NCBI RefSeq assembly: GCF_008386235.1
Contig: NZ_CP040671.1
Coordinates: 994,001-1,058,000, forward strand
DNA: 64,000 nucleotides
DNA from: Thermosynechococcus sp. CL-1
GTDB lineage: Bacteria > Cyanobacteriota > Cyanobacteriia > Thermosynechococcales > Thermosynechococcaceae
Direction of reading: 5' to 3'
The notes under the pieces: generated by a model
What the model was told of the DNA's origin: nothing
The model's database searches: none
What the model saw: only the letters and a program-made list of their open reading frames with translations
Position numbers and translations under genes: made by a program
In this document: positions 1-64,000 of the stretch, in pieces
How the letters are laid out: each line of letters opens with the position of its first letter
Position numbering within the stretch: position 1 is the first letter of the stretch

Positions 1-1
1 G

Positions 2-772
2 CTGAGCACTGAGGGGATGGCAATGCTGCGGCAGTTGCAAGCAAAGGGGGTAATTGGTGCTTTAGGCTTTTCCAGTCATGGATCGTTGTCTGTGATTTCG
101 CGGGCGATCGCCAGCAATCAATTTGATTTTGTCAATCTGCATTACACCTACTTTCAGCAACGCAATGCCCCAGCGATCGCCGCTGCCGCTGAGCGGGATA
201 TGGGGATTTTTATCATTTCGCCAGCCGATAAAGGGGGACAACTCTACCGGCCTTCCCAACGGCTCCAAGATCTCTGTGCGCCCTTTCACCCTCTCCATTG
301 GAGCTATCGCTGGTTGCTGAGTCAGCCTGCCATCACCACCTTGAGTATTGGACCTGCCACCGTTGCCGAGTTGGCCTTTCCCTTGGCCGTGGCTGATCAG
401 GTGGCACCCCTGAGCGCTGAAGAGCAAGCGGTGGGCGATCGCCTGCAAGCAGTGATGCAGGAAACCTTGGGCACCGATTTGTGTCAACAATGTTATGCTT
501 GTTTGCCCTGCCCTGAGGAAATTCACATCCCCGAAGTGCTGCGGCTTCACAACTTAGCCGTCGCCTACGACATGACAGAATTTAGCAAGTATCGCTATGG
601 GATGTTTGGTCGTGCCGGGCATTGGTTTCCCGGTCAACCCGCCAACCGCTGTACTGAATGTGGCGATTGTTTGCCCCGCTGTCCCAGTGGCTTGGAGATT
701 CCTCGGCTATTGCGCGAAACCCATGAGCAGTTGCAGGGCACCTCGCGATCGCGCCTTTGGCAGGGGATTTGA
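2..772 (+). CDS. Aldo/keto reductase with C-terminal iron-sulfur domain, 5' end cut by window edge
   Basis: The reading frame is open to the left edge, so the true start lies outside; about 256 residues remain. The visible part is the second half of an aldo/keto reductase (NADPH-dependent carbonyl reduction) followed by a cysteine-rich tail. That tail has two clusters, CQQCYACLPCP and CTECGDCLPRCP, each suited to a [4Fe-4S] centre. This fusion is a known aldo/keto reductase subfamily, but its substrate is not established. The NADPH site and catalytic Tyr would be partly upstream and are not all visible. A strong hairpin with a T-run follows about 150 bases after the stop. Family call is firm; substrate unknown. 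Confidence 0.85.
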   Translation: MSTEGMAMLRQLQAKGVIGALGFSSHGSLSVISRAIASNQFDFVNLHYTYFQQRNAPAIAAAAERDMGIFIISPADKGGQLYRPSQRLQDLCAPFHPLHWSYRWLLSQPAITTLSIGPATVAELAFPLAVADQVAPLSAEEQAVGDRLQAVMQETLGTDLCQQCYACLPCPEEIHIPEVLRLHNLAVAYDMTEFSKYRYGMFGRAGHWFPGQPANRCTECGDCLPRCPSGLEIPRLLRETHEQLQGTSRSRLWQGI

Positions 773-921
773 TGAATAAGGGAAAATCAAAAACAATGTC
801 GATCAACCAGATTTTGAAGAACAATTGAGAGTTGAGGACGAGGTAGTCACAAGGGCTGAGCCGATTGAGAATGGACTTGACAAGAGTTGCAAAAATGCCG
901 TAACTTATTTTTTCTTGTTTT

Positions 922-952
922 GAGGGAAGAATACGACATTTCTTCCCTTTTT
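922..952 (+). terminator. Rho-independent terminator downstream of the aldo/keto reductase
   Basis: GGGAAGAA (924-931) and TTCTTCCC (940-947) form a perfect 8-bp stem, extendable by A-T and G-T pairs at the base, with an 8-base loop and five T directly after. It probably ends the aldo/keto reductase transcript and insulates the transposase remnant that follows. Confidence 0.7.
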
Positions 953-965
953 CCTAGCCTCTTAA

Positions 966-1274
966 ACTATCTTTCAACACTTCTGGTTTTCAGGATATTG
1001 GGGTACGTTAGGGTTTGTGAGTTGGCTGAGTCAGTACTGTTTGCCCGCGTTAGAGAAACGTTCGTTGTTGATGATGGATAATGCACCGATTCATCCGAAA
1101 GGGGCGATTCAGGCAGTGGTGAAAGCGGCGGGTCACGAGGTGTTATTTTTACCGAAATACTCTCCTGATTTGAATGTGATTGAGCACGACTTTAGTGCGC
1201 TGAAACGAGCGCGGATGTATGCAGGGTCAAACAGTTCGATTGATGAGGTGATTCGCAAGTATTGTGCTGGATAA
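966..1274 (+). pseudogene. IS630-like transposase remnant (C-terminal DDE fragment)
   Basis: The frame is open from 966, just after a TAA at 963-965, to the stop at 1274. It encodes the C-terminal third of an IS630/Tc1-type DDE transposase. The segment MMDNAPIHPKG carries the second catalytic Asp, and PKYSPDLNVIEHDFSALKR corresponds to the usual PxYSPDLNPIE block with the last acidic residue. The N-terminal DNA-binding part, the first catalytic Asp and a credible start are missing. No flanking terminal inverted repeats were recognised. The only in-frame start-like codons give a short peptide that lacks the catalytic core. Decayed and immobile copy. Confidence 0.75.
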
Positions 1275-1297
1275 TGTCTCATTCTTTATTAGAATAG

Positions 1298-1552
1298 CTA
1301 TAAAATTGATCTAGAAGATTGCGATCGTCCTTCGGGGCGATCGAGGATTGAAACGACACTGACAGCATCAAAGCGATCGTCCCCGGGACGATATGACAGG
1401 ATTTCTAAACCAATTGGCTCCCCAGTCACCCCATCCTTGAACAAAATCACCCCATCTCCAAGTTCTGTCGCAACCTGGTTTCTTCGTGGAACTTGCCAGA
1501 ATACACTTAACAGCTCTGTTTCTGGCTCATAAAATACTCTTATTTGAGCCAC
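1298..1552 (-). CDS. DUF2283 family small protein, possible antitoxin partner
   Basis: An 84-residue protein with a GTG start. Its N-terminal two thirds matches the DUF2283 pattern: a YEPETELL strand pair, then ELGDGVILF, then GLEILSYRPG, a small beta-rich fold. The last 20 residues are Ser/Arg-rich and look like a tail. It overlaps the upstream gene (ending at 1540) by 13 bases, so the two are translationally coupled. DUF2283 genes are often found beside DUF4258 genes, and that pairing resembles toxin-antitoxin modules, but the function is not established. The region sits next to a transposase remnant and a tRNA, a typical accessory-gene site. Confidence 0.7.
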   Translation of the reverse strand: MAQIRVFYEPETELLSVFWQVPRRNQVATELGDGVILFKDGVTGEPIGLEILSYRPGDDRFDAVSVVSILDRPEGRSQSSRSIL

Positions 1553-1746
1553 ACTGTCTCCCCTTCTTTAATGGCGTCAGTTTGATAAGCAGTGATTAAA
1601 AAACCATCTCCATTTAAGCATCGTGCCACTGCAACAACCCAACGTTTTTCTCGCTGTACCCGATAAAACAATAATACTCCTGAATCTCGGCTACTGCGAC
1701 GAACCTCATCTGGTGTAGAAAGAGCTAACCGCACACAATCTTCCAA
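1540..1746 (-). CDS. Small DUF4258-like protein, possible toxin; start uncertain
   Basis: 68 residues if read from the TTG at 1746. The core resembles small cyanobacterial proteins that precede DUF2283 genes, with RLALSTPDEVRRSSRDSGVLLFYR, shown here as two adjoining parts: RLALSTPDEVRRSSRD and SGVLLFYR, then VAVARCLNGDGFLITAYQTD. The frame stays open upstream of the TTG for another 23 codons (IFAPFSIEEYWQRLL, then IKHPDIEE), which looks like protein and not spacer. That extension ends at the tRNA-Ala 3' terminus without an ATG, GTG or TTG. Either translation begins at TTG-1746 or at a rare codon such as ATT-1815, or the gene has lost its start. A nuclease role by analogy with RelE-like toxins is only inference. 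Confidence 0.55.
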   Translation of the reverse strand: MEDCVRLALSTPDEVRRSSRDSGVLLFYRVQREKRWVVAVARCLNGDGFLITAYQTDAIKEGETVWLK

Positions 1747-1816
1747 CTCTTCAATATCAGGGTGCTTGATGAGCAGCCGTTGCCAATACTCCTCAATTGA
1801 AAAGGGGGCAAAAATA

Positions 1817-1889
1817 TGGAGAGTAGGGAACTCGAATCCCTGACCTTCGCGGTGCGATCGCGACGCTCTACCAACTGAGCTAACTCCCC
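1817..1889 (-). tRNA. tRNA-Ala (anticodon CGC)
   Basis: A complete 73-nt cloverleaf read on the minus strand: acceptor GGGGAGT/ACTCTCC with discriminator A, D arm GCTC/GAGC, anticodon stem TCGCG/CGCGA with loop ATCGCAC (anticodon CGC), T arm AGGGA/TCCCT with loop TTCGAGT. The acceptor has the G3-U70 wobble that alanyl-tRNA synthetase recognises, which fixes the identity. CCA is not encoded. It reads GCG codons. The HIP1 palindrome GCGATCGC spans the anticodon. The gene lies 10 bases downstream of cyanoP on the same strand and may be co-transcribed with it. Confidence 0.95.
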
Positions 1890-1899
1890 AGTTCTTTCT

Positions 1900-2451
1900 T
1901 TAATATACGGTAAACGAGGACACGATGGTCTTAAATTGGTCTTCTACCTTTGGCCAGCGCTCCTCGGGAGCTGACACACTCAAGGTATAGACCTTTCCTC
2001 GGCTCACAGCAATACTCGATAAATTGTGTCGCTGCTGAGCATTGTCCCCATCCCCCGGCAGAGTGACGGCATACTCCAGAATGTAGTAGGTCTTATCATC
2101 TGCCTTTTGGGAGCTAGCGGAAATCAGGGCAGAACTGCGCCCGCTTTCAGTTGGGGCAATGATATTGCGCAGCAGGCGATCGCCCACCTCCTCTGGTGAC
2201 CCCAATTCCTCAAGAGACTTTGTGCTGGAAACCGTATTCACGACCACACTGACGTTTTCTGTCGTCTCGATAATGTCGTGAAAGACCACATCCACGGGGT
2301 CATCCACCTGTACTTGTACCCAACCGCGGGGGTAGAGAAACTCATAGCCATCGTAGCTATCCACATAGGCCTGTAGCCCACTGGTGGCCGAACACCCTCC
2401 CAGCAGCACCACAAGAATCGCCAACGCTGTGGCAAAAAACCGTTGAATCAT
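1900..2451 (-). CDS. cyanoP: Photosystem II assembly lipoprotein CyanoP (PsbP-like)
   Basis: 183 residues. The first 20 form a lipoprotein signal with lipobox LLGGC, so the mature protein is lipid-anchored on the lumenal side of the thylakoid membrane. The rest is a PsbP domain: YDGYEFLYPRGWVQVQVDD near the start, DVVFHDIIETTENVSVVV in the middle, and a C-terminal RGKVYTLSVSAPEERW stretch typical of the family. In cyanobacteria this protein binds photosystem II subunits mainly during early assembly and is not a stoichiometric part of the mature complex. ATG start with AAGGAC 7-9 bases upstream. It is the last gene of the rsmH-ftsL-ftsI run, 24 bases after ftsI, with tRNA-Ala next. Confidence 0.93.
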   Translation of the reverse strand: MIQRFFATALAILVVLLGGCSATSGLQAYVDSYDGYEFLYPRGWVQVQVDDPVDVVFHDIIETTENVSVVVNTVSSTKSLEELGSPEEVGDRLLRNIIAPTESGRSSALISASSQKADDKTYYILEYAVTLPGDGDNAQQRHNLSSIAVSRGKVYTLSVSAPEERWPKVEDQFKTIVSSFTVY

Positions 2452-2475
2452 ACCGTCCTTTTGCGCTGTTCTTCC

Positions 2476-4242
2476 CTATTGTGACACCGAAGCTGGCGTA
2501 GCGGGGCGGCGCAATTCCTCTGGATGTGAGGGGGGAATGCCCTCAATCGTAATCAGTGACTCCGTTACCGCTCGCACAATGGGAATCGCCACCGTTGAGC
2601 CATAGGCATCATCCCCCTTGGGTTCATCCACTACCGCCAAAATCACATACTGCGGCTGATCAAGGGGAAAAATAGCCGCAAAGCTCGTGATGCGCAGATT
2701 GCTGTAGGTACCGCCAATTGCTTTTTGTGCTGTGCCGGTTTTACCCCCCAAGCGGTAGCCGGGAATATGGGCGGGTTTCCCTGTACCGAAGCGCACAACT
2801 TCTCCCAGCATTTTGACCACTGCTTGACTGGTGCGCTGCGAGAAGACCCGTCGAGGGGGGCGTTGCTCAAGGCGTTTTTGCAGTTGGCCATTTTCATCGT
2901 AGAGGCCATCAATGACATGGGGAGTGACCATCTCTCCCCCGTTGGCGATCGCCCCCAATAGTTGAGCCAAATGCAGCGGGGTCAGGGAAAAGCCTTGGCC
3001 AAAGGCCGTTGTTGCCGGTTCAATGGGGTAGTTAATAAATTGCTCCGGGGGCTTTAATTGAGCGGCGGTTTCAAAGGGGAGATCACTGCCCACCTTCTCG
3101 GTCAGCCCCAAGCGATGCAGATAGCGATAGTAGTGGCGGGCGGGAATGCGGTTCATCATGTGCACCATGGCCACATTGCTGGAGTAGGCAAGAATTTGGG
3201 CAATATTGAGGGCACCGCGGCCGCCCCGCTGACTAAAATCACTGTTTTGAATTGGCCAGCCCCCCACCGTAATCCGCCCCTCATCGGGTAGCACTGTATC
3301 GGGAGTAATGGCATTGAGTTCAAGGGCGATCGCGGTGTTGATCGGCTTAAAGGTTGATCCTGGCTCGTAGAGATCCGATACCGCCCAGTTGCGAAACAGT
3401 GCCGGATCAGCACGGTAGTAATGATTGGGATCGTAGGAAGGTTCTGAGACCAGTGCCCGCAGTGCACCAGTTTTCACTTCTAGGACAATGACCGTGCCCC
3501 GCTTAGCGTTGAATTTGCGTAACTGCTGTTGCAGGGCTTGGCGTGCTGTTTGTTGCAAACGAGTATCAATCGTGAGGCGCACATGGTACCCCTGACTCAA
3601 AGCACGCAGATCCGCAGGGGCAAGGGCAGGTAACCATTGACCCAAAGCATTGGTTGACAGGAGCTGGCGGTTATGGGGAACCAGTAAAAACTGGTTTTGG
3701 CTAAACTCAATCCCCGCTTGACCTTGGTGTTCTCGATCCACATAGCCGACAACGCCCGCCATGAGTTCCTGCTGCGGATAAATGCGCTGCCACGCTTGGT
3801 TGAGTTCTAGCCCATCGTAGTTCAAAGCGCGAATTTTAGCAGCAGTTTCCTCATCAATGTCGTAGGCAATGGGTACCCCCGTTGGGTAGGTACTGAACTT
3901 GGCCAACAGTTGCTCTGGAGATTGCTTGAGTAAAGGAGCCAGATCGCGGGCGATCGCCCGCCGCTCCACTTTGAACTGAATTGGATGGGCAAAGAGGGTA
4001 AACACAGGCCGATCTAGGGCAACAACTGTCTCTCGGCGATCGGTAATTGGGTAGCGTGCCAAGGTTGGCGGAGTATAGCGCCGTTGTTGTTGCTGTGCCC
4101 GTGCCGCTAAGGTTTCCCCCTGAACCACTTGCAAATAAACTAGGCGAGCAACCACACCCCCCATCACCATCAGCAAAAAGCCAAAGATCAAGCCAACTCG
4201 CAAGGGTGGCAGGGATTGGTTTTGGGGGCGGGCCGTTGTCAT
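2476..4242 (-). CDS. ftsI: Penicillin-binding protein FtsI/PBP3-type, septal peptidoglycan transpeptidase
   Basis: 588 residues, the usual size for FtsI. A single N-terminal membrane segment (about residues 15-38, LRVGLIFGFLLMVMGG) anchors it. A PBP dimerisation domain follows, then the transpeptidase domain with all three active-site motifs: STFK (acylated Ser), SSN and KTGT. It cross-links septal peptidoglycan as the partner of FtsW. It starts 9 bases after the ftsL-like gene, giving the canonical order rsmH-ftsL-ftsI. The C-terminus is Pro-rich and short. The motifs, size and context all agree; the only alternative is a general class B PBP2. Confidence 0.92.
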   Translation of the reverse strand: MTTARPQNQSLPPLRVGLIFGFLLMVMGGVVARLVYLQVVQGETLAARAQQQQRRYTPPTLARYPITDRRETVVALDRPVFTLFAHPIQFKVERRAIARDLAPLLKQSPEQLLAKFSTYPTGVPIAYDIDEETAAKIRALNYDGLELNQAWQRIYPQQELMAGVVGYVDREHQGQAGIEFSQNQFLLVPHNRQLLSTNALGQWLPALAPADLRALSQGYHVRLTIDTRLQQTARQALQQQLRKFNAKRGTVIVLEVKTGALRALVSEPSYDPNHYYRADPALFRNWAVSDLYEPGSTFKPINTAIALELNAITPDTVLPDEGRITVGGWPIQNSDFSQRGGRGALNIAQILAYSSNVAMVHMMNRIPARHYYRYLHRLGLTEKVGSDLPFETAAQLKPPEQFINYPIEPATTAFGQGFSLTPLHLAQLLGAIANGGEMVTPHVIDGLYDENGQLQKRLEQRPPRRVFSQRTSQAVVKMLGEVVRFGTGKPAHIPGYRLGGKTGTAQKAIGGTYSNLRITSFAAIFPLDQPQYVILAVVDEPKGDDAYGSTVAIPIVRAVTESLITIEGIPPSHPEELRRPATPASVSQ

Positions 4243-4251
4243 GGAGAGCGA

Positions 4252-4692
4252 TCAGTAATTGACAGTGCGCTGCGGCGGTGGTGTCACGGGGGGGCGTTCA
4301 AAATGAGTTTTGGCAGCAATCTTGCCCTCATTGGGCACAAAAAGAACGTGTTGCGGCGTTTGGGGAACAAGCCCTTGAGGAGCGCGTTGCACTTGCTGCG
4401 TCACCCGATAGCGGAGGGTTTCATTGCTCACCAATAGCTCCCGCTCCTGCCGTTTGAGGGTTTCTAAGCGGTCATAGGCTTGACTCCACTGCCGCTCAGA
4501 GAGGGCTGACCAACCATAGAGAGGCAGTACAGCCACGAGGGCACTGGTGGCCGCCACCCCAGAAACCCATTGAATCCCCAGCAAAGTTTTTTGCCACAGG
4601 GGCATTTGCGGCTTGGGGAGGGGCCGAATTTCCGTTAGGGTTGGCGACGATTGGGGAATAAATCGGGATTTGAATTTAGGGGCAGCAACCAT
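4252..4692 (-). CDS. FtsL-like small bitopic division protein
   Basis: 146 residues from the ATG at 4692, chosen because GAGGAG lies 11 bases upstream; a GTG at 4704 abuts that site. The architecture is that of FtsL: a basic cytoplasmic N-terminus, one membrane segment (TLLGIQWVSGVAATSALVAV), then a coiled coil (AYDRLETLKRQERELLVSNE) and a short Pro-rich periplasmic tail. FtsL proteins are poorly conserved in sequence and are usually identified by this layout and by sitting between rsmH and ftsI, as here. FtsL scaffolds FtsB/FtsQ and activates FtsWI. The assignment rests on topology and position, not on a diagnostic motif. Confidence 0.7.
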   Translation of the reverse strand: MVAAPKFKSRFIPQSSPTLTEIRPLPKPQMPLWQKTLLGIQWVSGVAATSALVAVLPLYGWSALSERQWSQAYDRLETLKRQERELLVSNETLRYRVTQQVQRAPQGLVPQTPQHVLFVPNEGKIAAKTHFERPPVTPPPQRTVNY

Positions 4693-4780
4693 AGACGCCA
4701 GCACTCCTCAGCAATTTATTACCCTAAAAGATTATGACGCACTGTAAAGATACCCATAAATAAACCATCATTCGGGCAAT

Positions 4781-5653
4781 TCATGCAAAAGTACGCGCTG
4801 CAATTCGTAGCTTTGCCGATCGCGATCGCGGGTTGAGAGCAACTTCCGCTGCATCCGCCACAATCGGTTTACGAGTCACAACTGCCAAGAGGGGATTGCC
4901 ACGCCACGCCTGCTTCACCCGCCGATCTTCCAAGCTATGGAAGCTAATGACGGCAATGCGCCCTGCGGGCCTTAACCACTGGGGCGATCGCGCCAAAAAT
5001 TGGTCGAGCACCGCTAGCTCTTGGTTCACATAGATACGCAAGGCCTGAAAAACCCGTGTGGCTGGATGAATGCGTTGCCGCGGAGAAGCCTTGAGGCAGT
5101 GGGCAACCAACTGCGCCAGTTCTTGGGTGGTGGCAAGGGGACGACGGGCAACAATGTGGCGGGCAATGCGGCGGGCAAAGCGTTCTTCGCCATACTCATA
5201 GAAAATATCCGCCAGTTCTCGCTCGCTGTAGTGATTAATCACCGTTGCGGCGGTCAAGGGGTTATTGGGGTTCATGCGCATATCGAGGGGGGCATCAAAG
5301 CGAAAACTAAAGCCCCGCTCTGGACGATCCAACTGGGCGGAACTCACGCCTAAATCTGCGAGAATGCCATCAAACATCGGCTCAGCCACAGGCAGATCAG
5401 CAAAGTTGCCGTGCCAAAACTGGACGCGATCGCCAAAGGGGGCGAGGAATTCCTGAGCCGCCGCTAAGGCCATGGGGTCTTGATCGATCGCCAGCACCCG
5501 ACAAGTGGGTTCACTCCGTAAGAGCAGCGCCGTGTGGCCGCCACCCCCCACCGTTGCATCCAAGTATAGTCCCCCGGCCTTGAGTTGCAATGCCTCCAGA
5601 ACTGCGCTTGCCAGTACCGGTTGATGGTAGGTGGAAAATTCCAAATCTTGCAT
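4781..5653 (-). CDS. rsmH: 16S rRNA (cytosine1402-N4)-methyltransferase RsmH (MraW)
   Basis: 290 residues, typical length. It uses S-adenosylmethionine to methylate N4 of C1402 in the decoding centre of 16S rRNA. The SAM-binding loop [14 protein letters not shown] is near residue 33, and later family blocks [21 protein letters not shown] (here in two parts, [12 protein letters not shown] and [12 protein letters not shown]) and [13 protein letters not shown] are present. The ATG at 5653 lies only a few dozen bases from the divergent gene at 5713. It heads the minus-strand cluster, 88 bases before the ftsL-like gene. Confidence 0.95.
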
Positions 5654-5712
5654 GAGTGGATCAGAAGCAGCGTAAAATTTGCCACAGCACAGTCCCTTGG
5701 AGAGCAGCCGCC

Positions 5713-6258
5713 GTGAACGATACTTCCCTCAACTTAGCCGATGAACTGCTGATACGGGATCAACTCGTGCAGCAACTCTCAGAGGAACTCTATCAACTCA
5801 TGGTGCAGCATCCTGAGTTATTTGTGCGCTTTTACCAAGCCCGCAAGACCGAGGCCGCCAATGCCGCAGCCCTGAAGTTGCTGCAAGCCCAAGTGCAACA
5901 GGTGGAAGCACAAATTGCTGCCTATCAAGAACAGATCCTTGCCTACCAGCAGCAGAGCCAAAGTCGTGAAGCGGAAATGAATGAATTGAAAGCTCAAGTC
6001 ATTGAATTGAGCGATCGCAATGAGATGCTAGAGCGCGTCATCCAAGAAATGCCCGAAGTCTATCGGCAAAAATTTAGTGAGCGGCTCAGTCAAGTCAAAC
6101 TGAAGATTGAAAGCCTCGAAAAAGAAAATGCCCAACTGCGTGCCGAACTGCGGAATCTGCAAACCCTCTTGGCCGCTCAAGCCCGCCAGCAACAACAGCA
6201 GGGATTCCCCTCATTGCAACCTGCGCGCGTTGGCTTGATTCCCAGCTTTAATACCTAG
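5713..6258 (+). CDS. Coiled-coil protein of unknown function
   Basis: 181 residues from the GTG at 5713, preferred because GGAGAG lies about 9 bases upstream; an in-frame GTG at 5656 would give 19 more residues overlapping the divergent rsmH start region. Residues 1-50 are helical ([19 protein letters not shown]), followed by a long Gln/Glu/Leu-rich coiled coil to about residue 160 and a short tail. No signal peptide, membrane segment or enzyme motif. It starts the plus-strand run that continues with mntA-hepT and dnaE-C. I do not recognise the family; a structural or adaptor role is the most that can be guessed. Confidence 0.75.
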
Positions 6259-6276
6259 GTGGACAGGAATCAAAGC

Positions 6277-6588
6277 GTGACCGCTGCCAACGAAGATCTG
6301 CGGGAACTCAAAAAAATACTAGAAGACTTTTTTACAGGGCTTCCCGTCAAGGTCTATCTATTCGGCTCGGCTGCCCGTGGTGCTCTGCGCCAAAGCTCTG
6401 ACTTAGATGTCGGGATTTTGCCCCTTGCACCACTGCCCGTGGGGCTGTTGAGTGAGTTGCGGGAGCGCCTAGAGATGTCCAATTTGATCTATCCAGTCGA
6501 TGTCGTGGATTTATCAGAAGTGTCCGCCGACTTTCGATCGCGAGTGATTGCAGAGGGAATTGAGTGGATCGGCTCAGGGAACGATTAG
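6277..6588 (+). CDS. mntA: MntA-type nucleotidyltransferase antitoxin
   Basis: 103 residues from GTG 6277, which has AGGA 8-9 bases upstream; GTG 6259, directly after the previous stop, would add six. It is a minimal nucleotidyltransferase: GSAARGALRQSSDLDVG matches the GSx10DxD signature exactly (Gly30-Ser31, Asp42, Asp44), and PVDVVDL supplies the third acidic residue. In the studied MntA-HepT systems this enzyme transfers AMP from ATP to a Tyr of the HEPN toxin and thereby silences it. Its 3' end overlaps the HEPN gene by 25 bases, so the pair is translationally coupled. Confidence 0.88.
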   Translation: MTAANEDLRELKKILEDFFTGLPVKVYLFGSAARGALRQSSDLDVGILPLAPLPVGLLSELRERLEMSNLIYPVDVVDLSEVSADFRSRVIAEGIEWIGSGND

Positions 6589-6965
6589 TGGTTGCCCAAA
6601 GAGCGCTAGCTACTTTGCAAGAATTGCCCTTGGGCAAGCGCACAGATACGATTATTCGGGATGCTGCAATTCAGCGATTTGAATACACTCTAGAAGCCGT
6701 CTGGAAAGCAGCACAACTATATCTACGGGAACGCGAAGGATTAGACATCGCCTCACCGAAGGGCGTGATCCGTGCTTGCTTGGCCGTTGGCCTACTTACT
6801 CCAGAGGAAGGCCGTTTAGCGCTAAAAATGGTGGATGATCGCAACTTAGCCGTCCACACCTACAATGAGACCTTGGCAGATGCAATTTTCTCGCGGTTAG
6901 CACAGCACGCGATGCTCATGGATCGCTGGTTAGCTGCCCTCGCAGCAGGAGGATTAGAGGATTGA
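6564..6965 (+). CDS. hepT: HEPN-domain toxin HepT, partner of MntA
   Basis: 133 residues, all-helical HEPN fold of the nucleotidyltransferase-substrate-binding (HI0074-like) group. The catalytic motif Rx4HxY is intact as RNLAVHTY (Arg93, His98, Tyr100). In characterised homologues it is an RNase that inhibits growth, and the motif Tyr is the residue AMPylated by the antitoxin. GTG start with GAGG about 8 bases upstream, inside the mntA coding end. The following gene begins with TTG 6962, overlapping this stop by 4 bases, so the module is embedded in a longer coupled gene run and not isolated. Confidence 0.87.
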   Translation: MDRLRERLVVAQRALATLQELPLGKRTDTIIRDAAIQRFEYTLEAVWKAAQLYLREREGLDIASPKGVIRACLAVGLLTPEEGRLALKMVDDRNLAVHTYNETLADAIFSRLAQHAMLMDRWLAALAAGGLED

Positions 6966-7594
6966 AAATACGGATTTGGTGTGCGGCACAGCCAAGGGAA
7001 GCCGAACTGTCTGCGGATCAAGTCGTGACCCAAGTGGTACCCCTGCTGCAACAGTGCCAAGACAGTGCCGAGATTGCCATTTGTCCCCTCGATGCCCCGA
7101 TCGCGATCGCTCCCCAACCGCAGGTGCTAGACTATAGCCTCACCCATTGGGCAGCATCCGAGCTTTGGCAGCAGTGTCAAGCTTTGCCTGCCTTGGTTAC
7201 CCAGTGGGGGATACGAACCAGCACAGGGGGTCTCTATCAGTTGCCACTAGCGCAAACGGCAAAGGGAACCCTCTTTGGCGAAATCATTGGCTGCCTTGAA
7301 GGGACATGGCAGTTACCCATCCATGCCAGCGATCGCCAGCGACAAACCCTCTATGACCTCGGACGGCGACTCCTAGATCACTTACAGGCACCGGTGGGCT
7401 GCTATTTTCTGCAATTTGGCTGGCAGGGGGAAGTGATCTTTGAGCAGCTGTGGCCTTTTCCAACCGTGGCGGCTCTAGCCAGTATTGGTGTGCAAACCCC
7501 CGACTGGTTGACGGCTCACTACCAGTGTCTCAGGGGGAACCCATTGCGGGATGTGCGGATTCCTGCTCGCGACACAGTGCGACGATTAGAATAG
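6962..7594 (+). CDS. Unknown protein between HepT and DnaE-C
   Basis: 210 residues, TTG start overlapping the hepT stop (TTGA), so coupled to it. No signal peptide or membrane segment. It is mixed alpha/beta, with an N-terminal strand (MKIRIWCAA), a helix rich in Gln (LSADQVVTQVVPLLQQCQ) and several Trp/Tyr-rich aromatic patches (LWQQCQALPALVTQWG, YFLQFGWQGEVIFEQLWPF). I recognise no family motif. The gene ends 27 bases before the dnaE-C start, so these genes and the polymerase half probably share a transcript. Codon use looks like that of the neighbours. Probably a cyanobacterial conserved protein. Confidence 0.7.
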   Translation: MKIRIWCAAQPREAELSADQVVTQVVPLLQQCQDSAEIAICPLDAPIAIAPQPQVLDYSLTHWAASELWQQCQALPALVTQWGIRTSTGGLYQLPLAQTAKGTLFGEIIGCLEGTWQLPIHASDRQRQTLYDLGRRLLDHLQAPVGCYFLQFGWQGEVIFEQLWPFPTVAALASIGVQTPDWLTAHYQCLRGNPLRDVRIPARDTVRRLE

Positions 7595-7621
7595 AGAGCG
7601 CAGCGTTTGGCAAGGTGAAGC

Positions 7622-7726
7622 GTGAAGATTGTCCGCCGGCGGCTAGTGGGTTGGCAAGCGGTCTATGACATTGGTTTAGCTGGGGATCACAATTTTCTCT
7701 TGGCCAATGGAGCGATCGCCGCCAAT
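7622..7726 (+). other. Split DnaE intein, C-terminal fragment (Int-C, 35 aa)
   Basis: This encodes the 35-residue Int-C of the naturally split DnaE intein. The penultimate-Ala/terminal-Asn end (AIAAN) with Cys as +1 extein residue is the standard succinimide and transesterification chemistry. The DHNF stretch is the conserved block F. A HIP1 palindrome GCGATCGC (7712-7719) encodes the Ala-Ile-Ala next to the splice point. Confidence 0.95.
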
Positions 7727-8980
7727 TGCTTCAACAAGTCCCACTCCACGGCCTACGGCTATGTGACCTATCAAACCGCCTTTCTCAAGGCCAACTTTCC
7801 CGTCGAGTACATGGCCGCCTTGCTCACGGCGAATAGTGGCGACCAAGACAAGGTACAGCGCTATATTGCCACTTGCCTGAGCATGGGGATTGAGGTTCTT
7901 CCCCCCGATGTGAATCGCTCGGATATTGACTTTACGCCCGTGGGGGACAAAATTCTTTTTGGTCTGTCGGCAGTGCGCAATGTCGGTCAGGGGGTGATTG
8001 AGGCCATTTTACAGGCACGGGCAGAGGGGGGCGCCTTTCAAAGTTTGGCGGATTTTTGCGAACGGGTTCCGCGTGCGGGGGGCGATAGCCGCATTCTCAA
8101 CCGTCGTGCCCTTGAATCCCTCATTGCCTGTGGTGCCATGGATAGTCTCCATCCCCAGCGCAACCGTAACCAACTGATGCAGGATCTCCCCCTTGTGCTG
8201 GAGTGGGCACAGGCGCGCGCCAAGGATCGGGCGGTGGGGCAAGTCAACCTCTTTGATATGTTGCCTAGTGGCTCCGGCAATGAATTCGGCGGTAGCTATG
8301 ACCCAGCCCCCAGTGCGCCCCCAGTTGATGATTTGCCGGATGCCGAAAAGCTCCGCCAAGAAAAAGACCTGCTGGGATTTTATGTGTCGAACCATCCCCT
8401 CAAAGATATTCACCGACCAGCGGCCATGATTGCCCCTATTAGCTTGGCGGATCTCGAGCAGTACACAGGTCAAGGGATGGTGAGTGTCATTGCCCTGCTG
8501 ACGGGACTCAAGCCCATTACCACCAAGCGCGGCGAGCGAATGGCCATTGTCCAGTTGGAAGACCTCACGGGCCAGGCAGAGGCCGTGGTTTTTCCCAAAG
8601 CCTACGAGCGGATTCATGGCCAATTGCAGCTTGATCATCGGCTACTGCTGTGGGGCACCCTAGAGATGCGCGACGATCGCCCCCAACTCCTTATTGAAGA
8701 TGCCGAACCCCTTGAAGAAGTGAAACTGGTGCTTGTGGATTTGCCTGTTGAGCAAGCGGGGGACATTCAAGCCCAAAGTCGCCTCTCGGAAGTGCTCAAA
8801 CAACAGGTGGGTGACATGCCCAAGGTGCCGGTGGTGGTCAAAGTGACCGATGGCTACCATGCCCAGTACGTGCGCCTAGGACCGCAGTTTCGCGTTGAAG
8901 ATGCCGATCGCGCCCGCCATGCCCTTACCAGTGCCGGTTTTCACGCCCAAGCCAGTGAACTGCTGAGCCTCAAGCTCTAG
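7622..8980 (+). CDS. dnaE-C: DNA polymerase III alpha subunit, C-terminal half preceded by split-intein C-fragment
   Basis: 452 residues from GTG 7622. Residues 1-35 are the C-terminal piece of the DnaE split intein, with [17 protein letters not shown] and terminal AIAAN. Cys36 (7727) is the first extein residue, followed by [20 protein letters not shown], the normal polymerase sequence. The remaining 417 residues hold the end of the catalytic region, helix-hairpin-helix part and OB-fold ([13 protein letters not shown]...). By trans-splicing, this polypeptide is joined to DnaE-N (19223-21841) to give a replicative polymerase of about 1172 residues. Its stop shares CTAG with the convergent sufS stop. 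Confidence 0.97.
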
Positions 8981-10227
8981 GCAAAGACATCACTAAAGAA
9001 GGCAATGGCTTCTCCAAGGGCAGCAATAAACTGATCAATTTCAGCACGGGTGTTGTAGAAATAGAGGCTGGCTCGTGCCGTGGACTGAACCCCTAAATAG
9101 CGGTGCAAGGGCTGTGTGCAGTGGTGTCCTGCGCGGATGGCAATCCCCGACTGATCAAGGATGGTCGAGAGATCGTGGGGATGCACCTCACCAACGGTAA
9201 AGCTGGCCAAGGCAGCGCGATCGCCCGATTTGGGGCCATACACTGTGACACCGGGAAGCTCTTGGAGGCGTTCAAAGAGATAAGCCGTCAGTTCCTGTTC
9301 GTAGGCATGGATGCGCTCCATTCCCCACTGACTCAGGTAATCCACCGCTGCACCAAGGGCGATCGCCTCCGCAATCGCTGGCGTTCCCGCTTCAAACTTG
9401 TGGGGAATATCCGCATAGGTGGCATGTTCAAAAAAGACATCGGCAATCATTTCGCCACCGCCCAAGAAGGGGGGCATTTGCCGCAGGAGTTCCGCGCGTC
9501 CCCAGAGGAAACCAATGCCCGTGGGTGCACACATTTTATGACCGGAGGCCACCAGCCAATCGCAGCCCAACTGCTGCACATCAATGGGGAGGTGAGGCAC
9601 ACTTTGGCAGGCATCCACCAGTACCCGCGCCCCCTTGGCATGGGCAAGACGCACAATCTCGGGAATCGGGTTGAGGCACCCCAGCGTGTTGGATACATGG
9701 GCGACGGCCACTAACCGCGTGCGATCGCTCAAAAGACTTGCGTAGTGGTCAAGATCAAACGTTTGCTCTGGCGTCAGTTCGACAAACTTGAGGCGAGCAC
9801 CGGTTTTCTGAGCCACAAACTGCCACGGAATCAAATTACTGTGGTGCTCCATCACCGTCAGGATCATTTCATCCCCTGCCTGCAGCGTATTCATGCCCCA
9901 GCTATAGGCCACGAGGTTAATCGCCTCACTGGCATTGCGGGTATAGATAATCTCCTCGGCATGGGGGGCATTGACAAAACGCGCCACTTTTTCCCGTGCC
10001 CCTTCGTAGGCCGTGGTCGCCTCAGCACTCAGCGTGTGTACGCCCCGATGGACATTCGAGTTGTAGCGACGATAGTAGTCCTCAAGGGTATTGAGAACCG
10101 CCAAGGGCTTTTGGGAGGTGGCCGCATTATCAAAGTAAATCAACGGGCGATCGTGCACCTGTCGCGCCAAAATCGGAAAGTCAGCACGGCAAAGGTCAGC
10201 GAGGGAGCGGCTCGGGGCGATCGTCAT
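8977..10227 (-). CDS. sufS: Cysteine desulfurase SufS
   Basis: 416 residues, class V PLP-dependent aminotransferase fold, group II (SufS-type) desulfurase. It takes sulfur from L-cysteine as an enzyme persulfide for Fe-S cluster assembly. Visible signatures: [11 protein letters not shown] at the N-terminus, [16 protein letters not shown] with the PLP Lys, and [12 protein letters not shown] with the catalytic Cys on the short loop typical of SufS. No sufB, sufC or sufD neighbours lie in this window. The 3' end interleaves with dnaE-C in a shared CTAG (8977-8980). ATG 10227 start; a 328-base intergenic region lies upstream. Confidence 0.94.
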
Positions 10228-10555
10228 AGTGGTTGTGGTGTGGTTGTGGTGACATCAGTAACATTCAGGAATTTCCTGGCAAGTCCCCACGGCATTTGCA
10301 GGGATACATTTCTCACTATACTCCCTTCCCCCTCGCAGAAGGTGGTTTGAGGCTGAACAGGAATAGCAAACCGCTATCTTGATCCCCGTGCAGAATAAAT
10401 GTTATGAAATCTTGACATTTGATCCCTGCAAAAGACTAAACTGCGTATAAATTCCTAGAAGTATGCCCGAATTCCCTTGACGCCCCAAGACTTTTTTGCC
10501 AAAGATCAAGGGCAAAGGATAGCTCTGTCTATCAACCCACGATAAGGAGGCACCC
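10228..10555. promoter_or_regulatory. Divergent intergenic region between sufS and the DUF4912 gene
   Basis: 328 bases without a credible gene. It must hold promoters for sufS (leftward) and the DUF4912 gene (rightward). A TTGACA at 10412-10417 followed by AT-rich sequence (TATAAA at 10446-10451, TAAACT at 10437-10442) is a possible rightward promoter, but spacing is not ideal (19 or 28). A strong ribosome-binding site AAGGAGG (10544-10550) stands 5 bases before the ATG at 10556. No riboswitch or RNA gene recognised. Confidence 0.4.
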
Positions 10556-11794
10556 ATGCCGAAAGATCGCCCCCCTCTAGAAGAAATGACCTTGCGGCAG
10601 TTGCGGCGCGTCGCCAGTGAACTGCAAGTGTCCCGTTATAGCCGTATGCGCAAAGATCAACTCCTCGCTGCCATCCGTGAAAAGCAGGCGCAAGCCAACG
10701 GATCCACCACTACCATTTCTGTCCAACCTGTCCCCTCTAATCTGGAGTCGCAAGAAAAAGTGGAAGCAGCAAAATTTGACCTCGGTCCTGCTCAAGAGGA
10801 TGTTCTCTTGGCCTCTGTAGATGAAGGCCTTGGGGATTTGCCGGGGGGCTATGGTGAAAGCCGCATTGTCCTCATGCCCCGGGATCCGCAGTGGGCCTAC
10901 GCCTATTGGGATGTGCCCAACGAGCACCGCGAAGAATTGCGGCGGCAAGGGGGTCAGCAACTGGCTCTACGGCTCTACGATGCCACGAATATCAACCTCG
11001 ATAGCCAAATTCCCCACAGTGTTCAGGAGTACCCCTGCGATGAGTTGGCGCGGGAGTGGTATCTGCCCATCCCCGTGAGCGATCGCGACTATGTGGTGGA
11101 AATTGGTTACCGCTGTGCCGATGGCCGCTGGTTGGTTCTAGCCCGTTCTGCCCCTGTGCATATTCCCCCCACCTACCCCTCAGATTGGGTCTGGGATCAA
11201 TTCATTACGGTGGATTGGGATATGGATCTGCGGGGCAAAACCCTCTTTGATCTGGGGGCACCCTTGGCGGGCACTGCCGAACCCCATCCCATTTACGAAG
11301 GCATCTTTGCCATGGCCGAAGGAGCCGAAGCGCAGCGGGTGGCAGGTTCTCTCTTTGGTTCCATGCACCAAGTCCCCGGCTCCATCTCCCAGTTGCCCGA
11401 AATGGCCATCAGTTCCTACGTCTTCCCCTCGGGGGTTGGCCTATGGGCTGTGCCGACGGTCTCGGGTCTGACGATGTCGGGCGTTGGCTTCTCAGCTTCG
11501 GCGGCTCCCATTCGTCCCCGCAAATTCTGGTTGGTGGCAGATGCTGAACTCATTGTCTATGGGGCTACGGAGCCAGATGCCACCGTCACCATTGGTGGGC
11601 GCCCGATCAAACTCAATCCCGATGGCACCTTCCGCTTCCAGATGTCCTTCCAAGATGGCCTCATCGACTTCCCGATCTTGGCAGTGGCGGCAGATGGGGA
11701 ACAAAACCGCGCCATTCACATGAAGTTCACCCGCGAAACCCCCGAACGTCGCACCAATACCAAGGAAGAAGCGGTGCTGGAGTGGCTAGCCTAA
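10556..11794 (+). CDS. DUF4912 protein with N-terminal Rho-N/SAP-like domain
   Basis: 412 residues. Residues 5-40 (MTLRQLRRVASELQVSRYSR) form a Rho-N/SAP-like helical domain that in other proteins binds nucleic acid. After a low-complexity linker comes DUF4912 (about 95-220: VLMPRDPQWAYAYWDVPNEH, VVEIGYRCADGRWLVLARS), a beta-rich domain of unknown role. The C-terminal part (FWLVADAELIVYGATEPDA to the end) looks like another beta domain. Very good AAGGAGG ribosome-binding site, so probably well translated. Combination of a nucleic-acid-type domain with DUF4912 is common in cyanobacteria, but the function is unknown. Confidence 0.88.
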   Translation: MPKDRPPLEEMTLRQLRRVASELQVSRYSRMRKDQLLAAIREKQAQANGSTTTISVQPVPSNLESQEKVEAAKFDLGPAQEDVLLASVDEGLGDLPGGYGESRIVLMPRDPQWAYAYWDVPNEHREELRRQGGQQLALRLYDATNINLDSQIPHSVQEYPCDELAREWYLPIPVSDRDYVVEIGYRCADGRWLVLARSAPVHIPPTYPSDWVWDQFITVDWDMDLRGKTLFDLGAPLAGTAEPHPIYEGIFAMAEGAEAQRVAGSLFGSMHQVPGSISQLPEMAISSYVFPSGVGLWAVPTVSGLTMSGVGFSASAAPIRPRKFWLVADAELIVYGATEPDATVTIGGRPIKLNPDGTFRFQMSFQDGLIDFPILAVAADGEQNRAIHMKFTRETPERRTNTKEEAVLEWLA

Positions 11795-11824
11795 GCTAAG
11801 ATGGTTAGCTCAATCCATGCCTTT

Positions 11825-11854
11825 CCCTCTGCCGATGGGTGGGGGGATTTTTTT
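11825..11854 (+). terminator. Possible weak terminator after the DUF4912 gene
   Basis: CCCTC (11825-11829) can pair with GGGGG (one G-T pair) ahead of a run of seven T (11848-11854). The T-run overlaps the stop of the convergent hydrolase. The stem is short, so this is tentative. A separate perfect stem AGCTAA/TTAGCT at 11794-11810 has no T-run. Confidence 0.35.
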
Positions 11855-12728
11855 AGGCACGCAAAAAGGCAAGCAGTTCACGATTGACTAGCCCCGGCAC
11901 TTCCTGTTGTGCCCAGTGGCCACAGTCGGGCAGATATTTCAGCCGCCACGGTGCATGGATCCACGCTTCGATGCCATTGGCAAGGCTGGGTTGGGCGAGG
12001 GGATCATCGGCGCCCCAGAGAATCAGGGTGGGGCTGGTAATGGCTTCCGTGTGCTGTTGCAGTAGGTGCCACCACTGTTGGGGTGAAAAAAGATGGCGAT
12101 AACTTTTGAGCACCGCAGCGATCGCCCCCGCTTTTTCAAGGGCGGCTTGATAGAGTTGCACAGTTTCTGCCGAGAAGGCAGCCTTGCGGATGGAGTAGCG
12201 TTGAAAGAGATCCTGTAAAAAACTCTGCAGATTATGCCCTAGCCAGTATTCCGCTAAGCCGGGGATGTGGCAGGCCAACAGTGGCCAGTTGCGCCAAAAA
12301 TGCTCTACCTGTTGCCAGAGTTCCAGTCCCACACGGTAGGGGTGGGGGGTATTCAAGACGGCTAAATGCTGCACCCTCTGCGGAAAACGTGCCGCCACAT
12401 GCCAAGCAATCAGGCCACCGCAATCATGACCGACAATGTGGGCGCGTTCATAGCCCAGTTCTTGGATCAGCGCCGTGACATCTTGGCTGAGGGTATCGAG
12501 ATCATAGCCGTGGGCAGGCTTCTCGGAGTCATTGTAGCCCCGTAGATCTGGCACTACAACCTTGAAATGACGAGCCAGCACGGGAATTTGAAATCGCCAA
12601 GAGTACCAAAACTCTGGAAAGCCATGCAACAGAATCACAAGATCACCGCTGCCTTGGGTGACATAGTGCAGGCGTACTTGGTTAACGCTGAGGTACTGGT
12701 GTTGCCAACTAAGGGACGCTTCAGTCAT
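11853..12728 (-). CDS. Alpha/beta hydrolase, epoxide-hydrolase/dehalogenase type
   Basis: 291 residues. Oxyanion-hole motif HGFPEFWYSW near residue 35, nucleophile elbow VGHDCGGLIAW with Asp as nucleophile (not Ser), acidic residue in LILWGADDPLAQP, and catalytic His in PDCGHWAQQE. Asp nucleophile plus HGxPxxW places it with epoxide hydrolases and haloalkane/haloacetate dehalogenases, which form an alkyl-enzyme ester later cut by water. The substrate cannot be read from the sequence. Cytoplasmic, no signal peptide. It lies 84 bases downstream of the DUF1815 gene on the same strand and may be co-transcribed. Confidence 0.88.
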   Translation of the reverse strand: MTEASLSWQHQYLSVNQVRLHYVTQGSGDLVILLHGFPEFWYSWRFQIPVLARHFKVVVPDLRGYNDSEKPAHGYDLDTLSQDVTALIQELGYERAHIVGHDCGGLIAWHVAARFPQRVQHLAVLNTPHPYRVGLELWQQVEHFWRNWPLLACHIPGLAEYWLGHNLQSFLQDLFQRYSIRKAAFSAETVQLYQAALEKAGAIAAVLKSYRHLFSPQQWWHLLQQHTEAITSPTLILWGADDPLAQPSLANGIEAWIHAPWRLKYLPDCGHWAQQEVPGLVNRELLAFLRA

Positions 12729-12812
12729 TGAGGGTGGGGATCAAAGTAGAAGGAAAGTCCAGCTACTTTTAAGCTAGCACCGACAAAAGAACGAAGGATA
12801 GCCCCGACAGGG

Positions 12813-13133
12813 TTAAACCGCAGTGGGGATACGGACTTCCTTGAGGAGATTGGCCAGTTCTTGCAGTTGATTGATGGCCTCTGCCCCTTCGAGTTTCATG
12901 AGTTCGCGGTCATCGCGCATTTCAGTCCAAGTGATCCCATAGTCAGAGACCAAAAAGCGAATCAGGTGGTTGTCGGCCAAACTGACCATGAAGGAGGCAC
13001 TGTTGAGTTCACCGCCACAGGTGTAGCAGGAGGCCATGTAGCCTCGATTTTCTAGGGCGATTGCCAGAGCTTGCAGGTTCAGCACTAAATCGCGAATAAA
13101 CTGGCGGTGTTGTTCGGCTAAGCGGTAAAACAT
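12813..13133 (-). CDS. DUF1815 family cyanobacterial protein
   Basis: 106 residues from ATG 13133; GGAG about 10 bases upstream supports this start over the in-frame TTG at 13154. The sequence is highly characteristic of DUF1815, a cyanobacterial family: ENRGYMASCYTCGGELNSAS, FMVSLADNHLIRFLVSDYGI and ITWTEMRDDRELMKLEGAEA. The CYTCGG pair of cysteines could bind metal or form a disulfide, but no function is known. Its upstream region has an inverted repeat and a repeated motif (see 13189-13310). Confidence 0.9.
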   Translation of the reverse strand: MFYRLAEQHRQFIRDLVLNLQALAIALENRGYMASCYTCGGELNSASFMVSLADNHLIRFLVSDYGITWTEMRDDRELMKLEGAEAINQLQELANLLKEVRIPTAV

Positions 13134-13504
13134 AGGACGATTCACTCCAAGCAATGAACAAAGTTATAGCACAGCTGCTAGGGAAATATTAAGACAATCT
13201 TAAGAAAGGGCAATGCTGTACCAACGTTGTTAAAACCCTGCAGCCATTTGTAAAATTTGATAGAAAAATCAGAAAAGCTAAAATTTGTTATCGAGACAAT
13301 CTTATGAAAGAGGAGACTTGACAGCTGCCCGTTGGGGAGAGTCCTCTAGAGCGCGACTTTTACCTCTGGCTACCCCTTGCTTAACGTTTTAGCGGCTGTT
13401 GATTTGTTTTTGCTGCTGTACTCTTCATTTTACCTTTAATCTGCTTTAGGATTGGCTTTACGTTTCTAGGGTAGAGTAGCCCTAACGACACATTTTGCAA
13501 GACA
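13134..13504. promoter_or_regulatory. AT-rich divergent intergenic region between DUF1815 and Nudix genes
   Basis: 371 bases with no credible gene. It contains the repeated motif AGACAATCTTA(A/T)GAAAG described separately, several A/T runs, and start-proximal sequence for the divergent DUF1815 and Nudix genes. I looked for the ACTCCTCAC core of the cyanobacterial sRNA Yfr1 and for an intrinsic terminator and saw neither. Confidence 0.4.
13189..13310. repeat. Palindrome plus repeated 17-mer upstream of the DUF1815 gene
   Basis: A perfect inverted repeat TTAAGA-CAA-TCTTAA lies at 13189-13203, 56-70 bases upstream of the DUF1815 ATG. Overlapping it, AGACAATCTTAAGAAAG (13192-13208) recurs with one mismatch (A to T) at 13294-13310, 102 bases away in the same orientation. 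Two spaced copies of such a motif suggest a transcription-factor site; the factor is unknown. Confidence 0.5.
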
Positions 13505-13948
13505 ATGCCAGCAAGCCCAATTGTTCCCGTTGCCCTTGCGGTTCTTTACCAAGGCGATCGCGTTCTCATGCAACTGCGAGATGATTATCCCCATATCTTG
13601 TATGCCGGCCACTGGGGACTTTTTGGCGGTCATCTTGAACCCGAAGAAGCACCGCTCGCGGGTGTCCAGCGGGAAGTCTATGAGGAGATTGGCTACTGCC
13701 CACCTCACCTCACCTTTTTTGGAGAGTACGGCGATCCCCAAGTGCATCGCTATATTTTCACAGGCCCTTTGACGTGTGCACTGGAAAACTTGGTACTCAA
13801 CGAAGGACAGGGCATGGACTTGGTACCCTACGATTCTGTGGTGGCTGGGGTTCACTATGCCCAAACCCTCGGCGAAGATCGCCCCTTAGGCGCCATCCAC
13901 CAGCGCATTCTGCTGGATTTCTTTGCTAGGAGAGAATCCCCCGTTTAA
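13505..13948 (+). CDS. Nudix hydrolase
   Basis: 147 residues. The Nudix box is complete: GHLEPEEAPLAGVQREVYEE followed by IGY fits Gx5Ex7REUxEExGU, which binds Mg2+ and cleaves nucleoside-diphosphate-linked substrates (X). The N-terminus (IVPVALAVLYQGDRVLMQLR) and the LFGG before the box are typical of small housecleaning Nudix enzymes. Substrate not deducible. The stop shares TTAA (13945-13948) with the convergent znuC stop. It is preceded by a long AT-rich intergenic region and is probably monocistronic. Confidence 0.9.
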   Translation: MPASPIVPVALAVLYQGDRVLMQLRDDYPHILYAGHWGLFGGHLEPEEAPLAGVQREVYEEIGYCPPHLTFFGEYGDPQVHRYIFTGPLTCALENLVLNEGQGMDLVPYDSVVAGVHYAQTLGEDRPLGAIHQRILLDFFARRESPV

Positions 13949-14661
13949 GCAGCAAACTGTTGCAGCACCCGTTCGGGGGTTCCCAGTCCTTGGACAGAGC
14001 GATCGAGATACAGCACCTGATCACAGGTTGCCCTTACCCGCTCCAAGTGATGGGAAATTTGTAAAATCGCCCAGCCCTCACTCACCTTGAGGGTCTCTAG
14101 GAGGTCATAAAATTGTTGCTCACCTCGGAGATCTAAGCCAGCGGGAGCTTCATCCAAAATCAGGAGACGACGGGGTTGCACCAAGCAATAGGCCAAGAGG
14201 GCGCGTTTTGTTTCGCCCCCGGAAAGGGAACTCATGGGTTGTGTCGCAAGATGCTCGAGGTGCAGGCGTTGGAGACTTTCCAAGATGGCGCGATCGCGCT
14301 GCTGTCGGTGCTGCCAAGGCCACTGCCACGTAGGTTGCCCCCAGCCCAAACCCACAAATTCAGCCACGGTGATCGGAATGCGTGGATCGCACTGAAAATT
14401 TTGCGGCAAGTAGGCTACCTGTTGGCGGACATAGGGGAGCGTGCGGCGATAGCCCATACCATAGCCCAAGAGGGTCACCCGCCCCTGCTGGTAGGGAATA
14501 ATGCCCAAAATGGCTTGAATCAGGCTACTTTTGCCCGCCCCATTGGGACCAATAATGGCCATATTCGTATTGGCGGCGAGGGTAAAGGAGACATTTTCCA
14601 CCACCCAGCGATCGCCCCGCCGCACTGAGAGGTTTGCCACCTCTAGCAGGTATTCGTTCAC
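13945..14661 (-). CDS. znuC: Zinc ABC transporter, ATP-binding subunit ZnuC
   Basis: 238 residues: Walker A GPNGAGKSSL, Q-loop YLPQNF, signature LSGGETKRALLAYCLVQ, Walker B LLILDEAPAGLD and switch His ISHH. It energises metal import across the inner membrane. The GTG start overlaps the znuA stop (GTGA), so the two are translationally coupled. Because znuA just upstream has the His-rich zinc loop, zinc is the likeliest metal; Mn importers have similar ATPases. The permease ZnuB is not adjacent; after znuC comes the convergent Nudix gene. Confidence 0.88.
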   Translation of the reverse strand: MNEYLLEVANLSVRRGDRWVVENVSFTLAANTNMAIIGPNGAGKSSLIQAILGIIPYQQGRVTLLGYGMGYRRTLPYVRQQVAYLPQNFQCDPRIPITVAEFVGLGWGQPTWQWPWQHRQQRDRAILESLQRLHLEHLATQPMSSLSGGETKRALLAYCLVQPRRLLILDEAPAGLDLRGEQQFYDLLETLKVSEGWAILQISHHLERVRATCDQVLYLDRSVQGLGTPERVLQQFAA

Positions 14662-15719
14662 AGTGCTGCCCCTAACGGTCTATTCACCTGCATCCACCAT
14701 GTCCCTACCACCGCGATCGCATCGGGACGACGATAGGCTTGCTGTTGCGCCCCAAAAGCCTCAGCCAGATTGCGAATGTTTTGCTCCATTCTTTGCAGGA
14801 AGTAGGTCGGCGTGAGATCAGCGGCAGTGGGAGCACGCTCTAGGGGATCAAACACACTCACTTTTACGCCCAAATCCTGCGCTAAACTGTCAAAGACCTG
14901 TTCTTGCCCCGGTTCCGTCAGGAGCGTTTTCAGATCACTTTGTTGCACCGCCTGCATCACCCGCTGCACATCCGCAGGTGAGGGATTAACCGACGGAATG
15001 CCCACGAGATAGATTGCTTTCAGGTTATAACTCTCGGCAAAATAGGGCGCCACATCGTGATAAACCACAAATGTTTTGCCCGCAAAGGGAGTGAGTTTTT
15101 CCCGGGCGAGGGCATCTAGGGCGTCTAACTCCTGAATAAAGGCGGCACTATTTTGCTTGTAGATGGCAGCCCCTTCGGGATCCACAGCAATCAGACCATC
15201 GCGAATGTTTTTCACCTGCTGCATGGCGCGCTGGGGATCTAGCCAAATGTGGGGATTGAATTCACCGTGGCTGTGACCGTGGTCATCATGAACGTGGTCG
15301 TGGTGGTGATCGTGATCATCCTTTTCGCTGGCAAGGGTGGCCACCCCCGCGCTGGTATCAATGATCTTGAGATTGGGATTGGCGGCATTTTCAATCAGTT
15401 TGTCTAAAAAGGTTTCCATCTCAAGGCCATTTTTGACCAAAACCCTTGCTGTGGCCAGCAGCCGCACATCCTCAGGCCGCGCTTGAAAGTCATGGGGGTC
15501 AATATTGGCCGGCAAGAGTTGCTCAACAGTGGCGCGATCGCCTGCGACCGCTTTTGTAAAGGCAGTGATGGGTAAGAAAGTCGTCACAATTGTGAATTGG
15601 GCTTCTGCCTGTGAGGTCTCCTGCTCCTGTGGCGACTGGGCTTGGGGGGCACAACTGCCCAAAAATACCCCCAGAGTTACCAGCAGCCCCCAGCGTTTAA
15701 GGTGAGCTTGGATAGCCAT
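14658..15719 (-). CDS. znuA: Zinc-binding periplasmic lipoprotein ZnuA
   Basis: 353 residues. Signal with lipobox LGSC (Cys about residue 23) anchors it outside the inner membrane. Cluster A-I metal-binding fold: the ligand motif NIDPHDFQARPEDV, a His/Asp-rich loop (about 135-155, DHDHHHDHVHDDHGHSH) diagnostic of zinc binding proteins, NPHIWLDPQRAM, and VVYHDVAPYFAESYN. It captures Zn2+ and hands it to the transporter. A Zur-like palindrome lies 16-30 bases upstream of the ATG, so expression is probably repressed when zinc is sufficient. Confidence 0.92.
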   Translation of the reverse strand: MAIQAHLKRWGLLVTLGVFLGSCAPQAQSPQEQETSQAEAQFTIVTTFLPITAFTKAVAGDRATVEQLLPANIDPHDFQARPEDVRLLATARVLVKNGLEMETFLDKLIENAANPNLKIIDTSAGVATLASEKDDHDHHHDHVHDDHGHSHGEFNPHIWLDPQRAMQQVKNIRDGLIAVDPEGAAIYKQNSAAFIQELDALDALAREKLTPFAGKTFVVYHDVAPYFAESYNLKAIYLVGIPSVNPSPADVQRVMQAVQQSDLKTLLTEPGQEQVFDSLAQDLGVKVSVFDPLERAPTAADLTPTYFLQRMEQNIRNLAEAFGAQQQAYRRPDAIAVVGTWWMQVNRPLGAAL

Positions 15720-15734
15720 AGAGAAATAGATGAA

Positions 15735-15749
15735 TGATAACCATTCTCA
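15735..15749 (-). promoter_or_regulatory. Zur-like operator upstream of znuA
   Basis: TGATAACCATTCTCA is a 15-base near-palindrome: its reverse complement TGAGAATGGTTATCA agrees at 11 of 15 positions, mismatching at one pair in the arms and at the centre. It resembles the Fur-family Zur consensus (TGATAATnATTATCA-like) and sits 16-30 bases upstream of the znuA start, where a repressor would block transcription. Regulator identity is inferred from the target gene. Confidence 0.6.
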
Positions 15750-15779
15750 TATTTGCACACTTAAGCAGGGAGAGCAAGC

Positions 15780-15810
15780 AAAAATAAAGGGGCAAGCCTC
15801 AACCTACCCC
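15780..15810 (-). terminator. Probable terminator of the rpmG-rpsR operon
   Basis: Read on the minus strand, GGGGTAGG can pair with CTTGCCCC (four G-C pairs, then wobble-containing pairs) ahead of TTTATTTTT. It lies about 30-60 bases after the rpsR stop. Confidence 0.5.
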
Positions 15811-15841
15811 TGCGCAAAAACCAATTAGCGATCGCGAGTTT

Positions 15842-16057
15842 TTAGCCTTCAAGATTCAAGAACGGCAAGAGTGCCATGATCCGTGCCCGCTTAATGGCCA
15901 CTGCCAGTTGTCGCTGTTGCTTGGCCGTGAGACCAGTCACCCGCCGCGGCAAGATTTTCCCCCGTTCAGTGATAAAACGCCGTAGTAAATCAACATCCTT
16001 GTAATCAATGGGCTGTCCAGGGGGAATGGGAGAAATGCGTCGCCGATAAAATGCCAT
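15842..16057 (-). CDS. rpsR: 30S ribosomal protein S18
   Basis: 71 residues, normal for S18. Family landmarks: [21 protein letters not shown] and [20 protein letters not shown] followed by MALLPF. It binds S6 on the platform of the small subunit. GAGGA lies 6-8 bases before the ATG. It follows rpmG by 13 bases, the same rpmG-rpsR order seen in many cyanobacteria and plastids. No Cys metal-binding site, so this is the zinc-independent form. Confidence 0.97.
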
Positions 16058-16070
16058 AGCTGTCCTCTAA

Positions 16071-16265
16071 TTACTTGATTTCTTTGTGAATGGTGTGCTT
16101 GTTGCAGTGGGGGCAAAATTTCTTCAGTTCTAACCGCCCTGTGGTGGTGCGACGATTTTTGGTGGTGGTGTAGCGAGATACGCCAGGCGATCGCTTGGCC
16201 GGATTAGTGCGACACTCTGTGCATTCTAGGGTGATAATGATTCTGGCGCCTTTTGCTTTAGCCAT
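16071..16265 (-). CDS. rpmG: 50S ribosomal protein L33 (zinc-ribbon form)
   Basis: 64 residues, basic, with CTEC near the N-terminus and CPHC near the C-terminus forming a four-Cys zinc site, so it is the C+ type of L33. The core [20 protein letters not shown] is typical. First gene of the rpmG-rpsR pair. With a Zur-like site and znuAC next door, whether a zinc-free L33 paralogue exists elsewhere would be worth knowing, but nothing in the window shows one. Confidence 0.96.
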
Positions 16266-16300
16266 GGTCTTGCCTATCTATCCAGTGAGCCGATCTCTAA

Positions 16301-16837
16301 TTATGGCAGATCTTTGCGGATTTTGCTCACCAATTCAATGAGCTTGCGATCAAGGGCAAAGCCCCGCTGGCAGCGATACACCTTTGTGCCGCCAAGGCGA
16401 TCGTGGAGCGTGCGGTGCTCTTCATCAATCCACGCCAAGCTACAGTCAACGGCCAAGGGCAGTGCCAAAATAATCAGCGCCATACTCGGGCCATAGGACT
16501 CCCAGCCTGCCAATGTCAACAGTGCCCCGACACCAATCACCAGTTCTCGCTTGCTGAGGGAAAGGAGATCCGGTGTCCGCTGCCGCTGATCCAACAGGCG
16601 CACATTCATCAGCCAATGGCCGGGGCTTTGACCCTTATTGCGGTTCACCATTGCCACCCGCAGCAACCACCAAACGATGGCAAAAACAAACAGTTGCCCC
16701 CACTGAATGGCGGCTCCCGGCGTGATACCGACAACACTCGTCAACCAGATGAGGATAAAGTCAATGCTGGTGGCGATCGCCCGTCGCCAAGGCTGAGCCA
16801 GTGGTAAGGGGGGTGGATATTGACGGGAAAGTGCCAT
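16301..16837 (-). CDS. RDD family membrane protein
   Basis: 178 residues from ATG 16837 (an in-frame GTG at 16846 would add three). It has three to four hydrophobic helices. The RDD pattern is seen as RRAIATSIDFILIWL (Arg then Asp in helix 1), NKGQSPGHWLMNVRLLDQ after helix 2, and LHDRLGGTKVYR near the end. RDD proteins are small inner-membrane proteins; some act in Na+ or compatible-solute balance, most are uncharacterised. It lies 35 bases downstream of rpmG's far side and is divergent from rqcH with 90 bases between them. Function unknown. Confidence 0.85.
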   Translation of the reverse strand: MALSRQYPPPLPLAQPWRRAIATSIDFILIWLTSVVGITPGAAIQWGQLFVFAIVWWLLRVAMVNRNKGQSPGHWLMNVRLLDQRQRTPDLLSLSKRELVIGVGALLTLAGWESYGPSMALIILALPLAVDCSLAWIDEEHRTLHDRLGGTKVYRCQRGFALDRKLIELVSKIRKDLP

Positions 16838-16927
16838 AGCAAACACGCGGTGGCAAAAGGCCAGAGAGTGGCTACACTAGTATAGCTTGGGGCCGATTCC
16901 CTCAAAAAATTCTGCGGAGTTTGGACG

Positions 16928-18688
16928 GTGCAACCCGTTGATTTGACGACCCTGCGTGCTGTTTGTGCCGATCTCCAACATTGGCTACCGGCACGGCTCG
17001 AAACGGTTTACCAGCGCGATCGCCACACGATTGCCTTGGCGCTGCGCACGCTGAAAAAACAGGATTGGCTGACCCTCAGTTGGCATCCCCAAGCGGCACG
17101 CATTGCCTTTGAACCACCGCCCCCCCGCCAACCCGACACCTTTACCTTTAGTCAGCAACTCCATGCCCAACTCAATCGCCTTGCCCTTGTGCGGGTGGGG
17201 TTAGTCAACCCTTGGGAGCGCGTCGTGGTCTTGGAATTTGCCCCTCGTCCGCAGGAAGCAACGCAGTGGCGTCTCTATGCCGAGATCATGGGCAAGTACA
17301 GCAACGTGATTCTGGTTAACGCTGCCGGGGAAATTGTTACTGCTGCCCACCAAGTCAATGCCCAACAGTCCCGCTTGCGCCCAATTCTGACCGGTCAACC
17401 CTATGTGCCCCCACCCCCCCTAACGGCCGCGTTGCCCAGTTGCGAGATTCCCTTTGAGCAGTGGCAACAACAGGTAAGCGTGATTCCCGGACTGCTGCGG
17501 CAGCAACTTCTGAAGGCCTATCGGGGACTGAGTCCAGCCTTGGTACAGCAACTACTGGCGGATGCCGCATTGCCCCTAGAAAGTCGCACCACAGAGCTAA
17601 CCGCTGAAGAATGGCGGCGGCTATTTGACCATTGGCAGCACTGGCTGGCGTGTTTAGAGAGCGGGCATTTTGTCCCCCAATTTACATCAACGGGCTATCG
17701 CGTCATTCCCCCCCTTGGGACGCAGACCCCCTCAACCCTCAGCATTCACGAAATTCTCGCCACCTATTACCAAAACCAACTACAGCAACAGCAAACGCAG
17801 CAACTTCAGCAACAGTTGCACCAGAGCCTACAGGCACAACGGCAAAAACTGATCGCTAAAATTGAGGGCTTTCGAGAACGATTGGCCGCCGCTGCTGGGG
17901 GCGATCGCCAACGCTACCTAGCCGATTTACTCATGGCCCATGCCCACCTGTGGCAACCCGGCATGACTGAACTGATCGTGACGGACTTTGCCACCCAAGA
18001 ACCCCTCGCCATTCCCCTCTCGCCAGAGAAGAGCGCCATCCAAACGGCGCAGGAGCTGTACAAACAACAGCAGAAACTCAAACGTGCCCAGCAGCACATT
18101 ACGCCGCTCCTCACCGCTGCTGAAGGGGAACTGGCCTATCTGGATCAGGTGGCGGCCACCCTCACTACGGCCACATCCTTAGATGTCCTTGAGGAAATTC
18201 GCGCTGAATTGATTCAACAGGGATACCTGACGGCGCCCGATTACTATCGTCCCCCTACCACGCCCAGTCCCTACCTACGCTATACGACACCGAGTGGCTT
18301 CACGGTTCTCGTGGGGCGCAACAACCGTCAGAATGACGATCTCACCTTTCGCGTTGCCAGTCCCTACGATTGGTGGTTTCACACCCAAGAGATTCCCGGT
18401 AGCCATGTGATTCTCCGCCTCGCAGCGGGGGAGGTGCCCAGTGAGAAAGATATTCAATACGTGGCGAATTTGGCGGCCTACCATAGTCAAGCCCGTGCCA
18501 GTGCCCAAGTACCCGTGGTCTATACGCGCCGCAAGTATGTGCAAAAACCGAAGGGCGCCAATCCGGGGATGGTGATCTACGATCAGGCGACAGTGGTGTG
18601 GGGGTGCCCTCTGAGTGTCAGTGATGGCTCTTCCGATCTGACCCAAGGGGGTGCTGGCGGCGATCGCCACGGGATCATGGCAGAATAG
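16928..18688 (+). CDS. rqcH: NFACT protein RqcH, ribosome-associated quality control factor
   Basis: 586 residues, full NFACT architecture. NFACT-N (about 1-200) includes RLYAEIMGKYSNVILVN. A long Gln-rich coiled coil (about 280-320, YYQNQLQQQQTQQLQQQLHQ) and helix-hairpin-helix part lead to NFACT-R (about 450-560) with FRVASPYDWWFHTQEIPGS. Bacterial RqcH binds stalled 50S-peptidyl-tRNA complexes and adds C-terminal alanine tails that mark the peptide for degradation. Older annotations call such proteins fibronectin-binding. GTG start with GCGGAG about 10 bases upstream. It ends 39 bases before psbQ. Confidence 0.9.
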   Translation: MQPVDLTTLRAVCADLQHWLPARLETVYQRDRHTIALALRTLKKQDWLTLSWHPQAARIAFEPPPPRQPDTFTFSQQLHAQLNRLALVRVGLVNPWERVVVLEFAPRPQEATQWRLYAEIMGKYSNVILVNAAGEIVTAAHQVNAQQSRLRPILTGQPYVPPPPLTAALPSCEIPFEQWQQQVSVIPGLLRQQLLKAYRGLSPALVQQLLADAALPLESRTTELTAEEWRRLFDHWQHWLACLESGHFVPQFTSTGYRVIPPLGTQTPSTLSIHEILATYYQNQLQQQQTQQLQQQLHQSLQAQRQKLIAKIEGFRERLAAAAGGDRQRYLADLLMAHAHLWQPGMTELIVTDFATQEPLAIPLSPEKSAIQTAQELYKQQQKLKRAQQHITPLLTAAEGELAYLDQVAATLTTATSLDVLEEIRAELIQQGYLTAPDYYRPPTTPSPYLRYTTPSGFTVLVGRNNRQNDDLTFRVASPYDWWFHTQEIPGSHVILRLAAGEVPSEKDIQYVANLAAYHSQARASAQVPVVYTRRKYVQKPKGANPGMVIYDQATVVWGCPLSVSDGSSDLTQGGAGGDRHGIMAE

Positions 18689-18727
18689 AACCGTGTTTTT
18701 TACGACACCATTGACTGCTGAGGTTCT

Positions 18728-19186
18728 ATGCTGCGCCTAAATCGAAAATCCCTAATTTCAATCCTATTAAGCGTTGTTGCCATTATTTTAGTCGGCTGTG
18801 GCGGCCCCAGTGCCACGACCACCCCTCCGCCCACCTATAGTGAGTTGCAAATTACTCGCATTCAAGACTACCTGAGTGACATTGAGAAAAATGCTGAACG
18901 CTTTGCCGACCTAGAGGTCAGTGTGGCCAAAGGGGATTGGCAGGAAGCCCGCAACATTATGCGCGGCCCTCTCGGTGAAATGCTGATGGATATGCGTGCC
19001 CTCAACCGCAATCTCTTGGCAAAGGATCAACCCACCCCCACAGCTTTGACCCGTGCCCTGACGGATGACTTCCTGAAAATTGATCAGGGGGCGGATCTCA
19101 ATAGTGTCACCGTGGCTCAAGAGGGCTTCCGTGATGCTGAAGCGGACTTCAAGGCCTATCTCAATAGCTTGCCTGAGTTGTCCTAG
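18728..19186 (+). CDS. psbQ: Photosystem II extrinsic lipoprotein PsbQ (CyanoQ)
   Basis: 152 residues. Lipoprotein signal with lipobox LVGC (Cys about 24), then a Pro/Thr linker and a four-helix bundle: [54 protein letters not shown] and an acidic last helix. This is the cyanobacterial PsbQ that binds the lumenal face of photosystem II near PsbO and stabilises the Mn cluster and dimers. Start ATG 18728, about 40 bases after rqcH; it might share the rqcH transcript or have its own promoter in the rqcH end. dnaE-N begins 36 bases later. Confidence 0.93.
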
Positions 19187-19222
19187 TCCCCTGCGTTTCT
19201 CCTAGGTTGATAACCGTTGCCC

Positions 19223-21841
19223 ATGTCCTTCGTCGGTCTGCATATTCACAGTGATTACAGTCTTCTGGATGGTGCAAGTCAGCTTCCCGACCTAGTGGCA
19301 CGGGCAATGGAATTGGGGATGCCCGCGATCGCCCTCACGGATCACGGGGTGATGTACGGCGCCGTTGAGCTGTTAAAGTTGTGTCGCGGCAAACCCCTGA
19401 AGCCAATCATTGGCAATGAGATGTACGTCATCAATGGCGACATCACCAAGCAGGAGCGCAAACCCCGCTTTCACCAAGTGGTGCTGGCCAAAAATAAACA
19501 GGGCTACCACAACCTCTGCAAACTCACCACCATCTCCCACCTCCAGGGCTTCCAAGGCAAAGGCATTTTTGCTCGCCCCTGCATCAACAAAGAACTCTTG
19601 GCACAATACCGCGACGGACTCATTGTCACCAGTGCTTGCCTCGGCGGTGAGATTCCCCAAGCCATTTTGCAGGGTAAGCCGGATTTGGCACGCAGTGTTG
19701 CTGCTTGGTATCAAGAGACCTTTGGTGAGGATTTTTACCTTGAGATCCAAGACCACGGCAGTCAAGAGGATCGGGTGGTCAACGTTGAACTGGTGCGCAT
19801 TGGCCGCGAGTTGGGGATCAAAATTATTGCCACCAATGACTCCCACTTTATCTCCTGTAATGACGTTGAAGCCCACGACGCTCTACTTTGTATCCAGACC
19901 AACAAGCTGCTCGCCGATGAGAAGCGGATGCGCTACAGCGGTACGGAATACCTGAAATCCGCCGCTGAAATGGCTCGCCTGTTTCGGGATCACTTGCCCG
20001 CTGAGGTCATTGAAGAGGCTTTGGCGAATACCCTTGAAGTGGCCGAAAAGATTGAACCCTATAACATCTTTCGTGAACCCCAAAGTCCAGAGTTTCCGGT
20101 GCCTGCTGGTCATACAGCCGATACCTACCTAGAGCAAGTGGCGTGGCAAGGACTGTTGGAGCGATTTCACCTCAGCGATCGCCAGCAGTTGGATCCCACC
20201 TACCGGCAGCGACTGGAATATGAACTGAAAATGCTGCAACAGATGGGGTTCTCGAACTATTTCCTCGTGGTTTGGGACTACATCAAATATGCCCGCGACC
20301 ACAATATTCCCGTCGGGCCAGGGCGGGGATCGGCGGCGGGTTCCCTTGTGGCCTATGCCCTGCGCATTACCAACATTGATCCCGTACACCACGGCTTGCT
20401 CTTTGAGCGGTTTTTGAACCCGGAGCGCAAGTCCATGCCCGATATTGATACGGACTTCTGCATTGACCGCCGCGAGGAGGTGATCCAGTACGTCACCGAA
20501 AAATACGGCAGCGATCGCGTCGCCCAGATCATCACCTTCAACCGCATGACCTCAAAGGCGGTGCTCAAGGATGTGGCACGGGTGCTGGATATTCCCTATA
20601 GCCAAGCGGATCAAATGGCAAAGCTGATTCCCGTGGTGCGGGGCAAACCGGTCAAATTGGCGGTGATGATCTCCGATGACACCCCCTCGCCAGAATTCAA
20701 GGAAAAGTACGACAGTGATCCGCTGGTGCGCCGCTGGATTGATATGGCGATGCGTATTGAAGGTACCAACAAAACCTATGGCGTCCATGCGGCCGGCGTC
20801 GTCATTGCCTCAGAACCCTTGGATCAACTGGTGCCGCTGCAACGCAATAACGATGGGGCGGTGATTACCCAGTATTTCATGGAGGATCTGGAATCCCTTG
20901 GCCTCCTGAAGATGGACTTTTTGGGTCTCAAGAACCTGACAATGATCCAAAAAACGCGGGAGTTGATCCAGAAAAACCACGGTAAAACCCTTGATTTGGA
21001 TGTCCTCCCCCTCGATGATGCCAAGACTTACCAAATCCTTGCTGAAGGCAAACTGGAGGGGATCTTCCAATTGGAATCTTCGGGGATGCGCCAAATTGTT
21101 CGAGAACTGAAGCCCTCAAATTTGGAGGACATTTCCTCGGTGCTGGCACTCTATCGACCGGGACCGTTGGATGCAGGCCTGATCCCCAAATTCATTAACC
21201 GCAAGCATGGGCGGGAACCCATTCAATATCAACATGAGCTTTTGAAACCCATTTTGCAGGAAACCTACGGCGTTCTTTGTTATCAGGAGCAGATCATGCG
21301 GATGGCGCAGGACTTGGCGGGCTATTCTCTGGGTCAAGCGGATCTGCTCCGCCGCGCGATGGGCAAAAAGAAAAAAGAGGAAATGGAAAAACACGAAGCC
21401 CTCTTCATTGAGGGAGCGGCGAAAAATGGGGTGCCCAGTGCGGTGGCCCAAGAACTCTTTAAGCAGATGCTGGATTTTGCTGAATACTGTCTGAGTGGGG
21501 AGACGGCGGTGATGACGGTGGAATATGGGGCTGTCCCGATTCGCCGCTTGGTGCAGGAACAGTTGGCCTGTCAGGTCTACAGCCTTGATCCCCAAGGGCA
21601 TCTTTATACCCAGCCCATTGCCCAATGGCACTTTCAGGGCTTCCGTCCCGTGTATGAGTATGAACTTGAGGATGGCTCAACGATTTGTGCGACACCTGAT
21701 CACCGCTTTATGACCACCCGTGGCCAGATGCTGCCCATTGAGCAAATTTTTCAGGAAGGACGAGAGCTATTCCAATTCGCGATCGCCCCCAGTACGGCGC
21801 TGGCTCAAGGTCTCAAACCAGCGGTGCAGATGAGCCGCTAG
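19223..21841 (+). CDS. dnaE-N: DNA polymerase III alpha subunit, N-terminal half followed by split-intein N-fragment
   Basis: 872 residues from ATG 19223 (an upstream TTG at 19217 is less likely). It begins with the PHP domain ([15 protein letters not shown]), then the catalytic palm with FGxGS-like [16 protein letters not shown] and the metal-binding MPDIDTDFC (about residues 404-412). The extein ends at residue 755 (DFAEY); Cys756 begins a 117-residue intein fragment that runs to the stop. The product is joined in trans to DnaE-C, encoded 10.2 kb upstream on the same strand. The last 75 bases overlap the convergent tmk gene. Confidence 0.97.
21488..21838 (+). other. Split DnaE intein, N-terminal fragment (Int-N, 117 aa)
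   Basis: The fragment begins with [14 protein letters not shown] (block A, nucleophilic Cys1) and has [12 protein letters not shown] (block B with the TxxH catalytic pair). It ends [13 protein letters not shown] directly at the stop. No homing-endonuclease domain is present, as expected for the split form. Together with the 35-residue Int-C it makes a 152-residue mini-intein. Confidence 0.95.
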
Positions 21842-22480
21842 ACAATCTTGAATAGCTTCACTCACCTGATCAGTGGGTTGATCCGCCGCAATTCGCTGCC
21901 AGCGATCGCCCCCTGCCTTAGCCAAGGCCATAAATCCTTGACGAACTCGCTCATGAAAGGCCACCGCATGCTGCTCTAGGCGATCCGCTATGCCCCGCCG
22001 TTGGGTGCGGGCAAGGCCAACCTGAACCGGCAGATCCAGCCAGAGAACTAAATCCGGCATCAGTCCAGCGGTGGCAATCTGGTTGATGTGCTCGATGAGG
22101 CTCAAGTCCAGTCCCCGCCCATAGCCTTGGTAGGCAATGGTGGAAGCCGTGTAGCGATCGCACAGGACAATGCCCCCCCGTTGCAGTTGGGGGCGGATAC
22201 TCGTCGCCACGTGCTGGGCGCGATCGGCGGCATAGAGCAGGAGTTCTGCCATGGGATCAATCTCTAAATCACTATGGAGCAGCAGTTGCCGCAGGCCTTG
22301 GCCAAGGGGCGTTCCCCCCGGTTCACGGGTCAGCAGCAAGGGCGGATCAATGTCAGCGGATCGTAATTTTGCCAGCCAGCCACTTTCCTCTAGCCATGTG
22401 GTGATCGCCCCCATTTGGGTCGTTTTGCCGGCACCCTCTCCCCCCTCTAGGACAATAAACAAACCAGTGTAGGGATGCAT
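21767..22480 (-). CDS. tmk: Thymidylate kinase
   Basis: 237 residues from ATG 22480; the in-frame extension to 22531 adds 17 residues ahead of the normal kinase start and is unlikely. It phosphorylates dTMP to dTDP. P-loop [11 protein letters not shown] is near the N-terminus ([16 protein letters not shown]), the DRY-type motif [20 protein letters not shown] is in the middle and [16 protein letters not shown] follows (LID region). About 12-14 residues beyond the usual end ([12 protein letters not shown]) extend into the antisense of the DnaE intein fragment, giving a 75-base convergent overlap. Confidence 0.94.
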
Positions 22481-22505
22481 GAATTCAGCGATTTTGAAGA
22501 AAGGT

Positions 22506-22536
22506 TTGATATAATCGCGGCATCCTGCCATATAAT
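22506..22536 (+). promoter_or_regulatory. Possible promoter for the 22673 gene
   Basis: TTGATA (22506-22511) and a perfect TATAAT (22531-22536) are 19 bases apart; a second TATAAT lies at 22510-22515. The second TATAAT is inside the loop of an inverted repeat CCTGC/GCAGG (22524-22528 and 22537-22541). Spacing is slightly long, so the call is tentative. Confidence 0.4.
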
Positions 22537-22672
22537 GCAGGTCACCTTACAATGGGGGTAATGCTCAATTCCCTGTGATTTCCTAGGAACACCAGCAGCG
22601 AGAGCGCCCCGTCTGTTCCGTGATTACACTAGAACCATTGTTCGCGAATTATTAGTTTACCACTTGGCGGTT

Positions 22673-23026
22673 ATGGCTCGATATGCTCGTGTTGTTACCA
22701 TTGCACTCCCTCGGGCACGGCTAAAGGAAGAGCTGGTGCAAACCCTAGAAGCCTGCGATTTGACGGTAACCCATGTGGGGGATGATTACGTCGTGGCACG
22801 GGAGAGCGCGCTCGATGCCATTTCAATGTCCCAACTGGTCACGGTTGAAGTCCTGATTGATAAAACCACGCCCCAAAAGGATGTCACCAAGTTTGATCTG
22901 GTGCTCAAGAATAAGGAACTGACCCTCAAGAAAAATAATCACTGCTTTGAATGGTTTGACCGTGTCAGTCGCGCCATTGCCGAAAATGAAAATTGGGAAT
23001 TAGTTAATACAGTTGCCACACTGTGA
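22673..23026 (+). CDS. Conserved-looking protein of unknown function upstream of the ThiO-like oxidase
   Basis: 117 residues from ATG 22673 (TTG 22664 is an alternative). A compact alpha/beta protein without signal or membrane segment: MARYARVVTIALPRARLKEE, then HVGDDYVVARES, a charged strand pair FDLVLKNKELTLKKNNH, and a terminal helix FDRVSRAIAENENWELV. I do not recognise the family. Its stop overlaps the GTG start of the oxidase (GTGA), so the two are translationally coupled, which suggests a shared pathway or regulation. Confidence 0.75.
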   Translation: MARYARVVTIALPRARLKEELVQTLEACDLTVTHVGDDYVVARESALDAISMSQLVTVEVLIDKTTPQKDVTKFDLVLKNKELTLKKNNHCFEWFDRVSRAIAENENWELVNTVATL

Positions 23027-24147
23027 CGGTGCTGCTAGCAAATGCAACAGTGACCATTGTGGGCGCCGGGGTGGTTGGCTCGGCGATCGCCTACGAACTG
23101 AGTCGTGTGCTTGATCCAGCGGAAACGCCGATTCTTGTCCTTGAAGCACAACGGGAGGAAGATTGGCAAGCGACCGGTGCGGCTCTTGGTGTTCTCATTG
23201 TCCACCTCAGTCGGCGGCGACGTGGACGCAACTTTCAACTACGGCAGGCCAGTTTGGCACGTTATGAAACCCTCATTCCGGAGTTGGCGGCAGAAACGGG
23301 GGTTCAGATTCCCTACCAGCGCCGCGGCATTATCGAAATCTGTACCACTAAGGACGAGGCGATCGCCACCCAAGCATGGTTGCAGGAACAGGCTCCCCAA
23401 GGCGTGCAGTGGCTCTCGCCAAAAGAAGTCCAAGATCAATGTCCCCTTGTGGATATCCACCACATTCACGGTGCACTTTGGGCAACGGGCGATCGCCAAG
23501 TCACCCCTAAACCCTTGACTCAAGCCCTGCGCCAAGCGGCTCATCAACGGGGCGTCAAGTTCTTGTATCAAAGCCCTGTCCGGCAACTCCAGCGATCGCT
23601 CCAAGGGGGATGGATTTTACAGCTCGATCAAGCAGCCATCGAGACTGAATACCTGATCCTAGCGGCGGGTCTGGGAACAACACCCCTTACGCAAGCCCTG
23701 AATCGCTCTGTCACTGTGGAACCGGTTTTAGGACAAGCCCTAGAGTTTGCCTGTGATATTGATGCAAATACACCAGTAATGACCGCTGAAGGCATTCATT
23801 TTGTCCCCTTGCCTTGGGGGCGGGTGTGGGTGGGCGCCACCGTGGAGTTCAACACTCTCACCGCGAATCCGCAAACCCTTGATCAACTGCATGGACGGGC
23901 GATCGAACTTTGGCCAGTTCTGAAAACGGCTCCCTTAACCCAACAGTGGCAGGGACTGCGACCCCGCCCGAGCGATCGCCCGGCACCCATCATCGAAAAA
24001 ATAGACGACCACACTTGGCTGGCCACTGGCCACTACCGCAATGGTATCCTGCTAGCTCCCATCACCGCCCAAAAAATTGCCCAATCCCTGAGGCTGACCT
24101 TGGCCAAGGGCGATCGCCCCAAGGGGGACACAGCATTGATAAAATAA
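23023..24147 (+). CDS. FAD-dependent amino-acid oxidase, ThiO/DadA-like
   Basis: 374 residues. N-terminal dinucleotide-binding fold [20 protein letters not shown] binds FAD; the acidic residue after strand 2 is in ILVLEAQ. The C-terminal [18 protein letters not shown] with [14 protein letters not shown] is the second FAD-contact region typical of glycine oxidase ThiO and other DAO-family enzymes. ThiO oxidises glycine to the imine used for thiazole synthesis; some relatives act on other amino acids, and no thi gene is adjacent. GTG start, overlapping the previous stop by 4 bases. psbM begins 25 bases downstream on the same strand. Confidence 0.85.
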
Positions 24148-24172
24148 AAGCCAGCGTTGTGGGGTACATACC

Positions 24173-24283
24173 ATGGAAGTGAATCCTTTTGGCTTGGTGG
24201 CAACAGCCATGTTTGTCTTGGTGCCAACAGTGTTCTTGATTATTTTGTACGTGCAAACGGAAAGTCAGAAGAAGAGCAGCTAA
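24173..24283 (+). CDS. psbM: Photosystem II reaction centre protein PsbM
   Basis: 36 residues, below usual gene-calling size: it starts [20 protein letters not shown], continues with [11 protein letters not shown] and ends QKKSS. One transmembrane helix with the fixed C-terminal YVQTES of PsbM. It sits at the photosystem II dimer interface. ATG 24173 is preceded by GGTACATACC, and there is no strong Shine-Dalgarno. The gene is 25 bases after the ThiO-like gene, so either readthrough or a promoter inside that gene drives it. A weak hairpin follows. Confidence 0.95.
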
Positions 24284-24290
24284 GATAGAT

Positions 24291-24323
24291 CTCTACGGCT
24301 AGAGCGAAAATGACTCTATTTTT
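24291..24323 (+). terminator. Weak possible terminator after psbM with competing stems
   Basis: CTCTA (24291-24295), TAGAG (24300-24304) and a second CTCTA (24314-24318) followed by five T. The middle element can pair with either flanking one. Stems are only 5 bp, so this is weak. Confidence 0.3.
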
Positions 24324-24361
24324 GCCGCAGATGCTCTAAATAGTCCTTATTTATACGGCCT

Positions 24362-25483
24362 GTGACTGCTGCTTCGTTTTCACCCCTTTGTATTGCACCT
24401 ACCCACGTCTATCGTGGTTGGTTCATTCTCTCCCAAGCGGGGGAAGCCATTGCTCAATTGGGGCATCATCCCCTTTTAGTGGTTTCACCGCAGCGGTATC
24501 AGCAGCTTGAGCAGGAGTGGCAGGCGATCGCCCGCTCCCATGATCTCACCTTCAGCGTGGGGACATTCCATGGTGAGTGCAGTGAATCCACCCTTGCCCA
24601 GCTCCGCCAAGAGGCGCAAGGCAGTGATCTCATCATTGGCATTGGCGGTGGCAAAGCCCTAGATACCGCTAAACTGTTGGGGCATCAATTACACTTGCCC
24701 GTAGTGACGATCCCCACGTCCGCAGCCACCTGTGCCGCTTGGACAGCCCTCTCCAATATCTATACAGAGGCCGGTGCCTTTGCCTACGATGTGACACTCC
24801 ACCGTTGCCCGGATCTGCTGCTCTTGGATTACGCCCTGATTCAAACGGCGCCGAAGCGAACCCTGCTTGCCGGCATTGGCGATGCCCTTGCCAAGTGGTA
24901 TGAGGCCTCGGTGAGTAGTGGCCACCGCCAAGAAACGCTGATTGTGGCTGCGGTACAGCAAGCCCGAGTATTGCGCGATCTTCTCTTGCAGCAATCCGCT
25001 GAGGCCCTGGCCAATGTGGGCAGTACCGCTTGGGAAAATGTCGTCGATGCCAGTGTCCTCATGGCAGGGATGATTGGGGGTTTGGGGGGTGCCCAATGCC
25101 GCACGGTGGCAGCCCATGCGGTGCACAACGGTCTGACCCAACTGCCCCAAAGTAGGGGCACCCTCCATGGAGAAAAAGTGGCCTACGGTATTCTGGTGCA
25201 ACTACGCTTGGAAGAGCTAGTTCAAGGCAGTCAACTAGCTGCTAGCGCTCGCCATCAGCTGTGCCAGTTCTATGAACAGGTGGGTTTGCCCCTGAGTTTA
25301 GAGGATTTGGGTTTCCAAGAGGCCAGCTTGGCGCAACTCCAGCACGCTGCAACCGTTGCCTGCGCTCCCCACTCCGATATTCACTATTTACCTTTTGCGG
25401 TGACACCTGATTTGCTGCTAGAAGCAATGGTGTCCACCGTGGTCGGCTACAGTGCCACAGTCTTAGATGGGAGTGCCCGCTAG
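24362..25483 (+). CDS. Iron-containing alcohol dehydrogenase family, GldA-like
   Basis: 373 residues, GTG start. NAD-binding GIGGGKALDTAK, then VVTIPTSAATCAAWTALSN as in glycerol dehydrogenase-type enzymes. Probable divalent-metal ligands: Asp in AGIGDALAKWYEA, His in VAAHAVHNGL and His in RGTLHGEKVAYGIL. This group oxidises polyols such as glycerol or reduces the corresponding ketones; the substrate here is unknown. The stop (25481-25483) is followed without a gap by the ATG of the aminotransferase, so the two genes form an operon. Confidence 0.87.
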   Translation: MTAASFSPLCIAPTHVYRGWFILSQAGEAIAQLGHHPLLVVSPQRYQQLEQEWQAIARSHDLTFSVGTFHGECSESTLAQLRQEAQGSDLIIGIGGGKALDTAKLLGHQLHLPVVTIPTSAATCAAWTALSNIYTEAGAFAYDVTLHRCPDLLLLDYALIQTAPKRTLLAGIGDALAKWYEASVSSGHRQETLIVAAVQQARVLRDLLLQQSAEALANVGSTAWENVVDASVLMAGMIGGLGGAQCRTVAAHAVHNGLTQLPQSRGTLHGEKVAYGILVQLRLEELVQGSQLAASARHQLCQFYEQVGLPLSLEDLGFQEASLAQLQHAATVACAPHSDIHYLPFAVTPDLLLEAMVSTVVGYSATVLDGSAR

Positions 25484-26680
25484 ATGGGGTTAGAGTGGAT
25501 TCAGCCGGCCGATCGCTTGGGGGCATTGCCGCCCTACGTCTTTGCGCGTCTCGATGAACTGAAGCTGAAAGCCCGCCAGCAGGGACTCGACCTCATTGAC
25601 TTGGGGATGGGTAATCCCGATGGCTCTGCCCCGCGTCCAGTGATTGAAGCAGCGATCGCCGCCTTTGAGGAACCTAGTTACCACGGTTATCCTCCCTTTG
25701 AAGGCACAGCGGTTTTCCGTCAAGCCATTACCCGTTGGTATCAGCGCCGCTACAATGTCTCCCTTGATCCCGATGGTGAAGCCTTACCCCTGTTGGGATC
25801 AAAAGAGGGACTGACGCACCTTGCCCTTGCCTATGTCAATCCGGGGGATGTCGTTCTTGTGCCTAGCCCGGCCTATCCTGCCCATTTTCGTGGACCCGCG
25901 ATTGCCGGTGCCAACATCTATCCCCTTATTCTGAAACGGGAAAAGGGCTGGCTCATTGATCTCAGTGAGATTCCCAGTGACATTGCCCGTCAAGCGAAGG
26001 TTTTGTACTTCAACTATCCCAGCAATCCTACGGCGGCGATCGCCCCCCGCTCTTTCTTTGAAGAAGTCGTTGCCTTTGCCCGCGACTATCAAATCCTTCT
26101 AGTGCATGACCTTTGCTACGCCGAACTAGCCTTTGATGGCTATCAACCCACCAGCTTACTGGAAATTACCGGTGCCAAGGAAATCGGCGTTGAGTTCCAT
26201 ACCCTCTCGAAAACCTACAATATGGCCGGTTGGCGGGTGGGGTTTGTGGTGGGCAACCGCCACATTATTCAGGGCTTGCGTACCCTGAAAACGAACTTAG
26301 ATTATGGGGTTTTTTCCGTCTTACAGAAAGCGGCAGAGGTGGCCTTGAGCCTGCCCGATAGCTACATTGCCTCTGTGTGCGATCGCTATCGCCAACGGCG
26401 GGATTTTCTGATTCAAGGCTTGAATGAACTGGGCTGGCAACTCACCCCAACCCAAGCAACCATGTACCTGTGGGTGCCCGTACCCGTGGGCATGAGTTCG
26501 ACCGATTTTGCCCTCAAACTGCTTCAGGAGACAGGCGTTGTTGTGACCCCCGGCAATGCTTTTGGCGAAGGGGGTGAAGGATACGTGCGCATTAGCCTCA
26601 TTGCCGATCGCGATCGTTTAGGGGAAGCCCTCAAACGCATGGCTCAAGCCAATATTCGCTTCGATAGCTTAAGTCGTTAA
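25484..26680 (+). CDS. Class I/II PLP aminotransferase, LL-DAP aminotransferase/AlaC-like
   Basis: 398 residues. PLP-binding Lys in [16 protein letters not shown], upstream [20 protein letters not shown] and [12 protein letters not shown] typical of this fold. The set of motifs, including [13 protein letters not shown], resembles the cyanobacterial aminotransferases often called LL-diaminopimelate aminotransferase-like or AlaC. The true DapL of this organism is probably the gene at the right edge, so this paralogue more likely makes alanine, aspartate or another amino acid. It abuts the GldA-like gene; kup follows by 16 bases. Confidence 0.85.
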
Positions 26681-26696
26681 CATACTCCATCCGGCC

Positions 26697-28571
26697 ATGA
26701 CAAAAACGAATGCTGCCCACCAGCCCTCAAGGCTCCTCATTCTGGGTGCCCTCGGTGTCGTCTATGGTGACCTAGGGACCAGTCCCCTCTATGCCTTTGA
26801 AGAAACCTTCAATCCCCTTCATCCCCTAACGGTTACTCCGGACAATATCTACGGCATTCTCTCTTTGATCCTCTGGTCGCTTGTCCTCATTCCAACATTC
26901 AAGTATGCAATCTTTGCCCTGCGTGCTGACAATGGCGGTGAAGGCGGCATCTTTCCCCTGACGGCACTTGTCCTCTCCCGAATTCGCCTTAGTCCCCACT
27001 GGCGGCGCTGGGTGATCATTTTCGGTCTCGTGGGGGCGGCCATGTTCTATGGAGATAGCACCATTACCCCTGCGATTAGTGTTCTCTCTGCCGTTGAGGG
27101 GCTAGAGGTGCTCAGTTCCCAGTTTGCAACTTGGACAGTTCCGCTAACGGGGGTCATTTTAGTGGGGTTGTTTTGGTTTCAACATCGCGGTACCACCCAA
27201 GTGGGGCAGGTCTTTGGCCCGATCATGTTCCTCTGGTTTATGACCTTGGGCATTCTTGGCGCGATTCACATCTTCGAGCACCCCACAATTCTGAACGCCC
27301 TCAATCCTTGGTGGGGAGTAGAACTCTTTCGCACCCATCCCAGCCAAGTTCTTTTTCTATTGGGAGTGGTTATTCTGGCACTGACGGGTGCCGAGGCGAT
27401 GTATGCCGATATGGGACACTTTGGCGTCCAGCCGATTCGCTTGGCGTGGTATCGTCTAGTCTTTCCTGCCCTTGCCTTGAATTATCTGGGGCAGGGTGCT
27501 TTCATTCTCAAGCATCCAACGGCTACCCATAATCTCTTTTTCCAACTTGTGCCTGAGTGGAGCGTTTTGCCCTTAGTCATTCTCAGTACATTGGCCACCG
27601 TTATTGCATCTCAAGCGGTAATTTCGGGGGCTTTTTCAATGACTGCTGCGGCTATTAAGTTGGGCTATCTGCCCCGGCTGCGCATTGATGTCACGGATGA
27701 TCATCACCGTGGCCAGATTTATATTCCTGTAATCAACTGGTTGCTATTGGTTACGGTTCTGCTCTTGGTCATCACCTTTAGAAACTCATCAGAACTCGCG
27801 GGTGCCTATGGTTTGGCAGTTAACTTAACCATGGTAGTTACGACTCTCTGCCTGATTTTGGTGGCGCGGCACTTGTGGCGGTGGTCTATTCTGCAAATTA
27901 GCCTTGTTTGGGTCAGTATTTTAGTAATTGAAATTGCTTTCCTGATGGGAAATGCCCTCAAGATTGCCCACGGTGGCTGGTATCCCCTTGTTTTCGGCGG
28001 GATTATTTATATGCTCTTAGTGACGTGGCGACAAGGTCAGGTTCTGCTGCGCCAGCAACTGCTGCAAGCAAATACTCACTTCTCCCTCAAGGAACTGCTC
28101 AGTCAAGGGGTTGCGCGTGTGCCGGGGATTGCTGTTTTCTTCTCACCACTTCCCCACACCATTCCACCGACCTTTATTCAAAACCTTCAGCACAATCATG
28201 TGTTGCATGAGCAGATGATCTTTATCCATTTAGCAACTGCGAATTTACCCCATGTGCCCTTGTCAGAACAATTGGCCTATACAGTCACGGATGTCGGTAT
28301 TTATGAAATCATCCTTACCTCGGGGTTTCGCGATCGCCCCGATGTCCTACTCGCCCTTGAAACTTGCCAACGTGTCCTCAATCTCCCCCTCAACGAACCG
28401 ATGAGTTTCTTCCTAGGCCGTCGCACAATCATCCCCACCCACGCCCCCGGTATGACCTACTGGCAAAAGGTTGTCTTTGCTTGGCTATATCGCAATGCTG
28501 AGGATGCCATGATCTACTTTCGTCTGCCCCCTGAACAAGTAGTGGAGCTTGGCATACAGGTAGAGATTTGA
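26697..28571 (+). CDS. kup: Kup-type potassium uptake protein
   Basis: 624 residues with about 12 transmembrane helices in the first 450 and a cytoplasmic tail. Family blocks: [20 protein letters not shown] at the N-terminus, [39 protein letters not shown] and [20 protein letters not shown]. Kup proteins are K+/H+ symporters in the cytoplasmic membrane. The C-terminal [18 protein letters not shown] end is also typical of Kup. It begins 16 bases after the aminotransferase; the next gene is convergent with 13 bases between stops. Confidence 0.95.
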
Positions 28572-28584
28572 TACGTGGGAGCAT

Positions 28585-29856
28585 TTATCCCAAACGGCTA
28601 TTCCATGCGGTTTCTGCATCCTTGAGTGCCTGATCAATTGTCTTTTGTCCCAAGAGAACTGCCTGTAAATTCTCGTAGAGGAGTCGTTGTAGCTCCTTAA
28701 TATCCCGCAGAGGGGGAATGAGAACCTCTGCTTGGTTCATTTGACGAGCGCTGACCGATCGGGCAATGTCCACGGGGGTGGCATTTTCGCCAATGGTACA
28801 GAAGTAGGGATCCGCTAGAGCCGCTTGTGTAGAAGGCAGGACATTGGCTTCCTTGGCAAAGGCGAGTTGGTTTGCATTATTGGTGACAAAGAGGGCAAAT
28901 TCTACGGCTAGGTCAGGATGGCGGCTCTGGCGGGGCACAAGTAAATTCATCACAGCAACATTTTTCTTGCCAGTGTCTCCGGTCAACTGGGGGGCGGGGG
29001 CTGAAACGGCTGCAATACTGGGGGCATTGGTGGCGATCGCGTTCAAAAATTCCGGACTGGTCATCAATAGAGCCGTTTGTCCCGCTTGATAGAGTTCGAT
29101 ACCTTGGCGGTGGCCTTCAGTCAGCACCTGTGGCGGCAAGAGTCCCTGACGATAGAAATCCAGCCAATACTGGAAAACGGCTTTGCCCACTGGGGAATTA
29201 AAGGCAGCACGGCCTTGATCATCGACAAGCTTCACCCCCATCTGTACCATGGCCTGCATCAGTTCGGCAGAGTCCTCGGGCACCATCGTGATAAAGAAGG
29301 CGTATTTGCCCGTTTTCTCCTTCACGACTTTAGCAACACTGGCAAGTTCAGCAAAGGTTTGCGGGGGGCGATCGATCCCAGCGGCGGCAAGAATCGCCTT
29401 GTTATAAATCGTTACCCGCGAGGTGAGGTACCAAGGCACGGCAAAACTCTTGCCCTCTAACGTCGTTGCCTGCCAGATATTCGGTAGATAACGCTCGCGC
29501 ACGGCTGGCGGCACATAGTCATTGAGATTGAGCCACGCATTGCGTCCTGCCAACAACGCCGCAAAGTCGGGGTTCAGGTTCACCACATCGGGAGCAGTGC
29601 CCGCTAATACTGCCATGAGAATTTTGGTCTGCATTGCCGTCCAAGGAATATCCACCCAGCGCACATGGACATCGGGATGTTGGGCTTCAAATTCCGCAAT
29701 CAGGCGATGGAAGTAGTCAGTAAATTTCGGTTGCAGTTGCATGGTCCAGAATTCAATCTGGGTGCCTTGGGTAGGCGGCGTTGTTCCACAACTGGTGAGG
29801 ATGGCCAGCCATAGCCCCACCAACAGCCCACCGATCCAGCGTTGCCACGATCGCAT
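28585..29856 (-). CDS. Sugar-type ABC transporter substrate-binding lipoprotein
   Basis: 423 residues, ATG with AGGAG about 10 bases upstream. Lipoprotein signal ends in SCGTT (Cys about 23). The rest is a family-1 extracellular solute-binding protein (UgpB/MalE-like): IEFWTMQLQPKFTDYFHRL, EAQHPDVHVRWVDIPW, GTAPDVVNLNPDFAALLAG and a Trp/Tyr-rich binding groove. It would collect a sugar or glycerol-phosphate-like solute at the cytoplasmic membrane. No permease or ATPase genes are adjacent, so the partner transporter is elsewhere. mscL lies 12 bases upstream and may be co-transcribed. Confidence 0.87.
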   Translation of the reverse strand: MRSWQRWIGGLLVGLWLAILTSCGTTPPTQGTQIEFWTMQLQPKFTDYFHRLIAEFEAQHPDVHVRWVDIPWTAMQTKILMAVLAGTAPDVVNLNPDFAALLAGRNAWLNLNDYVPPAVRERYLPNIWQATTLEGKSFAVPWYLTSRVTIYNKAILAAAGIDRPPQTFAELASVAKVVKEKTGKYAFFITMVPEDSAELMQAMVQMGVKLVDDQGRAAFNSPVGKAVFQYWLDFYRQGLLPPQVLTEGHRQGIELYQAGQTALLMTSPEFLNAIATNAPSIAAVSAPAPQLTGDTGKKNVAVMNLLVPRQSRHPDLAVEFALFVTNNANQLAFAKEANVLPSTQAALADPYFCTIGENATPVDIARSVSARQMNQAEVLIPPLRDIKELQRLLYENLQAVLLGQKTIDQALKDAETAWNSRLG

Positions 29857-29868
29857 TGCTGAGGACTC

Positions 29869-30285
29869 CTACAGGGGGGGGAGTTTAGAGGTGCAGGCAC
29901 GACAGCGAGTTGCTTTGAGGGGCACTGATTCCAAGCAGTAGGGACACTCCCGTTGTTCTGACGCAGGGGGTTTCTTCGGTAGCAAGGGTAAAAGCAGCTT
30001 CAGGAGAATAAACAAGCTCAGGGCAATCACCCCAAAGTCGAGCAAACTGCCCAAAAACTTGCCAATTCTAATCCCCGACCCGACCGTAAGCTCGCGCCAG
30101 TCGCCCCCTGGAATCAGGGGATTGATCAAAGGCATCATCAGGTCTTCCACCACGGAGGTGACAATGCGGCTAAAGGCACCCCCCACCACGACAGCGATCG
30201 CCAGATCAATCACATTCCCCTTTAAGGCAAATTGGCGGAACTCCTGCCAAAATTGCTTGACCTGTCGGCGGTTCAATCGCCCCAT
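29869..30285 (-). CDS. mscL: Large-conductance mechanosensitive channel MscL with C-terminal zinc ribbon
   Basis: 138 residues from ATG 30285, with GAGGAG 6 bases upstream. MscL core: FALKGNVIDLAIAVVVGGAF (amphipathic and first membrane helix), SVVEDLMMPLINPL, and second helix FLGSLLDFGVIALSLFILLK. It opens under membrane tension to release solutes during hypo-osmotic shock. After the helices comes a short cytoplasmic tail with ECPYCLES and CRACTSKL, a four-Cys zinc-ribbon shape in place of the usual C-terminal helix bundle end. First gene of a probable pair with the solute-binding lipoprotein. Confidence 0.92.
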   Translation of the reverse strand: MGRLNRRQVKQFWQEFRQFALKGNVIDLAIAVVVGGAFSRIVTSVVEDLMMPLINPLIPGGDWRELTVGSGIRIGKFLGSLLDFGVIALSLFILLKLLLPLLPKKPPASEQRECPYCLESVPLKATRCRACTSKLPPL

Positions 30286-30508
30286 GCCCACTCCTCAGTA
30301 GTACACAAAAATTAACACTTATCTTCATCAATGACCAAAATTTTAGCGATGCCGCTAGCCAACGGGCAAACTCTAGGCTAACATTGTAGATCCAGTCAGA
30401 AAGTGTTCGAGCGATCGCTGGTATGATTGCGTATGGCACCCACTTCTGCCCGCTTGATAACTCACTATACACCCCCATTTTCGTTAAAGGAGCTAGGAAA
30501 ACACTCGC
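30286..30508. promoter_or_regulatory. Divergent intergenic region between mscL and rpsA
   Basis: 223 bases with no gene. It must carry promoters for mscL and for the rpsA-pdxA run. TATGAT at 30422-30427 could be a -10 for rpsA, but no good -35 is seen. GGAGCTAGGA lies 10-19 bases before the rpsA ATG and supplies the ribosome-binding site. Confidence 0.35.
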
Positions 30509-31501
30509 ATGGTCAATCAGGAAAAAACGTTAGACGTGGGCTTTACGCATGCTGATTTTGCAGCCTTACTCGACCGGTACGATTACCACTTCAACCCCGG
30601 CGACATTGTTGCTGGCACCGTCTTTAGCATCGAACCGAAGGGTGCCCTGATTGACATCGGTGCGAAAACCGCTGCCTACATCCCCATCCAAGAAATGTCT
30701 ATCAACCGGATTGACAGTCCGGAAGAAGTCCTGCAACCGAACGAAACCCGTGAGTTCTTTATCTTGGCGGATGAAAATGAGGAAGGGCAGCTGACGCTGT
30801 CGATTCGCCGTATTGAGTACATGCGGGCTTGGGAGCGCGTTCGCCAACTGCAAGCGGAAGATGCCACCGTTCGTTCTCAGGTCTTTGCCACCAACCGTGG
30901 GGGTGCCCTTGTGCGCATTGAAGGGCTGCGCGGCTTTATCCCCGGTTCCCACATCAGCACCCGTGTCAACAAAGAAGAATTGGTGGGTGAAGAGCTACCC
31001 CTGAAGTTTTTAGAAGTGGATGAAGAGCGCAACCGCCTCGTCCTCAGCCACCGCCGTGCCCTTGTCGAACGCAAGATGAACAAACTGGAAGTGGGCGAAG
31101 TGGTGGTTGGAACCGTGCGTGGGATTAAGCCCTACGGTGCCTTCATTGACATTGGTGGGGTTAGCGGTCTGCTGCACATTTCCGAGATTTCCCACGATCA
31201 CATTGATACGCCCCACAGTGTTTTCAATGTCAATGACCAAGTCAAGGTGATGATTATTGACCTTGATGCTGAGCGGGGTCGGATTTCCCTGTCCACCAAG
31301 CAACTGGAGCCAGAACCCGGTGACATGGTGAAAAATCCGCAGTTGGTCTATGAAAAGGCTGAAGAGATGGCAGAGCGCTATCGTCAGCAACTCCTGCAAC
31401 AACAGCAGCAGGCCACCGCAGAGACCACTGAGGAAGTCATTGAAGACATTCCCGAAGCCACTGAAGACGATACGGCTGAGCCGATTCTTCAAGAAGCCTA
31501 G
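30509..31501 (+). CDS. rpsA: 30S ribosomal protein S1 (cyanobacterial short form)
   Basis: 330 residues with three S1 RNA-binding domains, as in cyanobacterial and plastid S1: GDIVAGTVFSIEPKGALIDI (about 30-100), SQVFATNRGGALVRIEGLRG (about 118-185) and VGEVVVGTVRGIKPYGAFID (about 198-270). The C-terminal tail is Gln/Glu-rich and acidic. It helps recruit mRNA to the 30S subunit; enterobacterial S1 has six domains. pdxA starts one base after the stop, an unusual pairing suggesting an operon. Confidence 0.95.
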   Translation: MVNQEKTLDVGFTHADFAALLDRYDYHFNPGDIVAGTVFSIEPKGALIDIGAKTAAYIPIQEMSINRIDSPEEVLQPNETREFFILADENEEGQLTLSIRRIEYMRAWERVRQLQAEDATVRSQVFATNRGGALVRIEGLRGFIPGSHISTRVNKEELVGEELPLKFLEVDEERNRLVLSHRRALVERKMNKLEVGEVVVGTVRGIKPYGAFIDIGGVSGLLHISEISHDHIDTPHSVFNVNDQVKVMIIDLDAERGRISLSTKQLEPEPGDMVKNPQLVYEKAEEMAERYRQQLLQQQQQATAETTEEVIEDIPEATEDDTAEPILQEA

Positions 31502-31502
31502 G

Positions 31503-32528
31503 ATGTCCCTTGCCCTCACCCTTGGGGATCCAGCGGGCATTGGCCCAGAAATTCTCCTGAAAGCCCTAGCTCACCTGCCCTCAGAAATGTTAGGGCAGTT
31601 TTTTATTGCTGGTACAGGCCAAGTATTAGAGGAAACGTACGCTCGCCTCTGCCAGCAGGGACAGGTGGCCATTGATCCTGCCCAGCTTCGGATTTGGGAG
31701 CATCCCCTCGATGCGGTGATTGTGCCGGGGCAACCGAGTGTGGTGAGTGGGGCGGCGAGCTTTGCCTACTTAGAAACAGCCATTCAGCGGGCGATCGCTG
31801 GCGAGGTGGCAGGCATTGTGACGGCACCGATTTCTAAGGCCAGTTGGCAGGCGGCAGGCTATGCTTTTCCCGGTCAAACAGAAGTGCTGGCTCACTTTAC
31901 AGGAACCGCCAACGTGGGCATGGTGTTCTTGGGGCGATCGCCCGTAACCAACTGGGTGCTGACCACTTTACTCGCGACGACCCACATCCCCTTGCAAGAG
32001 GTGCCCAAAGCACTGACCCCCGAACGCCTCAATGAAAAACTCGCGCTCCTTGTGCAGTTTCTGAGGGAGCGACGGCATCTGGAGCGGCCTCGCATTGCCA
32101 TTGCTGGCTTGAATCCCCACAGTGGTGAGCAGGGACACTTAGGCCAAGAGGAAGTGACTTGGCTGATTCCATGGCTCGCAGCAGCCCAGCAGCAGTATCC
32201 CCAAGTTGAACTGATTGGTCCTGTGCCCCCTGATACCCTCTGGATTGGAGCTGCCGATGCGTGGTGGGGACGCCCTGCCCCGGCAACTGCCTACGATGCC
32301 TACCTCGCGCTTTACCATGATCAGGGGTTGATTCCCGTGAAGATGCTCGCTTTTCGGGAAGCGGTGAATACGACGATTGGCTTGCCCTTTATTCGCACGT
32401 CCCCGGATCACGGTACGGCTTTTGATATTGCGGGTACAGGGATGGCAGACCCACAGAGTTTTCTGGCGGCGATCGCTTGGGCGCAAACCCTGAGTGAAGG
32501 ATCGGTTTTCCCTCTTCCCCCCGCCTAA
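31503..32528 (+). CDS. pdxA: 4-hydroxythreonine-4-phosphate dehydrogenase PdxA
   Basis: 341 residues from ATG 31503, one base after the rpsA stop; the frame runs further upstream inside rpsA but that part lacks PdxA sequence. Family features: ALTLGDPAGIGPEILLKALA, VTAPISKASWQAAGYAFPGQ, LNPHSGEQGHLGQEE and YHDQGLIPVKML with metal-binding His residues, then RTSPDHGTAFDIAGTG. It oxidises 4-phosphohydroxy-L-threonine in pyridoxal-phosphate synthesis. DUF1825 gene follows 85 bases downstream. Confidence 0.96.
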   Translation: MSLALTLGDPAGIGPEILLKALAHLPSEMLGQFFIAGTGQVLEETYARLCQQGQVAIDPAQLRIWEHPLDAVIVPGQPSVVSGAASFAYLETAIQRAIAGEVAGIVTAPISKASWQAAGYAFPGQTEVLAHFTGTANVGMVFLGRSPVTNWVLTTLLATTHIPLQEVPKALTPERLNEKLALLVQFLRERRHLERPRIAIAGLNPHSGEQGHLGQEEVTWLIPWLAAAQQQYPQVELIGPVPPDTLWIGAADAWWGRPAPATAYDAYLALYHDQGLIPVKMLAFREAVNTTIGLPFIRTSPDHGTAFDIAGTGMADPQSFLAAIAWAQTLSEGSVFPLPPA

Positions 32529-32613
32529 AGTGCCTTTGATAGAATGCAACTAGATAACAAACCAAACGGTCAAGCGTTGGCATTTGGGTTGTTGCTGTAT
32601 CGGGCAGAGTCAT

Positions 32614-32937
32614 ATGGGATTCTTTGATTCAGAAATTGTTCAACAGGAAGCACAACGCCTGTTTCAGGACTACCAGCAGTTGATGCAGCTTGGCTCCGAG
32701 TACGGCAAGTTTGACCGCGAAGGCAAGAAAATTTATATCGAAAAAATGGAAGAACTCATGGAGCGCTACCGTATTTTTATGAAGCGGTTTGAGTTGTCCG
32801 ATGACTTCATGGCGCAGATGACCATCAAACAATTGGAGACCCAACTCAGCCAGTTTGGTATGTCTGCCCAAGCCATGTTTGATCAAATGCATCAAACCCT
32901 TGAGCGCATGAAAGCCGAAGTGGAACGCCAACCCTAG
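32614..32937 (+). CDS. DUF1825 family cyanobacterial protein
   Basis: 107 residues from ATG 32614; an earlier in-frame start at 32584 would add ten atypical residues. Wholly helical: MGFFDSEIVQQEAQRLFQDY, QLMQLGSEYGKFDREGKKIY, IEKMEELMERYRIFMKRFEL and a Gln/Met-rich end. This pattern is DUF1825, found across cyanobacteria, without a known function. No signal or membrane segment. It stands between pdxA and the class IV aminotransferase on the same strand, 12 bases before the latter, so the four genes 30509-33807 are probably one transcript. Confidence 0.9.
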   Translation: MGFFDSEIVQQEAQRLFQDYQQLMQLGSEYGKFDREGKKIYIEKMEELMERYRIFMKRFELSDDFMAQMTIKQLETQLSQFGMSAQAMFDQMHQTLERMKAEVERQP

Positions 32938-32949
32938 GGGAGAGGGCGA

Positions 32950-33807
32950 GTGTTGCTCTGCAATTTGGATGGGGTGATTACGCCAGAGGCCTCGATTTCT
33001 GTTCTTGATCGCGGGTTTCTCTACGGCGATAGCGTTTATGAAGTGATGCGTACCTACCGCGGGATTCCCTTTGCCTTACCAGAGCACCTCGCACGGTTGC
33101 GTGCTTCAGCGGCCTATCTCTACATGAGCGTGCCGTGGTCTGATGAGTACATTACCCAAGAAGTGCAACGCACCTTAGCGGCTGCCCCAGCGGGAGAATA
33201 TTACATTCGGATTGTCGTGACCCGTGGTAGGGATCGCCGCATTGGGCTATTGCCAGAACCAACGACCCAGCCCAGATTATTGATTGTGTTGATGGCGATC
33301 GCCCCCGAACCAACATTGAGCGAACAGGGAATTTGCCTGACCATTGCCAAGCGGCAACGCACGAGCACTGCTGCCCTTGATCCAGCCGCCAAAACGGGCA
33401 ATTACCTCAACAATATCTTGGCGCTATTGGAAGCGCAGCAAGCTGGGTTTGACGACGCCCTGCTTCTCAATGCCCAAGGGCAGATGACCGAGGCCACGAC
33501 CAGTAACCTCTGGATTGTCCGTGAGGGTGTGGTCGAGACACCCCCCACTGCTGTTGGGATGCTCCACGGAATTACGCGAGCGACGCTGTTGCAGATCGTT
33601 GCAAACTTGGGCATGCCCCATCGGGAAGTGATTCTCACCCCACAGGAGCTAGCGAGAGCCAGTGAGGGCTTTCTGAGTTCATCGGTGCGCCTGCTAATGC
33701 CGATTCGCCAAGTGGATGAGGTGATCTTTCCCGCCTGTCCAGGGCCTGTGACCCAAAAGTTATGGCAGGAATTATTAACAGTGATGGAAAAGGCGACTCT
33801 GGCCTAG
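32950..33807 (+). CDS. Class IV PLP aminotransferase (IlvE/PabC-like)
   Basis: 285 residues, GTG start (TTG follows immediately) with GGGGAGAGGG close upstream. Fold-type IV features: SVLDRGFLYGDSVYEVMRTY, the PLP Lys in LDPAAKTGNYLNN, ALLLNAQGQMTEATTSNLWI and the phosphate-contact TPPTAVGMLHGITRATLL. This group includes branched-chain aminotransferase, D-amino-acid aminotransferase and aminodeoxychorismate lyase; at this size and with RTSTAALDP it could be any of them, so no gene name is given. It is the last gene of the rpsA run; the next gene is convergent 11 bases on. Confidence 0.87.
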   Translation: MLLCNLDGVITPEASISVLDRGFLYGDSVYEVMRTYRGIPFALPEHLARLRASAAYLYMSVPWSDEYITQEVQRTLAAAPAGEYYIRIVVTRGRDRRIGLLPEPTTQPRLLIVLMAIAPEPTLSEQGICLTIAKRQRTSTAALDPAAKTGNYLNNILALLEAQQAGFDDALLLNAQGQMTEATTSNLWIVREGVVETPPTAVGMLHGITRATLLQIVANLGMPHREVILTPQELARASEGFLSSSVRLLMPIRQVDEVIFPACPGPVTQKLWQELLTVMEKATLA

Positions 33808-33818
33808 ATACAGTCCTT

Positions 33819-34445
33819 TTAGCGAAGTCCTTGAGTTGGGAACATGACGGGAATATTGGGATTCACCCATACTTGACAGTCGAGTTCGGTACTGGCTGGG
33901 AAAAAAGGAATCGGGTTGCCTGCGGCATCGGTGACTTCTGGCAGGTATTCAAGGGGTAGGGCATCAAATTGACAGGTGTAGGCACCATAAATGACCTGCC
34001 GGCGATCGCCCGAAGGGCGCGCTGCGCGATCGCGCAGGATCAACTGATAACCAAAGCTGCGACTGGCATTGCCCAACTGATTGATCAGGGCAAAACGCCG
34101 TAAATAGGGCAGGCGTCCCCAAGCAGACGGCGACACAAAGGCTTCAACTCTACCCCCCGGCGCTGTGATGGCCGGAAAAGCCTGCCAGCGCTGAATCACC
34201 CCATCCCCAAACTGCTGCACTGCCCACCAGAGGCTGGGTACCGTTAAGCCCACTGCCGAGGGTTGCTCACTCACCACGACTTGTTTTTCATTGACCGGCA
34301 GCGCGATCGCCCCCGCAACCGCTGGCGGTAAGTCTTCTGCCGAGGTATTGGCGGCTGTTTTGAGGGGCTGCAACCCTAATAGCGCGATCGCCCCCACGGC
34401 ACTCAACCATCGGCCACAGGACTTGGGAGGGGATAGGGTTCTCAT
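33819..34445 (-). CDS. Exported protein of unknown function
   Basis: 208 residues. The N-terminus has basic residues then a hydrophobic core (WLSAVGAIALLGLQPLKTAA), a signal peptide with probable cleavage near AAN. The mature part is Pro/Ala-rich, then shows WWAVQQFGDGVIQRWQAFPA, FALINQLGNASRSFGYQLIL and a last segment with two Cys (YTCQFDALPLEY, LDCQVWVNPNIPV) that could form a disulfide in the periplasm or lumen. No family recognised. ATG 34445; the ExoD-type gene is upstream on the same strand by 34 bases, so they may be co-transcribed. Confidence 0.75.
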   Translation of the reverse strand: MRTLSPPKSCGRWLSAVGAIALLGLQPLKTAANTSAEDLPPAVAGAIALPVNEKQVVVSEQPSAVGLTVPSLWWAVQQFGDGVIQRWQAFPAITAPGGRVEAFVSPSAWGRLPYLRRFALINQLGNASRSFGYQLILRDRAARPSGDRRQVIYGAYTCQFDALPLEYLPEVTDAAGNPIPFFPASTELDCQVWVNPNIPVMFPTQGLR

Positions 34446-34479
34446 TTGCTTTGAGTCGGGAAGGAGATTACCTCCTATA

Positions 34480-35130
34480 TTACGGATGCAGCCAAGCCTT
34501 CAATACATCGAGGAGACTATTCCCCCCCCACGCAAGGGCAACCAGAATGGAGGTGGTCACCGCTAAGCCAATCAGAGAAATAACCACCCCTGCCAGACTA
34601 ATCAAACCATCGTCATCCAAAAGACCAAAGCCAATCGTAAAAATGCCCATCGCTGGAATGGTGTTGGTGCCGGGAATGGGCAAAATCATCGAGATTGCCA
34701 TCAGTGACACGGCAACTCCCAAGCCCAAACGTCCGCCTCGGGTCGTGCAAATGGGGCGCAAGCGGGGACGGGAGATCAATTCAATCCGCCGCAGCCAAGG
34801 CAAAGCTGTGCGCACAATCTTTTGAATCTGGGATCGCGGCATCGTGCGCTTGAGCAGCCGCGGGGGTAACCAAGGGGTTGAGGCACCCACGAGCAATTGC
34901 CAGCCCAACAGTAACAGCACAATGCCAAAGGGGGTGGAGTAACCGGGGGCTGGAATAGGCAGCGCCGAGGGCAATGAAAGTACAGCCAGCAAAAAGCCGA
35001 AGGTTCGCTCTCCCGCCAACTGCAGAATATCCCCCAAGGACACCAGTTGCTGCGTTAACACCTCGCCATCGCTGGGGCTGGGCACAGGACTCAAAAAGGC
35101 ACGTTCGAGGTCAGTGGACAGTTTTGCCAT
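34480..35130 (-). CDS. ExoD family membrane protein
   Basis: 216 residues with four or so hydrophobic segments. Resembles the ExoD family, named from a Rhizobium gene affecting exopolysaccharide: LSLGDILQLAGERTFGFLLAVLSLPSALPIPAP in pieces (GDILQLAGERTFGFLLAVLS, LPSALPIPAPGYST), IVLLLLGWQLL, and RLGLGVAVSLMAISMILPIPGTN in pieces (GLGVAVSLMAISMILPIPGT). Members are integral membrane proteins of uncertain biochemical role. ATG 35130. It faces the DUF6464 gene across a 112-base divergent promoter region. Confidence 0.85.
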   Translation of the reverse strand: MAKLSTDLERAFLSPVPSPSDGEVLTQQLVSLGDILQLAGERTFGFLLAVLSLPSALPIPAPGYSTPFGIVLLLLGWQLLVGASTPWLPPRLLKRTMPRSQIQKIVRTALPWLRRIELISRPRLRPICTTRGGRLGLGVAVSLMAISMILPIPGTNTIPAMGIFTIGFGLLDDDGLISLAGVVISLIGLAVTTSILVALAWGGNSLLDVLKAWLHP

Positions 35131-35242
35131 AAAAAATTACGGGAGGTGGAAATGTTGCCACTGCTAGGATACGATAGATTGATCGTTAGTTATGCCCAAC
35201 ACAGTTGACAGGCGATCCTAAGGCCGCGATCAACCTGAAGCC

Positions 35243-35605
35243 ATGGCAACCCCATCTGACTTACCGACAGAGTTGCACCTGATCAACCCGCGGCGATCGC
35301 TGGGTCATGTTTATCTCGACTGGACACCCCAACCTGGTTGCCATGTGGATCATGAAGGGGAAACCTATACCGTGTTAGAACGCCGTCATCGCTACCGGTT
35401 TCGTGGCGGACGTTATCAGCTGGAAAAAATTGCCCTCTATGTGCAGCACAGCGATACTACCAGCGATCGCCATCTCGTCAATGGACAGTGGGTGATTGGA
35501 GATCCCACCTGCCGCTGGAATGCGCTTTCACCCTTGTTGCGGTGTGCTGTGAACCCTCAAGGCTCCTGCCAAGACTGTCGAGATTACCAGCCTCGAGAAC
35601 CTTAA
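35243..35605 (+). CDS. DUF6464 family cyanobacterial protein
   Basis: 120 residues. The sequence matches the cyanobacterial family DUF6464: TELHLINPRRSLGHVYLDWT, YTVLERRHRYRFRGGRYQLE, KIALYVQHSD and a Cys-containing C-terminus (GDPTCRWNA, LLRCAVNPQGSCQDCRDY) with four Cys that could bind a metal. No signal or membrane segment. Function unknown. ATG 35243 chosen as the first ATG; no obvious Shine-Dalgarno. It is convergent with glgP; a hairpin lies between them. Confidence 0.85.
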   Translation: MATPSDLPTELHLINPRRSLGHVYLDWTPQPGCHVDHEGETYTVLERRHRYRFRGGRYQLEKIALYVQHSDTTSDRHLVNGQWVIGDPTCRWNALSPLLRCAVNPQGSCQDCRDYQPREP

Positions 35606-35617
35606 CGTTTTGCTGCG

Positions 35618-35641
35618 AAAAACCCCCTCGCGCAGAGGGGG
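35618..35641 (-). terminator. Rho-independent terminator of glgP
   Basis: CCCCCTC (35623-35629) and GAGGGGG (35635-35641) form a perfect 7-bp stem with a 5-base loop; on the minus strand five T (35622-35618) follow. It lies 41-64 bases after the glgP stop. On the plus strand no T-run follows, so it acts mainly leftward. Confidence 0.75.
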
Positions 35642-35681
35642 AGCATCAGGGTGATTTCAGATTGAGCCAGAGACGGCCAGC

Positions 35682-38210
35682 CTACTGCACAGCGGGCGTC
35701 ATATAGGAGGTTTGCGGGAGAACAATTTTCACCGGTTCAACGTGCCAGATGTCTTGGCAGTACTCGCGAATGGCGCGATCGCTAGAAAATTTGCCCATCC
35801 GTGCCACATTCAGAATCGACATTTTTGCCCATTGGGCTTGATCTTGATAGACCTGAAGCACCTGTTGATGGCAGTCCACGTAGCTTTGGTAGTCTGCCAA
35901 AAGGCAATAGCGATCGTTTTGCCAGAGGTGTTCCACAATTGGGCGAAAGAGTTCCGTATCCCCATGGGAAAAGTAACCAGAGCCGATGAGGTCAAGGACT
36001 CGCTTCAGTATCGGGTTATTATTGGCAAACTCCCACGGACGGTAGCCGTTACGCCACAATTCCTGCAATTGCTCCACCGTATTGCCAAAGAGGAAGAAGT
36101 TTTCTGCTCCTACTTCTTCGCGAATCTCCACATTGGCACCATCGAGGGTGCCAATCGTCAGCGCCCCATTGAGGGCAAATTTCATATTCCCTGTGCCTGA
36201 GGCCTCGTAGCCCGCTGTTGAGATTTGTTGGGAGAGATCCGCTGCGGGATAGACCCGCTGTCCCAGAGTCACATTGTAGTCGGGTAAAAAGACCACCTTC
36301 AGGCGATCGCGCACCGCTGGATCACGGTTAATCACGTCGGCTACCGAGTTGATGAGCTTGATGATTAGCTTGGCCATGTAGTAGCCCGGCGCCGCCTTAC
36401 CGCCAAAAATAAACGTTTGGGGTACCATCTCCAGTTGCGGATTGTCCTTCAACATCTGATAGAGGGTGATGATATTGAGGACACACAGGTGCTGCCGCTT
36501 ATATTCGTGGATGCGCTTCACCAAAATGGAGAAGAGGGAGTGGGGATCCACCGTTACTCCCACGCGATCGCGAATGTATTCCGCAAGGCGTTCCTTGTTT
36601 CCATGCTTCACCGATCGCCACTGAGCCGCAAAGTCGCGATCCTCTGCCAAGGGTTCCAATCGCCGCAGTTGATCCAAGTGCTTCACCCAATCTTCGCCAA
36701 TGCGTTCGGTAATCAGGCGAGTTAATCCGGGATTACTGAGCACCATCCAGCGCCGAGGGGTGACGCCATTGGTTTTATTGGAAAATTTCTGCGGCGTCAG
36801 TTCGTAGAAATCCTTGAGCACCGTTTGTTTCAAGAGTTCTGAGTGCAGCGCCGCCACTCCGTTGATGGCATGACTCCCCACCGCTGCCAAGTGTGCCATG
36901 CGCACATAACGACAGCCACTTTCATCAATAATCGACAGCCGCCGTAGGCGATCGTTATCCCCCGGATATTGCAGGCGCACCTGATCGAGGAAGCGTTGGT
37001 TAATTTCGTAGATAATTTGCAAGTGGCGGGGTAGTAGTGAGCCAAAGAGATCTAGCGGCCATTTTTCCAGTGCCTCGGGCAAGAGGGTGTGGTTGGTGTA
37101 GGCAAATGTCTTGCAAGTAATGTCCCACGCCTGCTCCCAAGGCATGAGATGCTCATCCACTAACAGGCGCATCAGTTCTGCCACTGAAATTGCCGGGTGG
37201 GTATCATTCAACTGCACGGTGAACTTCTCGTGGAAGCGACTGAGATCCTTATTCCCCGATTGCTTGTAGAGGCGGATCATGTCCTGAAGGGCACAGGAGC
37301 AGAAGAAATATTGCTGCATCAGCCGCAGTTCTTTGCCCTGCAATTGCTCATCGTTGGGATAGAGCACCTTGGTGATGTTTTCCGAGGCAATTTTTTGGTT
37401 GACGGCACCGTAGTAATCGCCCGTGTTAAAGGCTTGAAAGTCAAAGGACTCCACCGCCTCTGCCCGCCATAGACGCAAAAGATTGGCGGTATTCACCTTG
37501 TAGCCCAAGATTGGGGTGTCATAGGCTACCCCTTGAATCACTTGGTGGGGTTCCCAAACGACCCGATAGCGACCCTGATCATCGGTGTAGCTATAGGTAT
37601 AGCCGCCAAACTTCACCTGCAAAATCAACTCTGGTCGCGGAATTTCCCAAGGGTTGCCGTAGCGTAACCACTTATCCGTAATCTCAACTTGCCAGCCATC
37701 GCGAATCTCTTGGTCAAAGATGCCGTACTCATAGCGAATGCCGTAGCCAATGGCGGGGATTTCCAATGTGGCGAGGGAATCCATATAGCAGGCGGCCAAG
37801 CGACCCAAGCCACCATTGCCCAAGCCCGGCTCTTCCTCCTGATCCAGCAGTTCCTTGAGGTTCAAACCCGTTTGCCGCATGGCTTCTTCAACGGCCTCAT
37901 AGAGTCCGAGGTTAATCAGGTTATTGCCGAGGTGTGGCCCTAGCAAAAATTCGGCGGAGAGATAGCAAACAGTGCGGCTTTCTTGATCTCGATAGGTTTT
38001 GGCAGAATTCAACCAGCGCAACAGTAGGCGATCGCGCACGGTGTAGGCCAAGGCCAAGTAGTAATCATTTTTCGTCGCCACTTCGGGGAATCGCCCTTGG
38101 ATAAAGAAGAGATTATCCATAAAGGCGCGGCGCAGCGTTTCAATACTCGTACCGGTGCGATCGTCTTCCGTCAGCACCGTGGGACAACCGGGCGGAATGA
38201 GACTGGTCAT
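35682..38210 (-). CDS. glgP: Glycogen phosphorylase
   Basis: 842 residues, the expected size for a glycogen/starch phosphorylase. The PLP-binding segment EASGTGNMKFALNGALTIGT with the Schiff-base Lys and the following LDGANVEI are diagnostic, and the N-terminal YLSAEFLLGPHLGNNLINLG and LGNGGLGRLAACYMDSLATL are classic. It releases glucose-1-phosphate from glycogen, which feeds metabolism in the dark. Monocistronic in appearance: terminator downstream, 128-base gap upstream. ATG 38210. Confidence 0.97.
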   Translation of the reverse strand: MTSLIPPGCPTVLTEDDRTGTSIETLRRAFMDNLFFIQGRFPEVATKNDYYLALAYTVRDRLLLRWLNSAKTYRDQESRTVCYLSAEFLLGPHLGNNLINLGLYEAVEEAMRQTGLNLKELLDQEEEPGLGNGGLGRLAACYMDSLATLEIPAIGYGIRYEYGIFDQEIRDGWQVEITDKWLRYGNPWEIPRPELILQVKFGGYTYSYTDDQGRYRVVWEPHQVIQGVAYDTPILGYKVNTANLLRLWRAEAVESFDFQAFNTGDYYGAVNQKIASENITKVLYPNDEQLQGKELRLMQQYFFCSCALQDMIRLYKQSGNKDLSRFHEKFTVQLNDTHPAISVAELMRLLVDEHLMPWEQAWDITCKTFAYTNHTLLPEALEKWPLDLFGSLLPRHLQIIYEINQRFLDQVRLQYPGDNDRLRRLSIIDESGCRYVRMAHLAAVGSHAINGVAALHSELLKQTVLKDFYELTPQKFSNKTNGVTPRRWMVLSNPGLTRLITERIGEDWVKHLDQLRRLEPLAEDRDFAAQWRSVKHGNKERLAEYIRDRVGVTVDPHSLFSILVKRIHEYKRQHLCVLNIITLYQMLKDNPQLEMVPQTFIFGGKAAPGYYMAKLIIKLINSVADVINRDPAVRDRLKVVFLPDYNVTLGQRVYPAADLSQQISTAGYEASGTGNMKFALNGALTIGTLDGANVEIREEVGAENFFLFGNTVEQLQELWRNGYRPWEFANNNPILKRVLDLIGSGYFSHGDTELFRPIVEHLWQNDRYCLLADYQSYVDCHQQVLQVYQDQAQWAKMSILNVARMGKFSSDRAIREYCQDIWHVEPVKIVLPQTSYMTPAVQ

Positions 38211-38338
38211 TGTGGGAATCCTCGCAAAGAATTAACGCGATTAGTAGTCAGCCCTTCCCTTCTGTTCTACCGCGATCGCCAAGGATTCCCCGCTAAGTAC
38301 AGAATCTCTTTACCAGCAGGCCAGCCCTTCCCTAGCGT

Positions 38339-39091
38339 TTATTGACTGTGGGGGAGCAGTTGGCAGGTGAGTTCTTCCTCGGTTTCTGAGGGATCTGGTG
38401 GGGCAACGGTGGGTGGGGTAGTGCCAAGGGTCATGTCTGGGGCGGGGCTTTGTTGATAGCGTTGATAGAGCGTAGTCAGCAGTTTGAACAGGCGATCGCC
38501 GCCACTGGCATAGAGAGGGTCATCGGGCAAGCGCGCCAAAGCAGCGGCCATCTGCGTCTGCAAGATCTCTAAATCCCCATAGCGGCGGGTCAGCCGTTGC
38601 AGTAAATCAATGAGGGTAAACCGCTCTAGGCCTTGAGCATGCACCGGTTTAGTGGTCAACAGAGCGGCCACAAGAAGCTTCATCTGCAGGGGGGTACAGT
38701 AGCGAGTGACTTCCAAGCGCAAATCGTAGAGATCGGCGGTGCTGAGGGTTGGCGCCTCGAGGGTCAGTGTGGCCGTTGGGGATTGGGTGTAGAGGGGCAC
38801 CAAAATTTGCAGGAGTGCTGCTGAAAGAATCTGGTAGGCTGGTGCTTTGTTGAGACTAGTGACAATGGCCGTTAGGCGTTGTCCCAAAAGGGTGGGGGTT
38901 TTCAGCTGCTCAAGGATTTGGATCACGGCCTGTTGCACATCGCTGACGGTCCACGGCGGCGCTTGAGTCGGCCACTGATTCTGCTGCAGGGCATACAGTA
39001 GCTTAAAAAGACGGTTGTGCTGCGGATGCTGGACGATTTGTTGGGCAGCGGTGGCAATTGGAGAAGTCGTTGTCGTCACAGGTTTGCCCAA
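38339..39091 (-). CDS. Helical protein of unknown function
   Basis: 250 residues if read from TTG 39091; GTG 39079 four codons in is an alternative, and neither has a convincing ribosome-binding site. Almost all helix: FKLLYALQQNQWPTQAPPWT, VQQAVIQILEQLKTPTLLGQ, LLQILVPLYTQ and RRYGDLEILQTQMAAALARL. Ser/Thr/Pro-rich C-terminal tail. No signal peptide, membrane segment or recognised motif. Probably a conserved cyanobacterial protein of the cytoplasm. Divergent from moxR, with about 120 bases to the preferred moxR start. Confidence 0.7.
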   Translation of the reverse strand: MGKPVTTTTSPIATAAQQIVQHPQHNRLFKLLYALQQNQWPTQAPPWTVSDVQQAVIQILEQLKTPTLLGQRLTAIVTSLNKAPAYQILSAALLQILVPLYTQSPTATLTLEAPTLSTADLYDLRLEVTRYCTPLQMKLLVAALLTTKPVHAQGLERFTLIDLLQRLTRRYGDLEILQTQMAAALARLPDDPLYASGGDRLFKLLTTLYQRYQQSPAPDMTLGTTPPTVAPPDPSETEEELTCQLLPHSQ

Positions 39092-39209
39092 AGTCCCTCA
39101 ATCTGTATTTTAGCCAATTTTCCTAGACGATAATTTATTGATTGTCATCAAGGGGAGATTGTCAAGACCTCTGCTAGCATTGGGAGAGTTTAGCAGTAAC
39201 AGAACGCGT

Positions 39210-40151
39210 GTGAAAGAGCTTTTTCATCGCCTGCAGCAGCGTCTCAATGAGATTGTTGTCGGTCAAGGGGCGATCGCCCAAGGGTTGGTTGTGGCGCTCC
39301 TCGCCGAAGGCCATGTCACCCTTGAGGGGGTGCCAGGAACCGCTAAAACTCTCCTTGTGAAGCTCCTCGCTCGCCTGATTGCAGCGGAATTTCGCCGTAT
39401 CCAACTCACTCCCGATGTCCTCCCCGCCGATATTCTCGGTACGAGTATCTTTGACTTTAACAGTCGCACATTTCGCCTGCGCAAGGGGCCAATTTTTACC
39501 CAAGTGCTGCTGGCGGATGAAATTAACCGCACACCGCCTAAGACCCAAGCGGCTCTCCTCGAAGCCATGGAAGAACGGCAGGTAACCCTTGACGGCACCA
39601 CTCTGCCCCTCTCGGGTTTATTTTGGACAGTGGCCACCCAAAACCCCTTGGAATTTGAAGGGACGTATCCCTTGCCCGAAGCCCAACTGGATCGCTTCCT
39701 ATTTAAGCTAGTCGTTCCCTACCCAGAGCCAACCTCAGAACGGCAAATGCTTGAAAATGCCCTTGGGGGCTTTGAGGCGCGGGATCTCGATCAACTCAAT
39801 TTGGAGCCGTTGATTACCGTTGAGCAAGTTTTGGCAGCACGGCAGCAAGTGCGGCAAGTCCATGTGGCGCCTGCGGTGCTGGAGTATCTGTTGGCCTTGG
39901 TGCAGGCCAGTCGTCAACATCCTGAACTGCTGTTGGGGGCTTCCCCACGAGCGGCAGTGGGCTGGTTACGCGCCACCCAAGCCCAAGCGTGGTTAGAGGA
40001 TCGCGCCTATGTTACCCCTGAGGATGTGAAGGCGATCGCCACCCCGCTACTGCAACACCGCTTAATCCTCAAGCCCGAAGCCCAGTTAGACGGCACCACG
40101 CTGCCCCAAGTGATCCAAGGTATTCTCGCGAAAGTTGCTGTTCCTCGATGA
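39210..40151 (+). CDS. MoxR-type AAA+ ATPase
   Basis: 313 residues from GTG 39210; the frame extends to TTG 39138 but those 24 residues do not look like the family. Walker A LEGVPGTAKTLLVKLLARLI, Walker B VLLADEINRTPPKTQAALLE, sensor ATQNPLEFEGTYPLPEAQLD and the C-terminal GASPRAAVGWLRATQA lid are all MoxR signatures. MoxR ATPases remodel or activate partner proteins, often with DUF58 and von Willebrand A proteins. The ATGA overlap with the next gene (a DUF58 protein) is the standard partner arrangement. Confidence 0.92.
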   Translation: MKELFHRLQQRLNEIVVGQGAIAQGLVVALLAEGHVTLEGVPGTAKTLLVKLLARLIAAEFRRIQLTPDVLPADILGTSIFDFNSRTFRLRKGPIFTQVLLADEINRTPPKTQAALLEAMEERQVTLDGTTLPLSGLFWTVATQNPLEFEGTYPLPEAQLDRFLFKLVVPYPEPTSERQMLENALGGFEARDLDQLNLEPLITVEQVLAARQQVRQVHVAPAVLEYLLALVQASRQHPELLLGASPRAAVGWLRATQAQAWLEDRAYVTPEDVKAIATPLLQHRLILKPEAQLDGTTLPQVIQGILAKVAVPR

Positions 40152-41593
40152 AAGCACCTGCCAGTTATCAGTTTGGTCGCCATCGCCCCCGCTGGGTGCC
40201 CACGGTTCGCTTCTATGGCCTCTTGCTGCTGGGGCTTCTCTTTCCAGTGCTGACCAGCTTTCTGCCAGCAGAGCTATGGCCGATCGCCGAGGCGGTTCCC
40301 CAAGGGAAGTTGCGGGAATGGTTGCACCACTGGCCTCTGGGGCTGGGATGGCTCCTGATGGGACTGTACGATCTGGTCATTTTCGGCCTGTCCCTGTGGG
40401 ACTATATCCGCATCGGTCGCTGGCAACTGACCCTCGATCGCGCCTGTGAGTCACGGCTCTCCATTGGTCGGCAAAACCCGATTCGCCTCAGGCTGCACAC
40501 CCGTGGTGAGGTTTCCTTGAATGAGCAGATCTGGGTTGAACTCTACGACTATGTGCCTGCTGAGTTTACGGGTGAAATCCCCTACTTTGCCTTGGCGGCC
40601 TCAGCCCAGAGGACGTTGGAATTGCTCTACCATGTGTTTCCACCGCGACGGGGTGCCTTTCAATGGTCAGGCTGCGATGTGCGGCTGCGCAGTTCTTGGG
40701 GCTTGGCGTGGCGACGCTGGTTTGCACCCGTTGTGACTGAGGTGGAAGTCTATCCCGATTTGATGGGCTTGCGATCGCTCTCGATTCGCCTCAGTTTAGA
40801 ATCCAGTGGCAGCTTGCGGCGGCGACGCTATGCCTTGGGGGGCACCGAGTTTGCCGAATTGCGGGAGTACCATCTGGGGGATGATCTGCGCCTCATGGAC
40901 TGGAAAGCGAGTGCCCGCCGCGGACGGCCTCTTGTGCGCGCCATGGAGCCCGAACGGGATCAACCCCTGATCATTCTGCTGGATCGAGGCCGCTTGATGA
41001 CCGCTACTGTCGCTGGTTTGAAACGCTTTGACTGGGGCTTAAACGCGGCATTGGCACTGGCGCTGACGGGCTTGCGACGGGGGGATAAGGTGGGCTTGGG
41101 GATTTTTGATCAGCAACTGCACACGTGGATTGCGCCTCAAAGTGGCGATTCCCATCTGGGGCAGATTCTAAGTCAGGTGTATCGCTGTGAACCCATTCTC
41201 GAAGAATCCGACTATGTGGGCACCGTCAGCGCGATCTTGGGACACTATACCCGCCGTGCCCTTGTGGTGGTTCTCACAGAGGTCATTGATGAAGTGGCTT
41301 CCCAAGAACTCCTCGCAGCCATGGCTCGCCTCACGCCGCGTTTTCTACCCTTCTGCGTTGCTTTGCGCGATCGCTACATTGAAACCCTTGCCCACCGCCC
41401 CTTCACAGGCTCCGTAGATCAAATTTCCAGCCTCTACGAGCAAGCCGTTGCCCTCGATCTTCTGCATCAGCGCCAGCGCGCCTTTGCCCATCTGGAGCAA
41501 CAGGGGGTTCTGGTTCTTGACGCGCCTGCGGATCAAATGAGTGAGCAACTGGTGGATCGCTATTTGCTGCTAAAAGCCCGTGGTCGCCTCTAG
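40148..41593 (+). CDS. DUF58 protein, MoxR partner
   Basis: 481 residues. N-terminal cytoplasmic lead, two hydrophobic helices (FYGLLLLGLLFPVLTSF and WLLMGLYDLVIFGLSL), then a beta-rich exposed region (LTLDRACESRLSIGRQNPIR), then the DUF58 block RRYALGGTEFAELREYHLGD-DLRLMDWKASARRG and a vWA-like C-terminal domain (PLIILLDRGRLMTATVAGLK). The start overlaps the moxR stop (ATGA), so production is coupled. Such pairs are thought to assemble or quality-control complexes at the membrane; the client is unknown. The stop shares CTAG (41590-41593) with the next gene's stop. Confidence 0.9.
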   Translation: MKAPASYQFGRHRPRWVPTVRFYGLLLLGLLFPVLTSFLPAELWPIAEAVPQGKLREWLHHWPLGLGWLLMGLYDLVIFGLSLWDYIRIGRWQLTLDRACESRLSIGRQNPIRLRLHTRGEVSLNEQIWVELYDYVPAEFTGEIPYFALAASAQRTLELLYHVFPPRRGAFQWSGCDVRLRSSWGLAWRRWFAPVVTEVEVYPDLMGLRSLSIRLSLESSGSLRRRRYALGGTEFAELREYHLGDDLRLMDWKASARRGRPLVRAMEPERDQPLIILLDRGRLMTATVAGLKRFDWGLNAALALALTGLRRGDKVGLGIFDQQLHTWIAPQSGDSHLGQILSQVYRCEPILEESDYVGTVSAILGHYTRRALVVVLTEVIDEVASQELLAAMARLTPRFLPFCVALRDRYIETLAHRPFTGSVDQISSLYEQAVALDLLHQRQRAFAHLEQQGVLVLDAPADQMSEQLVDRYLLLKARGRL

Positions 41594-41805
41594 GGTTGGC
41601 TAGCCTCGATCACACTGGTATTCCTTGGCTCCTGTAATGGCCGTAGGGGCGGGCGATCGCCCGTTGATGTCGCTAGGGGAAGGGGTGTCGAGGTCTGCGT
41701 CAGCCCACAAGTTGCCCGCAAACGCGCTTGCAGGAGTTGACTCACCACCTGACGTCGAATAAATTCTTGTTCAATTGCTGGGGAGACTGAACGTTGCAGT
41801 TCCAT
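41590..41805 (-). CDS. Small protein of unknown function
   Basis: 71 residues from ATG 41805, which has GAGG 6 bases upstream; an in-frame GTG at 41823 is an alternative. N-terminal helical part with basic and Gln residues (PAIEQEFIRRQVVSQLLQAR), then a Pro/Thr/Ser-rich disordered tail. No membrane segment. Its stop interleaves with the DUF58 gene stop. Unrecognised; the ribosome-binding site and overlap favour a real gene, but it may be spurious. Confidence 0.5.
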   Translation of the reverse strand: MELQRSVSPAIEQEFIRRQVVSQLLQARLRATCGLTQTSTPLPLATSTGDRPPLRPLQEPRNTSVIEASQP

Positions 41806-41969
41806 AGGTTGCCTCGAATTCACCGTTGTTCACGGCGACACAGGCTTCCGTGCGCTTCCCACACCCACATTCAACCGGTCATAGGCCTCACCTCGATCTT
41901 AACGGCGATCGCCCACGATTGTAAAAATGACTACCAAAATGCAGTGGGATTTGTGGGGATTTCCTAACA

Positions 41970-42230
41970 CTATTGCAACGGGGATACATTCGGGGATTGA
42001 GGTGATTCCCATTTCTGCTGGCAAAACTCGTGGATCACCTTACCGCCATGAATAATCACATAGAGCGTCACTCCACTGAGGACAAAAGGCATGATCTTCT
42101 CGAGCCAAGGAAGATGGCAACCGAGGCGGGTCAGGACAAGGGCAAAGGCATCATCTAAAAGGCTAATCAACAAAGGTAGCAATTGTCTTAGAAGGGTAAG
42201 AATCTCTGGTAAATAACCATCCCTATCCAT
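41970..42230 (-). CDS. Small membrane protein of unknown function
   Basis: 86 residues from ATG 42230 (the frame extends to 42266 with unlikely residues). Sequence: a hydrophobic helix rich in Leu (ILTLLRQLLPLLISLLDDAF) followed by LVLTRLGCHLPWLEKIMPFV and a second segment (LSGVTLYVIIHGGKVIHEF). Two membrane-associated helices are likely. Unrecognised. It lies alone in the intergenic stretch between the DUF58 gene and the CHAT gene. Confidence 0.5.
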   Translation of the reverse strand: MDRDGYLPEILTLLRQLLPLLISLLDDAFALVLTRLGCHLPWLEKIMPFVLSGVTLYVIIHGGKVIHEFCQQKWESPQSPNVSPLQ

Positions 42231-42657
42231 AAAAATACTCTCGGCTGAGTTGACGCAGAAAATCACCTAAAGAAACATTGATCAGTTGGGATGATTGGTG
42301 AGTGGAAATACTTCATAGGCACTTCATTCTCATCAATACAAATAAAGAATTGAAAAATGAATCACACTTCTTTACAAATTGATGACCTTTAGATAAGCTT
42401 ACCCTAACTGCGATTGTTGTTTTTGCTAGTGTTCCCAAGAATAGCCGAAAACCCTGTCCGTCAAGCATTAAGGCTGCTATTGCTATTGCTAAGTTCGGTT
42501 GAAAATGAGAGATTGTCGTGAGTTGTTAACAACCGTAACACTTCTATTATAGGCAACGCCTAGGGGTTAGGGGATAACTGTAATTTGTCGTTACATTGGG
42601 AACGCATTCTGAAGGTTGGCTGTCTAGGATAGAGATGACAGCAGCGGCAGGTGCTTT
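42231..42657. promoter_or_regulatory. Noncoding AT-rich region upstream of the TPR-CHAT gene
   Basis: 427 bases with no credible gene. It contains the promoter-palindrome element at 42522-42550 and a 5' leader of about 100 bases to the CHAT gene start. No RNA gene or riboswitch recognised. Confidence 0.45.
42522..42550 (+). promoter_or_regulatory. Probable promoter of the TPR-CHAT gene with overlapping palindrome
   Basis: TTGTTA (42523-42528) and TATTAT (42545-42550) are 16 bases apart, a credible sigma-70 promoter. A perfect 12-base palindrome GTTGTTAACAAC (42522-42533) covers the -35 element. This is the placement of a repressor operator. The transcript would start about 100 bases before the ATG at 42658. 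Confidence 0.5.
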
Positions 42658-45348
42658 ATGAGACGGATGTCGGGTCATCGGTGTTGTTTTGCGCTTCTGT
42701 TGGCGATCGCCACAACCACAGGATTTTACCAGCGGGGACTCGCACAAAATGAAGCCCAACAGTTGCGCGATATTATGCAGCGGTTGGATGCCCTACAACA
42801 GCGCTATAGTGCCGCCGTCAGTGAACTAGACGTGATTCGCAAAACCTCTTTTGGCGGCGATAGTAATCATGTCATTGTCCTCACAAATCAGATTGAGCAG
42901 TTGCAAAAACAGGGGAATTATGGCGCAGCAGTGGCACCCTCGCGGGAATTGGTGGCGATCGCTGAGCGGGTTTTAGGCTCTAATCATCCCACGGTTGCCG
43001 CAACTTTGAATAACCTTGCTGTCACCTACAAGGAACTGGGCAACTTTAGTGAGGCGATTCCCCTCTATCAGCGCAGCTTAGCCATCCGTGAACAAGCCCT
43101 TGGCGCCAATCATCCCGATGTTGCCACCAGCCTCAATAACCTCGCCAACCTCTACACCGATCAAGGCAACTACGGTGAGGCCCTGCCTCTCTATCAACGC
43201 GCCCTTGCCATCCGTGAACAAGCCCTAGGCAAAAACCATCCCGATGTGGGCTTGAGTGTGCACAACTTGGCAGTGATGTACCATTTGCAGGGCAGCCTAA
43301 CCACAGCCTTGCCCCTCTACCAGCGCAGTCTGGGTCTCCTCGAACCCGCCTTAGGGGCAGAACATCCCTTGGTGGCAACGGTGTTGAATAACCTTGCCGA
43401 ACTCTATCGTGCTCAGAGCAATTATGGCGCGGCACTACCCCTTTACCAACGCAGTTTGGCGATCCGTGAAAAGGTACTGGGGACAGATCACCCCGATGTT
43501 GCCACTAGCCTCAACAACTTGGCTGAACTCTATCGGGTACAGGGGAATTATGGGGCGGCGCTTCCCCTCTATCAACGCAGTATTGCCCTGCGGCAGCGTA
43601 CCCTCGGTGGCGAGCATCCCTATTTGGCGCTAAGTCTTGCCAATTTAGCAAAAGCCTACTGGGCGCAGGGAATGATCAACGAGGCCTTAACCGCTCTCAA
43701 CCGCGCCCTTGAGATTGAAGAGGTCAACCTCAGCCGCAACCTCGTGGTTGGTTCCGAGGAATACAAGCGCAACTATCTGGCCACGTTTCAGGACTCCACC
43801 AACACCGCCATTTCCTTCCATTTACAGGGGAATCCCCAGAATCCAGCAGTAGCCAACCTCGCCTTGACTACCATTTTGCGCCGTAAAGGTCGGTTGTTGG
43901 ATGTTTTAGCGGCAACAGCCAGTCGCCTGCGCAATCAACTGGATGCCTCGGGGCAGCAGCAACTGGATGAATTAATTCGTGTGCGAACACAGATTGCTAG
44001 CCTCACCTTTGTACGCGATCGCCCACCGCCGGCCAGCCAAATTAGCCAACTCGAACAGCGTGCCAACCAACTGGAAGCGCAACTGGTGAGCCAAAATGTC
44101 AGCTTCCGTTTAGACGTTACCCCCGTCACCCTCAGTGCGGTGCAGCAAGCGATTCCCGCCAATGCTGTGCTGTTGGAGTTTATCCAGTATGTGCCCTACA
44201 ACCCGAAAGCCAACCGCTGGGAAGCCCCCCGCTACGCCCTCTATGCCCTGAAAAATAGGGGTGCTCCCCAATGGCGTGACTTGGGTACCGTCGCTGATCT
44301 CGATACGGTCATTAAGGCAGCACGCCAGCGGATGGCGGATCCAAGATTGCCCGCTACGGTAACGAAGCCCTCTTTGAAGGCGGCCTATGAGCGCCTCTTG
44401 GCTCCTCTGGAACCCTTCCTAGCGGGCAGTACCCATCTGCTGGTGGCTCCCGACGGTCAGCTCAATACTCTCTCCTTTGAGGCCTTGGTGGATCGGCAGG
44501 ATCGCTATCTGGTGCAGTCCTATACGATCACGCTGCTCACCTCAGGACGCGACTTGCTGCGGCTGCAACAGCGGGTTAAACCCGCCAATCCCCCCTTGGT
44601 GGTGGGTAATCCCACGTTTAGTCAAGGGAGTGGTCGTGCTGTGGCAAGTAGTCAGCGGGGAGTGAACCCGCGATCGCTGGATTTGCGCAGCCTGACATTT
44701 ACGGAGTTACCCGGAACCGCCACGGAGGTGAAAACCGTAAGCACGCTCTTGCCCCAAGCGCAGATCCTCACGGGCAGCAGTGCCACCGAAACTGCCATCA
44801 AACAAACGCAGCGGCCGCGGGTACTTCACCTCGCCACCCATGGATTTTTCCTAGAGAGTCCGCCGCTATCTCCCCAAGTCCTGCAACATACCCGTGGTCT
44901 CAATGCCAATACTCCCTTTAGGGGGGAAAATCCACTGTTGCGCTCCGGCTTGGCCTTGGCGGGTTTCAATCAACGGCAGAGTGGGGTGGATGATGGCGTG
45001 TTAACGGCTTTTGAAGTCACCGGCATTAACCTTGATGGTACCGAGTTAGTGGTGATGTCCGCCTGTGATACGGGGCGCGGCGATATTCTCAATGGCGATG
45101 GTGTCTATGGCTTGCGGCGAGCCTTTACCTTGGCGGGGGCGCGTACCCAAGTGAGTTCCCTCTGGAAGGTGGATGACACCACGACCCAACAACTGATGGT
45201 TGCCTTTTATCAAAATCTAGCGGCTGGCAAGGGACGCAGTGAGGCTCTACGGCAAGCGCAGTTGCAGTTAATGAATGACCCCAGTAAGCAAATTCCCTAT
45301 TTTTGGGCTGCCTTTGTTAGCAGTGGTGAGTGGCGCCCGCTGCCCTAA
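42658..45348 (+). CDS. Exported TPR-CHAT protein (caspase-like peptidase domain)
   Basis: 896 residues. An N-terminal hydrophobic stretch (CCFALLLAIATTTGFYQRGL) looks like a signal peptide. Residues 86-350 are seven kinesin-light-chain-type TPR units of 42 residues (LPLYQRSLAIREQALG...). A helical linker follows (to about 520), then the C-terminal CHAT domain: HLATHGFF with His728 and VVMSACDTGRG with Cys803 form the caspase-like His/Cys dyad. CHAT domains are peptidases; in other systems TPR or sensor parts gate them. Substrate unknown. Stops of this gene and the convergent DUF58 gene interleave (CTAA). Confidence 0.93.
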   Translation: MRRMSGHRCCFALLLAIATTTGFYQRGLAQNEAQQLRDIMQRLDALQQRYSAAVSELDVIRKTSFGGDSNHVIVLTNQIEQLQKQGNYGAAVAPSRELVAIAERVLGSNHPTVAATLNNLAVTYKELGNFSEAIPLYQRSLAIREQALGANHPDVATSLNNLANLYTDQGNYGEALPLYQRALAIREQALGKNHPDVGLSVHNLAVMYHLQGSLTTALPLYQRSLGLLEPALGAEHPLVATVLNNLAELYRAQSNYGAALPLYQRSLAIREKVLGTDHPDVATSLNNLAELYRVQGNYGAALPLYQRSIALRQRTLGGEHPYLALSLANLAKAYWAQGMINEALTALNRALEIEEVNLSRNLVVGSEEYKRNYLATFQDSTNTAISFHLQGNPQNPAVANLALTTILRRKGRLLDVLAATASRLRNQLDASGQQQLDELIRVRTQIASLTFVRDRPPPASQISQLEQRANQLEAQLVSQNVSFRLDVTPVTLSAVQQAIPANAVLLEFIQYVPYNPKANRWEAPRYALYALKNRGAPQWRDLGTVADLDTVIKAARQRMADPRLPATVTKPSLKAAYERLLAPLEPFLAGSTHLLVAPDGQLNTLSFEALVDRQDRYLVQSYTITLLTSGRDLLRLQQRVKPANPPLVVGNPTFSQGSGRAVASSQRGVNPRSLDLRSLTFTELPGTATEVKTVSTLLPQAQILTGSSATETAIKQTQRPRVLHLATHGFFLESPPLSPQVLQHTRGLNANTPFRGENPLLRSGLALAGFNQRQSGVDDGVLTAFEVTGINLDGTELVVMSACDTGRGDILNGDGVYGLRRAFTLAGARTQVSSLWKVDDTTTQQLMVAFYQNLAAGKGRSEALRQAQLQLMNDPSKQIPYFWAAFVSSGEWRPLP
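42913..43710 (+). repeat. 126-bp tandem repeats encoding TPR units
   Basis: Six 126-base spacings from 42913 to 43669 set seven 42-codon TPR units. Neighbouring units are very similar at DNA level too (for example LPLYQRSLAIRE and HPDVATSLNNLA blocks repeat almost verbatim), which suggests recent duplication or gene conversion between units. Confidence 0.85.
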
Positions 45349-46502
45349 GACAGGGGGTAGCTGACAGGGGTTTGTAATTGGCTGCCGAGGGGGCGATCGC
45401 GATCAATCCACAGAAGTGCCCCTTGCCGCCGTGAGGGTGGCTCTCCCCAGAGCACAGTGATACTGCCGGGGGGCAAAGGTTCAGGGCTAGGCCATTGACT
45501 GGTGAGCCAGACAAGGGAATCGATGGGATACTCAGCATCGGTGTCGCTGGGGGCGATCGCTGCTAGGGCCCGCAGTACCGTTGGCTGACCGTGGAGCATC
45601 CCCGTGGCGGGACTCCAAAACTGGACAGGAATTTGCTGTTGCAAACTGTAAAGGTAGAGGCTAGCCGCCGCAATCACCGCCTGCTCAAAGTCCTCCCCAA
45701 TCCAATGGGGACGGGTATCCAAGGCAATGGTCACCGCATTCCCACCGCTAAAGGTGTCAAACTCGCGTACCCGCAGTTCGCCATAGCGAGCACTGGTGCG
45801 CCAATGGACTAAACGCAAAGGATCACCCCAGCGGTAGGGACGTAAGGCACGGGTGATGCCCTCTTGGGCAACGTGAAGATGATGCTGGCGATCGCGCCAC
45901 TCTTGGGAAATCTCTTGCCCCAGTTGATCCAGCAAAGGACACTGTTGTAATTGCAGAACTTGCGGATAAACCACCACCTGCTGCGGTACGGGAAATGAGC
46001 GCTGACACCAAAAGAGGCCCAAGGGGGCAGCGGTGCGGAGGATTAGCTGCGACCACTCATAAATGCCCCGACGGGGTGGGATCAGATCGTAGTGCCAAGG
46101 AATGGTTTGCTGCGGTGGCAGTTCCGCGATTGCCTGTTGGGGACATTTTCTCTGGGTGGCTGACCATAGATCACGGGGAACGGGGTCAATCACTTGCAAA
46201 TTGTGGCGAGGCGTTTGGGTGGCATTGGTCAGAAAGACGGTCAGGCGTAGGCGATCGCCCGCATGAACTGGCGCCACCTTGGCTCGCTCCAGCACCAATC
46301 CCCGCAAATAGCGCGGCGGTAGAATCGCCGCCACCAAGAGCAGACCAAAAATGATCCCCGTAATCACGTACAGCCAACCCGCCATCGAATTAATGGCTGC
46401 CGCAAAAAGAAAGAGATTCATGCCCAATAGCAGCAGTCCCGCGTAGGCGGGGGTCACCCAGCGTTCCTCTAAAAACTGACTGAGGCGGCGCAGCTTGGCC
46501 AT
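45345..46502 (-). CDS. Second DUF58 family protein
   Basis: 385 residues. Two membrane helices (PAYAGLLLLGMNLFLFAAAI and GWLYVITGIIFGLLLVAAIL), a beta-rich exposed part (RLRLTVFLTNATQTPRHNLQ, VIDPVPRDLW), the DUF58 signature ALRPYRWGDPLRLVHWRTSA and a C-terminal vWA-like part. It is a shorter paralogue of the gene at 40148 and has no moxR gene beside it, so it may use the same MoxR ATPase 5 kb away. It is convergent with the CHAT gene, sharing stop bases, and is preceded by a thioredoxin gene. Confidence 0.9.
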   Translation of the reverse strand: MAKLRRLSQFLEERWVTPAYAGLLLLGMNLFLFAAAINSMAGWLYVITGIIFGLLLVAAILPPRYLRGLVLERAKVAPVHAGDRLRLTVFLTNATQTPRHNLQVIDPVPRDLWSATQRKCPQQAIAELPPQQTIPWHYDLIPPRRGIYEWSQLILRTAAPLGLFWCQRSFPVPQQVVVYPQVLQLQQCPLLDQLGQEISQEWRDRQHHLHVAQEGITRALRPYRWGDPLRLVHWRTSARYGELRVREFDTFSGGNAVTIALDTRPHWIGEDFEQAVIAAASLYLYSLQQQIPVQFWSPATGMLHGQPTVLRALAAIAPSDTDAEYPIDSLVWLTSQWPSPEPLPPGSITVLWGEPPSRRQGALLWIDRDRPLGSQLQTPVSYPLS

Positions 46503-46516
46503 CGCAAATTCTCGCC

Positions 46517-46885
46517 TTAGGAGCGGTGGGACTCAGCGGGCAAGAGGCTAGGAAAGGAGTAGGCAAGCAGTTGCTGCAAGGCTTGACGAAAGTCCCCCTT
46601 GACAAGGGCGGGATCAAACCGCTGCACCAATTCGCCGCGATCGAAAAAAAGAAGGGTTGGCAGGCTCGTCAGTTGGAAGTGACGACTGAGGGCAAAGTTT
46701 TCATCAGCATTGATCCTGAGAATTTGCAGCCGGTGCGGCAGTGACTGCTCCAGTTGATCCAGCAGGGGATCAATGAGGCGGCACAGGCCACACCAAGGGG
46801 CCCAAAAATGCACGATCACAGGCACGGGGGCACTGCGAATTTGCCGCTGGAATCCTTCAATATTAAATTGCTGAATGCCCTTCAC
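46517..46885 (-). CDS. Thioredoxin-like protein (CGLC active site)
   Basis: 122 residues from GTG 46885; the frame runs upstream to 47074 but without thioredoxin features, and that part is antisense to the divergent gene's start. Active site HFWAPWCGLCRLIDPLLDQL has CGLC instead of the usual CGPC. LRINADENFALSRHFQLTSL and PTLLFFDRGELVQRF complete the fold, including the cis-Pro loop. A Pro-to-Leu change between the Cys residues normally alters redox potential. It lies 14 bases upstream of the second DUF58 gene on the same strand, so the two are probably co-transcribed. Confidence 0.87.
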   Translation of the reverse strand: MKGIQQFNIEGFQRQIRSAPVPVIVHFWAPWCGLCRLIDPLLDQLEQSLPHRLQILRINADENFALSRHFQLTSLPTLLFFDRGELVQRFDPALVKGDFRQALQQLLAYSFPSLLPAESHRS

Positions 46886-47007
46886 GTTGTTATCTCGTTT
46901 TGTCTTGGGATCATGGTAGCAGTCAGCGGCGGTTTTGCAGCAGCCATTTGCGGCGATCTGATGCCGTAGGATCAAAAATAGTTTATCCAATCGATTGGCG
47001 TGCCCAA

Positions 47008-47796
47008 ATGACCCCCAAGCCCACCCTTTGGCAAAAACTGTTCCCCCTGCTGTTACGGGAAACGATCGCCACACTTCAGGGGATCAGTGAACTGCTGAGC
47101 AAGGCCACAGCGCAACTCAAGAAGGTAGCCACACAACGGGCGATCGCCCCAGAGCAGCTGAATCCCGAACGTTCATGGGTCGGTCGAGGGGCAGCCCTAT
47201 GGTGGCAGGGAATGGGCTGGGTGCAGCAACGGCTGCCGAACCATCTCCAGGAGCGGTATAACCGCGCTACTCTAACTGGGATCGCGATCGCCCTACTCCT
47301 CATTTTGCTCTGGTTGAATCCCCTCAGTTGGCTGCAATCTCCTCGCCAGCCAACGGTGAAAGCAACCCAGCGTCCCCAACCCAGTGTCCTTGTGCAACCC
47401 CGCCCGGCACCCACACCCATGGCAGCAACACCCGCCCCAATACCTCAGCCGACACCAACACCCACTCCGTCACCAAGGGCGATCGCTCCTTCCACCTTCG
47501 TCAGTGACAGCCTCACCGTCCGCCAGCAATTGCTGGCCCTTTGCGATCGCTACAGCAACGCCCTTGATCCCACCCTGACCCTCACCCCCAGCGAACAGCG
47601 CTTGGAATTGATGCTGGCCAACAGTTGGTATGATCTCAGTCCTACAAAGCAGGATCAACTAGCCCAGAACCTTTGGCAAACTGCCCATGACTTGGGGTAT
47701 CAGACCGTCATTGTGGTGGATACCGAAGGTCACCTGCTTGTCCGCGATCCGGTGGTGGGTGATAATGCCATCGTTGTGCGTCGCAAGCTGATCTAA
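47008..47796 (+). CDS. Membrane-anchored protein of unknown function with Pro-rich linker
   Basis: 262 residues from ATG 47008; the frame is open 36 codons further upstream but with non-protein-like composition. A cytoplasmic N-terminal part ([20 protein letters not shown]), one membrane helix ([18 protein letters not shown], about residue 95), a Pro/Thr-rich spacer ([20 protein letters not shown]), and a C-terminal compact domain ([40 protein letters not shown]). I do not recognise the family; the layout suits a cell-envelope protein spanning the membrane. recA follows by 74 bases on the same strand. Confidence 0.78.
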
Positions 47797-47870
47797 CTCA
47801 CCCCCGCAGCTTAAGCCATCAATTTCGCCAATCCGCTAACCTAGAAAAGTGCCAACTTCTTCAGCTTGCT

Positions 47871-48929
47871 ATGAGTGACACCACCCTTGCCTCCGAAAAA
47901 CGCAAAGCCCTTGAGCTTGCCGTCTCCCAAATCGAACGCAACTTTGGTAAGGGCAGCATCATGCGCCTTGGGGATGCCACCCGCATGAAGGTGGAAACCA
48001 TCTCTAGCGGTGCCCTCACCCTTGACCTTGCTTTGGGGGGTGGACTGCCGAAGGGGCGGATCATTGAAATTTATGGCCCTGAAAGTTCGGGGAAAACCAC
48101 CTTGGCACTTCATGCGGTGGCCGCAGTCCAGAAAGCCGGTGGTGTAGCTGCCTTTGTCGATGCTGAACATGCCCTTGATCCCACCTATGCGGCTGCCCTC
48201 GGCGTGGACATTGAAAACCTACTGGTGGCTCAGCCAGACACTGGGGAAACGGGTCTAGAAATTGTTGATCAACTGGTGCGCTCGACAGCCGTAGATATTG
48301 TGGTGGTGGACTCCGTTGCGGCCTTGGTGCCCCGCGCTGAACTGGAAGGGGAAATGGGCGACAGCCATGTGGGGCTGCAAGCGCGCCTCATGAGCCAAGG
48401 CTTGCGCAAAATTACCGGTAATATTGGTAAAACAGGCTGCACCGTGATTTTCCTGAACCAATTGCGGCAAAAAATTGGTGTCACCTACGGTAACCCAGAA
48501 ACGACGACGGGGGGAACCGCCCTCAAGTTCTATGCTTCAGTGCGCCTAGATATTCGGCGGGTGCAAACTCTGAAGAAGGGAACGGAGGAATTTGGGATTC
48601 GCGCCAAAGTCAAGGTGGCCAAAAACAAAGTGGCGCCACCCTTTCGCATTGCTGAGTTTGACATCATTTTTGGTAAGGGCATTTCCAATCTCGGCTGCAT
48701 TCTTGATATGGCCGAGGAAACCGGTGTGATTAGCCGCAAAGGAGCTTGGTATTCCTACAACGGCGAAAATCTTGCCCAAGGCCGCGACAACACAATTAAA
48801 TATATGGAGGAGAACCCTGCCTTTGCCCAAGAGGTCGAACAGCAGGTGCGGCAAAAGCTAGACCAAGGGGTAGCCGTCTCTGCCAATACGGTGACTCATA
48901 CCCACGAGGAAATGGCTGACGAGGAATAG
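47871..48929 (+). CDS. recA: Recombinase RecA
   Basis: 352 residues. Walker [14 protein letters not shown], Walker B-like [20 protein letters not shown], and L2-loop region [20 protein letters not shown]. It forms filaments on single-stranded DNA for homologous recombination and co-protease activation of LexA. ATG 47871. The last 34 bases overlap the convergent acetyltransferase gene. No LexA-type box was recognised in the 74 bases upstream. Confidence 0.98.
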
Positions 48930-49435
48930 GGGCGATCGCCCGCGAGGGACTTCCGTAGGAGCAATTTCCGCTCTCCCCAAAAGGTGAAGCCTTCCTCAAC
49001 GACTGCAAAGCCACAGCGGGCGTATAACTGCTGCGCCGCTTGATTGTGAGCAAGGACGTGCAGATAGAGATCGCAATAGGCGGAGCAAAGGCTGCCCTCA
49101 ACAGTGTGTAATAGCCGCCGACCAATGCCACGCCGCCGGTAGTCCGGATGCACCGCCAAATTGGAGAGATAAGGTTTGGATTCACCCTTGATCTCACGGA
49201 GCTGCATTTCCACACTCCCCACACATAGAGCAGATTGACCTGTGGATAGGACGGCTAGCCAACAGTGGTAGTGGGGACGCTCGCGCTGCCAGCGATCGCG
49301 CAAATCCTGCTCCATCCCCAACTGCACAAAACGGCGCCAAAGGGCTTGCCACCCTCCCCCTGGGTGAAAACTCAGTGCCACGAGTTGAGCCACACTGGGC
49401 AGGTCGGTAATCTCTGCCGCACGAATCTCAATCAT
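48896..49435 (-). CDS. GNAT family N-acetyltransferase
   Basis: 179 residues. GNAT motif A is [20 protein letters not shown] with the acetyl-CoA pyrophosphate loop RRRGIG; motif [21 protein letters not shown] and GFAVVEEGF complete the fold. It transfers an acetyl group from acetyl-CoA to an amine of a protein or small molecule; substrate unknown. ATG 49435. Its 3' end runs 34 bases into recA on the opposite strand. It starts one base after the stop of the TPR gene upstream (49437), suggesting the pair is co-transcribed. Confidence 0.9.
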
Positions 49436-49436
49436 T

Positions 49437-50312
49437 CTAGGGCTGAGGAAGGACAGATTGCTCAGGTTGGAGTTGGCTCAGCAGTGCCCGCAGAGGGGGC
49501 TTGGCCAATAGGGTTTGCGTATCGGCCACTAGGCGATCGCCCCAGAGGTTTTCCCGTTGAAACTCCACCGTGCCATAGCGGCTATCGAGGCGCAGGGCTT
49601 CTTCCGCCAGTTGTAGTGCTCTTGCTTCATTTCCCAGTTGCAACAGGGCTGTGGCCAAAGCAAGTTTCGGCTCACTGGCTTTGGGGTCAATGTCTGCTGC
49701 CTGTTCCCAGTTCTTGGCTGCTTGGCGGATATTGCCTTGTTCATAGAGCACGAGACCAATGTTGGTATAGGCTGGCCAAAACTGACGATCCAAGCGCAAT
49801 GAGCGGCGGTATTGCTCGATTGCCCGATCCTTTTGTCCCAATTTGAGATAGGCATTGCCAAGGTTGAACCATTCCTCTGTGGCATCGGGTTTCAGTGCCA
49901 ATCCCTGCTCGATCGCCCGCACTGAGGCTCCATAGTGCCCTAGGCGAAAATGGGCAGAGCCTAAGTTGAAATAAGCCCCCGGATTTTTATCATTGAGTTT
50001 CAAAGACTGCTCTAGGGCTGGCACTGCATCCTTGGGTTGATTGACCGTGAGGTAGAGTCCCCCCAGTAATGCCCAAATTTCGTGGGCTTGGGGTGCCAAC
50101 TGCACTGCTAGCTTGGCTCGCACCAACGCCTCTTGAAATTGCCGAAACTGTGCCAGTTGTAGGGCTTCTTGGGCCACAATAAAGCCATTTTGCTCCATCT
50201 CCTTGGCATTGAGTTCAAGGGTGCGCGGTAACACCACCTGTGCCGTTGCCAGACTGCCACTCAGGAGAACAAGACCCAGACTCAGGGTTAAACGGGCAAG
50301 CATTTTAGGCAC
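49437..50312 (-). CDS. Exported TPR-repeat protein
   Basis: 291 residues from GTG 50312 (GGAA 7 bases upstream); ATG 50303 and TTG 50318 are alternatives. Signal peptide LARLTLSLGLVLLSGSLATA. The rest is about six TPR units: EIWALLGGLYLTVNQPKDAV, GAYFNLGSAHFRLGHYGASV, EEWFNLGNAYLKLGQKDRAI, PAYTNIGLVLYEQGNIRQAA and others. Such proteins usually scaffold complexes in the periplasm or lumen. The partner is unknown. The GNAT gene follows at once on the same strand. Confidence 0.87.
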   Translation of the reverse strand: MPKMLARLTLSLGLVLLSGSLATAQVVLPRTLELNAKEMEQNGFIVAQEALQLAQFRQFQEALVRAKLAVQLAPQAHEIWALLGGLYLTVNQPKDAVPALEQSLKLNDKNPGAYFNLGSAHFRLGHYGASVRAIEQGLALKPDATEEWFNLGNAYLKLGQKDRAIEQYRRSLRLDRQFWPAYTNIGLVLYEQGNIRQAAKNWEQAADIDPKASEPKLALATALLQLGNEARALQLAEEALRLDSRYGTVEFQRENLWGDRLVADTQTLLAKPPLRALLSQLQPEQSVLPQP

Positions 50313-50529
50313 GATCAATTTCCGTGTTGCAAGCTAAGTGAATTCCTCTTTAGTTTGCCATACCCTACCGACGTTTGCGGTGACTGAGGGCGACTCTTGA
50401 CAAAAGTGGAAGGGAGATGATTGCCTTTAGAGAAAAAATAGGCTAGCCTGTGCTTATTCAAAGATCGCTAATCAATTGCTGTCAATTTTTTAAACCCTAT
50501 TCAAACCTGATTTTTAAGGAAATTTAACA

Positions 50530-50799
50530 ATGAACCCTTCAAATGAAAACATTCCTAACTACATGGTTCCAGCGATTCTGTCCACGATTTGCTGCTGTTT
50601 GCCTTTCGGTATTGTCGCTATTATTTTTGCTGCCCAAGTCAATTCAAGGTTAGCAGTCGGCGATCGCGCCGGGGCGTTGGAGGCCTCAAACAAGGCCAAG
50701 CTATTTACTTGGATTTCGGTGATTGCGGGATTGCTCGGTGGTGCCCTTTATGCGGTACTCATGGTGCTCTCAATCATGGCTGAGCAAGGGGGGATGTAG
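50530..50799 (+). CDS. CD225/dispanin-like small membrane protein
   Basis: 89 residues. Two hydrophobic segments: VPAILSTICCCLPFGIVAII and KLFTWISVIAGLLGGALYAV, with the loop FAAQVNSRLAVGDRAGALEA, SNKAK between them. This is the CD225/dispanin pattern (NYMVPAILSTICCCLPFGIV with the Cys-Cys-Cys and AxxxSxxAK loop). In animals the family contains interferon-induced antiviral proteins; the bacterial members are uncharacterised. GGAAATTT lies upstream of the ATG. The end overlaps convergent nagA by 30 bases. Confidence 0.85.
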   Translation: MNPSNENIPNYMVPAILSTICCCLPFGIVAIIFAAQVNSRLAVGDRAGALEASNKAKLFTWISVIAGLLGGALYAVLMVLSIMAEQGGM

Positions 50800-51918
50800 C
50801 TCGCTGGGCAGTCGTTCATAGTGGTGGGGCGATCGCCAGCGCAGAAGATGGGTCACCGGCTGCTGTAGGAGTTCTGTCGTCAAACCGATGGCGCGGCGAG
50901 GATTCACCGTTGCTAGGGTCAACGCTGCTTCAAAATCGCAAACTCCCCAATCCACTAGGCGTCCCACCATTGCCAACAGCGGCACAGTGGTGCCACAGAG
51001 GGTGCCATCAGCCAGTCGTGCCGTACCATTTTTCACTGCAATCTGCCGCTGATCCCAAGGATAGACCCCATCGCCTAACCCCAGCGGAGCAAGGGCATCA
51101 CTCACCAAAAACAGGCGATCGCCCGCGCACTGCCACAACACCTTCAGCATTTGCGGATGAACATGCACCCCATCGCCAATCACGCCACACCAAACGCGCT
51201 GATCTGTCAAGGCTGCTGCTAACAGTCCCGGCTCGCGATGATGCAGAGGGGGCATGGCATTAAAGGCATGGGTGATCATTGTGGCACCGGCATCAAAAGC
51301 CGCCTGCGCTTCCTCCACTGTGGCTAAAGAGTGACCTAAACTCACGGTAATTCCCAAGCCACGTAAGTAGGCCAGAACCTGATTAGTGGCATCCAGTTCC
51401 GGTGCTAGGGTAAGAATACAGACCGAGCGGCTAAACTCTGCTAGAACCTGTTTAACCGCTTCAAAAGTCAAGGGTTGCAGATACTGCTGGGGGTGTGCAC
51501 CCCGCTTCTGGGGATTGAGGAAAGGCCCCTCCAAATGCACACCTAAGATTTTGGCTTCAGACTCTTGCGCATTGGGCGCGTATTCGTGGAGCACCCTCAA
51601 GGCAGTGTGAATTTCCGCGAGGGGAGCAGTCACAATCGTCGGGGCGTAGGCATCAATCCCCTCTTGCCAAAGATAGCGGCCAATTTTTGGCAGTGGTTCG
51701 GTGGTCTTTAACCAAGGAAAGGGAATGCCCAAGGCACCGTTAATTTGCAGATCGACGCCCCCAAGGGAGAGATAATCGCCGCCGAAGTCCAGCACCTCAG
51801 AGCAATCGGGGGGAATCAGGTCAGTGCCGATCGCCGTCACTTTGCCATTCGTGAGTTGTACCTGTTGCAGGCGATCGCTCCCCAAAAGCCGCACGCGATC
51901 GAGCCAATAAACACTCAT
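50770..51918 (-). CDS. nagA: N-acetylglucosamine-6-phosphate deacetylase
   Basis: 382 residues, amidohydrolase fold. Metal and substrate motifs: LGVHLEGPFLNPQKRGAHP, VSLGHSLATVEEAQAAFDAG, ITHAFNAMPPLHHREPG and FLVSDALAPLGLGDG with the catalytic Asp. It removes acetate from GlcNAc-6-P in amino-sugar and peptidoglycan recycling. The ATG overlaps the ferredoxin stop (ATGA). The 3' end overlaps the dispanin-like gene. A coupled ferredoxin-nagA pair has no obvious biochemical reason. Confidence 0.93.
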   Translation of the reverse strand: MSVYWLDRVRLLGSDRLQQVQLTNGKVTAIGTDLIPPDCSEVLDFGGDYLSLGGVDLQINGALGIPFPWLKTTEPLPKIGRYLWQEGIDAYAPTIVTAPLAEIHTALRVLHEYAPNAQESEAKILGVHLEGPFLNPQKRGAHPQQYLQPLTFEAVKQVLAEFSRSVCILTLAPELDATNQVLAYLRGLGITVSLGHSLATVEEAQAAFDAGATMITHAFNAMPPLHHREPGLLAAALTDQRVWCGVIGDGVHVHPQMLKVLWQCAGDRLFLVSDALAPLGLGDGVYPWDQRQIAVKNGTARLADGTLCGTTVPLLAMVGRLVDWGVCDFEAALTLATVNPRRAIGLTTELLQQPVTHLLRWRSPHHYERLPSELHPPLLSHD

Positions 51919-52148
51919 GGGGTGGTGGGGGTTAATTGCAGATCAGGGCGTTCTTCAGGCACAATTGCCCCCTCCACAGGACACACTTGCAAACAAATGC
52001 CACAGTCAATACAGGTGGCAAAATCAATCCAGAACCAATCGGTGCCCTTGGCATTTTTCCCCGGTCCCGGATGAATACAGGCCACCGGACACGCCTCAAC
52101 GCAATCGGCAACCCCTTCGCAGGTATTGGTGACAATGGTGTGCGCCAC
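51915..52148 (-). CDS. Two-cluster bacterial-type ferredoxin
   Basis: 77 residues. Two [4Fe-4S] (or one 3Fe/4Fe and one 4Fe) Cys motifs: CEGVADCVEACPVAC and CIDCGICLQVCP, separated by the short HPGPGKNAKG loop. It is a low-potential electron carrier of the FdxA/FdxB kind, in the cytoplasm. GTG start with GAGGAG 6 bases upstream. Its stop overlaps the nagA start; the HerA-like gene lies upstream by about 50 bases. Confidence 0.92.
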   Translation of the reverse strand: MAHTIVTNTCEGVADCVEACPVACIHPGPGKNAKGTDWFWIDFATCIDCGICLQVCPVEGAIVPEERPDLQLTPTTP

Positions 52149-52198
52149 AGTGTTCTCCTCACTGAGAGTTGATTCAGGATCAATTCTAAAGCTCTAGG

Positions 52199-53830
52199 CT
52201 AGATCCCCAGATCTGACTTCGCCGCTTGAGCCGCCTCCAATAACATGGGTGTAGGGAGTTCCTCCCAATCGCGATCGCCGATCTCGGCATAGAAGGTTTC
52301 GTCATAGCTGCGGGTTTGGATCACCACAGGCATCGGCACCGCATGACCCAGCACAAGCGCCTGTTGTTTAGAATCCAGCTTGGCCAACACCGATCGCAAC
52401 TGCTGCGAACCCGCCACCCCCGTGAAAATGGCCTCAATGTCCTTTTCATCGTTAAGGAGTGCGGTGATGCGGGTGCCAATTTGCGACATGATCTCGCTAT
52501 CAATGCCCGAAGGCCGTTGATCAACAACGAGGAGCGTGACAAAGTACTTGCGCATTTCGCGGGCGATCGTCCCAAAAATCGTTTGCTTCACCGTGGCCGG
52601 ATCCAAGAAGCGGTGAGCCTCCTCAATCGTGATTACCAGTTGACGCGGGCGATCGCTGGGATTTTTGGTTTGCAAAAAAATCTCCGACTGCTGCACATAG
52701 GCTTGGTGGATGCGGCGGGCAATAATATTCGTCGCCAGCATATAGGAGAGCATATTGGCTTGGGAGCCAAACTCAATCACCACATGTTGACCCGCCGCAA
52801 GAGTGTCCAAAATCTGACCAATGTAGTTCTTGGTACAGGTGTTGCGCAGGTACTTCAGTTGCTCTAGCCGTGTCAGTTTGCGTTGCAGCGCCATGATCGA
52901 GGCTTTGCTGCCCATTTTCGTTTCGCAAAACTCCTGAATCTCCTGATTGGTCATCACCAAGAGGCGACTAATCCAACCCTTGCCAAACTCATTGCGCAGA
53001 ATAATTGCATTTTCAAGGCTGGCCTCCGAGAGGTTCAGTTCCGCTTGCACCAAGGCCAAGTCCTCCACCTCAATTTGATCAAAGCCAATGTAGAGTTCTT
53101 GGGCATCGCGCACCCCTCGCCGTTGGGTGGATTCAGGGTCAAGGGTATAGATCTTGACTTGGCGGGGAAACAGTTGCCGCAATCCCTTAACGGTACTCAG
53201 TTGCTTGCCTTCACGGGTGGCTTCCCAACCATACTCCGAGTGCATATCAAAAATCAAGTTCACCGCCGCCTGTTTGCGAATAATTCCCGACAGCAACAGC
53301 CGCGTTAAAAAGGACTTGCCAGTACCCGACTTGCCAAATACGCCATTGCTGCGCTCGACAAAACGATCCAAATCCAAGCAAATGGGCACCTGCATATCTA
53401 AGGGAGTGCCAATGGCAAAGTTACGCCGCTGCGGATCGTCCTCCCAGCCAAACACGGCGCGAAAGTCCCGCTCACTGGCTTCATAGACAGGACTAAAATG
53501 GGCAGGGATAGTTTTCACGGGTCGCAATTCCTGTTCATCATTCAGGATCATCAACATGGGAGCCACACTGAGCGTGGCAAAGGTGCCGCTGCCGGCTAAG
53601 ACCTCCTGCAAAAAGGTATCCTCAAGGGCGGGGGGATTGAGCAGAATGCGGGGATTGGCCGTACCAAGCACGACATCCGTCAGCAGACAAAAGAAGCGCG
53701 ATCGCTGGCCTTGGATCACTAAAAATTGGCCGACCCGCAGTTCTTCTACAGAGACGTTGCCACACAGTCGTACCTCTAAGCCCTGACTGAGGGAGCCTTG
53801 GACAACAATTCCCAGTTGTTGTGCTGTCAT
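52199..53830 (-). CDS. HerA/FtsK-like ATPase (DUF87 family)
   Basis: 543 residues. N-terminal HAS-barrel-like part (about 1-90, LEVRLCGNVSVEELRVGQFL), then a RecA-type motor: Walker A NGVFGKSGTGKSFLTRLLLS, Walker B VITIEEAHRFLDPA, LLVVDQRPSGIDSEIMSQIG and the HerA-specific C-terminal arginine finger region. In archaea HerA works with NurA in DNA-end resection. Cyanobacterial members stand alone, as here, and the role is unproven. It overlaps nothing, but the PBP4-type gene upstream ends 4 bases before its start, so they are likely one operon. Confidence 0.88.
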   Translation of the reverse strand: MTAQQLGIVVQGSLSQGLEVRLCGNVSVEELRVGQFLVIQGQRSRFFCLLTDVVLGTANPRILLNPPALEDTFLQEVLAGSGTFATLSVAPMLMILNDEQELRPVKTIPAHFSPVYEASERDFRAVFGWEDDPQRRNFAIGTPLDMQVPICLDLDRFVERSNGVFGKSGTGKSFLTRLLLSGIIRKQAAVNLIFDMHSEYGWEATREGKQLSTVKGLRQLFPRQVKIYTLDPESTQRRGVRDAQELYIGFDQIEVEDLALVQAELNLSEASLENAIILRNEFGKGWISRLLVMTNQEIQEFCETKMGSKASIMALQRKLTRLEQLKYLRNTCTKNYIGQILDTLAAGQHVVIEFGSQANMLSYMLATNIIARRIHQAYVQQSEIFLQTKNPSDRPRQLVITIEEAHRFLDPATVKQTIFGTIAREMRKYFVTLLVVDQRPSGIDSEIMSQIGTRITALLNDEKDIEAIFTGVAGSQQLRSVLAKLDSKQQALVLGHAVPMPVVIQTRSYDETFYAEIGDRDWEELPTPMLLEAAQAAKSDLGI

Positions 53831-53833
53831 CGT

Positions 53834-55081
53834 TTATTGCGCCTTCAGGAGCTGAATGCGTTGGGGGTCGCCAAACCGCGGAGCAGGGGCTTGGCGGTGA
53901 AATTCAGCACCCAGTCTTTGGGTCGCTTGTAGCGTTTGACTCAAGTGCTGCACATAGCGATCCTGTATCTGCCGAAACCCTTCTAGGTTGTCTCCGCCAT
54001 TGAGAAGCGCAAAGCAGACGGTGCCGTATTTTGCTGTGGGTAAGACGCCAACCAACGCACTCACATTCCAAAGAGACCCCGTTTTTACTAGGGTTGCCGC
54101 CGGTAGTTGACGATACTCTAACGTACCGCGATCGCGCCCCGCCATGGGTAGCACATCCGCCAAACTGTGGTTTTTCTGAGCGAGCATCTCCTGAAGCGCC
54201 AAAAGCATCCCACACGCCGCCCGGGGAGAAATGCGATTCTTCTCCCCCAGACCTGAGCCGTTGATCAGTTGAATTTCACTGGGGGGTACATTGGCTTTAC
54301 GGGCGGCCACTTGAGCTACGGTTGCAGCACCCCCTGCCATTTCTGCTAGGGTTTCCGCAATCTCATTATTACTGTAGATATTCATTTGCCGCACAATTTC
54401 CCCCAAGGGGAGTGAGCGATGCTCGAGGCGCAGGGTAACACTCGCAGGGATCGTGCTTTGGAAGCGTGTTTCACCCGTCATCGTGACTTGGGGGCGGGGT
54501 TGTCCCTTGAAGTGCTGTTCATAGGCCGTTTGAATTTCAGGCGTCCAGCGGCGGTGATCTAGGGCGAGTTTGAAGAGCGCTGCGGCGGTCTGGGGTTCAG
54601 GGTAAAAGTTCATCATAAAAGGGGGAACGATGACTAGATTCCCCTGTACTTGGCGAATGCCCAAGCGATTGAGGGCATTACCGATAGCGATCGCCTCCTC
54701 CCAGATAAAGAGGGGATCATTGCCGCCAATCAAGACCAAGTCCCCCCTGAGAACACCATTTTGCAGCGTGCCTGTGGTGCCGATGCGAGTCAGAAACTGA
54801 TAGTCAAAGGGGTATTTATCTAGAGCCGCCAGACTGGTTGCCACTTTGGTAACAGAGGCAGCGGCAAGGGGGCGATCGCCCTGGTGGTTGACCAATAACT
54901 GGTGGGCACTTTGAACCCAGATGCCCTGTTGATTGGGAGAAAAACCCTCCTGTGCCAATGTTTGCAGGTAGCGATCGCGATACTGATGCAGCGCAGCCTC
55001 ATAGGGAAATATCACTGCTTTTAACGCCTCAAAGCGCGGTTGTCCCCAGTACCATGCCAATGCTGCCAACAGATCCAACAT
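53834..55081 (-). CDS. D-alanyl-D-alanine carboxypeptidase, PBP4 (DacB) family
   Basis: 415 residues. S13 peptidase motifs: AAASVTKVATSL with the acylated Ser and Lys (SVTK), NIYSNNEIAETLAEMAGG (SNN) and VKTGSL near the C-terminus. It trims or cleaves peptidoglycan crosslinks in the periplasm. The N-terminus begins MLDLLAALAWYWGQPRF, too short and weak for a confident signal peptide; it may be longer or use a non-standard anchor. DUF2839 gene lies 7 bases upstream, HerA-like gene 3 bases downstream, giving a probable operon. Confidence 0.87.
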   Translation of the reverse strand: MLDLLAALAWYWGQPRFEALKAVIFPYEAALHQYRDRYLQTLAQEGFSPNQQGIWVQSAHQLLVNHQGDRPLAAASVTKVATSLAALDKYPFDYQFLTRIGTTGTLQNGVLRGDLVLIGGNDPLFIWEEAIAIGNALNRLGIRQVQGNLVIVPPFMMNFYPEPQTAAALFKLALDHRRWTPEIQTAYEQHFKGQPRPQVTMTGETRFQSTIPASVTLRLEHRSLPLGEIVRQMNIYSNNEIAETLAEMAGGAATVAQVAARKANVPPSEIQLINGSGLGEKNRISPRAACGMLLALQEMLAQKNHSLADVLPMAGRDRGTLEYRQLPAATLVKTGSLWNVSALVGVLPTAKYGTVCFALLNGGDNLEGFRQIQDRYVQHLSQTLQATQRLGAEFHRQAPAPRFGDPQRIQLLKAQ

Positions 55082-55088
55082 GCCAGTT

Positions 55089-55295
55089 CTAATTCACTGT
55101 CAATTCCCACCATCCCAAACTGGGGCCAATAAAGCGAACCGTGAGCCAAATGACTACCAGCAGGCCAATCCCTACCCAGGTACCCCGCGTTACCCACTTC
55201 TGGATTAGCAGCAGTTGCTCCTTCCGGAGCCAGCCCCCCTTTTCTTGACCGTAGCTCTCACCAAGGGTTTCCTTGCGCCGTTTTGCCTCACCCAT
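55089..55295 (-). CDS. DUF2839 family small membrane protein
   Basis: 68 residues. It begins MGEAKRRKETLGESYGQ, the fixed DUF2839 N-terminus, followed by a basic stretch and one hydrophobic helix (TWVGIGLLVVIWLTVRFIG). DUF2839 occurs in cyanobacteria and its function is unknown. ATG 55295. It precedes the PBP4-type gene by 7 bases and is probably co-transcribed with it and the HerA-like gene. Confidence 0.9.
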   Translation of the reverse strand: MGEAKRRKETLGESYGQEKGGWLRKEQLLLIQKWVTRGTWVGIGLLVVIWLTVRFIGPSLGWWELTVN

Positions 55296-55468
55296 AGTTG
55301 CCGCTCAAATGGTTACAGTCCTTATCCTAGACGCTTTTAGGAAGCGATCGACCCCCTTAGACTCGATCCTAGACACACTACGCCAAACTCCGCTAGCTTC
55401 TGCAAAATCCTATGGGAAAAATGGGGCGTCCTCAGCAGACCAAGTGGACTACAGCAAAGTGCTAGTGT

Positions 55469-58036
55469 TTAAGGAGTTAGGACAAAGTTCACCAACTTGC
55501 CCGGCACGACAATGACTTTTTTAATGGTTTTACCGGCAAGGTAGCGTTGGCCAATCTCCGACTGCTTGGCGGCTTCCTCCAGTTCCACTTGACTAGCCGT
55601 GGCAGGGACTTGAATCGCACCACGGGTTTTGCCCATCACCTGAATGACAAGGGTGATTTCATCGGCAACAAGGGCAGTGGGGTCTGCTTTTGGCCAAGGC
55701 TGGCGGTGGATGGAGTCGGTGCCGCCCAGTTGGTGCCAGAGTTCTTCACTGATGTGGGGGGCAAAGGGAGCAAGCAGGGTTAGCAATGTTTGGATGCCCT
55801 CGCTATACACGCCAGAGGTATAGTAATCGGCGCTACTGAGGGCATTGGTGAGTTTCATCAGTTCGGCAACCGCGGTATTGAATTGATAGTCGCCCTCAAT
55901 GTCCTCGCTAATTTCTTTAATTGCGGTATGAATGGCACGGCGCAGCTCTTTTTCAGTTTTAGTGAGGCTTGCAGGCAGGGGTTGACCCAGCTGACCCCCC
56001 TTGGTTTTGAAGGTTTGCACCAAGCGCCAGACGCGGTTGAGGAAGCGAAACTGACCTTCGACATCGGCATCGTCCCACTCGAGGTCTTTTTCGGGGGGCG
56101 CCTTGAAAAGGATGAACATGCGGGCAGTATCCGCCCCGTACTTCTGAATCACATCACCGGGGGCAACGCCGTTGTACTTGGATTTGGACATTTTTTCATA
56201 GACGACCTCTAGGGCTTCCCCTGTGTCGGGGTCAGTGGGTTGGCTGAGATCGGCGATGCGGCTAGGAATGATGTACTTGCCCGTGCGCGGATTTTTGTAG
56301 GTGCGTCCTTGAACCATGCCTTGGGTGAGCAGACGTTGGAAGGGTTCACTGACATGGACAAGCTGGCGATCGCGCAAAACTTTGGTGAAAAAGCGCGAGT
56401 AGAGCAAATGGAGAATGGCGTGCTCAATCCCCCCCACGTACTGATCCACCGGCAACCAGTCCTTAATGGCTGCTGGGTCAAAGGGGGCTTCACTGTTGCG
56501 AGCATCGGCGTAGCGGAAGTAGTACCAAGAGGAGTCAATAAAGGTATCCATTGTGTCCGTTTCCCGCTGGGCAGGGGTACCACATTTCGGGCAGGGAACA
56601 TCCCGCCATGCAGTAAGTTTCGCCAAGGGAGAAGGGCCACGACCGGTAAACTCCACTTCCTCGGGGAGCAGCACGGGTAATTCTGAGCGCGGCACAGGCA
56701 CCGCTCCACACTGCGGACAGTGAATGATGGGAATGGGGACACCCCAATAGCGTTGGCGGGAAATGAGCCAATCCCGCAGCCGATACTGCACTTGCTCCCG
56801 TCCCCAGCCTTGGGTGGTTGCGTATTCGGTAATGGCTGCTTTAGCTGCGGTGGAGTCCATGCCATCAAATGGACCACTGTTGATCAATCTCCCCGGCTCC
56901 GTATAGGCAGCCTTGAGGCGGGCACTGGCTTTGCCGTCTGGGGGAATGATCACTTGGCGAATGGGGAGCTTGTGGGCCTTGGCAAACTGAAAATCGCGCT
57001 CATCGTGGGCAGGCACGCCCATTACAGCACCGGTACCGTATTCGTAGAGGACATAATCGGCAATCCAGATCGGGATTTCTTCACCGGTAAAGGGGTTCAG
57101 AGCTTTGCCACCGGTGGCCACACCCCGCTTGGGGCGATCGCCCGCTGTGCGTTCGAGTTCACTTTGCTGTTGGACACTGGCAATAAAGGCTTCGACGGTT
57201 TTGCGGCGGCGGCTAGTGGTCACTTTCGGTGTCAGGGGATGTTCGGGCGCCAGCACCACGTAGGTCACCCCATAGACCGTATCGGGACGGGTGGTAAAAA
57301 CAGCAATTTTCTCATCGCTGCCAACAATTGGAAATTCCAGATAGGCACCCGTGGACTTGCCGATCCAGTTGGCCTGCATCAATTTCACCCGCTCTGGCCA
57401 GCCGGTCAGTTGTTCCAAGTCATTCAGCAGTTCCTCGGCATAGGCAGTAATTTTCAGAAACCATTGCTTAAGCAGTCGCCGTTCCACTAAGGCGCCCGAT
57501 CGCCACGATCGCCCTTCGCTATCCACCTGTTCATTGGCCAACACTGTTTGATCCACGGGATCCCAGTTCACCGCCGCTTCCTTCTGATAGGCCAAGCCCG
57601 CCTCAAAGAATTCCAAGAAGAGCCATTGCGTCCAGCGGTAGTAGTCGGGGTGACAGGTGGCCACTTCCCGTTCCCAGTCGTAGGACAGACCCAAGCGCTG
57701 GAGTTCTTGGCGCATTTGGGCAATGTTTTGCTGTGTCCAGACGCGAGGATGAATCCCCCGTTCAATGGCGGCATTTTCTGCCGGCAGGCCAAAGGCATCC
57801 CACCCCATGGGGTGAAGCACGCGATAGCCCTGCATCCGCCGACAGCGGGCAATGACATCAGTAATGGTGTAGTTGCGAACGTGCCCCATGTGCAGATTCC
57901 CAGAGGGGTAGGGAAACATTGAGAGGGCATAGAATTTCGGCTTTTGCGGATCGGTATCGGTGCGATCGATCTGGCGGGCAGCCCATTCCTGTTGCCACTT
58001 GGCCTCAATCACTTGGGGGTCGTAGCGATCGTCCAC
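55469..58036 (-). CDS. leuS: Leucyl-tRNA synthetase
   Basis: 855 residues, standard bacterial LeuRS. Catalytic motifs: HIGH as [22 protein letters not shown] as [16 protein letters not shown]. The CP1 editing domain, including [20 protein letters not shown], removes mischarged tRNA. It charges tRNA-Leu with leucine. GTG start at 58036. A 173-base gap separates it from DUF2839, and the response regulator ends 73 bases upstream. Confidence 0.97.
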
Positions 58037-58109
58037 AACAGTTTTCCCGAAAGAACAGCTTATCTATTGTATCTAGCACGTTCCTTTCCAAGATACGGCA
58101 ACAGTGGTC

Positions 58110-58808
58110 TTAGCTTGCCGGTGCCGCAACGGGGCGTAGCCGATAGCCTTGACCATAGACCGTTTGAATTAGAGAGGGTTCGTCGGCATGCTCAATTTTG
58201 CGGCGTAGCAGCCGAATCTGGGCAGCCAATAGGTTGCGATTGACGCAGGGCTGATCCGGCCACAGTTGACTGGCAATCAATTCATGGCTGAGGAGTTCCG
58301 TCGGGTGCTTGAGGAAGAGCGCCAAAAGTGCCGTTTCCTTTTCCGAGAGACAGATGCACTGTTGCCCCCGGTAGAGCAGACGACCTTCGACATCTAAACG
58401 CAAATCTTGCCAGCAAAGAATCGGGGCTGCACACCCCATGGTATGTCGCCGCCGCAGCAGTGCTCGTACCCGTGCCAGCAATTCCCGCAGTTCAAAAGGT
58501 TTAACCAAGTAATCATCAGCACCGGCATCCAGACCCCGCACCCTGTCATCCACCGTGTCTCGAGCAGTGAGAAAGAGAACGGGAGTCTCATCACCAGCTT
58601 GGCGCAATCGTTGACAAAGTTCTAGCCCCGTAGGCGGTGGCACCATCCAATCCAAAATTAAGAGGTGGTAGGGGCGCTGCGTTTGCCAGTAGGCTTGAGC
58701 CGTTTCACCATCGTAGGCCACGTCAACGTGGTAGCCCTCTTGGCGCAGGATGTGACCCAAGGGATCGGCTAGCTCCGTTTCATCCTCTAGCAGCAGAATG
58801 TGCTCCAC
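58110..58808 (-). CDS. OmpR-family response regulator (winged-helix)
   Basis: 232 residues, GTG start. Receiver domain 1-120: acidic pocket LLEDETELADPLG, phosphoacceptor Asp in LLILDWMVPPPTGLELCQRL (about residue 53), Thr in PVLFLTARD, Lys in DDYLVKPFELRELLARV. The C-terminal winged-helix domain (LSEKETALLALFLKHPTELL, NRNLLAAQIRLLRRKIEHAD, TVYGQGYRLRP) binds DNA. No histidine kinase gene is adjacent, so it is an orphan. Candidates such as RppA or ManR cannot be separated by eye. Confidence 0.9.
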   Translation of the reverse strand: MEHILLLEDETELADPLGHILRQEGYHVDVAYDGETAQAYWQTQRPYHLLILDWMVPPPTGLELCQRLRQAGDETPVLFLTARDTVDDRVRGLDAGADDYLVKPFELRELLARVRALLRRRHTMGCAAPILCWQDLRLDVEGRLLYRGQQCICLSEKETALLALFLKHPTELLSHELIASQLWPDQPCVNRNLLAAQIRLLRRKIEHADEPSLIQTVYGQGYRLRPVAAPAS

Positions 58809-58860
58809 AACATCAATTGATGGCCGATGGACACCAAAATTTTAGCGAAATCCTCTTGAG

Positions 58861-59466
58861 TTAGGCGGCTGCTTGTAGCAACTGAGGCGGCACCGGAATT
58901 CCCGCTGCGATCGCCTCCGCTGGCAGTGTGGGTACAAGGCGATAACAGTAGAGAAGAAATTGCTCTAACCATGTTTGTAGCAGGTCTTGCTGCTCCTCGT
59001 TGAGGTAGCGATCGAGAGCAGGTACTTGCTCAGTGTAAAAGGTCTCAACCCGAATCGTGCGCAGCCAAGGATGAGTCGGGCGGGTAATCAACCAGTAGTT
59101 ACGCACAAGGGCACGACCGAGGTGATTCTGGACGATCTGGCTTGCCTTCCTAAACCATGGCAGATAGTTTTGCAGCGTCTGTACCACTGGTGGCGTAAAC
59201 AAGGGGCGTACTGCGGATGTCACGCCAAGCAGGTTCAGGATTTCACCCTCTAGTGCCAAGAGGTAGGCCAAATTGATAGGGAGAGACGCCTTAGCCCGAC
59301 AGTAGGACATCAGCAATGTTTCTAGGGTGGCACGGGTTGCTTCTGGGAGTCCTTCAAGCAACAGGAGAAGCTGATTTTCAGTTCGCAGGGGACTGGCAGA
59401 GAGGGCTGAGCCTTGGCGCTGATAAATTTCCCTCAGAGTATCGAGGAGAAGAGGCGGTAGCAGCAT
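58861..59466 (-). CDS. Helical protein of unknown function
   Basis: 201 residues, nearly all alpha-helix: LLPPLLLDTLREIYQRQGSA, NQLLLLLEGLPEATRATLET, LPINLAYLLALEGEILNLLG and LNEEQQDLLQTWLEQFLLYC. No signal peptide or clear membrane segment. It resembles no family I recognise. ATG 59466. It lies between the response regulator (53 bases further along the minus strand) and a 194-base gap before tRNA-fMet. Confidence 0.7.
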   Translation of the reverse strand: MLLPPLLLDTLREIYQRQGSALSASPLRTENQLLLLLEGLPEATRATLETLLMSYCRAKASLPINLAYLLALEGEILNLLGVTSAVRPLFTPPVVQTLQNYLPWFRKASQIVQNHLGRALVRNYWLITRPTHPWLRTIRVETFYTEQVPALDRYLNEEQQDLLQTWLEQFLLYCYRLVPTLPAEAIAAGIPVPPQLLQAAA

Positions 59467-59614
59467 TGCTCAAGGAGTTAGTCTAAAAAGACCTAGGTAA
59501 TCTTAATACTTTCTTTATATGTGTTTGTCGGGATGATGGAAGTAAGGGTTGCTACAGTTGACCCAGAAAAAACTTAGGATATTGATAGGATTTTATAAAT
59601 CTTCTAGCGATCGC

Positions 59615-59644
59615 TTGCCAATCCTCTAGGGAATACGCTATCTT
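59615..59644 (+). promoter_or_regulatory. Promoter of tRNA-fMet
   Basis: TTGCCA (59615-59620) and TATCTT (59639-59644) are 18 bases apart, about 16 bases before the mature tRNA 5' end. The position and spacing suit a sigma-70 promoter giving a short leader. Confidence 0.55.
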
Positions 59645-59660
59645 GGATAAGCTAGAGCAA

Positions 59661-59734
<74 letters not shown>

Positions 59735-59737
59735 TTC

Positions 59738-60511
59738 ATGATCTTCAATCGATTCTGGCGCTTCTTAGCTCCTTTAATTCCTCTCCCTAGCTTGATTCTT
59801 GGCATGTCCACAGCGCAGACGGCTCAATATCGCTTGAGTGCGCTGAAGATTGAACTGGCACCCCAAGAACCTTTTACGGTACTGGCGATCGCTAATACGG
59901 GCAATGTCCCCCTCGACTTTAAGGTGCGGGTGCAGCAGTGGCAACAGCGGGCAACGGGGGAAGATGAACTCCATCTCTTACCTGCAAATAGCCTAGAGCT
60001 AGTCGCCTTTCCCAACCTCCTGCATCTGCCCGTGGGCGGACGGGCTGAAATTCGCATTGGCCATCGCTTGCCGGCTGCTGATGTCGAGCGGACATATCGG
60101 CTTTTAGTTGCAGAAATTCCTCCAGCCCCTCAAGGAATCGGCTCAGAAACGCGCCTCGTAACGGTGCATAGCCTACCCGTATTTATCAAACCAGCGGTCA
60201 TTCGGCGGCAGGGGCAACTCCTCAATGCCCAAGTGCAGCAGGGAACCCTGCAAATGACTGTCAGTAATCGGGGCAATGTGCATATCGAGGCGGATCAAAT
60301 CACAATCAGAGGCTTGGCGGAGAATGGTCAACAGCTCTTTGAGCTGCGCCCGCAACGGGAATATGTTCTTGCAGGGGTGACGCGGCCCTTAATGCCCATG
60401 CCTTTGCCCCAAGACCAGTGTGCAGCCGTGCGAAGCCTACAGATTGTCTTGGACATTGCTGCCAATCCCCCCACCACCCAAATTGAGCGACCCACGGGGG
60501 TTTGCCGTTAG
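59738..60511 (+). CDS. Periplasmic PapD-like chaperone-type protein
   Basis: 257 residues from ATG 59738; the frame extends 9 codons into the tRNA, which cannot be coding. Signal peptide RFWRFLAPLIPLPSLILGMS, cleaved near AQ. Two beta-sandwich domains: LSALKIELAPQEPFTVLAIA with NTGNVPLDFKVRVQQWQQ, and a second with VVHSLPVFIKP-like TVHSLPVFIKPAVIRR. This is the fimbria/pilus periplasmic chaperone pattern. No usher or fimbrial subunit gene is adjacent. The stop shares TTAG (60508-60511) with the next gene's stop. Confidence 0.8.
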   Translation: MIFNRFWRFLAPLIPLPSLILGMSTAQTAQYRLSALKIELAPQEPFTVLAIANTGNVPLDFKVRVQQWQQRATGEDELHLLPANSLELVAFPNLLHLPVGGRAEIRIGHRLPAADVERTYRLLVAEIPPAPQGIGSETRLVTVHSLPVFIKPAVIRRQGQLLNAQVQQGTLQMTVSNRGNVHIEADQITIRGLAENGQQLFELRPQREYVLAGVTRPLMPMPLPQDQCAAVRSLQIVLDIAANPPTTQIERPTGVCR

Positions 60512-62991
60512 AGCCTTTGGTTAAGAGCAGCAAAAAGACGCTGGCGATCGCCCTCTAGGGCCTGATCTAGTTCTGGCAAAAAGGTGTTGTCTGGCCACAG
60601 CGGCGCGAATAAAGTCACCATTGGCAGACTGTCAATGGCAATGAAAAAGTCCGTAGGTTGGGGGCCATCAATGTGGCGGCTATTGACGCCAAAACCGGCA
60701 CGGGTATAGGTAATCGCCACGGCAGGCGCCGCAGAACGCAACCACTCAAGGGGTGTTGGCTGACCAGCTATGGAGCGCACCATCTGTTCCAGTTGCTCCG
60801 GGCTACCCGACCAAATGGAGGCCAAGAGGTCACGGCGGTTGTTAGGGTCATCCCATGCCTTGAGAAAGGTTTGCAGCGTTGCAGGAGCCTTCAATGTTGC
60901 CTCTTGGGGGTTGGCCAAGGGTTGTAGCCATGCAGCTAGGGGGTCGGTGTCCCGAGGGAGTTCCCCTTGCCACCAGCGGAGGAGGGTTGACACTTGACGC
61001 ACATAGGCGCCTGAGGGGCGATCGCTGGCAATGTCCTGCTCAAGCTGACGATAACGCTCCGTGACCGCCGTCAGAACTGGTTGATAAAAGGGTGCGAGGG
61101 GAGCAACCCGCCAAGCCGGACTGGTGATGAAGATGGGATGGCGCAGCACCTCAAGGATCAGGGCTTGGGTGGCGAGTTGCGGTTGATTCTTACGAATGAG
61201 GGCTAAGCCGAGACCCAGAAAATTGCCCCGTTTAGCCGGTACAAGTTGAGCCGCTTTGGCAAATGTCTGTGCTGCTGCGCCAAAATTAGCATCTCGCCAG
61301 TAGAGCCACGCCAAGTTGCTGTAGCCAAACTCTAGGTAGGGAGACAGCTCAATTCCCTTCTCAAAGTTAACCATCGCTTTGCGCAAGAGGTTGGTTCGTG
61401 CTTCGGGATTGTCTGCCATCATGCCCCGCTGGCCATAGTTCCACCCCAGTTGCAGTGGATAGTAGGGTTCCCAAGGGGCGAGTTCCTGAGCATGGAAGAG
61501 CTTCTCAGTAAAGCGATTCCAGTCGGGAGGGGTTTCCAAGAGGGCTAGAAAACCTTCGCTGCTACTTGCCCAAGCACGGTGAATCGGTGTCAGCCAACCC
61601 ACCATCACTAGGATGATTCCTAAACCCACGCCCACCAGCGAGAGTGCCCAGCGTACCCGCAACCGTTGAGGAGGAGCTTGCCCTTGGCCTGTGCGAATCA
61701 GGGTTGTTAAGAGGGTGAGTTCAATTAGGAAGAGGCCACCAATGCCGACATTGTCCAGTTGAAAATCCGTAAGACTGAGCACGCCGTAGCCCCAAAGCGC
61801 AAAGTAGAGGGCGATCGCCAGCCGTTGTTCCCGCTGTGCTAAGTTCGACCACCAGCGCCGGTAGCGCATTGCCCAATAGACCAGTAGCCCCACCCCCAAG
61901 AGCAATACGGCAATGCCCCAAAGCCCAAGTTCGGCCCAGAGTTGTACGGGGGTACTGTGGAGTTGATAGATCCACTCCGCTTCACGGCCAGCCCAGCCCG
62001 GACGATAGTGCTGATACCACAGGGGCACACTGCCTAAGCCATTGCCCCTCAGAGGATGTGCGGCCCCCATCCGCCAGCCAACAATACTGGTAATCCAGCG
62101 GTAGGCCAGTTCGCTCCCTTGTCCTCCCTGCCAGAGAGCCACTAAGCTGCGGCGCAGGCGATCGTTGGCCAAAGCGACCACCGCTAAGCCCACCAAAGCC
62201 AACAAGCCCCACCAGAAGCGACGCTGGCGGCGATAGTGCCAAACCCAACCCACGCCAAGGGGAATGACCATTGCCAGTAAGCCGAGGCCGCCCCCCCGTG
62301 AAAATGTTGTATAGAGGGTAACTAGACCCAAAAGCAGCACCGCCATCCAAAACCGGCGCGTTCCACTGGTTTCTGCTTCTATGGCCAACAGTCCTACCAA
62401 GGGTAATGCCAGCAGCAGGTAGCCCGCCACGTAGTTTTGGTGACCAAAGGGTGCCCAGTTGCGTAGTTCTAGGGTATCTGGATTCAAATGGGGGGTGAAT
62501 CCTTGAGGGCTATTCAAAATTGCGGGGGCGATCGTCGTGCCCAGCCAAAGGCCTAAACTGACAAGAATCACGAGGGCAGTGAGATAGCCTTGAAAGCGCA
62601 CAATTTGCCAGCGGCGTTCTGGGGTGCGCAACCAAGCCCCGAGGGGATAAAGGACAGCGATGCTTCCCAAGAGTGCCCAGCCATACCAGCGAGCCTGATG
62701 GGGAAAAGCACTCCACGTCCCTGAAATCGCCAATGCCAACAGCAGCAACAGCACCACGCCATCAAAGCCATTTCCCAAGGGCTGCACCCGCCGTTGATAG
62801 GCCAACACCTGCAAAAACCAAAGCAGAGGCACCCCCAGCGCGGCTTGCCAGAGTAAGACCCAAGGCCACGCCACCATCAGACTGTGACTATCGGGTAAGA
62901 GGGTAAAAAAGGCATAGCCAGCTGCCGTTAGCAGCCCCAGCAGAATGCCCTCCTGTTTAGCCGCCTGTTCGCCCCAATGTTTTGCCGTCAT
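60508..62991 (-). CDS. O-antigen-ligase-like membrane protein with C-terminal TPR region
   Basis: 827 residues. About 10-12 transmembrane helices in the N-terminal 450 residues, including the Wzy_C/ligase loop HPLRGNGLGSVPLWYQHYRP. The C-terminal part holds TPR-like helices (YLEFGYSNLAWLYWRDANFG, AAAQTFAKAAQLVPAKRGN). Such ligases join polysaccharide to a lipid or protein carrier at the periplasmic face; the TPR part may bind the acceptor or partners. Substrate unknown. ATG 62991. Convergent stop-sharing with the PapD-like gene. Confidence 0.87.
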   Translation of the reverse strand: MTAKHWGEQAAKQEGILLGLLTAAGYAFFTLLPDSHSLMVAWPWVLLWQAALGVPLLWFLQVLAYQRRVQPLGNGFDGVVLLLLLALAISGTWSAFPHQARWYGWALLGSIAVLYPLGAWLRTPERRWQIVRFQGYLTALVILVSLGLWLGTTIAPAILNSPQGFTPHLNPDTLELRNWAPFGHQNYVAGYLLLALPLVGLLAIEAETSGTRRFWMAVLLLGLVTLYTTFSRGGGLGLLAMVIPLGVGWVWHYRRQRRFWWGLLALVGLAVVALANDRLRRSLVALWQGGQGSELAYRWITSIVGWRMGAAHPLRGNGLGSVPLWYQHYRPGWAGREAEWIYQLHSTPVQLWAELGLWGIAVLLLGVGLLVYWAMRYRRWWSNLAQREQRLAIALYFALWGYGVLSLTDFQLDNVGIGGLFLIELTLLTTLIRTGQGQAPPQRLRVRWALSLVGVGLGIILVMVGWLTPIHRAWASSSEGFLALLETPPDWNRFTEKLFHAQELAPWEPYYPLQLGWNYGQRGMMADNPEARTNLLRKAMVNFEKGIELSPYLEFGYSNLAWLYWRDANFGAAAQTFAKAAQLVPAKRGNFLGLGLALIRKNQPQLATQALILEVLRHPIFITSPAWRVAPLAPFYQPVLTAVTERYRQLEQDIASDRPSGAYVRQVSTLLRWWQGELPRDTDPLAAWLQPLANPQEATLKAPATLQTFLKAWDDPNNRRDLLASIWSGSPEQLEQMVRSIAGQPTPLEWLRSAAPAVAITYTRAGFGVNSRHIDGPQPTDFFIAIDSLPMVTLFAPLWPDNTFLPELDQALEGDRQRLFAALNQRL

Positions 62992-63062
62992 CGGTGATGC
63001 TAAAAGGGTTTAAAGCCGCTCCAACCGCTTTGATGAGCCTTGTCCTGATTCTAGGTGAATTC

Positions 63063-64000
63063 TTAGGCAAAGGCTGCCACCACCCGATCCATGGCTTCAA
63101 CCACATTTTCCCGACTATTAAAGGCCGAAAGGCGCAGATAGCCCTCACCCGCTGCCCCAAAACCAGCACCGGGGGTACCCACTACATAGCAAGTGTGCAG
63201 CAATTTATCGAAAAAGTCCCAACTGCCAATCCCTTGGGGCGTCTTCAGCCAGACATAGGGAGCATTGACCCCACCATAGACTGCAAAGCCCGCTTGGGTG
63301 AGTTTTTCGCGAATGAGACGGGCATTGTCCATATAGAAGGCCACCAGTTCCCGTACTTGGGCTTGACCGGCTTCAGAGTAAACCGCCTCGGCGCCCCGCT
63401 GCACAATGTAGGACACACCGTTGAACTTTGTGGATTGCCGCCGTTGCCACAGCGCCCAGAGTTCGACGGCCTCGCCACTGGGGGTTTGCCCCTTAAGACC
63501 CTTGGGCACCACCGTAAAGGCGCAGCGGGTTCCCGTAAAACCGGCATTTTTCGAGAAGGAGCGGAATTCAATGGCGCACTCGCGGGCACCGGGAATTTCA
63601 TAGATCGAGTGGGGAATAGCGGGATCGGTAATAAAGGCTTCGTAGGCGGCATCAAAGAAAATAATTGCTTTATGGGCACGGGCATAGTCCACCCACGCCT
63701 GTAAATGCTCCCGTGTGGCCACCGCACCGGTGGGATTGTTGGGGAAGCAGAGGTAGATTAAGTCCACAGGTTCACTGGGCAGCGTGGCGGTGAAGTAGTT
63801 TTCAGCGGTAATCGGCAAATAGACCAGTCCAGCGTACTCCCCGCGTTCATTGGCTTCCCCCGTGTGCCCTGCCATGACATTGGTATCCACATAGACGGGA
63901 TAAACGGGGTCGGTAACGGCAATGCGGTTGCCGTCGCCAAAAATATCGAGGATATTCCCTGTGTCGCACTTGGAGCCGTCGGAAATAAAAATTTCACTGG
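63063..64000 (-). CDS. dapL: LL-diaminopimelate aminotransferase, 5' end cut by window edge
   Basis: About 312 C-terminal residues; the frame stays open to the right edge. PLP motifs: [11 protein letters not shown]-like [32 protein letters not shown] and the Lys in [33 protein letters not shown] near the edge is the DapL-specific N-terminal block. DapL makes LL-diaminopimelate from tetrahydrodipicolinate in one step for lysine and cell wall, the usual cyanobacterial route. A paralogue lies at 25484. Confidence 0.93.

Follow-up and report, generated by a model that had tools for sequence, protein, structure and literature searches.

Introduction

Long convergent overlaps, in which two genes on opposite strands end inside each other, have been surveyed in 338 genomes among overlaps of at least 60 bp. 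In the portion of that survey at hand, 178 overlaps were convergent, of which 124 were assigned to errors of 3'-end extension and 54 were possibly real, and most of these 54 were conserved only in very close species (PMC2478687). For E. coli, the accessible sections of a second study report that the phases of convergent overlaps fit an origin by stop-codon mutation, phase 123:321 making up 32%, and that the phases are not fully explained unless selection is invoked as well (PMC2174442). A third source, likewise available in part, describes convergent overlaps as made and unmade by moving stop codons (PMC4161906).

The second system that bears on the locus described here is the split DnaE intein of cyanobacteria, whose halves, Int-N and Int-C, are encoded at the end of dnaE-N and the beginning of dnaE-C. 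The Int-N end of a split intein is a free terminus that is excised at splicing and never becomes part of the polymerase. In the part at hand of a comparison of Thermosynechococcus strains, a split DnaE intein is given for all compared strains except one, and the words 'tmk' and 'overlap' are absent from that part (PMC9403480). Our literature search found no paper combining Thermosynechococcus with convergent overlapping genes and none joining thymidylate kinase with at least two of Thermosynechococcus, dnaE and intein.

Here we describe a convergent overlap between dnaE-N and the thymidylate kinase gene tmk in Thermosynechococcus sp. CL-1, located within a stretch of 64,000 nucleotides of contig NZ_CP040671.1 (hereafter the window). 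Judged against the portions of the earlier reports at hand, it resembles the overlaps described there in that the 3' ends of two real, oppositely oriented genes coincide over more than 60 nt, one end being longer than in orthologues, in that the stops are supplied by antisense codons of the partner (PMC2478687; PMC2174442; PMC4161906), and in that conservation is confined to close species (PMC2478687). It differs from them in that the earlier surroundings of both genes, and a neighbour gene since lost, are identifiable, in that both ends have been replaced, and in that one partner is a split-intein fragment whose end is spliced away. The pair is a well-resolved new case of a known class of convergent overlap and overturns nothing.

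Results

The ends of dnaE-N and tmk share 75 nucleotides

A sequence-only reading of the window had proposed a 75-base antisense overlap between tmk and dnaE-N at 21767-21841; its coordinates proved exact and both stop codons were confirmed (Table 1). The dnaE-N stop (TAG, 21839-21841, + strand) lies opposite Leu214 of Tmk (CTA), and the tmk stop (TAG, 21767-21769, - strand) lies opposite Leu94 of Int-N, again a CTA codon. In profile searches, dnaE-N exceeds the cut-offs for PRK09532 (DNA polymerase III alpha) and for the intein N-terminal splicing region TIGR01445, with Pfam Intein_splicing falling below its own cut-off, and the dTMP kinase match TIGR00041 stops at residue 210 of the 237 in Tmk. 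These matches, together with the genomes of relatives, identify both partners as genuine genes with orthologues. More than 60 nt are thus shared between genuine partners, and the overlap recurs beyond a single species, in all nine genomes in which the two genes are joined. Relative to orthologues the 3' end is extended for Tmk, and the Int-N tail is replaced but not longer.

Table 1. Features of the dnaE-N/tmk locus and its surroundings, in window coordinates
Feature	Positions	Strand	Description	Basis
dnaE-C with Int-C	7622..8980	+	partner of Int-N	PRK07373, intein_Cterm TIGR01443
psbQ	18728..19186	+	adjoins dnaE-N in the window and in the sisters G001 and G008	TIGR03042
dnaE-N	19223..21841	+	N-terminal part of DNA polymerase III alpha plus Int-N, TAG stop	ORF; profile matches PRK09532, polc, intein_Nterm, Pfam polymerase domains
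Int-N, N-terminal half of split DnaE intein	21488..21838	+	117 aa counted from Cys1	
tmk, thymidylate kinase	21767..22480	-	237 aa, TAG stop	PF02223 and TIGR00041 matches, both to residue 210
Convergent overlap dnaE-N/tmk	21767..21841	.	75 nt, codon-aligned antisense, phase 123:321	
New Tmk tail	21770..21811	-	residues 224-237, beyond the sister-species stop position; 224-231 a predicted helix extension	
Approximate junction zone	21797..21811	.	between dnaE-N-end-like and tmk-end-like DNA of sister species; placed by eye, uncertain by several codons	
New Int-N tail	21812..21838	+	residues 109-117, translated from the antisense of tmk codons -6 to +2 counted from W221 (Tmk residues 215-223)	
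120-aa gene	22664..23026	+	divergent from tmk; beside tmk without dnaE-N in four outgroup genomes (G001, G008, G028, G026)	no Pfam or NCBIfam match

The octamer GCGATCGC, which we take to be HIP1, occurs at 21779-21786 inside the overlap and is found there in seven of nine species. It was considered as a breakpoint and rejected: the 64-kb window holds 108 copies, and one within 75 nt is unsurprising.

Long convergent overlaps are not rare in this genome

The frequency of such arrangements was assessed in a 464-kb sample of the genome, made up of 20 sampled stretches and the window, using a rough gene call of our own. Among its 60 convergent pairs 23 overlap, 12 of them by exactly 4 nt, seven by at least 30 nt and three by at least 60 nt, dnaE-N/tmk included. 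As a class, long convergent overlaps are not rare in this genome. The other two long ones measure 149 nt (L176:10027-10175) and 65 nt (L163:11794-11858), and in both the partner on the + strand ends in a proline-rich tail. The 4-nt overlaps read CTAG, TTAG, CTAA or TTAA and lie at 8977-8980, 13945-13948, 45345-45348 and 60508-60511 of the window and at eight sampled places; one of them is formed by dnaE-C with the class-V aminotransferase gene that follows it.

The overlap is present in nine of eleven genomes of the genus

Inspection of 11 genomes of the genus reveals the convergent dnaE-N/tmk pair in nine, and in all nine the genes overlap, by 75, 81, 75, 66, 75, 75, 66, 63 and 66 nt (range 63-81). 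The remaining two, sister species G001 and G008, have dnaE-N and tmk more than 1 Mb apart. Only two length changes have occurred in the overlap zone, a gain of 6 nt in G004 and a loss of 12 nt in G002, and both leave the two frames intact. In G005, G006 and G009 the Tmk stop comes three codons earlier, as a TAA opposite an Int-N TTA. The tmk gene of G008 overlaps its own convergent neighbour, the biotin ligase gene birA, by 21 nt (L144:9770-9790).

Two blocks, separate in the sister species, have probably been brought together

The genes around the pair were compared between joined and unjoined genomes. In G001 and G008, psbQ-dnaE-N and tmk-120-aa gene form separate blocks, which make up one block in the window and in G002, G006 and G010. 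No psbQ match was seen around dnaE-N in the stretches of G028 and G026. A scan for tmk loci, which kept 80 of 585 relatives (58 cyanobacterial by title), found dnaE-N within the examined flanks at one locus, L061, which lies on the same contig as G004. A tree built from dnaE-N extein DNA groups eight joined species in a single clade, supported at 100/100 and excluding G001 and G008; the ninth joined genome, G005, was omitted, its frame being broken near the start in the assembly. This tree indicates that the join arose once.

Both sister species have an APS-kinase gene (PF01583, PRK00889) directly downstream of dnaE-N, 31-32 nt away and in the same orientation. Searching with the G008 APS kinase (cysC) returned matches in three of the 11 genomes, namely G001, G008 and G010, where the G010 matches are two copies located elsewhere that are 51-58% identical. 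No APS-kinase match was found in eight of the nine joined genomes, three of those eight (G004, G005 and G009) being drafts. The join thus appears to accompany loss of the APS-kinase gene in the clade, though not provably as one event. A reciprocal inversion found no support: the old neighbours, the APS kinase of dnaE-N and the birA of G008 tmk, do not stand side by side in the CL-1 genome. There birA is located at 2.38 Mb, beside the same 522-aa gene as in G001, and the APS kinase has no match; no reciprocal breakpoint was found. In G001, birA lies about 4.6 kb beyond the dnaE-N 3' end. Gene order within the genus is heavily shuffled.

Tmk carries a longer C-terminus in joined genomes

Tmk ends one residue after a conserved W-Y in G001 and G008, and 11-17 residues after W-F in the nine joined genomes. 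For the window this amounts to 14 residues (224-237) beyond the stop point of both sister species, in agreement with the 12-14 residues past the normal end that the sequence-only reading had estimated. That reading also held that a rearrangement had placed dnaE-N beside tmk and deprived tmk of its own stop, a view that both the shorter Tmk of the sisters and their separate neighbourhoods support.

More distant Tmks were compared by counting the residues between a fixed reference point within the protein, a conserved G-F or G-Y, and the stop. On this measure the joined Tmks have 50, 51, 51, 51, 54, 54, 54, 54 and 56 aa, 15 other family members 40-46 aa, and 55 further cyanobacterial loci 34-53 aa. 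The family set leaves out G017 (no match), G018, and G019, G022 and G023 (no clean frame); the Tmk of G018, outside the count, ends six residues after W-Y. Dropped from the further loci were 22 that are non-cyanobacterial by title, L062 and L069 as duplicates of family genomes, and L061. Six of the 55 have less than 1,500 nt downstream of tmk (L074, L075, L078, L080, L095 and L114), such that a dnaE-N neighbour is possible there.

An equally long Tmk without a dnaE-N neighbour would have spoken against the proposed link, and none was found: the 54 aa of the window are reached by none of the 70 Tmks without the arrangement in view, and four of the 70 (L076, L086, L114 and L132) fall within the lower end of the joined range, at 50-53 aa. 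The 53 aa of L086 stem mostly from a longer stretch ahead of the W, and L114 is also one of the six loci with a short downstream flank. These four suggest that growth of the Tmk end can occur in other ways. A rank test of joined against other lengths gives p 1e-6, to which we attach no weight, as it treats related genomes that share one event as independent. Since all joined genomes derive from one event, the association of tail length with the neighbour has a single origin behind it, whatever the genome count.

In the predicted structure of Tmk, the last helix spans residues 203-231, with a block-mean pLDDT of 91 for residues 221-230 and of 57 for residues 231-237. The model predicts that the tail lengthens the last helix to residue 231 and then frays.

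Int-N has exchanged its tail without growing

Translation and profile matches of the window show the usual arrangement of the cyanobacterial split DnaE intein, with an Int-N beginning at Cys1 as the end of dnaE-N, and dnaE-C beginning with Int-C, where Asn precedes the +1 Cys junction. The two halves are close together and share a strand, dnaE-C preceding dnaE-N by 10.2 kb, so that the C half comes first. The locus differs in the free C-terminus of Int-N, which is antisense tmk in the joined clade and another sequence of similar length in the sisters. In the window, Int-N residues 109-117 (LKPAVQMSR) are read from the strand opposite Tmk residues 215-223; all nine joined genomes have a tail of the form LKPxVQ, and the tails of G001 and G008 differ, ending in DILA and GILA. 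The sequence-only reading had described the two genes as ending inside each other, and its account of the Tmk half stands; it missed that dnaE-N had also lost its own stop and had its Int-N tail replaced.

Int-N lengthening, expected if both genes had simply read on, was rejected: Int-N measures 113-119 aa in the nine joined genomes against 117 and 113 aa in G001 and G008. Beyond the genus, the 13 family members in which Int-N is intact have lengths of 108-129 aa (that of G012 is truncated, and no motif was recovered from G022 or G023), and the tails vary freely across the family. Solved DnaE inteins align to Int-N only up to residue 95-105 (best E 6e-34) and solved thymidylate kinases to Tmk at most up to residue 221, so the new tails of both proteins lie outside the known folds.

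A second intein was observed in the DnaE-N of two joined species, inserted after QETYGVL (YGVL/CLAKGT...THN/CYQEQ). It measures 313 aa in G006 (L150; TIGR01445 match) and, from the length difference, about 175 aa in G004 (L061/L024). Type II inteins in nrdJ, gyrB and gmd, and no mini-intein, are reported for the compared strains in the part at hand of PMC9403480.

Proposed origin of the overlap

The sequence comparisons show four things: the overlap, its single origin, the separate neighbourhoods in the sisters and the replaced tails. As a whole they are very probably best explained by a single join in the ancestor of the nine species, which replaced both ends and left an overlap that was then tolerated. 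In this ancestor, a rearrangement would have made dnaE-N and tmk adjacent, 3' side to 3' side, with a break that took away the tmk stop together with the last codons and stop of dnaE-N, plausibly in one event. Each frame would then have run, codon against codon, into the antisense of its partner as far as a stop formed by a Leu codon of that partner (CTA or TTA). Reading on to a Leu codon of the partner fits the stop movement in G005, G006 and G009, with their TAA opposite an Int-N TTA. The overlap may have been tolerated since, as neither tail appears to touch an active part and both may be neutral; the Int-N tail in particular would sit at the free end of a split intein, where length is naturally variable and the residues are excised on splicing. 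Some of the data lean against wholly neutral tails, namely the invariant CTA and the low third-position variation described next.

Selection, transcription and other alternatives

One alternative is that the overlap is maintained by selection, with a functional Int-N or Tmk tail of antisense origin (one that aids Int-N/Int-C association or stabilises Tmk, for instance) and a DNA that codes on both strands. All nine genomes use CTA for the Leu codon that faces the dnaE-N stop, which is unmatched elsewhere in tmk: among 25 other invariant Leu columns, five keep a single codon across the nine genomes, in no case CTA. The next ten tmk codons have four variable third positions, a count as low or lower in 10 of 195 ten-codon windows outside the overlap (6 of 195 by mean pairwise third-position difference). 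The conserved LKPxVQ of the Int-N tail and the frame-preserving nature of both length changes (+6 nt in G004, -12 nt in G002) point the same way. Against this, the signal comprises only ten codons in one clade, the windows with which they are ranked overlap one another, and the tmk block just ahead of the overlap is also slightly slow (0.249 vs 0.278). Nor is the Tmk end fixed, since three of the nine species stop three codons earlier at TAA, and Int-N tails differ freely family-wide. The signs of selection on the tails are therefore hints, too weak for a claim, and we consider maintenance by selection improbable. A special form of it, in which the Int-N tail born from antisense tmk was recruited, for example for pairing with Int-C, would place a conserved kinase helix and a working intein tail on opposite strands of the same DNA. 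If this quite doubtful form held, it would have left its mark in the invariant CTA and in the slowly changing third positions.

A role in transcription, as convergent termination or antisense RNA between dnaE-N and tmk, is likewise unlikely. Convergent genes without a gap would have to terminate inside one another, which lends the idea some appeal. Against it, no terminator-like site was found within the overlap, and the folding of either strand is near that of shuffled sequence (z -0.83 and -0.35). A conserved hairpin or bidirectional terminator was rejected for the overlap on both these grounds, and the left arm of the hairpin seen in the window is, by eye, not kept in other species.

It is very unlikely that the pair is instead ancestral to the genus or family and was later split in G001, G008 and others. 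The shuffled gene order of the genus makes a loss of adjacency possible. Both genes were recovered from 16 of 18 family genomes outside the genus; 13 of these 16 carry them on different draft contigs, where adjacency is possible, and the dnaE-N of G014 stops 142 nt short of a contig edge. Weighing against this, the joined order was seen in none of the 16, and in the three with both genes on one contig (G011, G026 and G028) dnaE-N and tmk lie more than 0.5 Mb apart, as they likewise do in G001 and G008. The joined species are moreover nested and monophyletic, and in four outgroups tmk retains the 120-aa gene, not dnaE-N. A join in the ancestor of the nine is the simplest history because, within the limits of the available contigs, dnaE-N and tmk are separate in genomes outside the joined clade. 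Finally, a sequencing or gene-calling artefact in which one or both genes end before the overlap is scarcely credible: many annotated long overlaps are errors according to the available part of PMC2478687, but here nine genomes agree with differing lengths and stop codons, and stop codons are free of start-site guesswork.

Discussion

The dnaE-N/tmk locus offers a clean view of how a convergent overlap originates, with the joined and unjoined states both present within one genus. The junction is located, give or take several codons, beside the point where tmk stops in the sister species, and each new tail is recognisable as antisense of the partner gene. The locus also suggests a reason for the persistence of such an overlap: on the dnaE-N side the end is an excised, naturally variable split-intein terminus, and hence a cheap place for a break.
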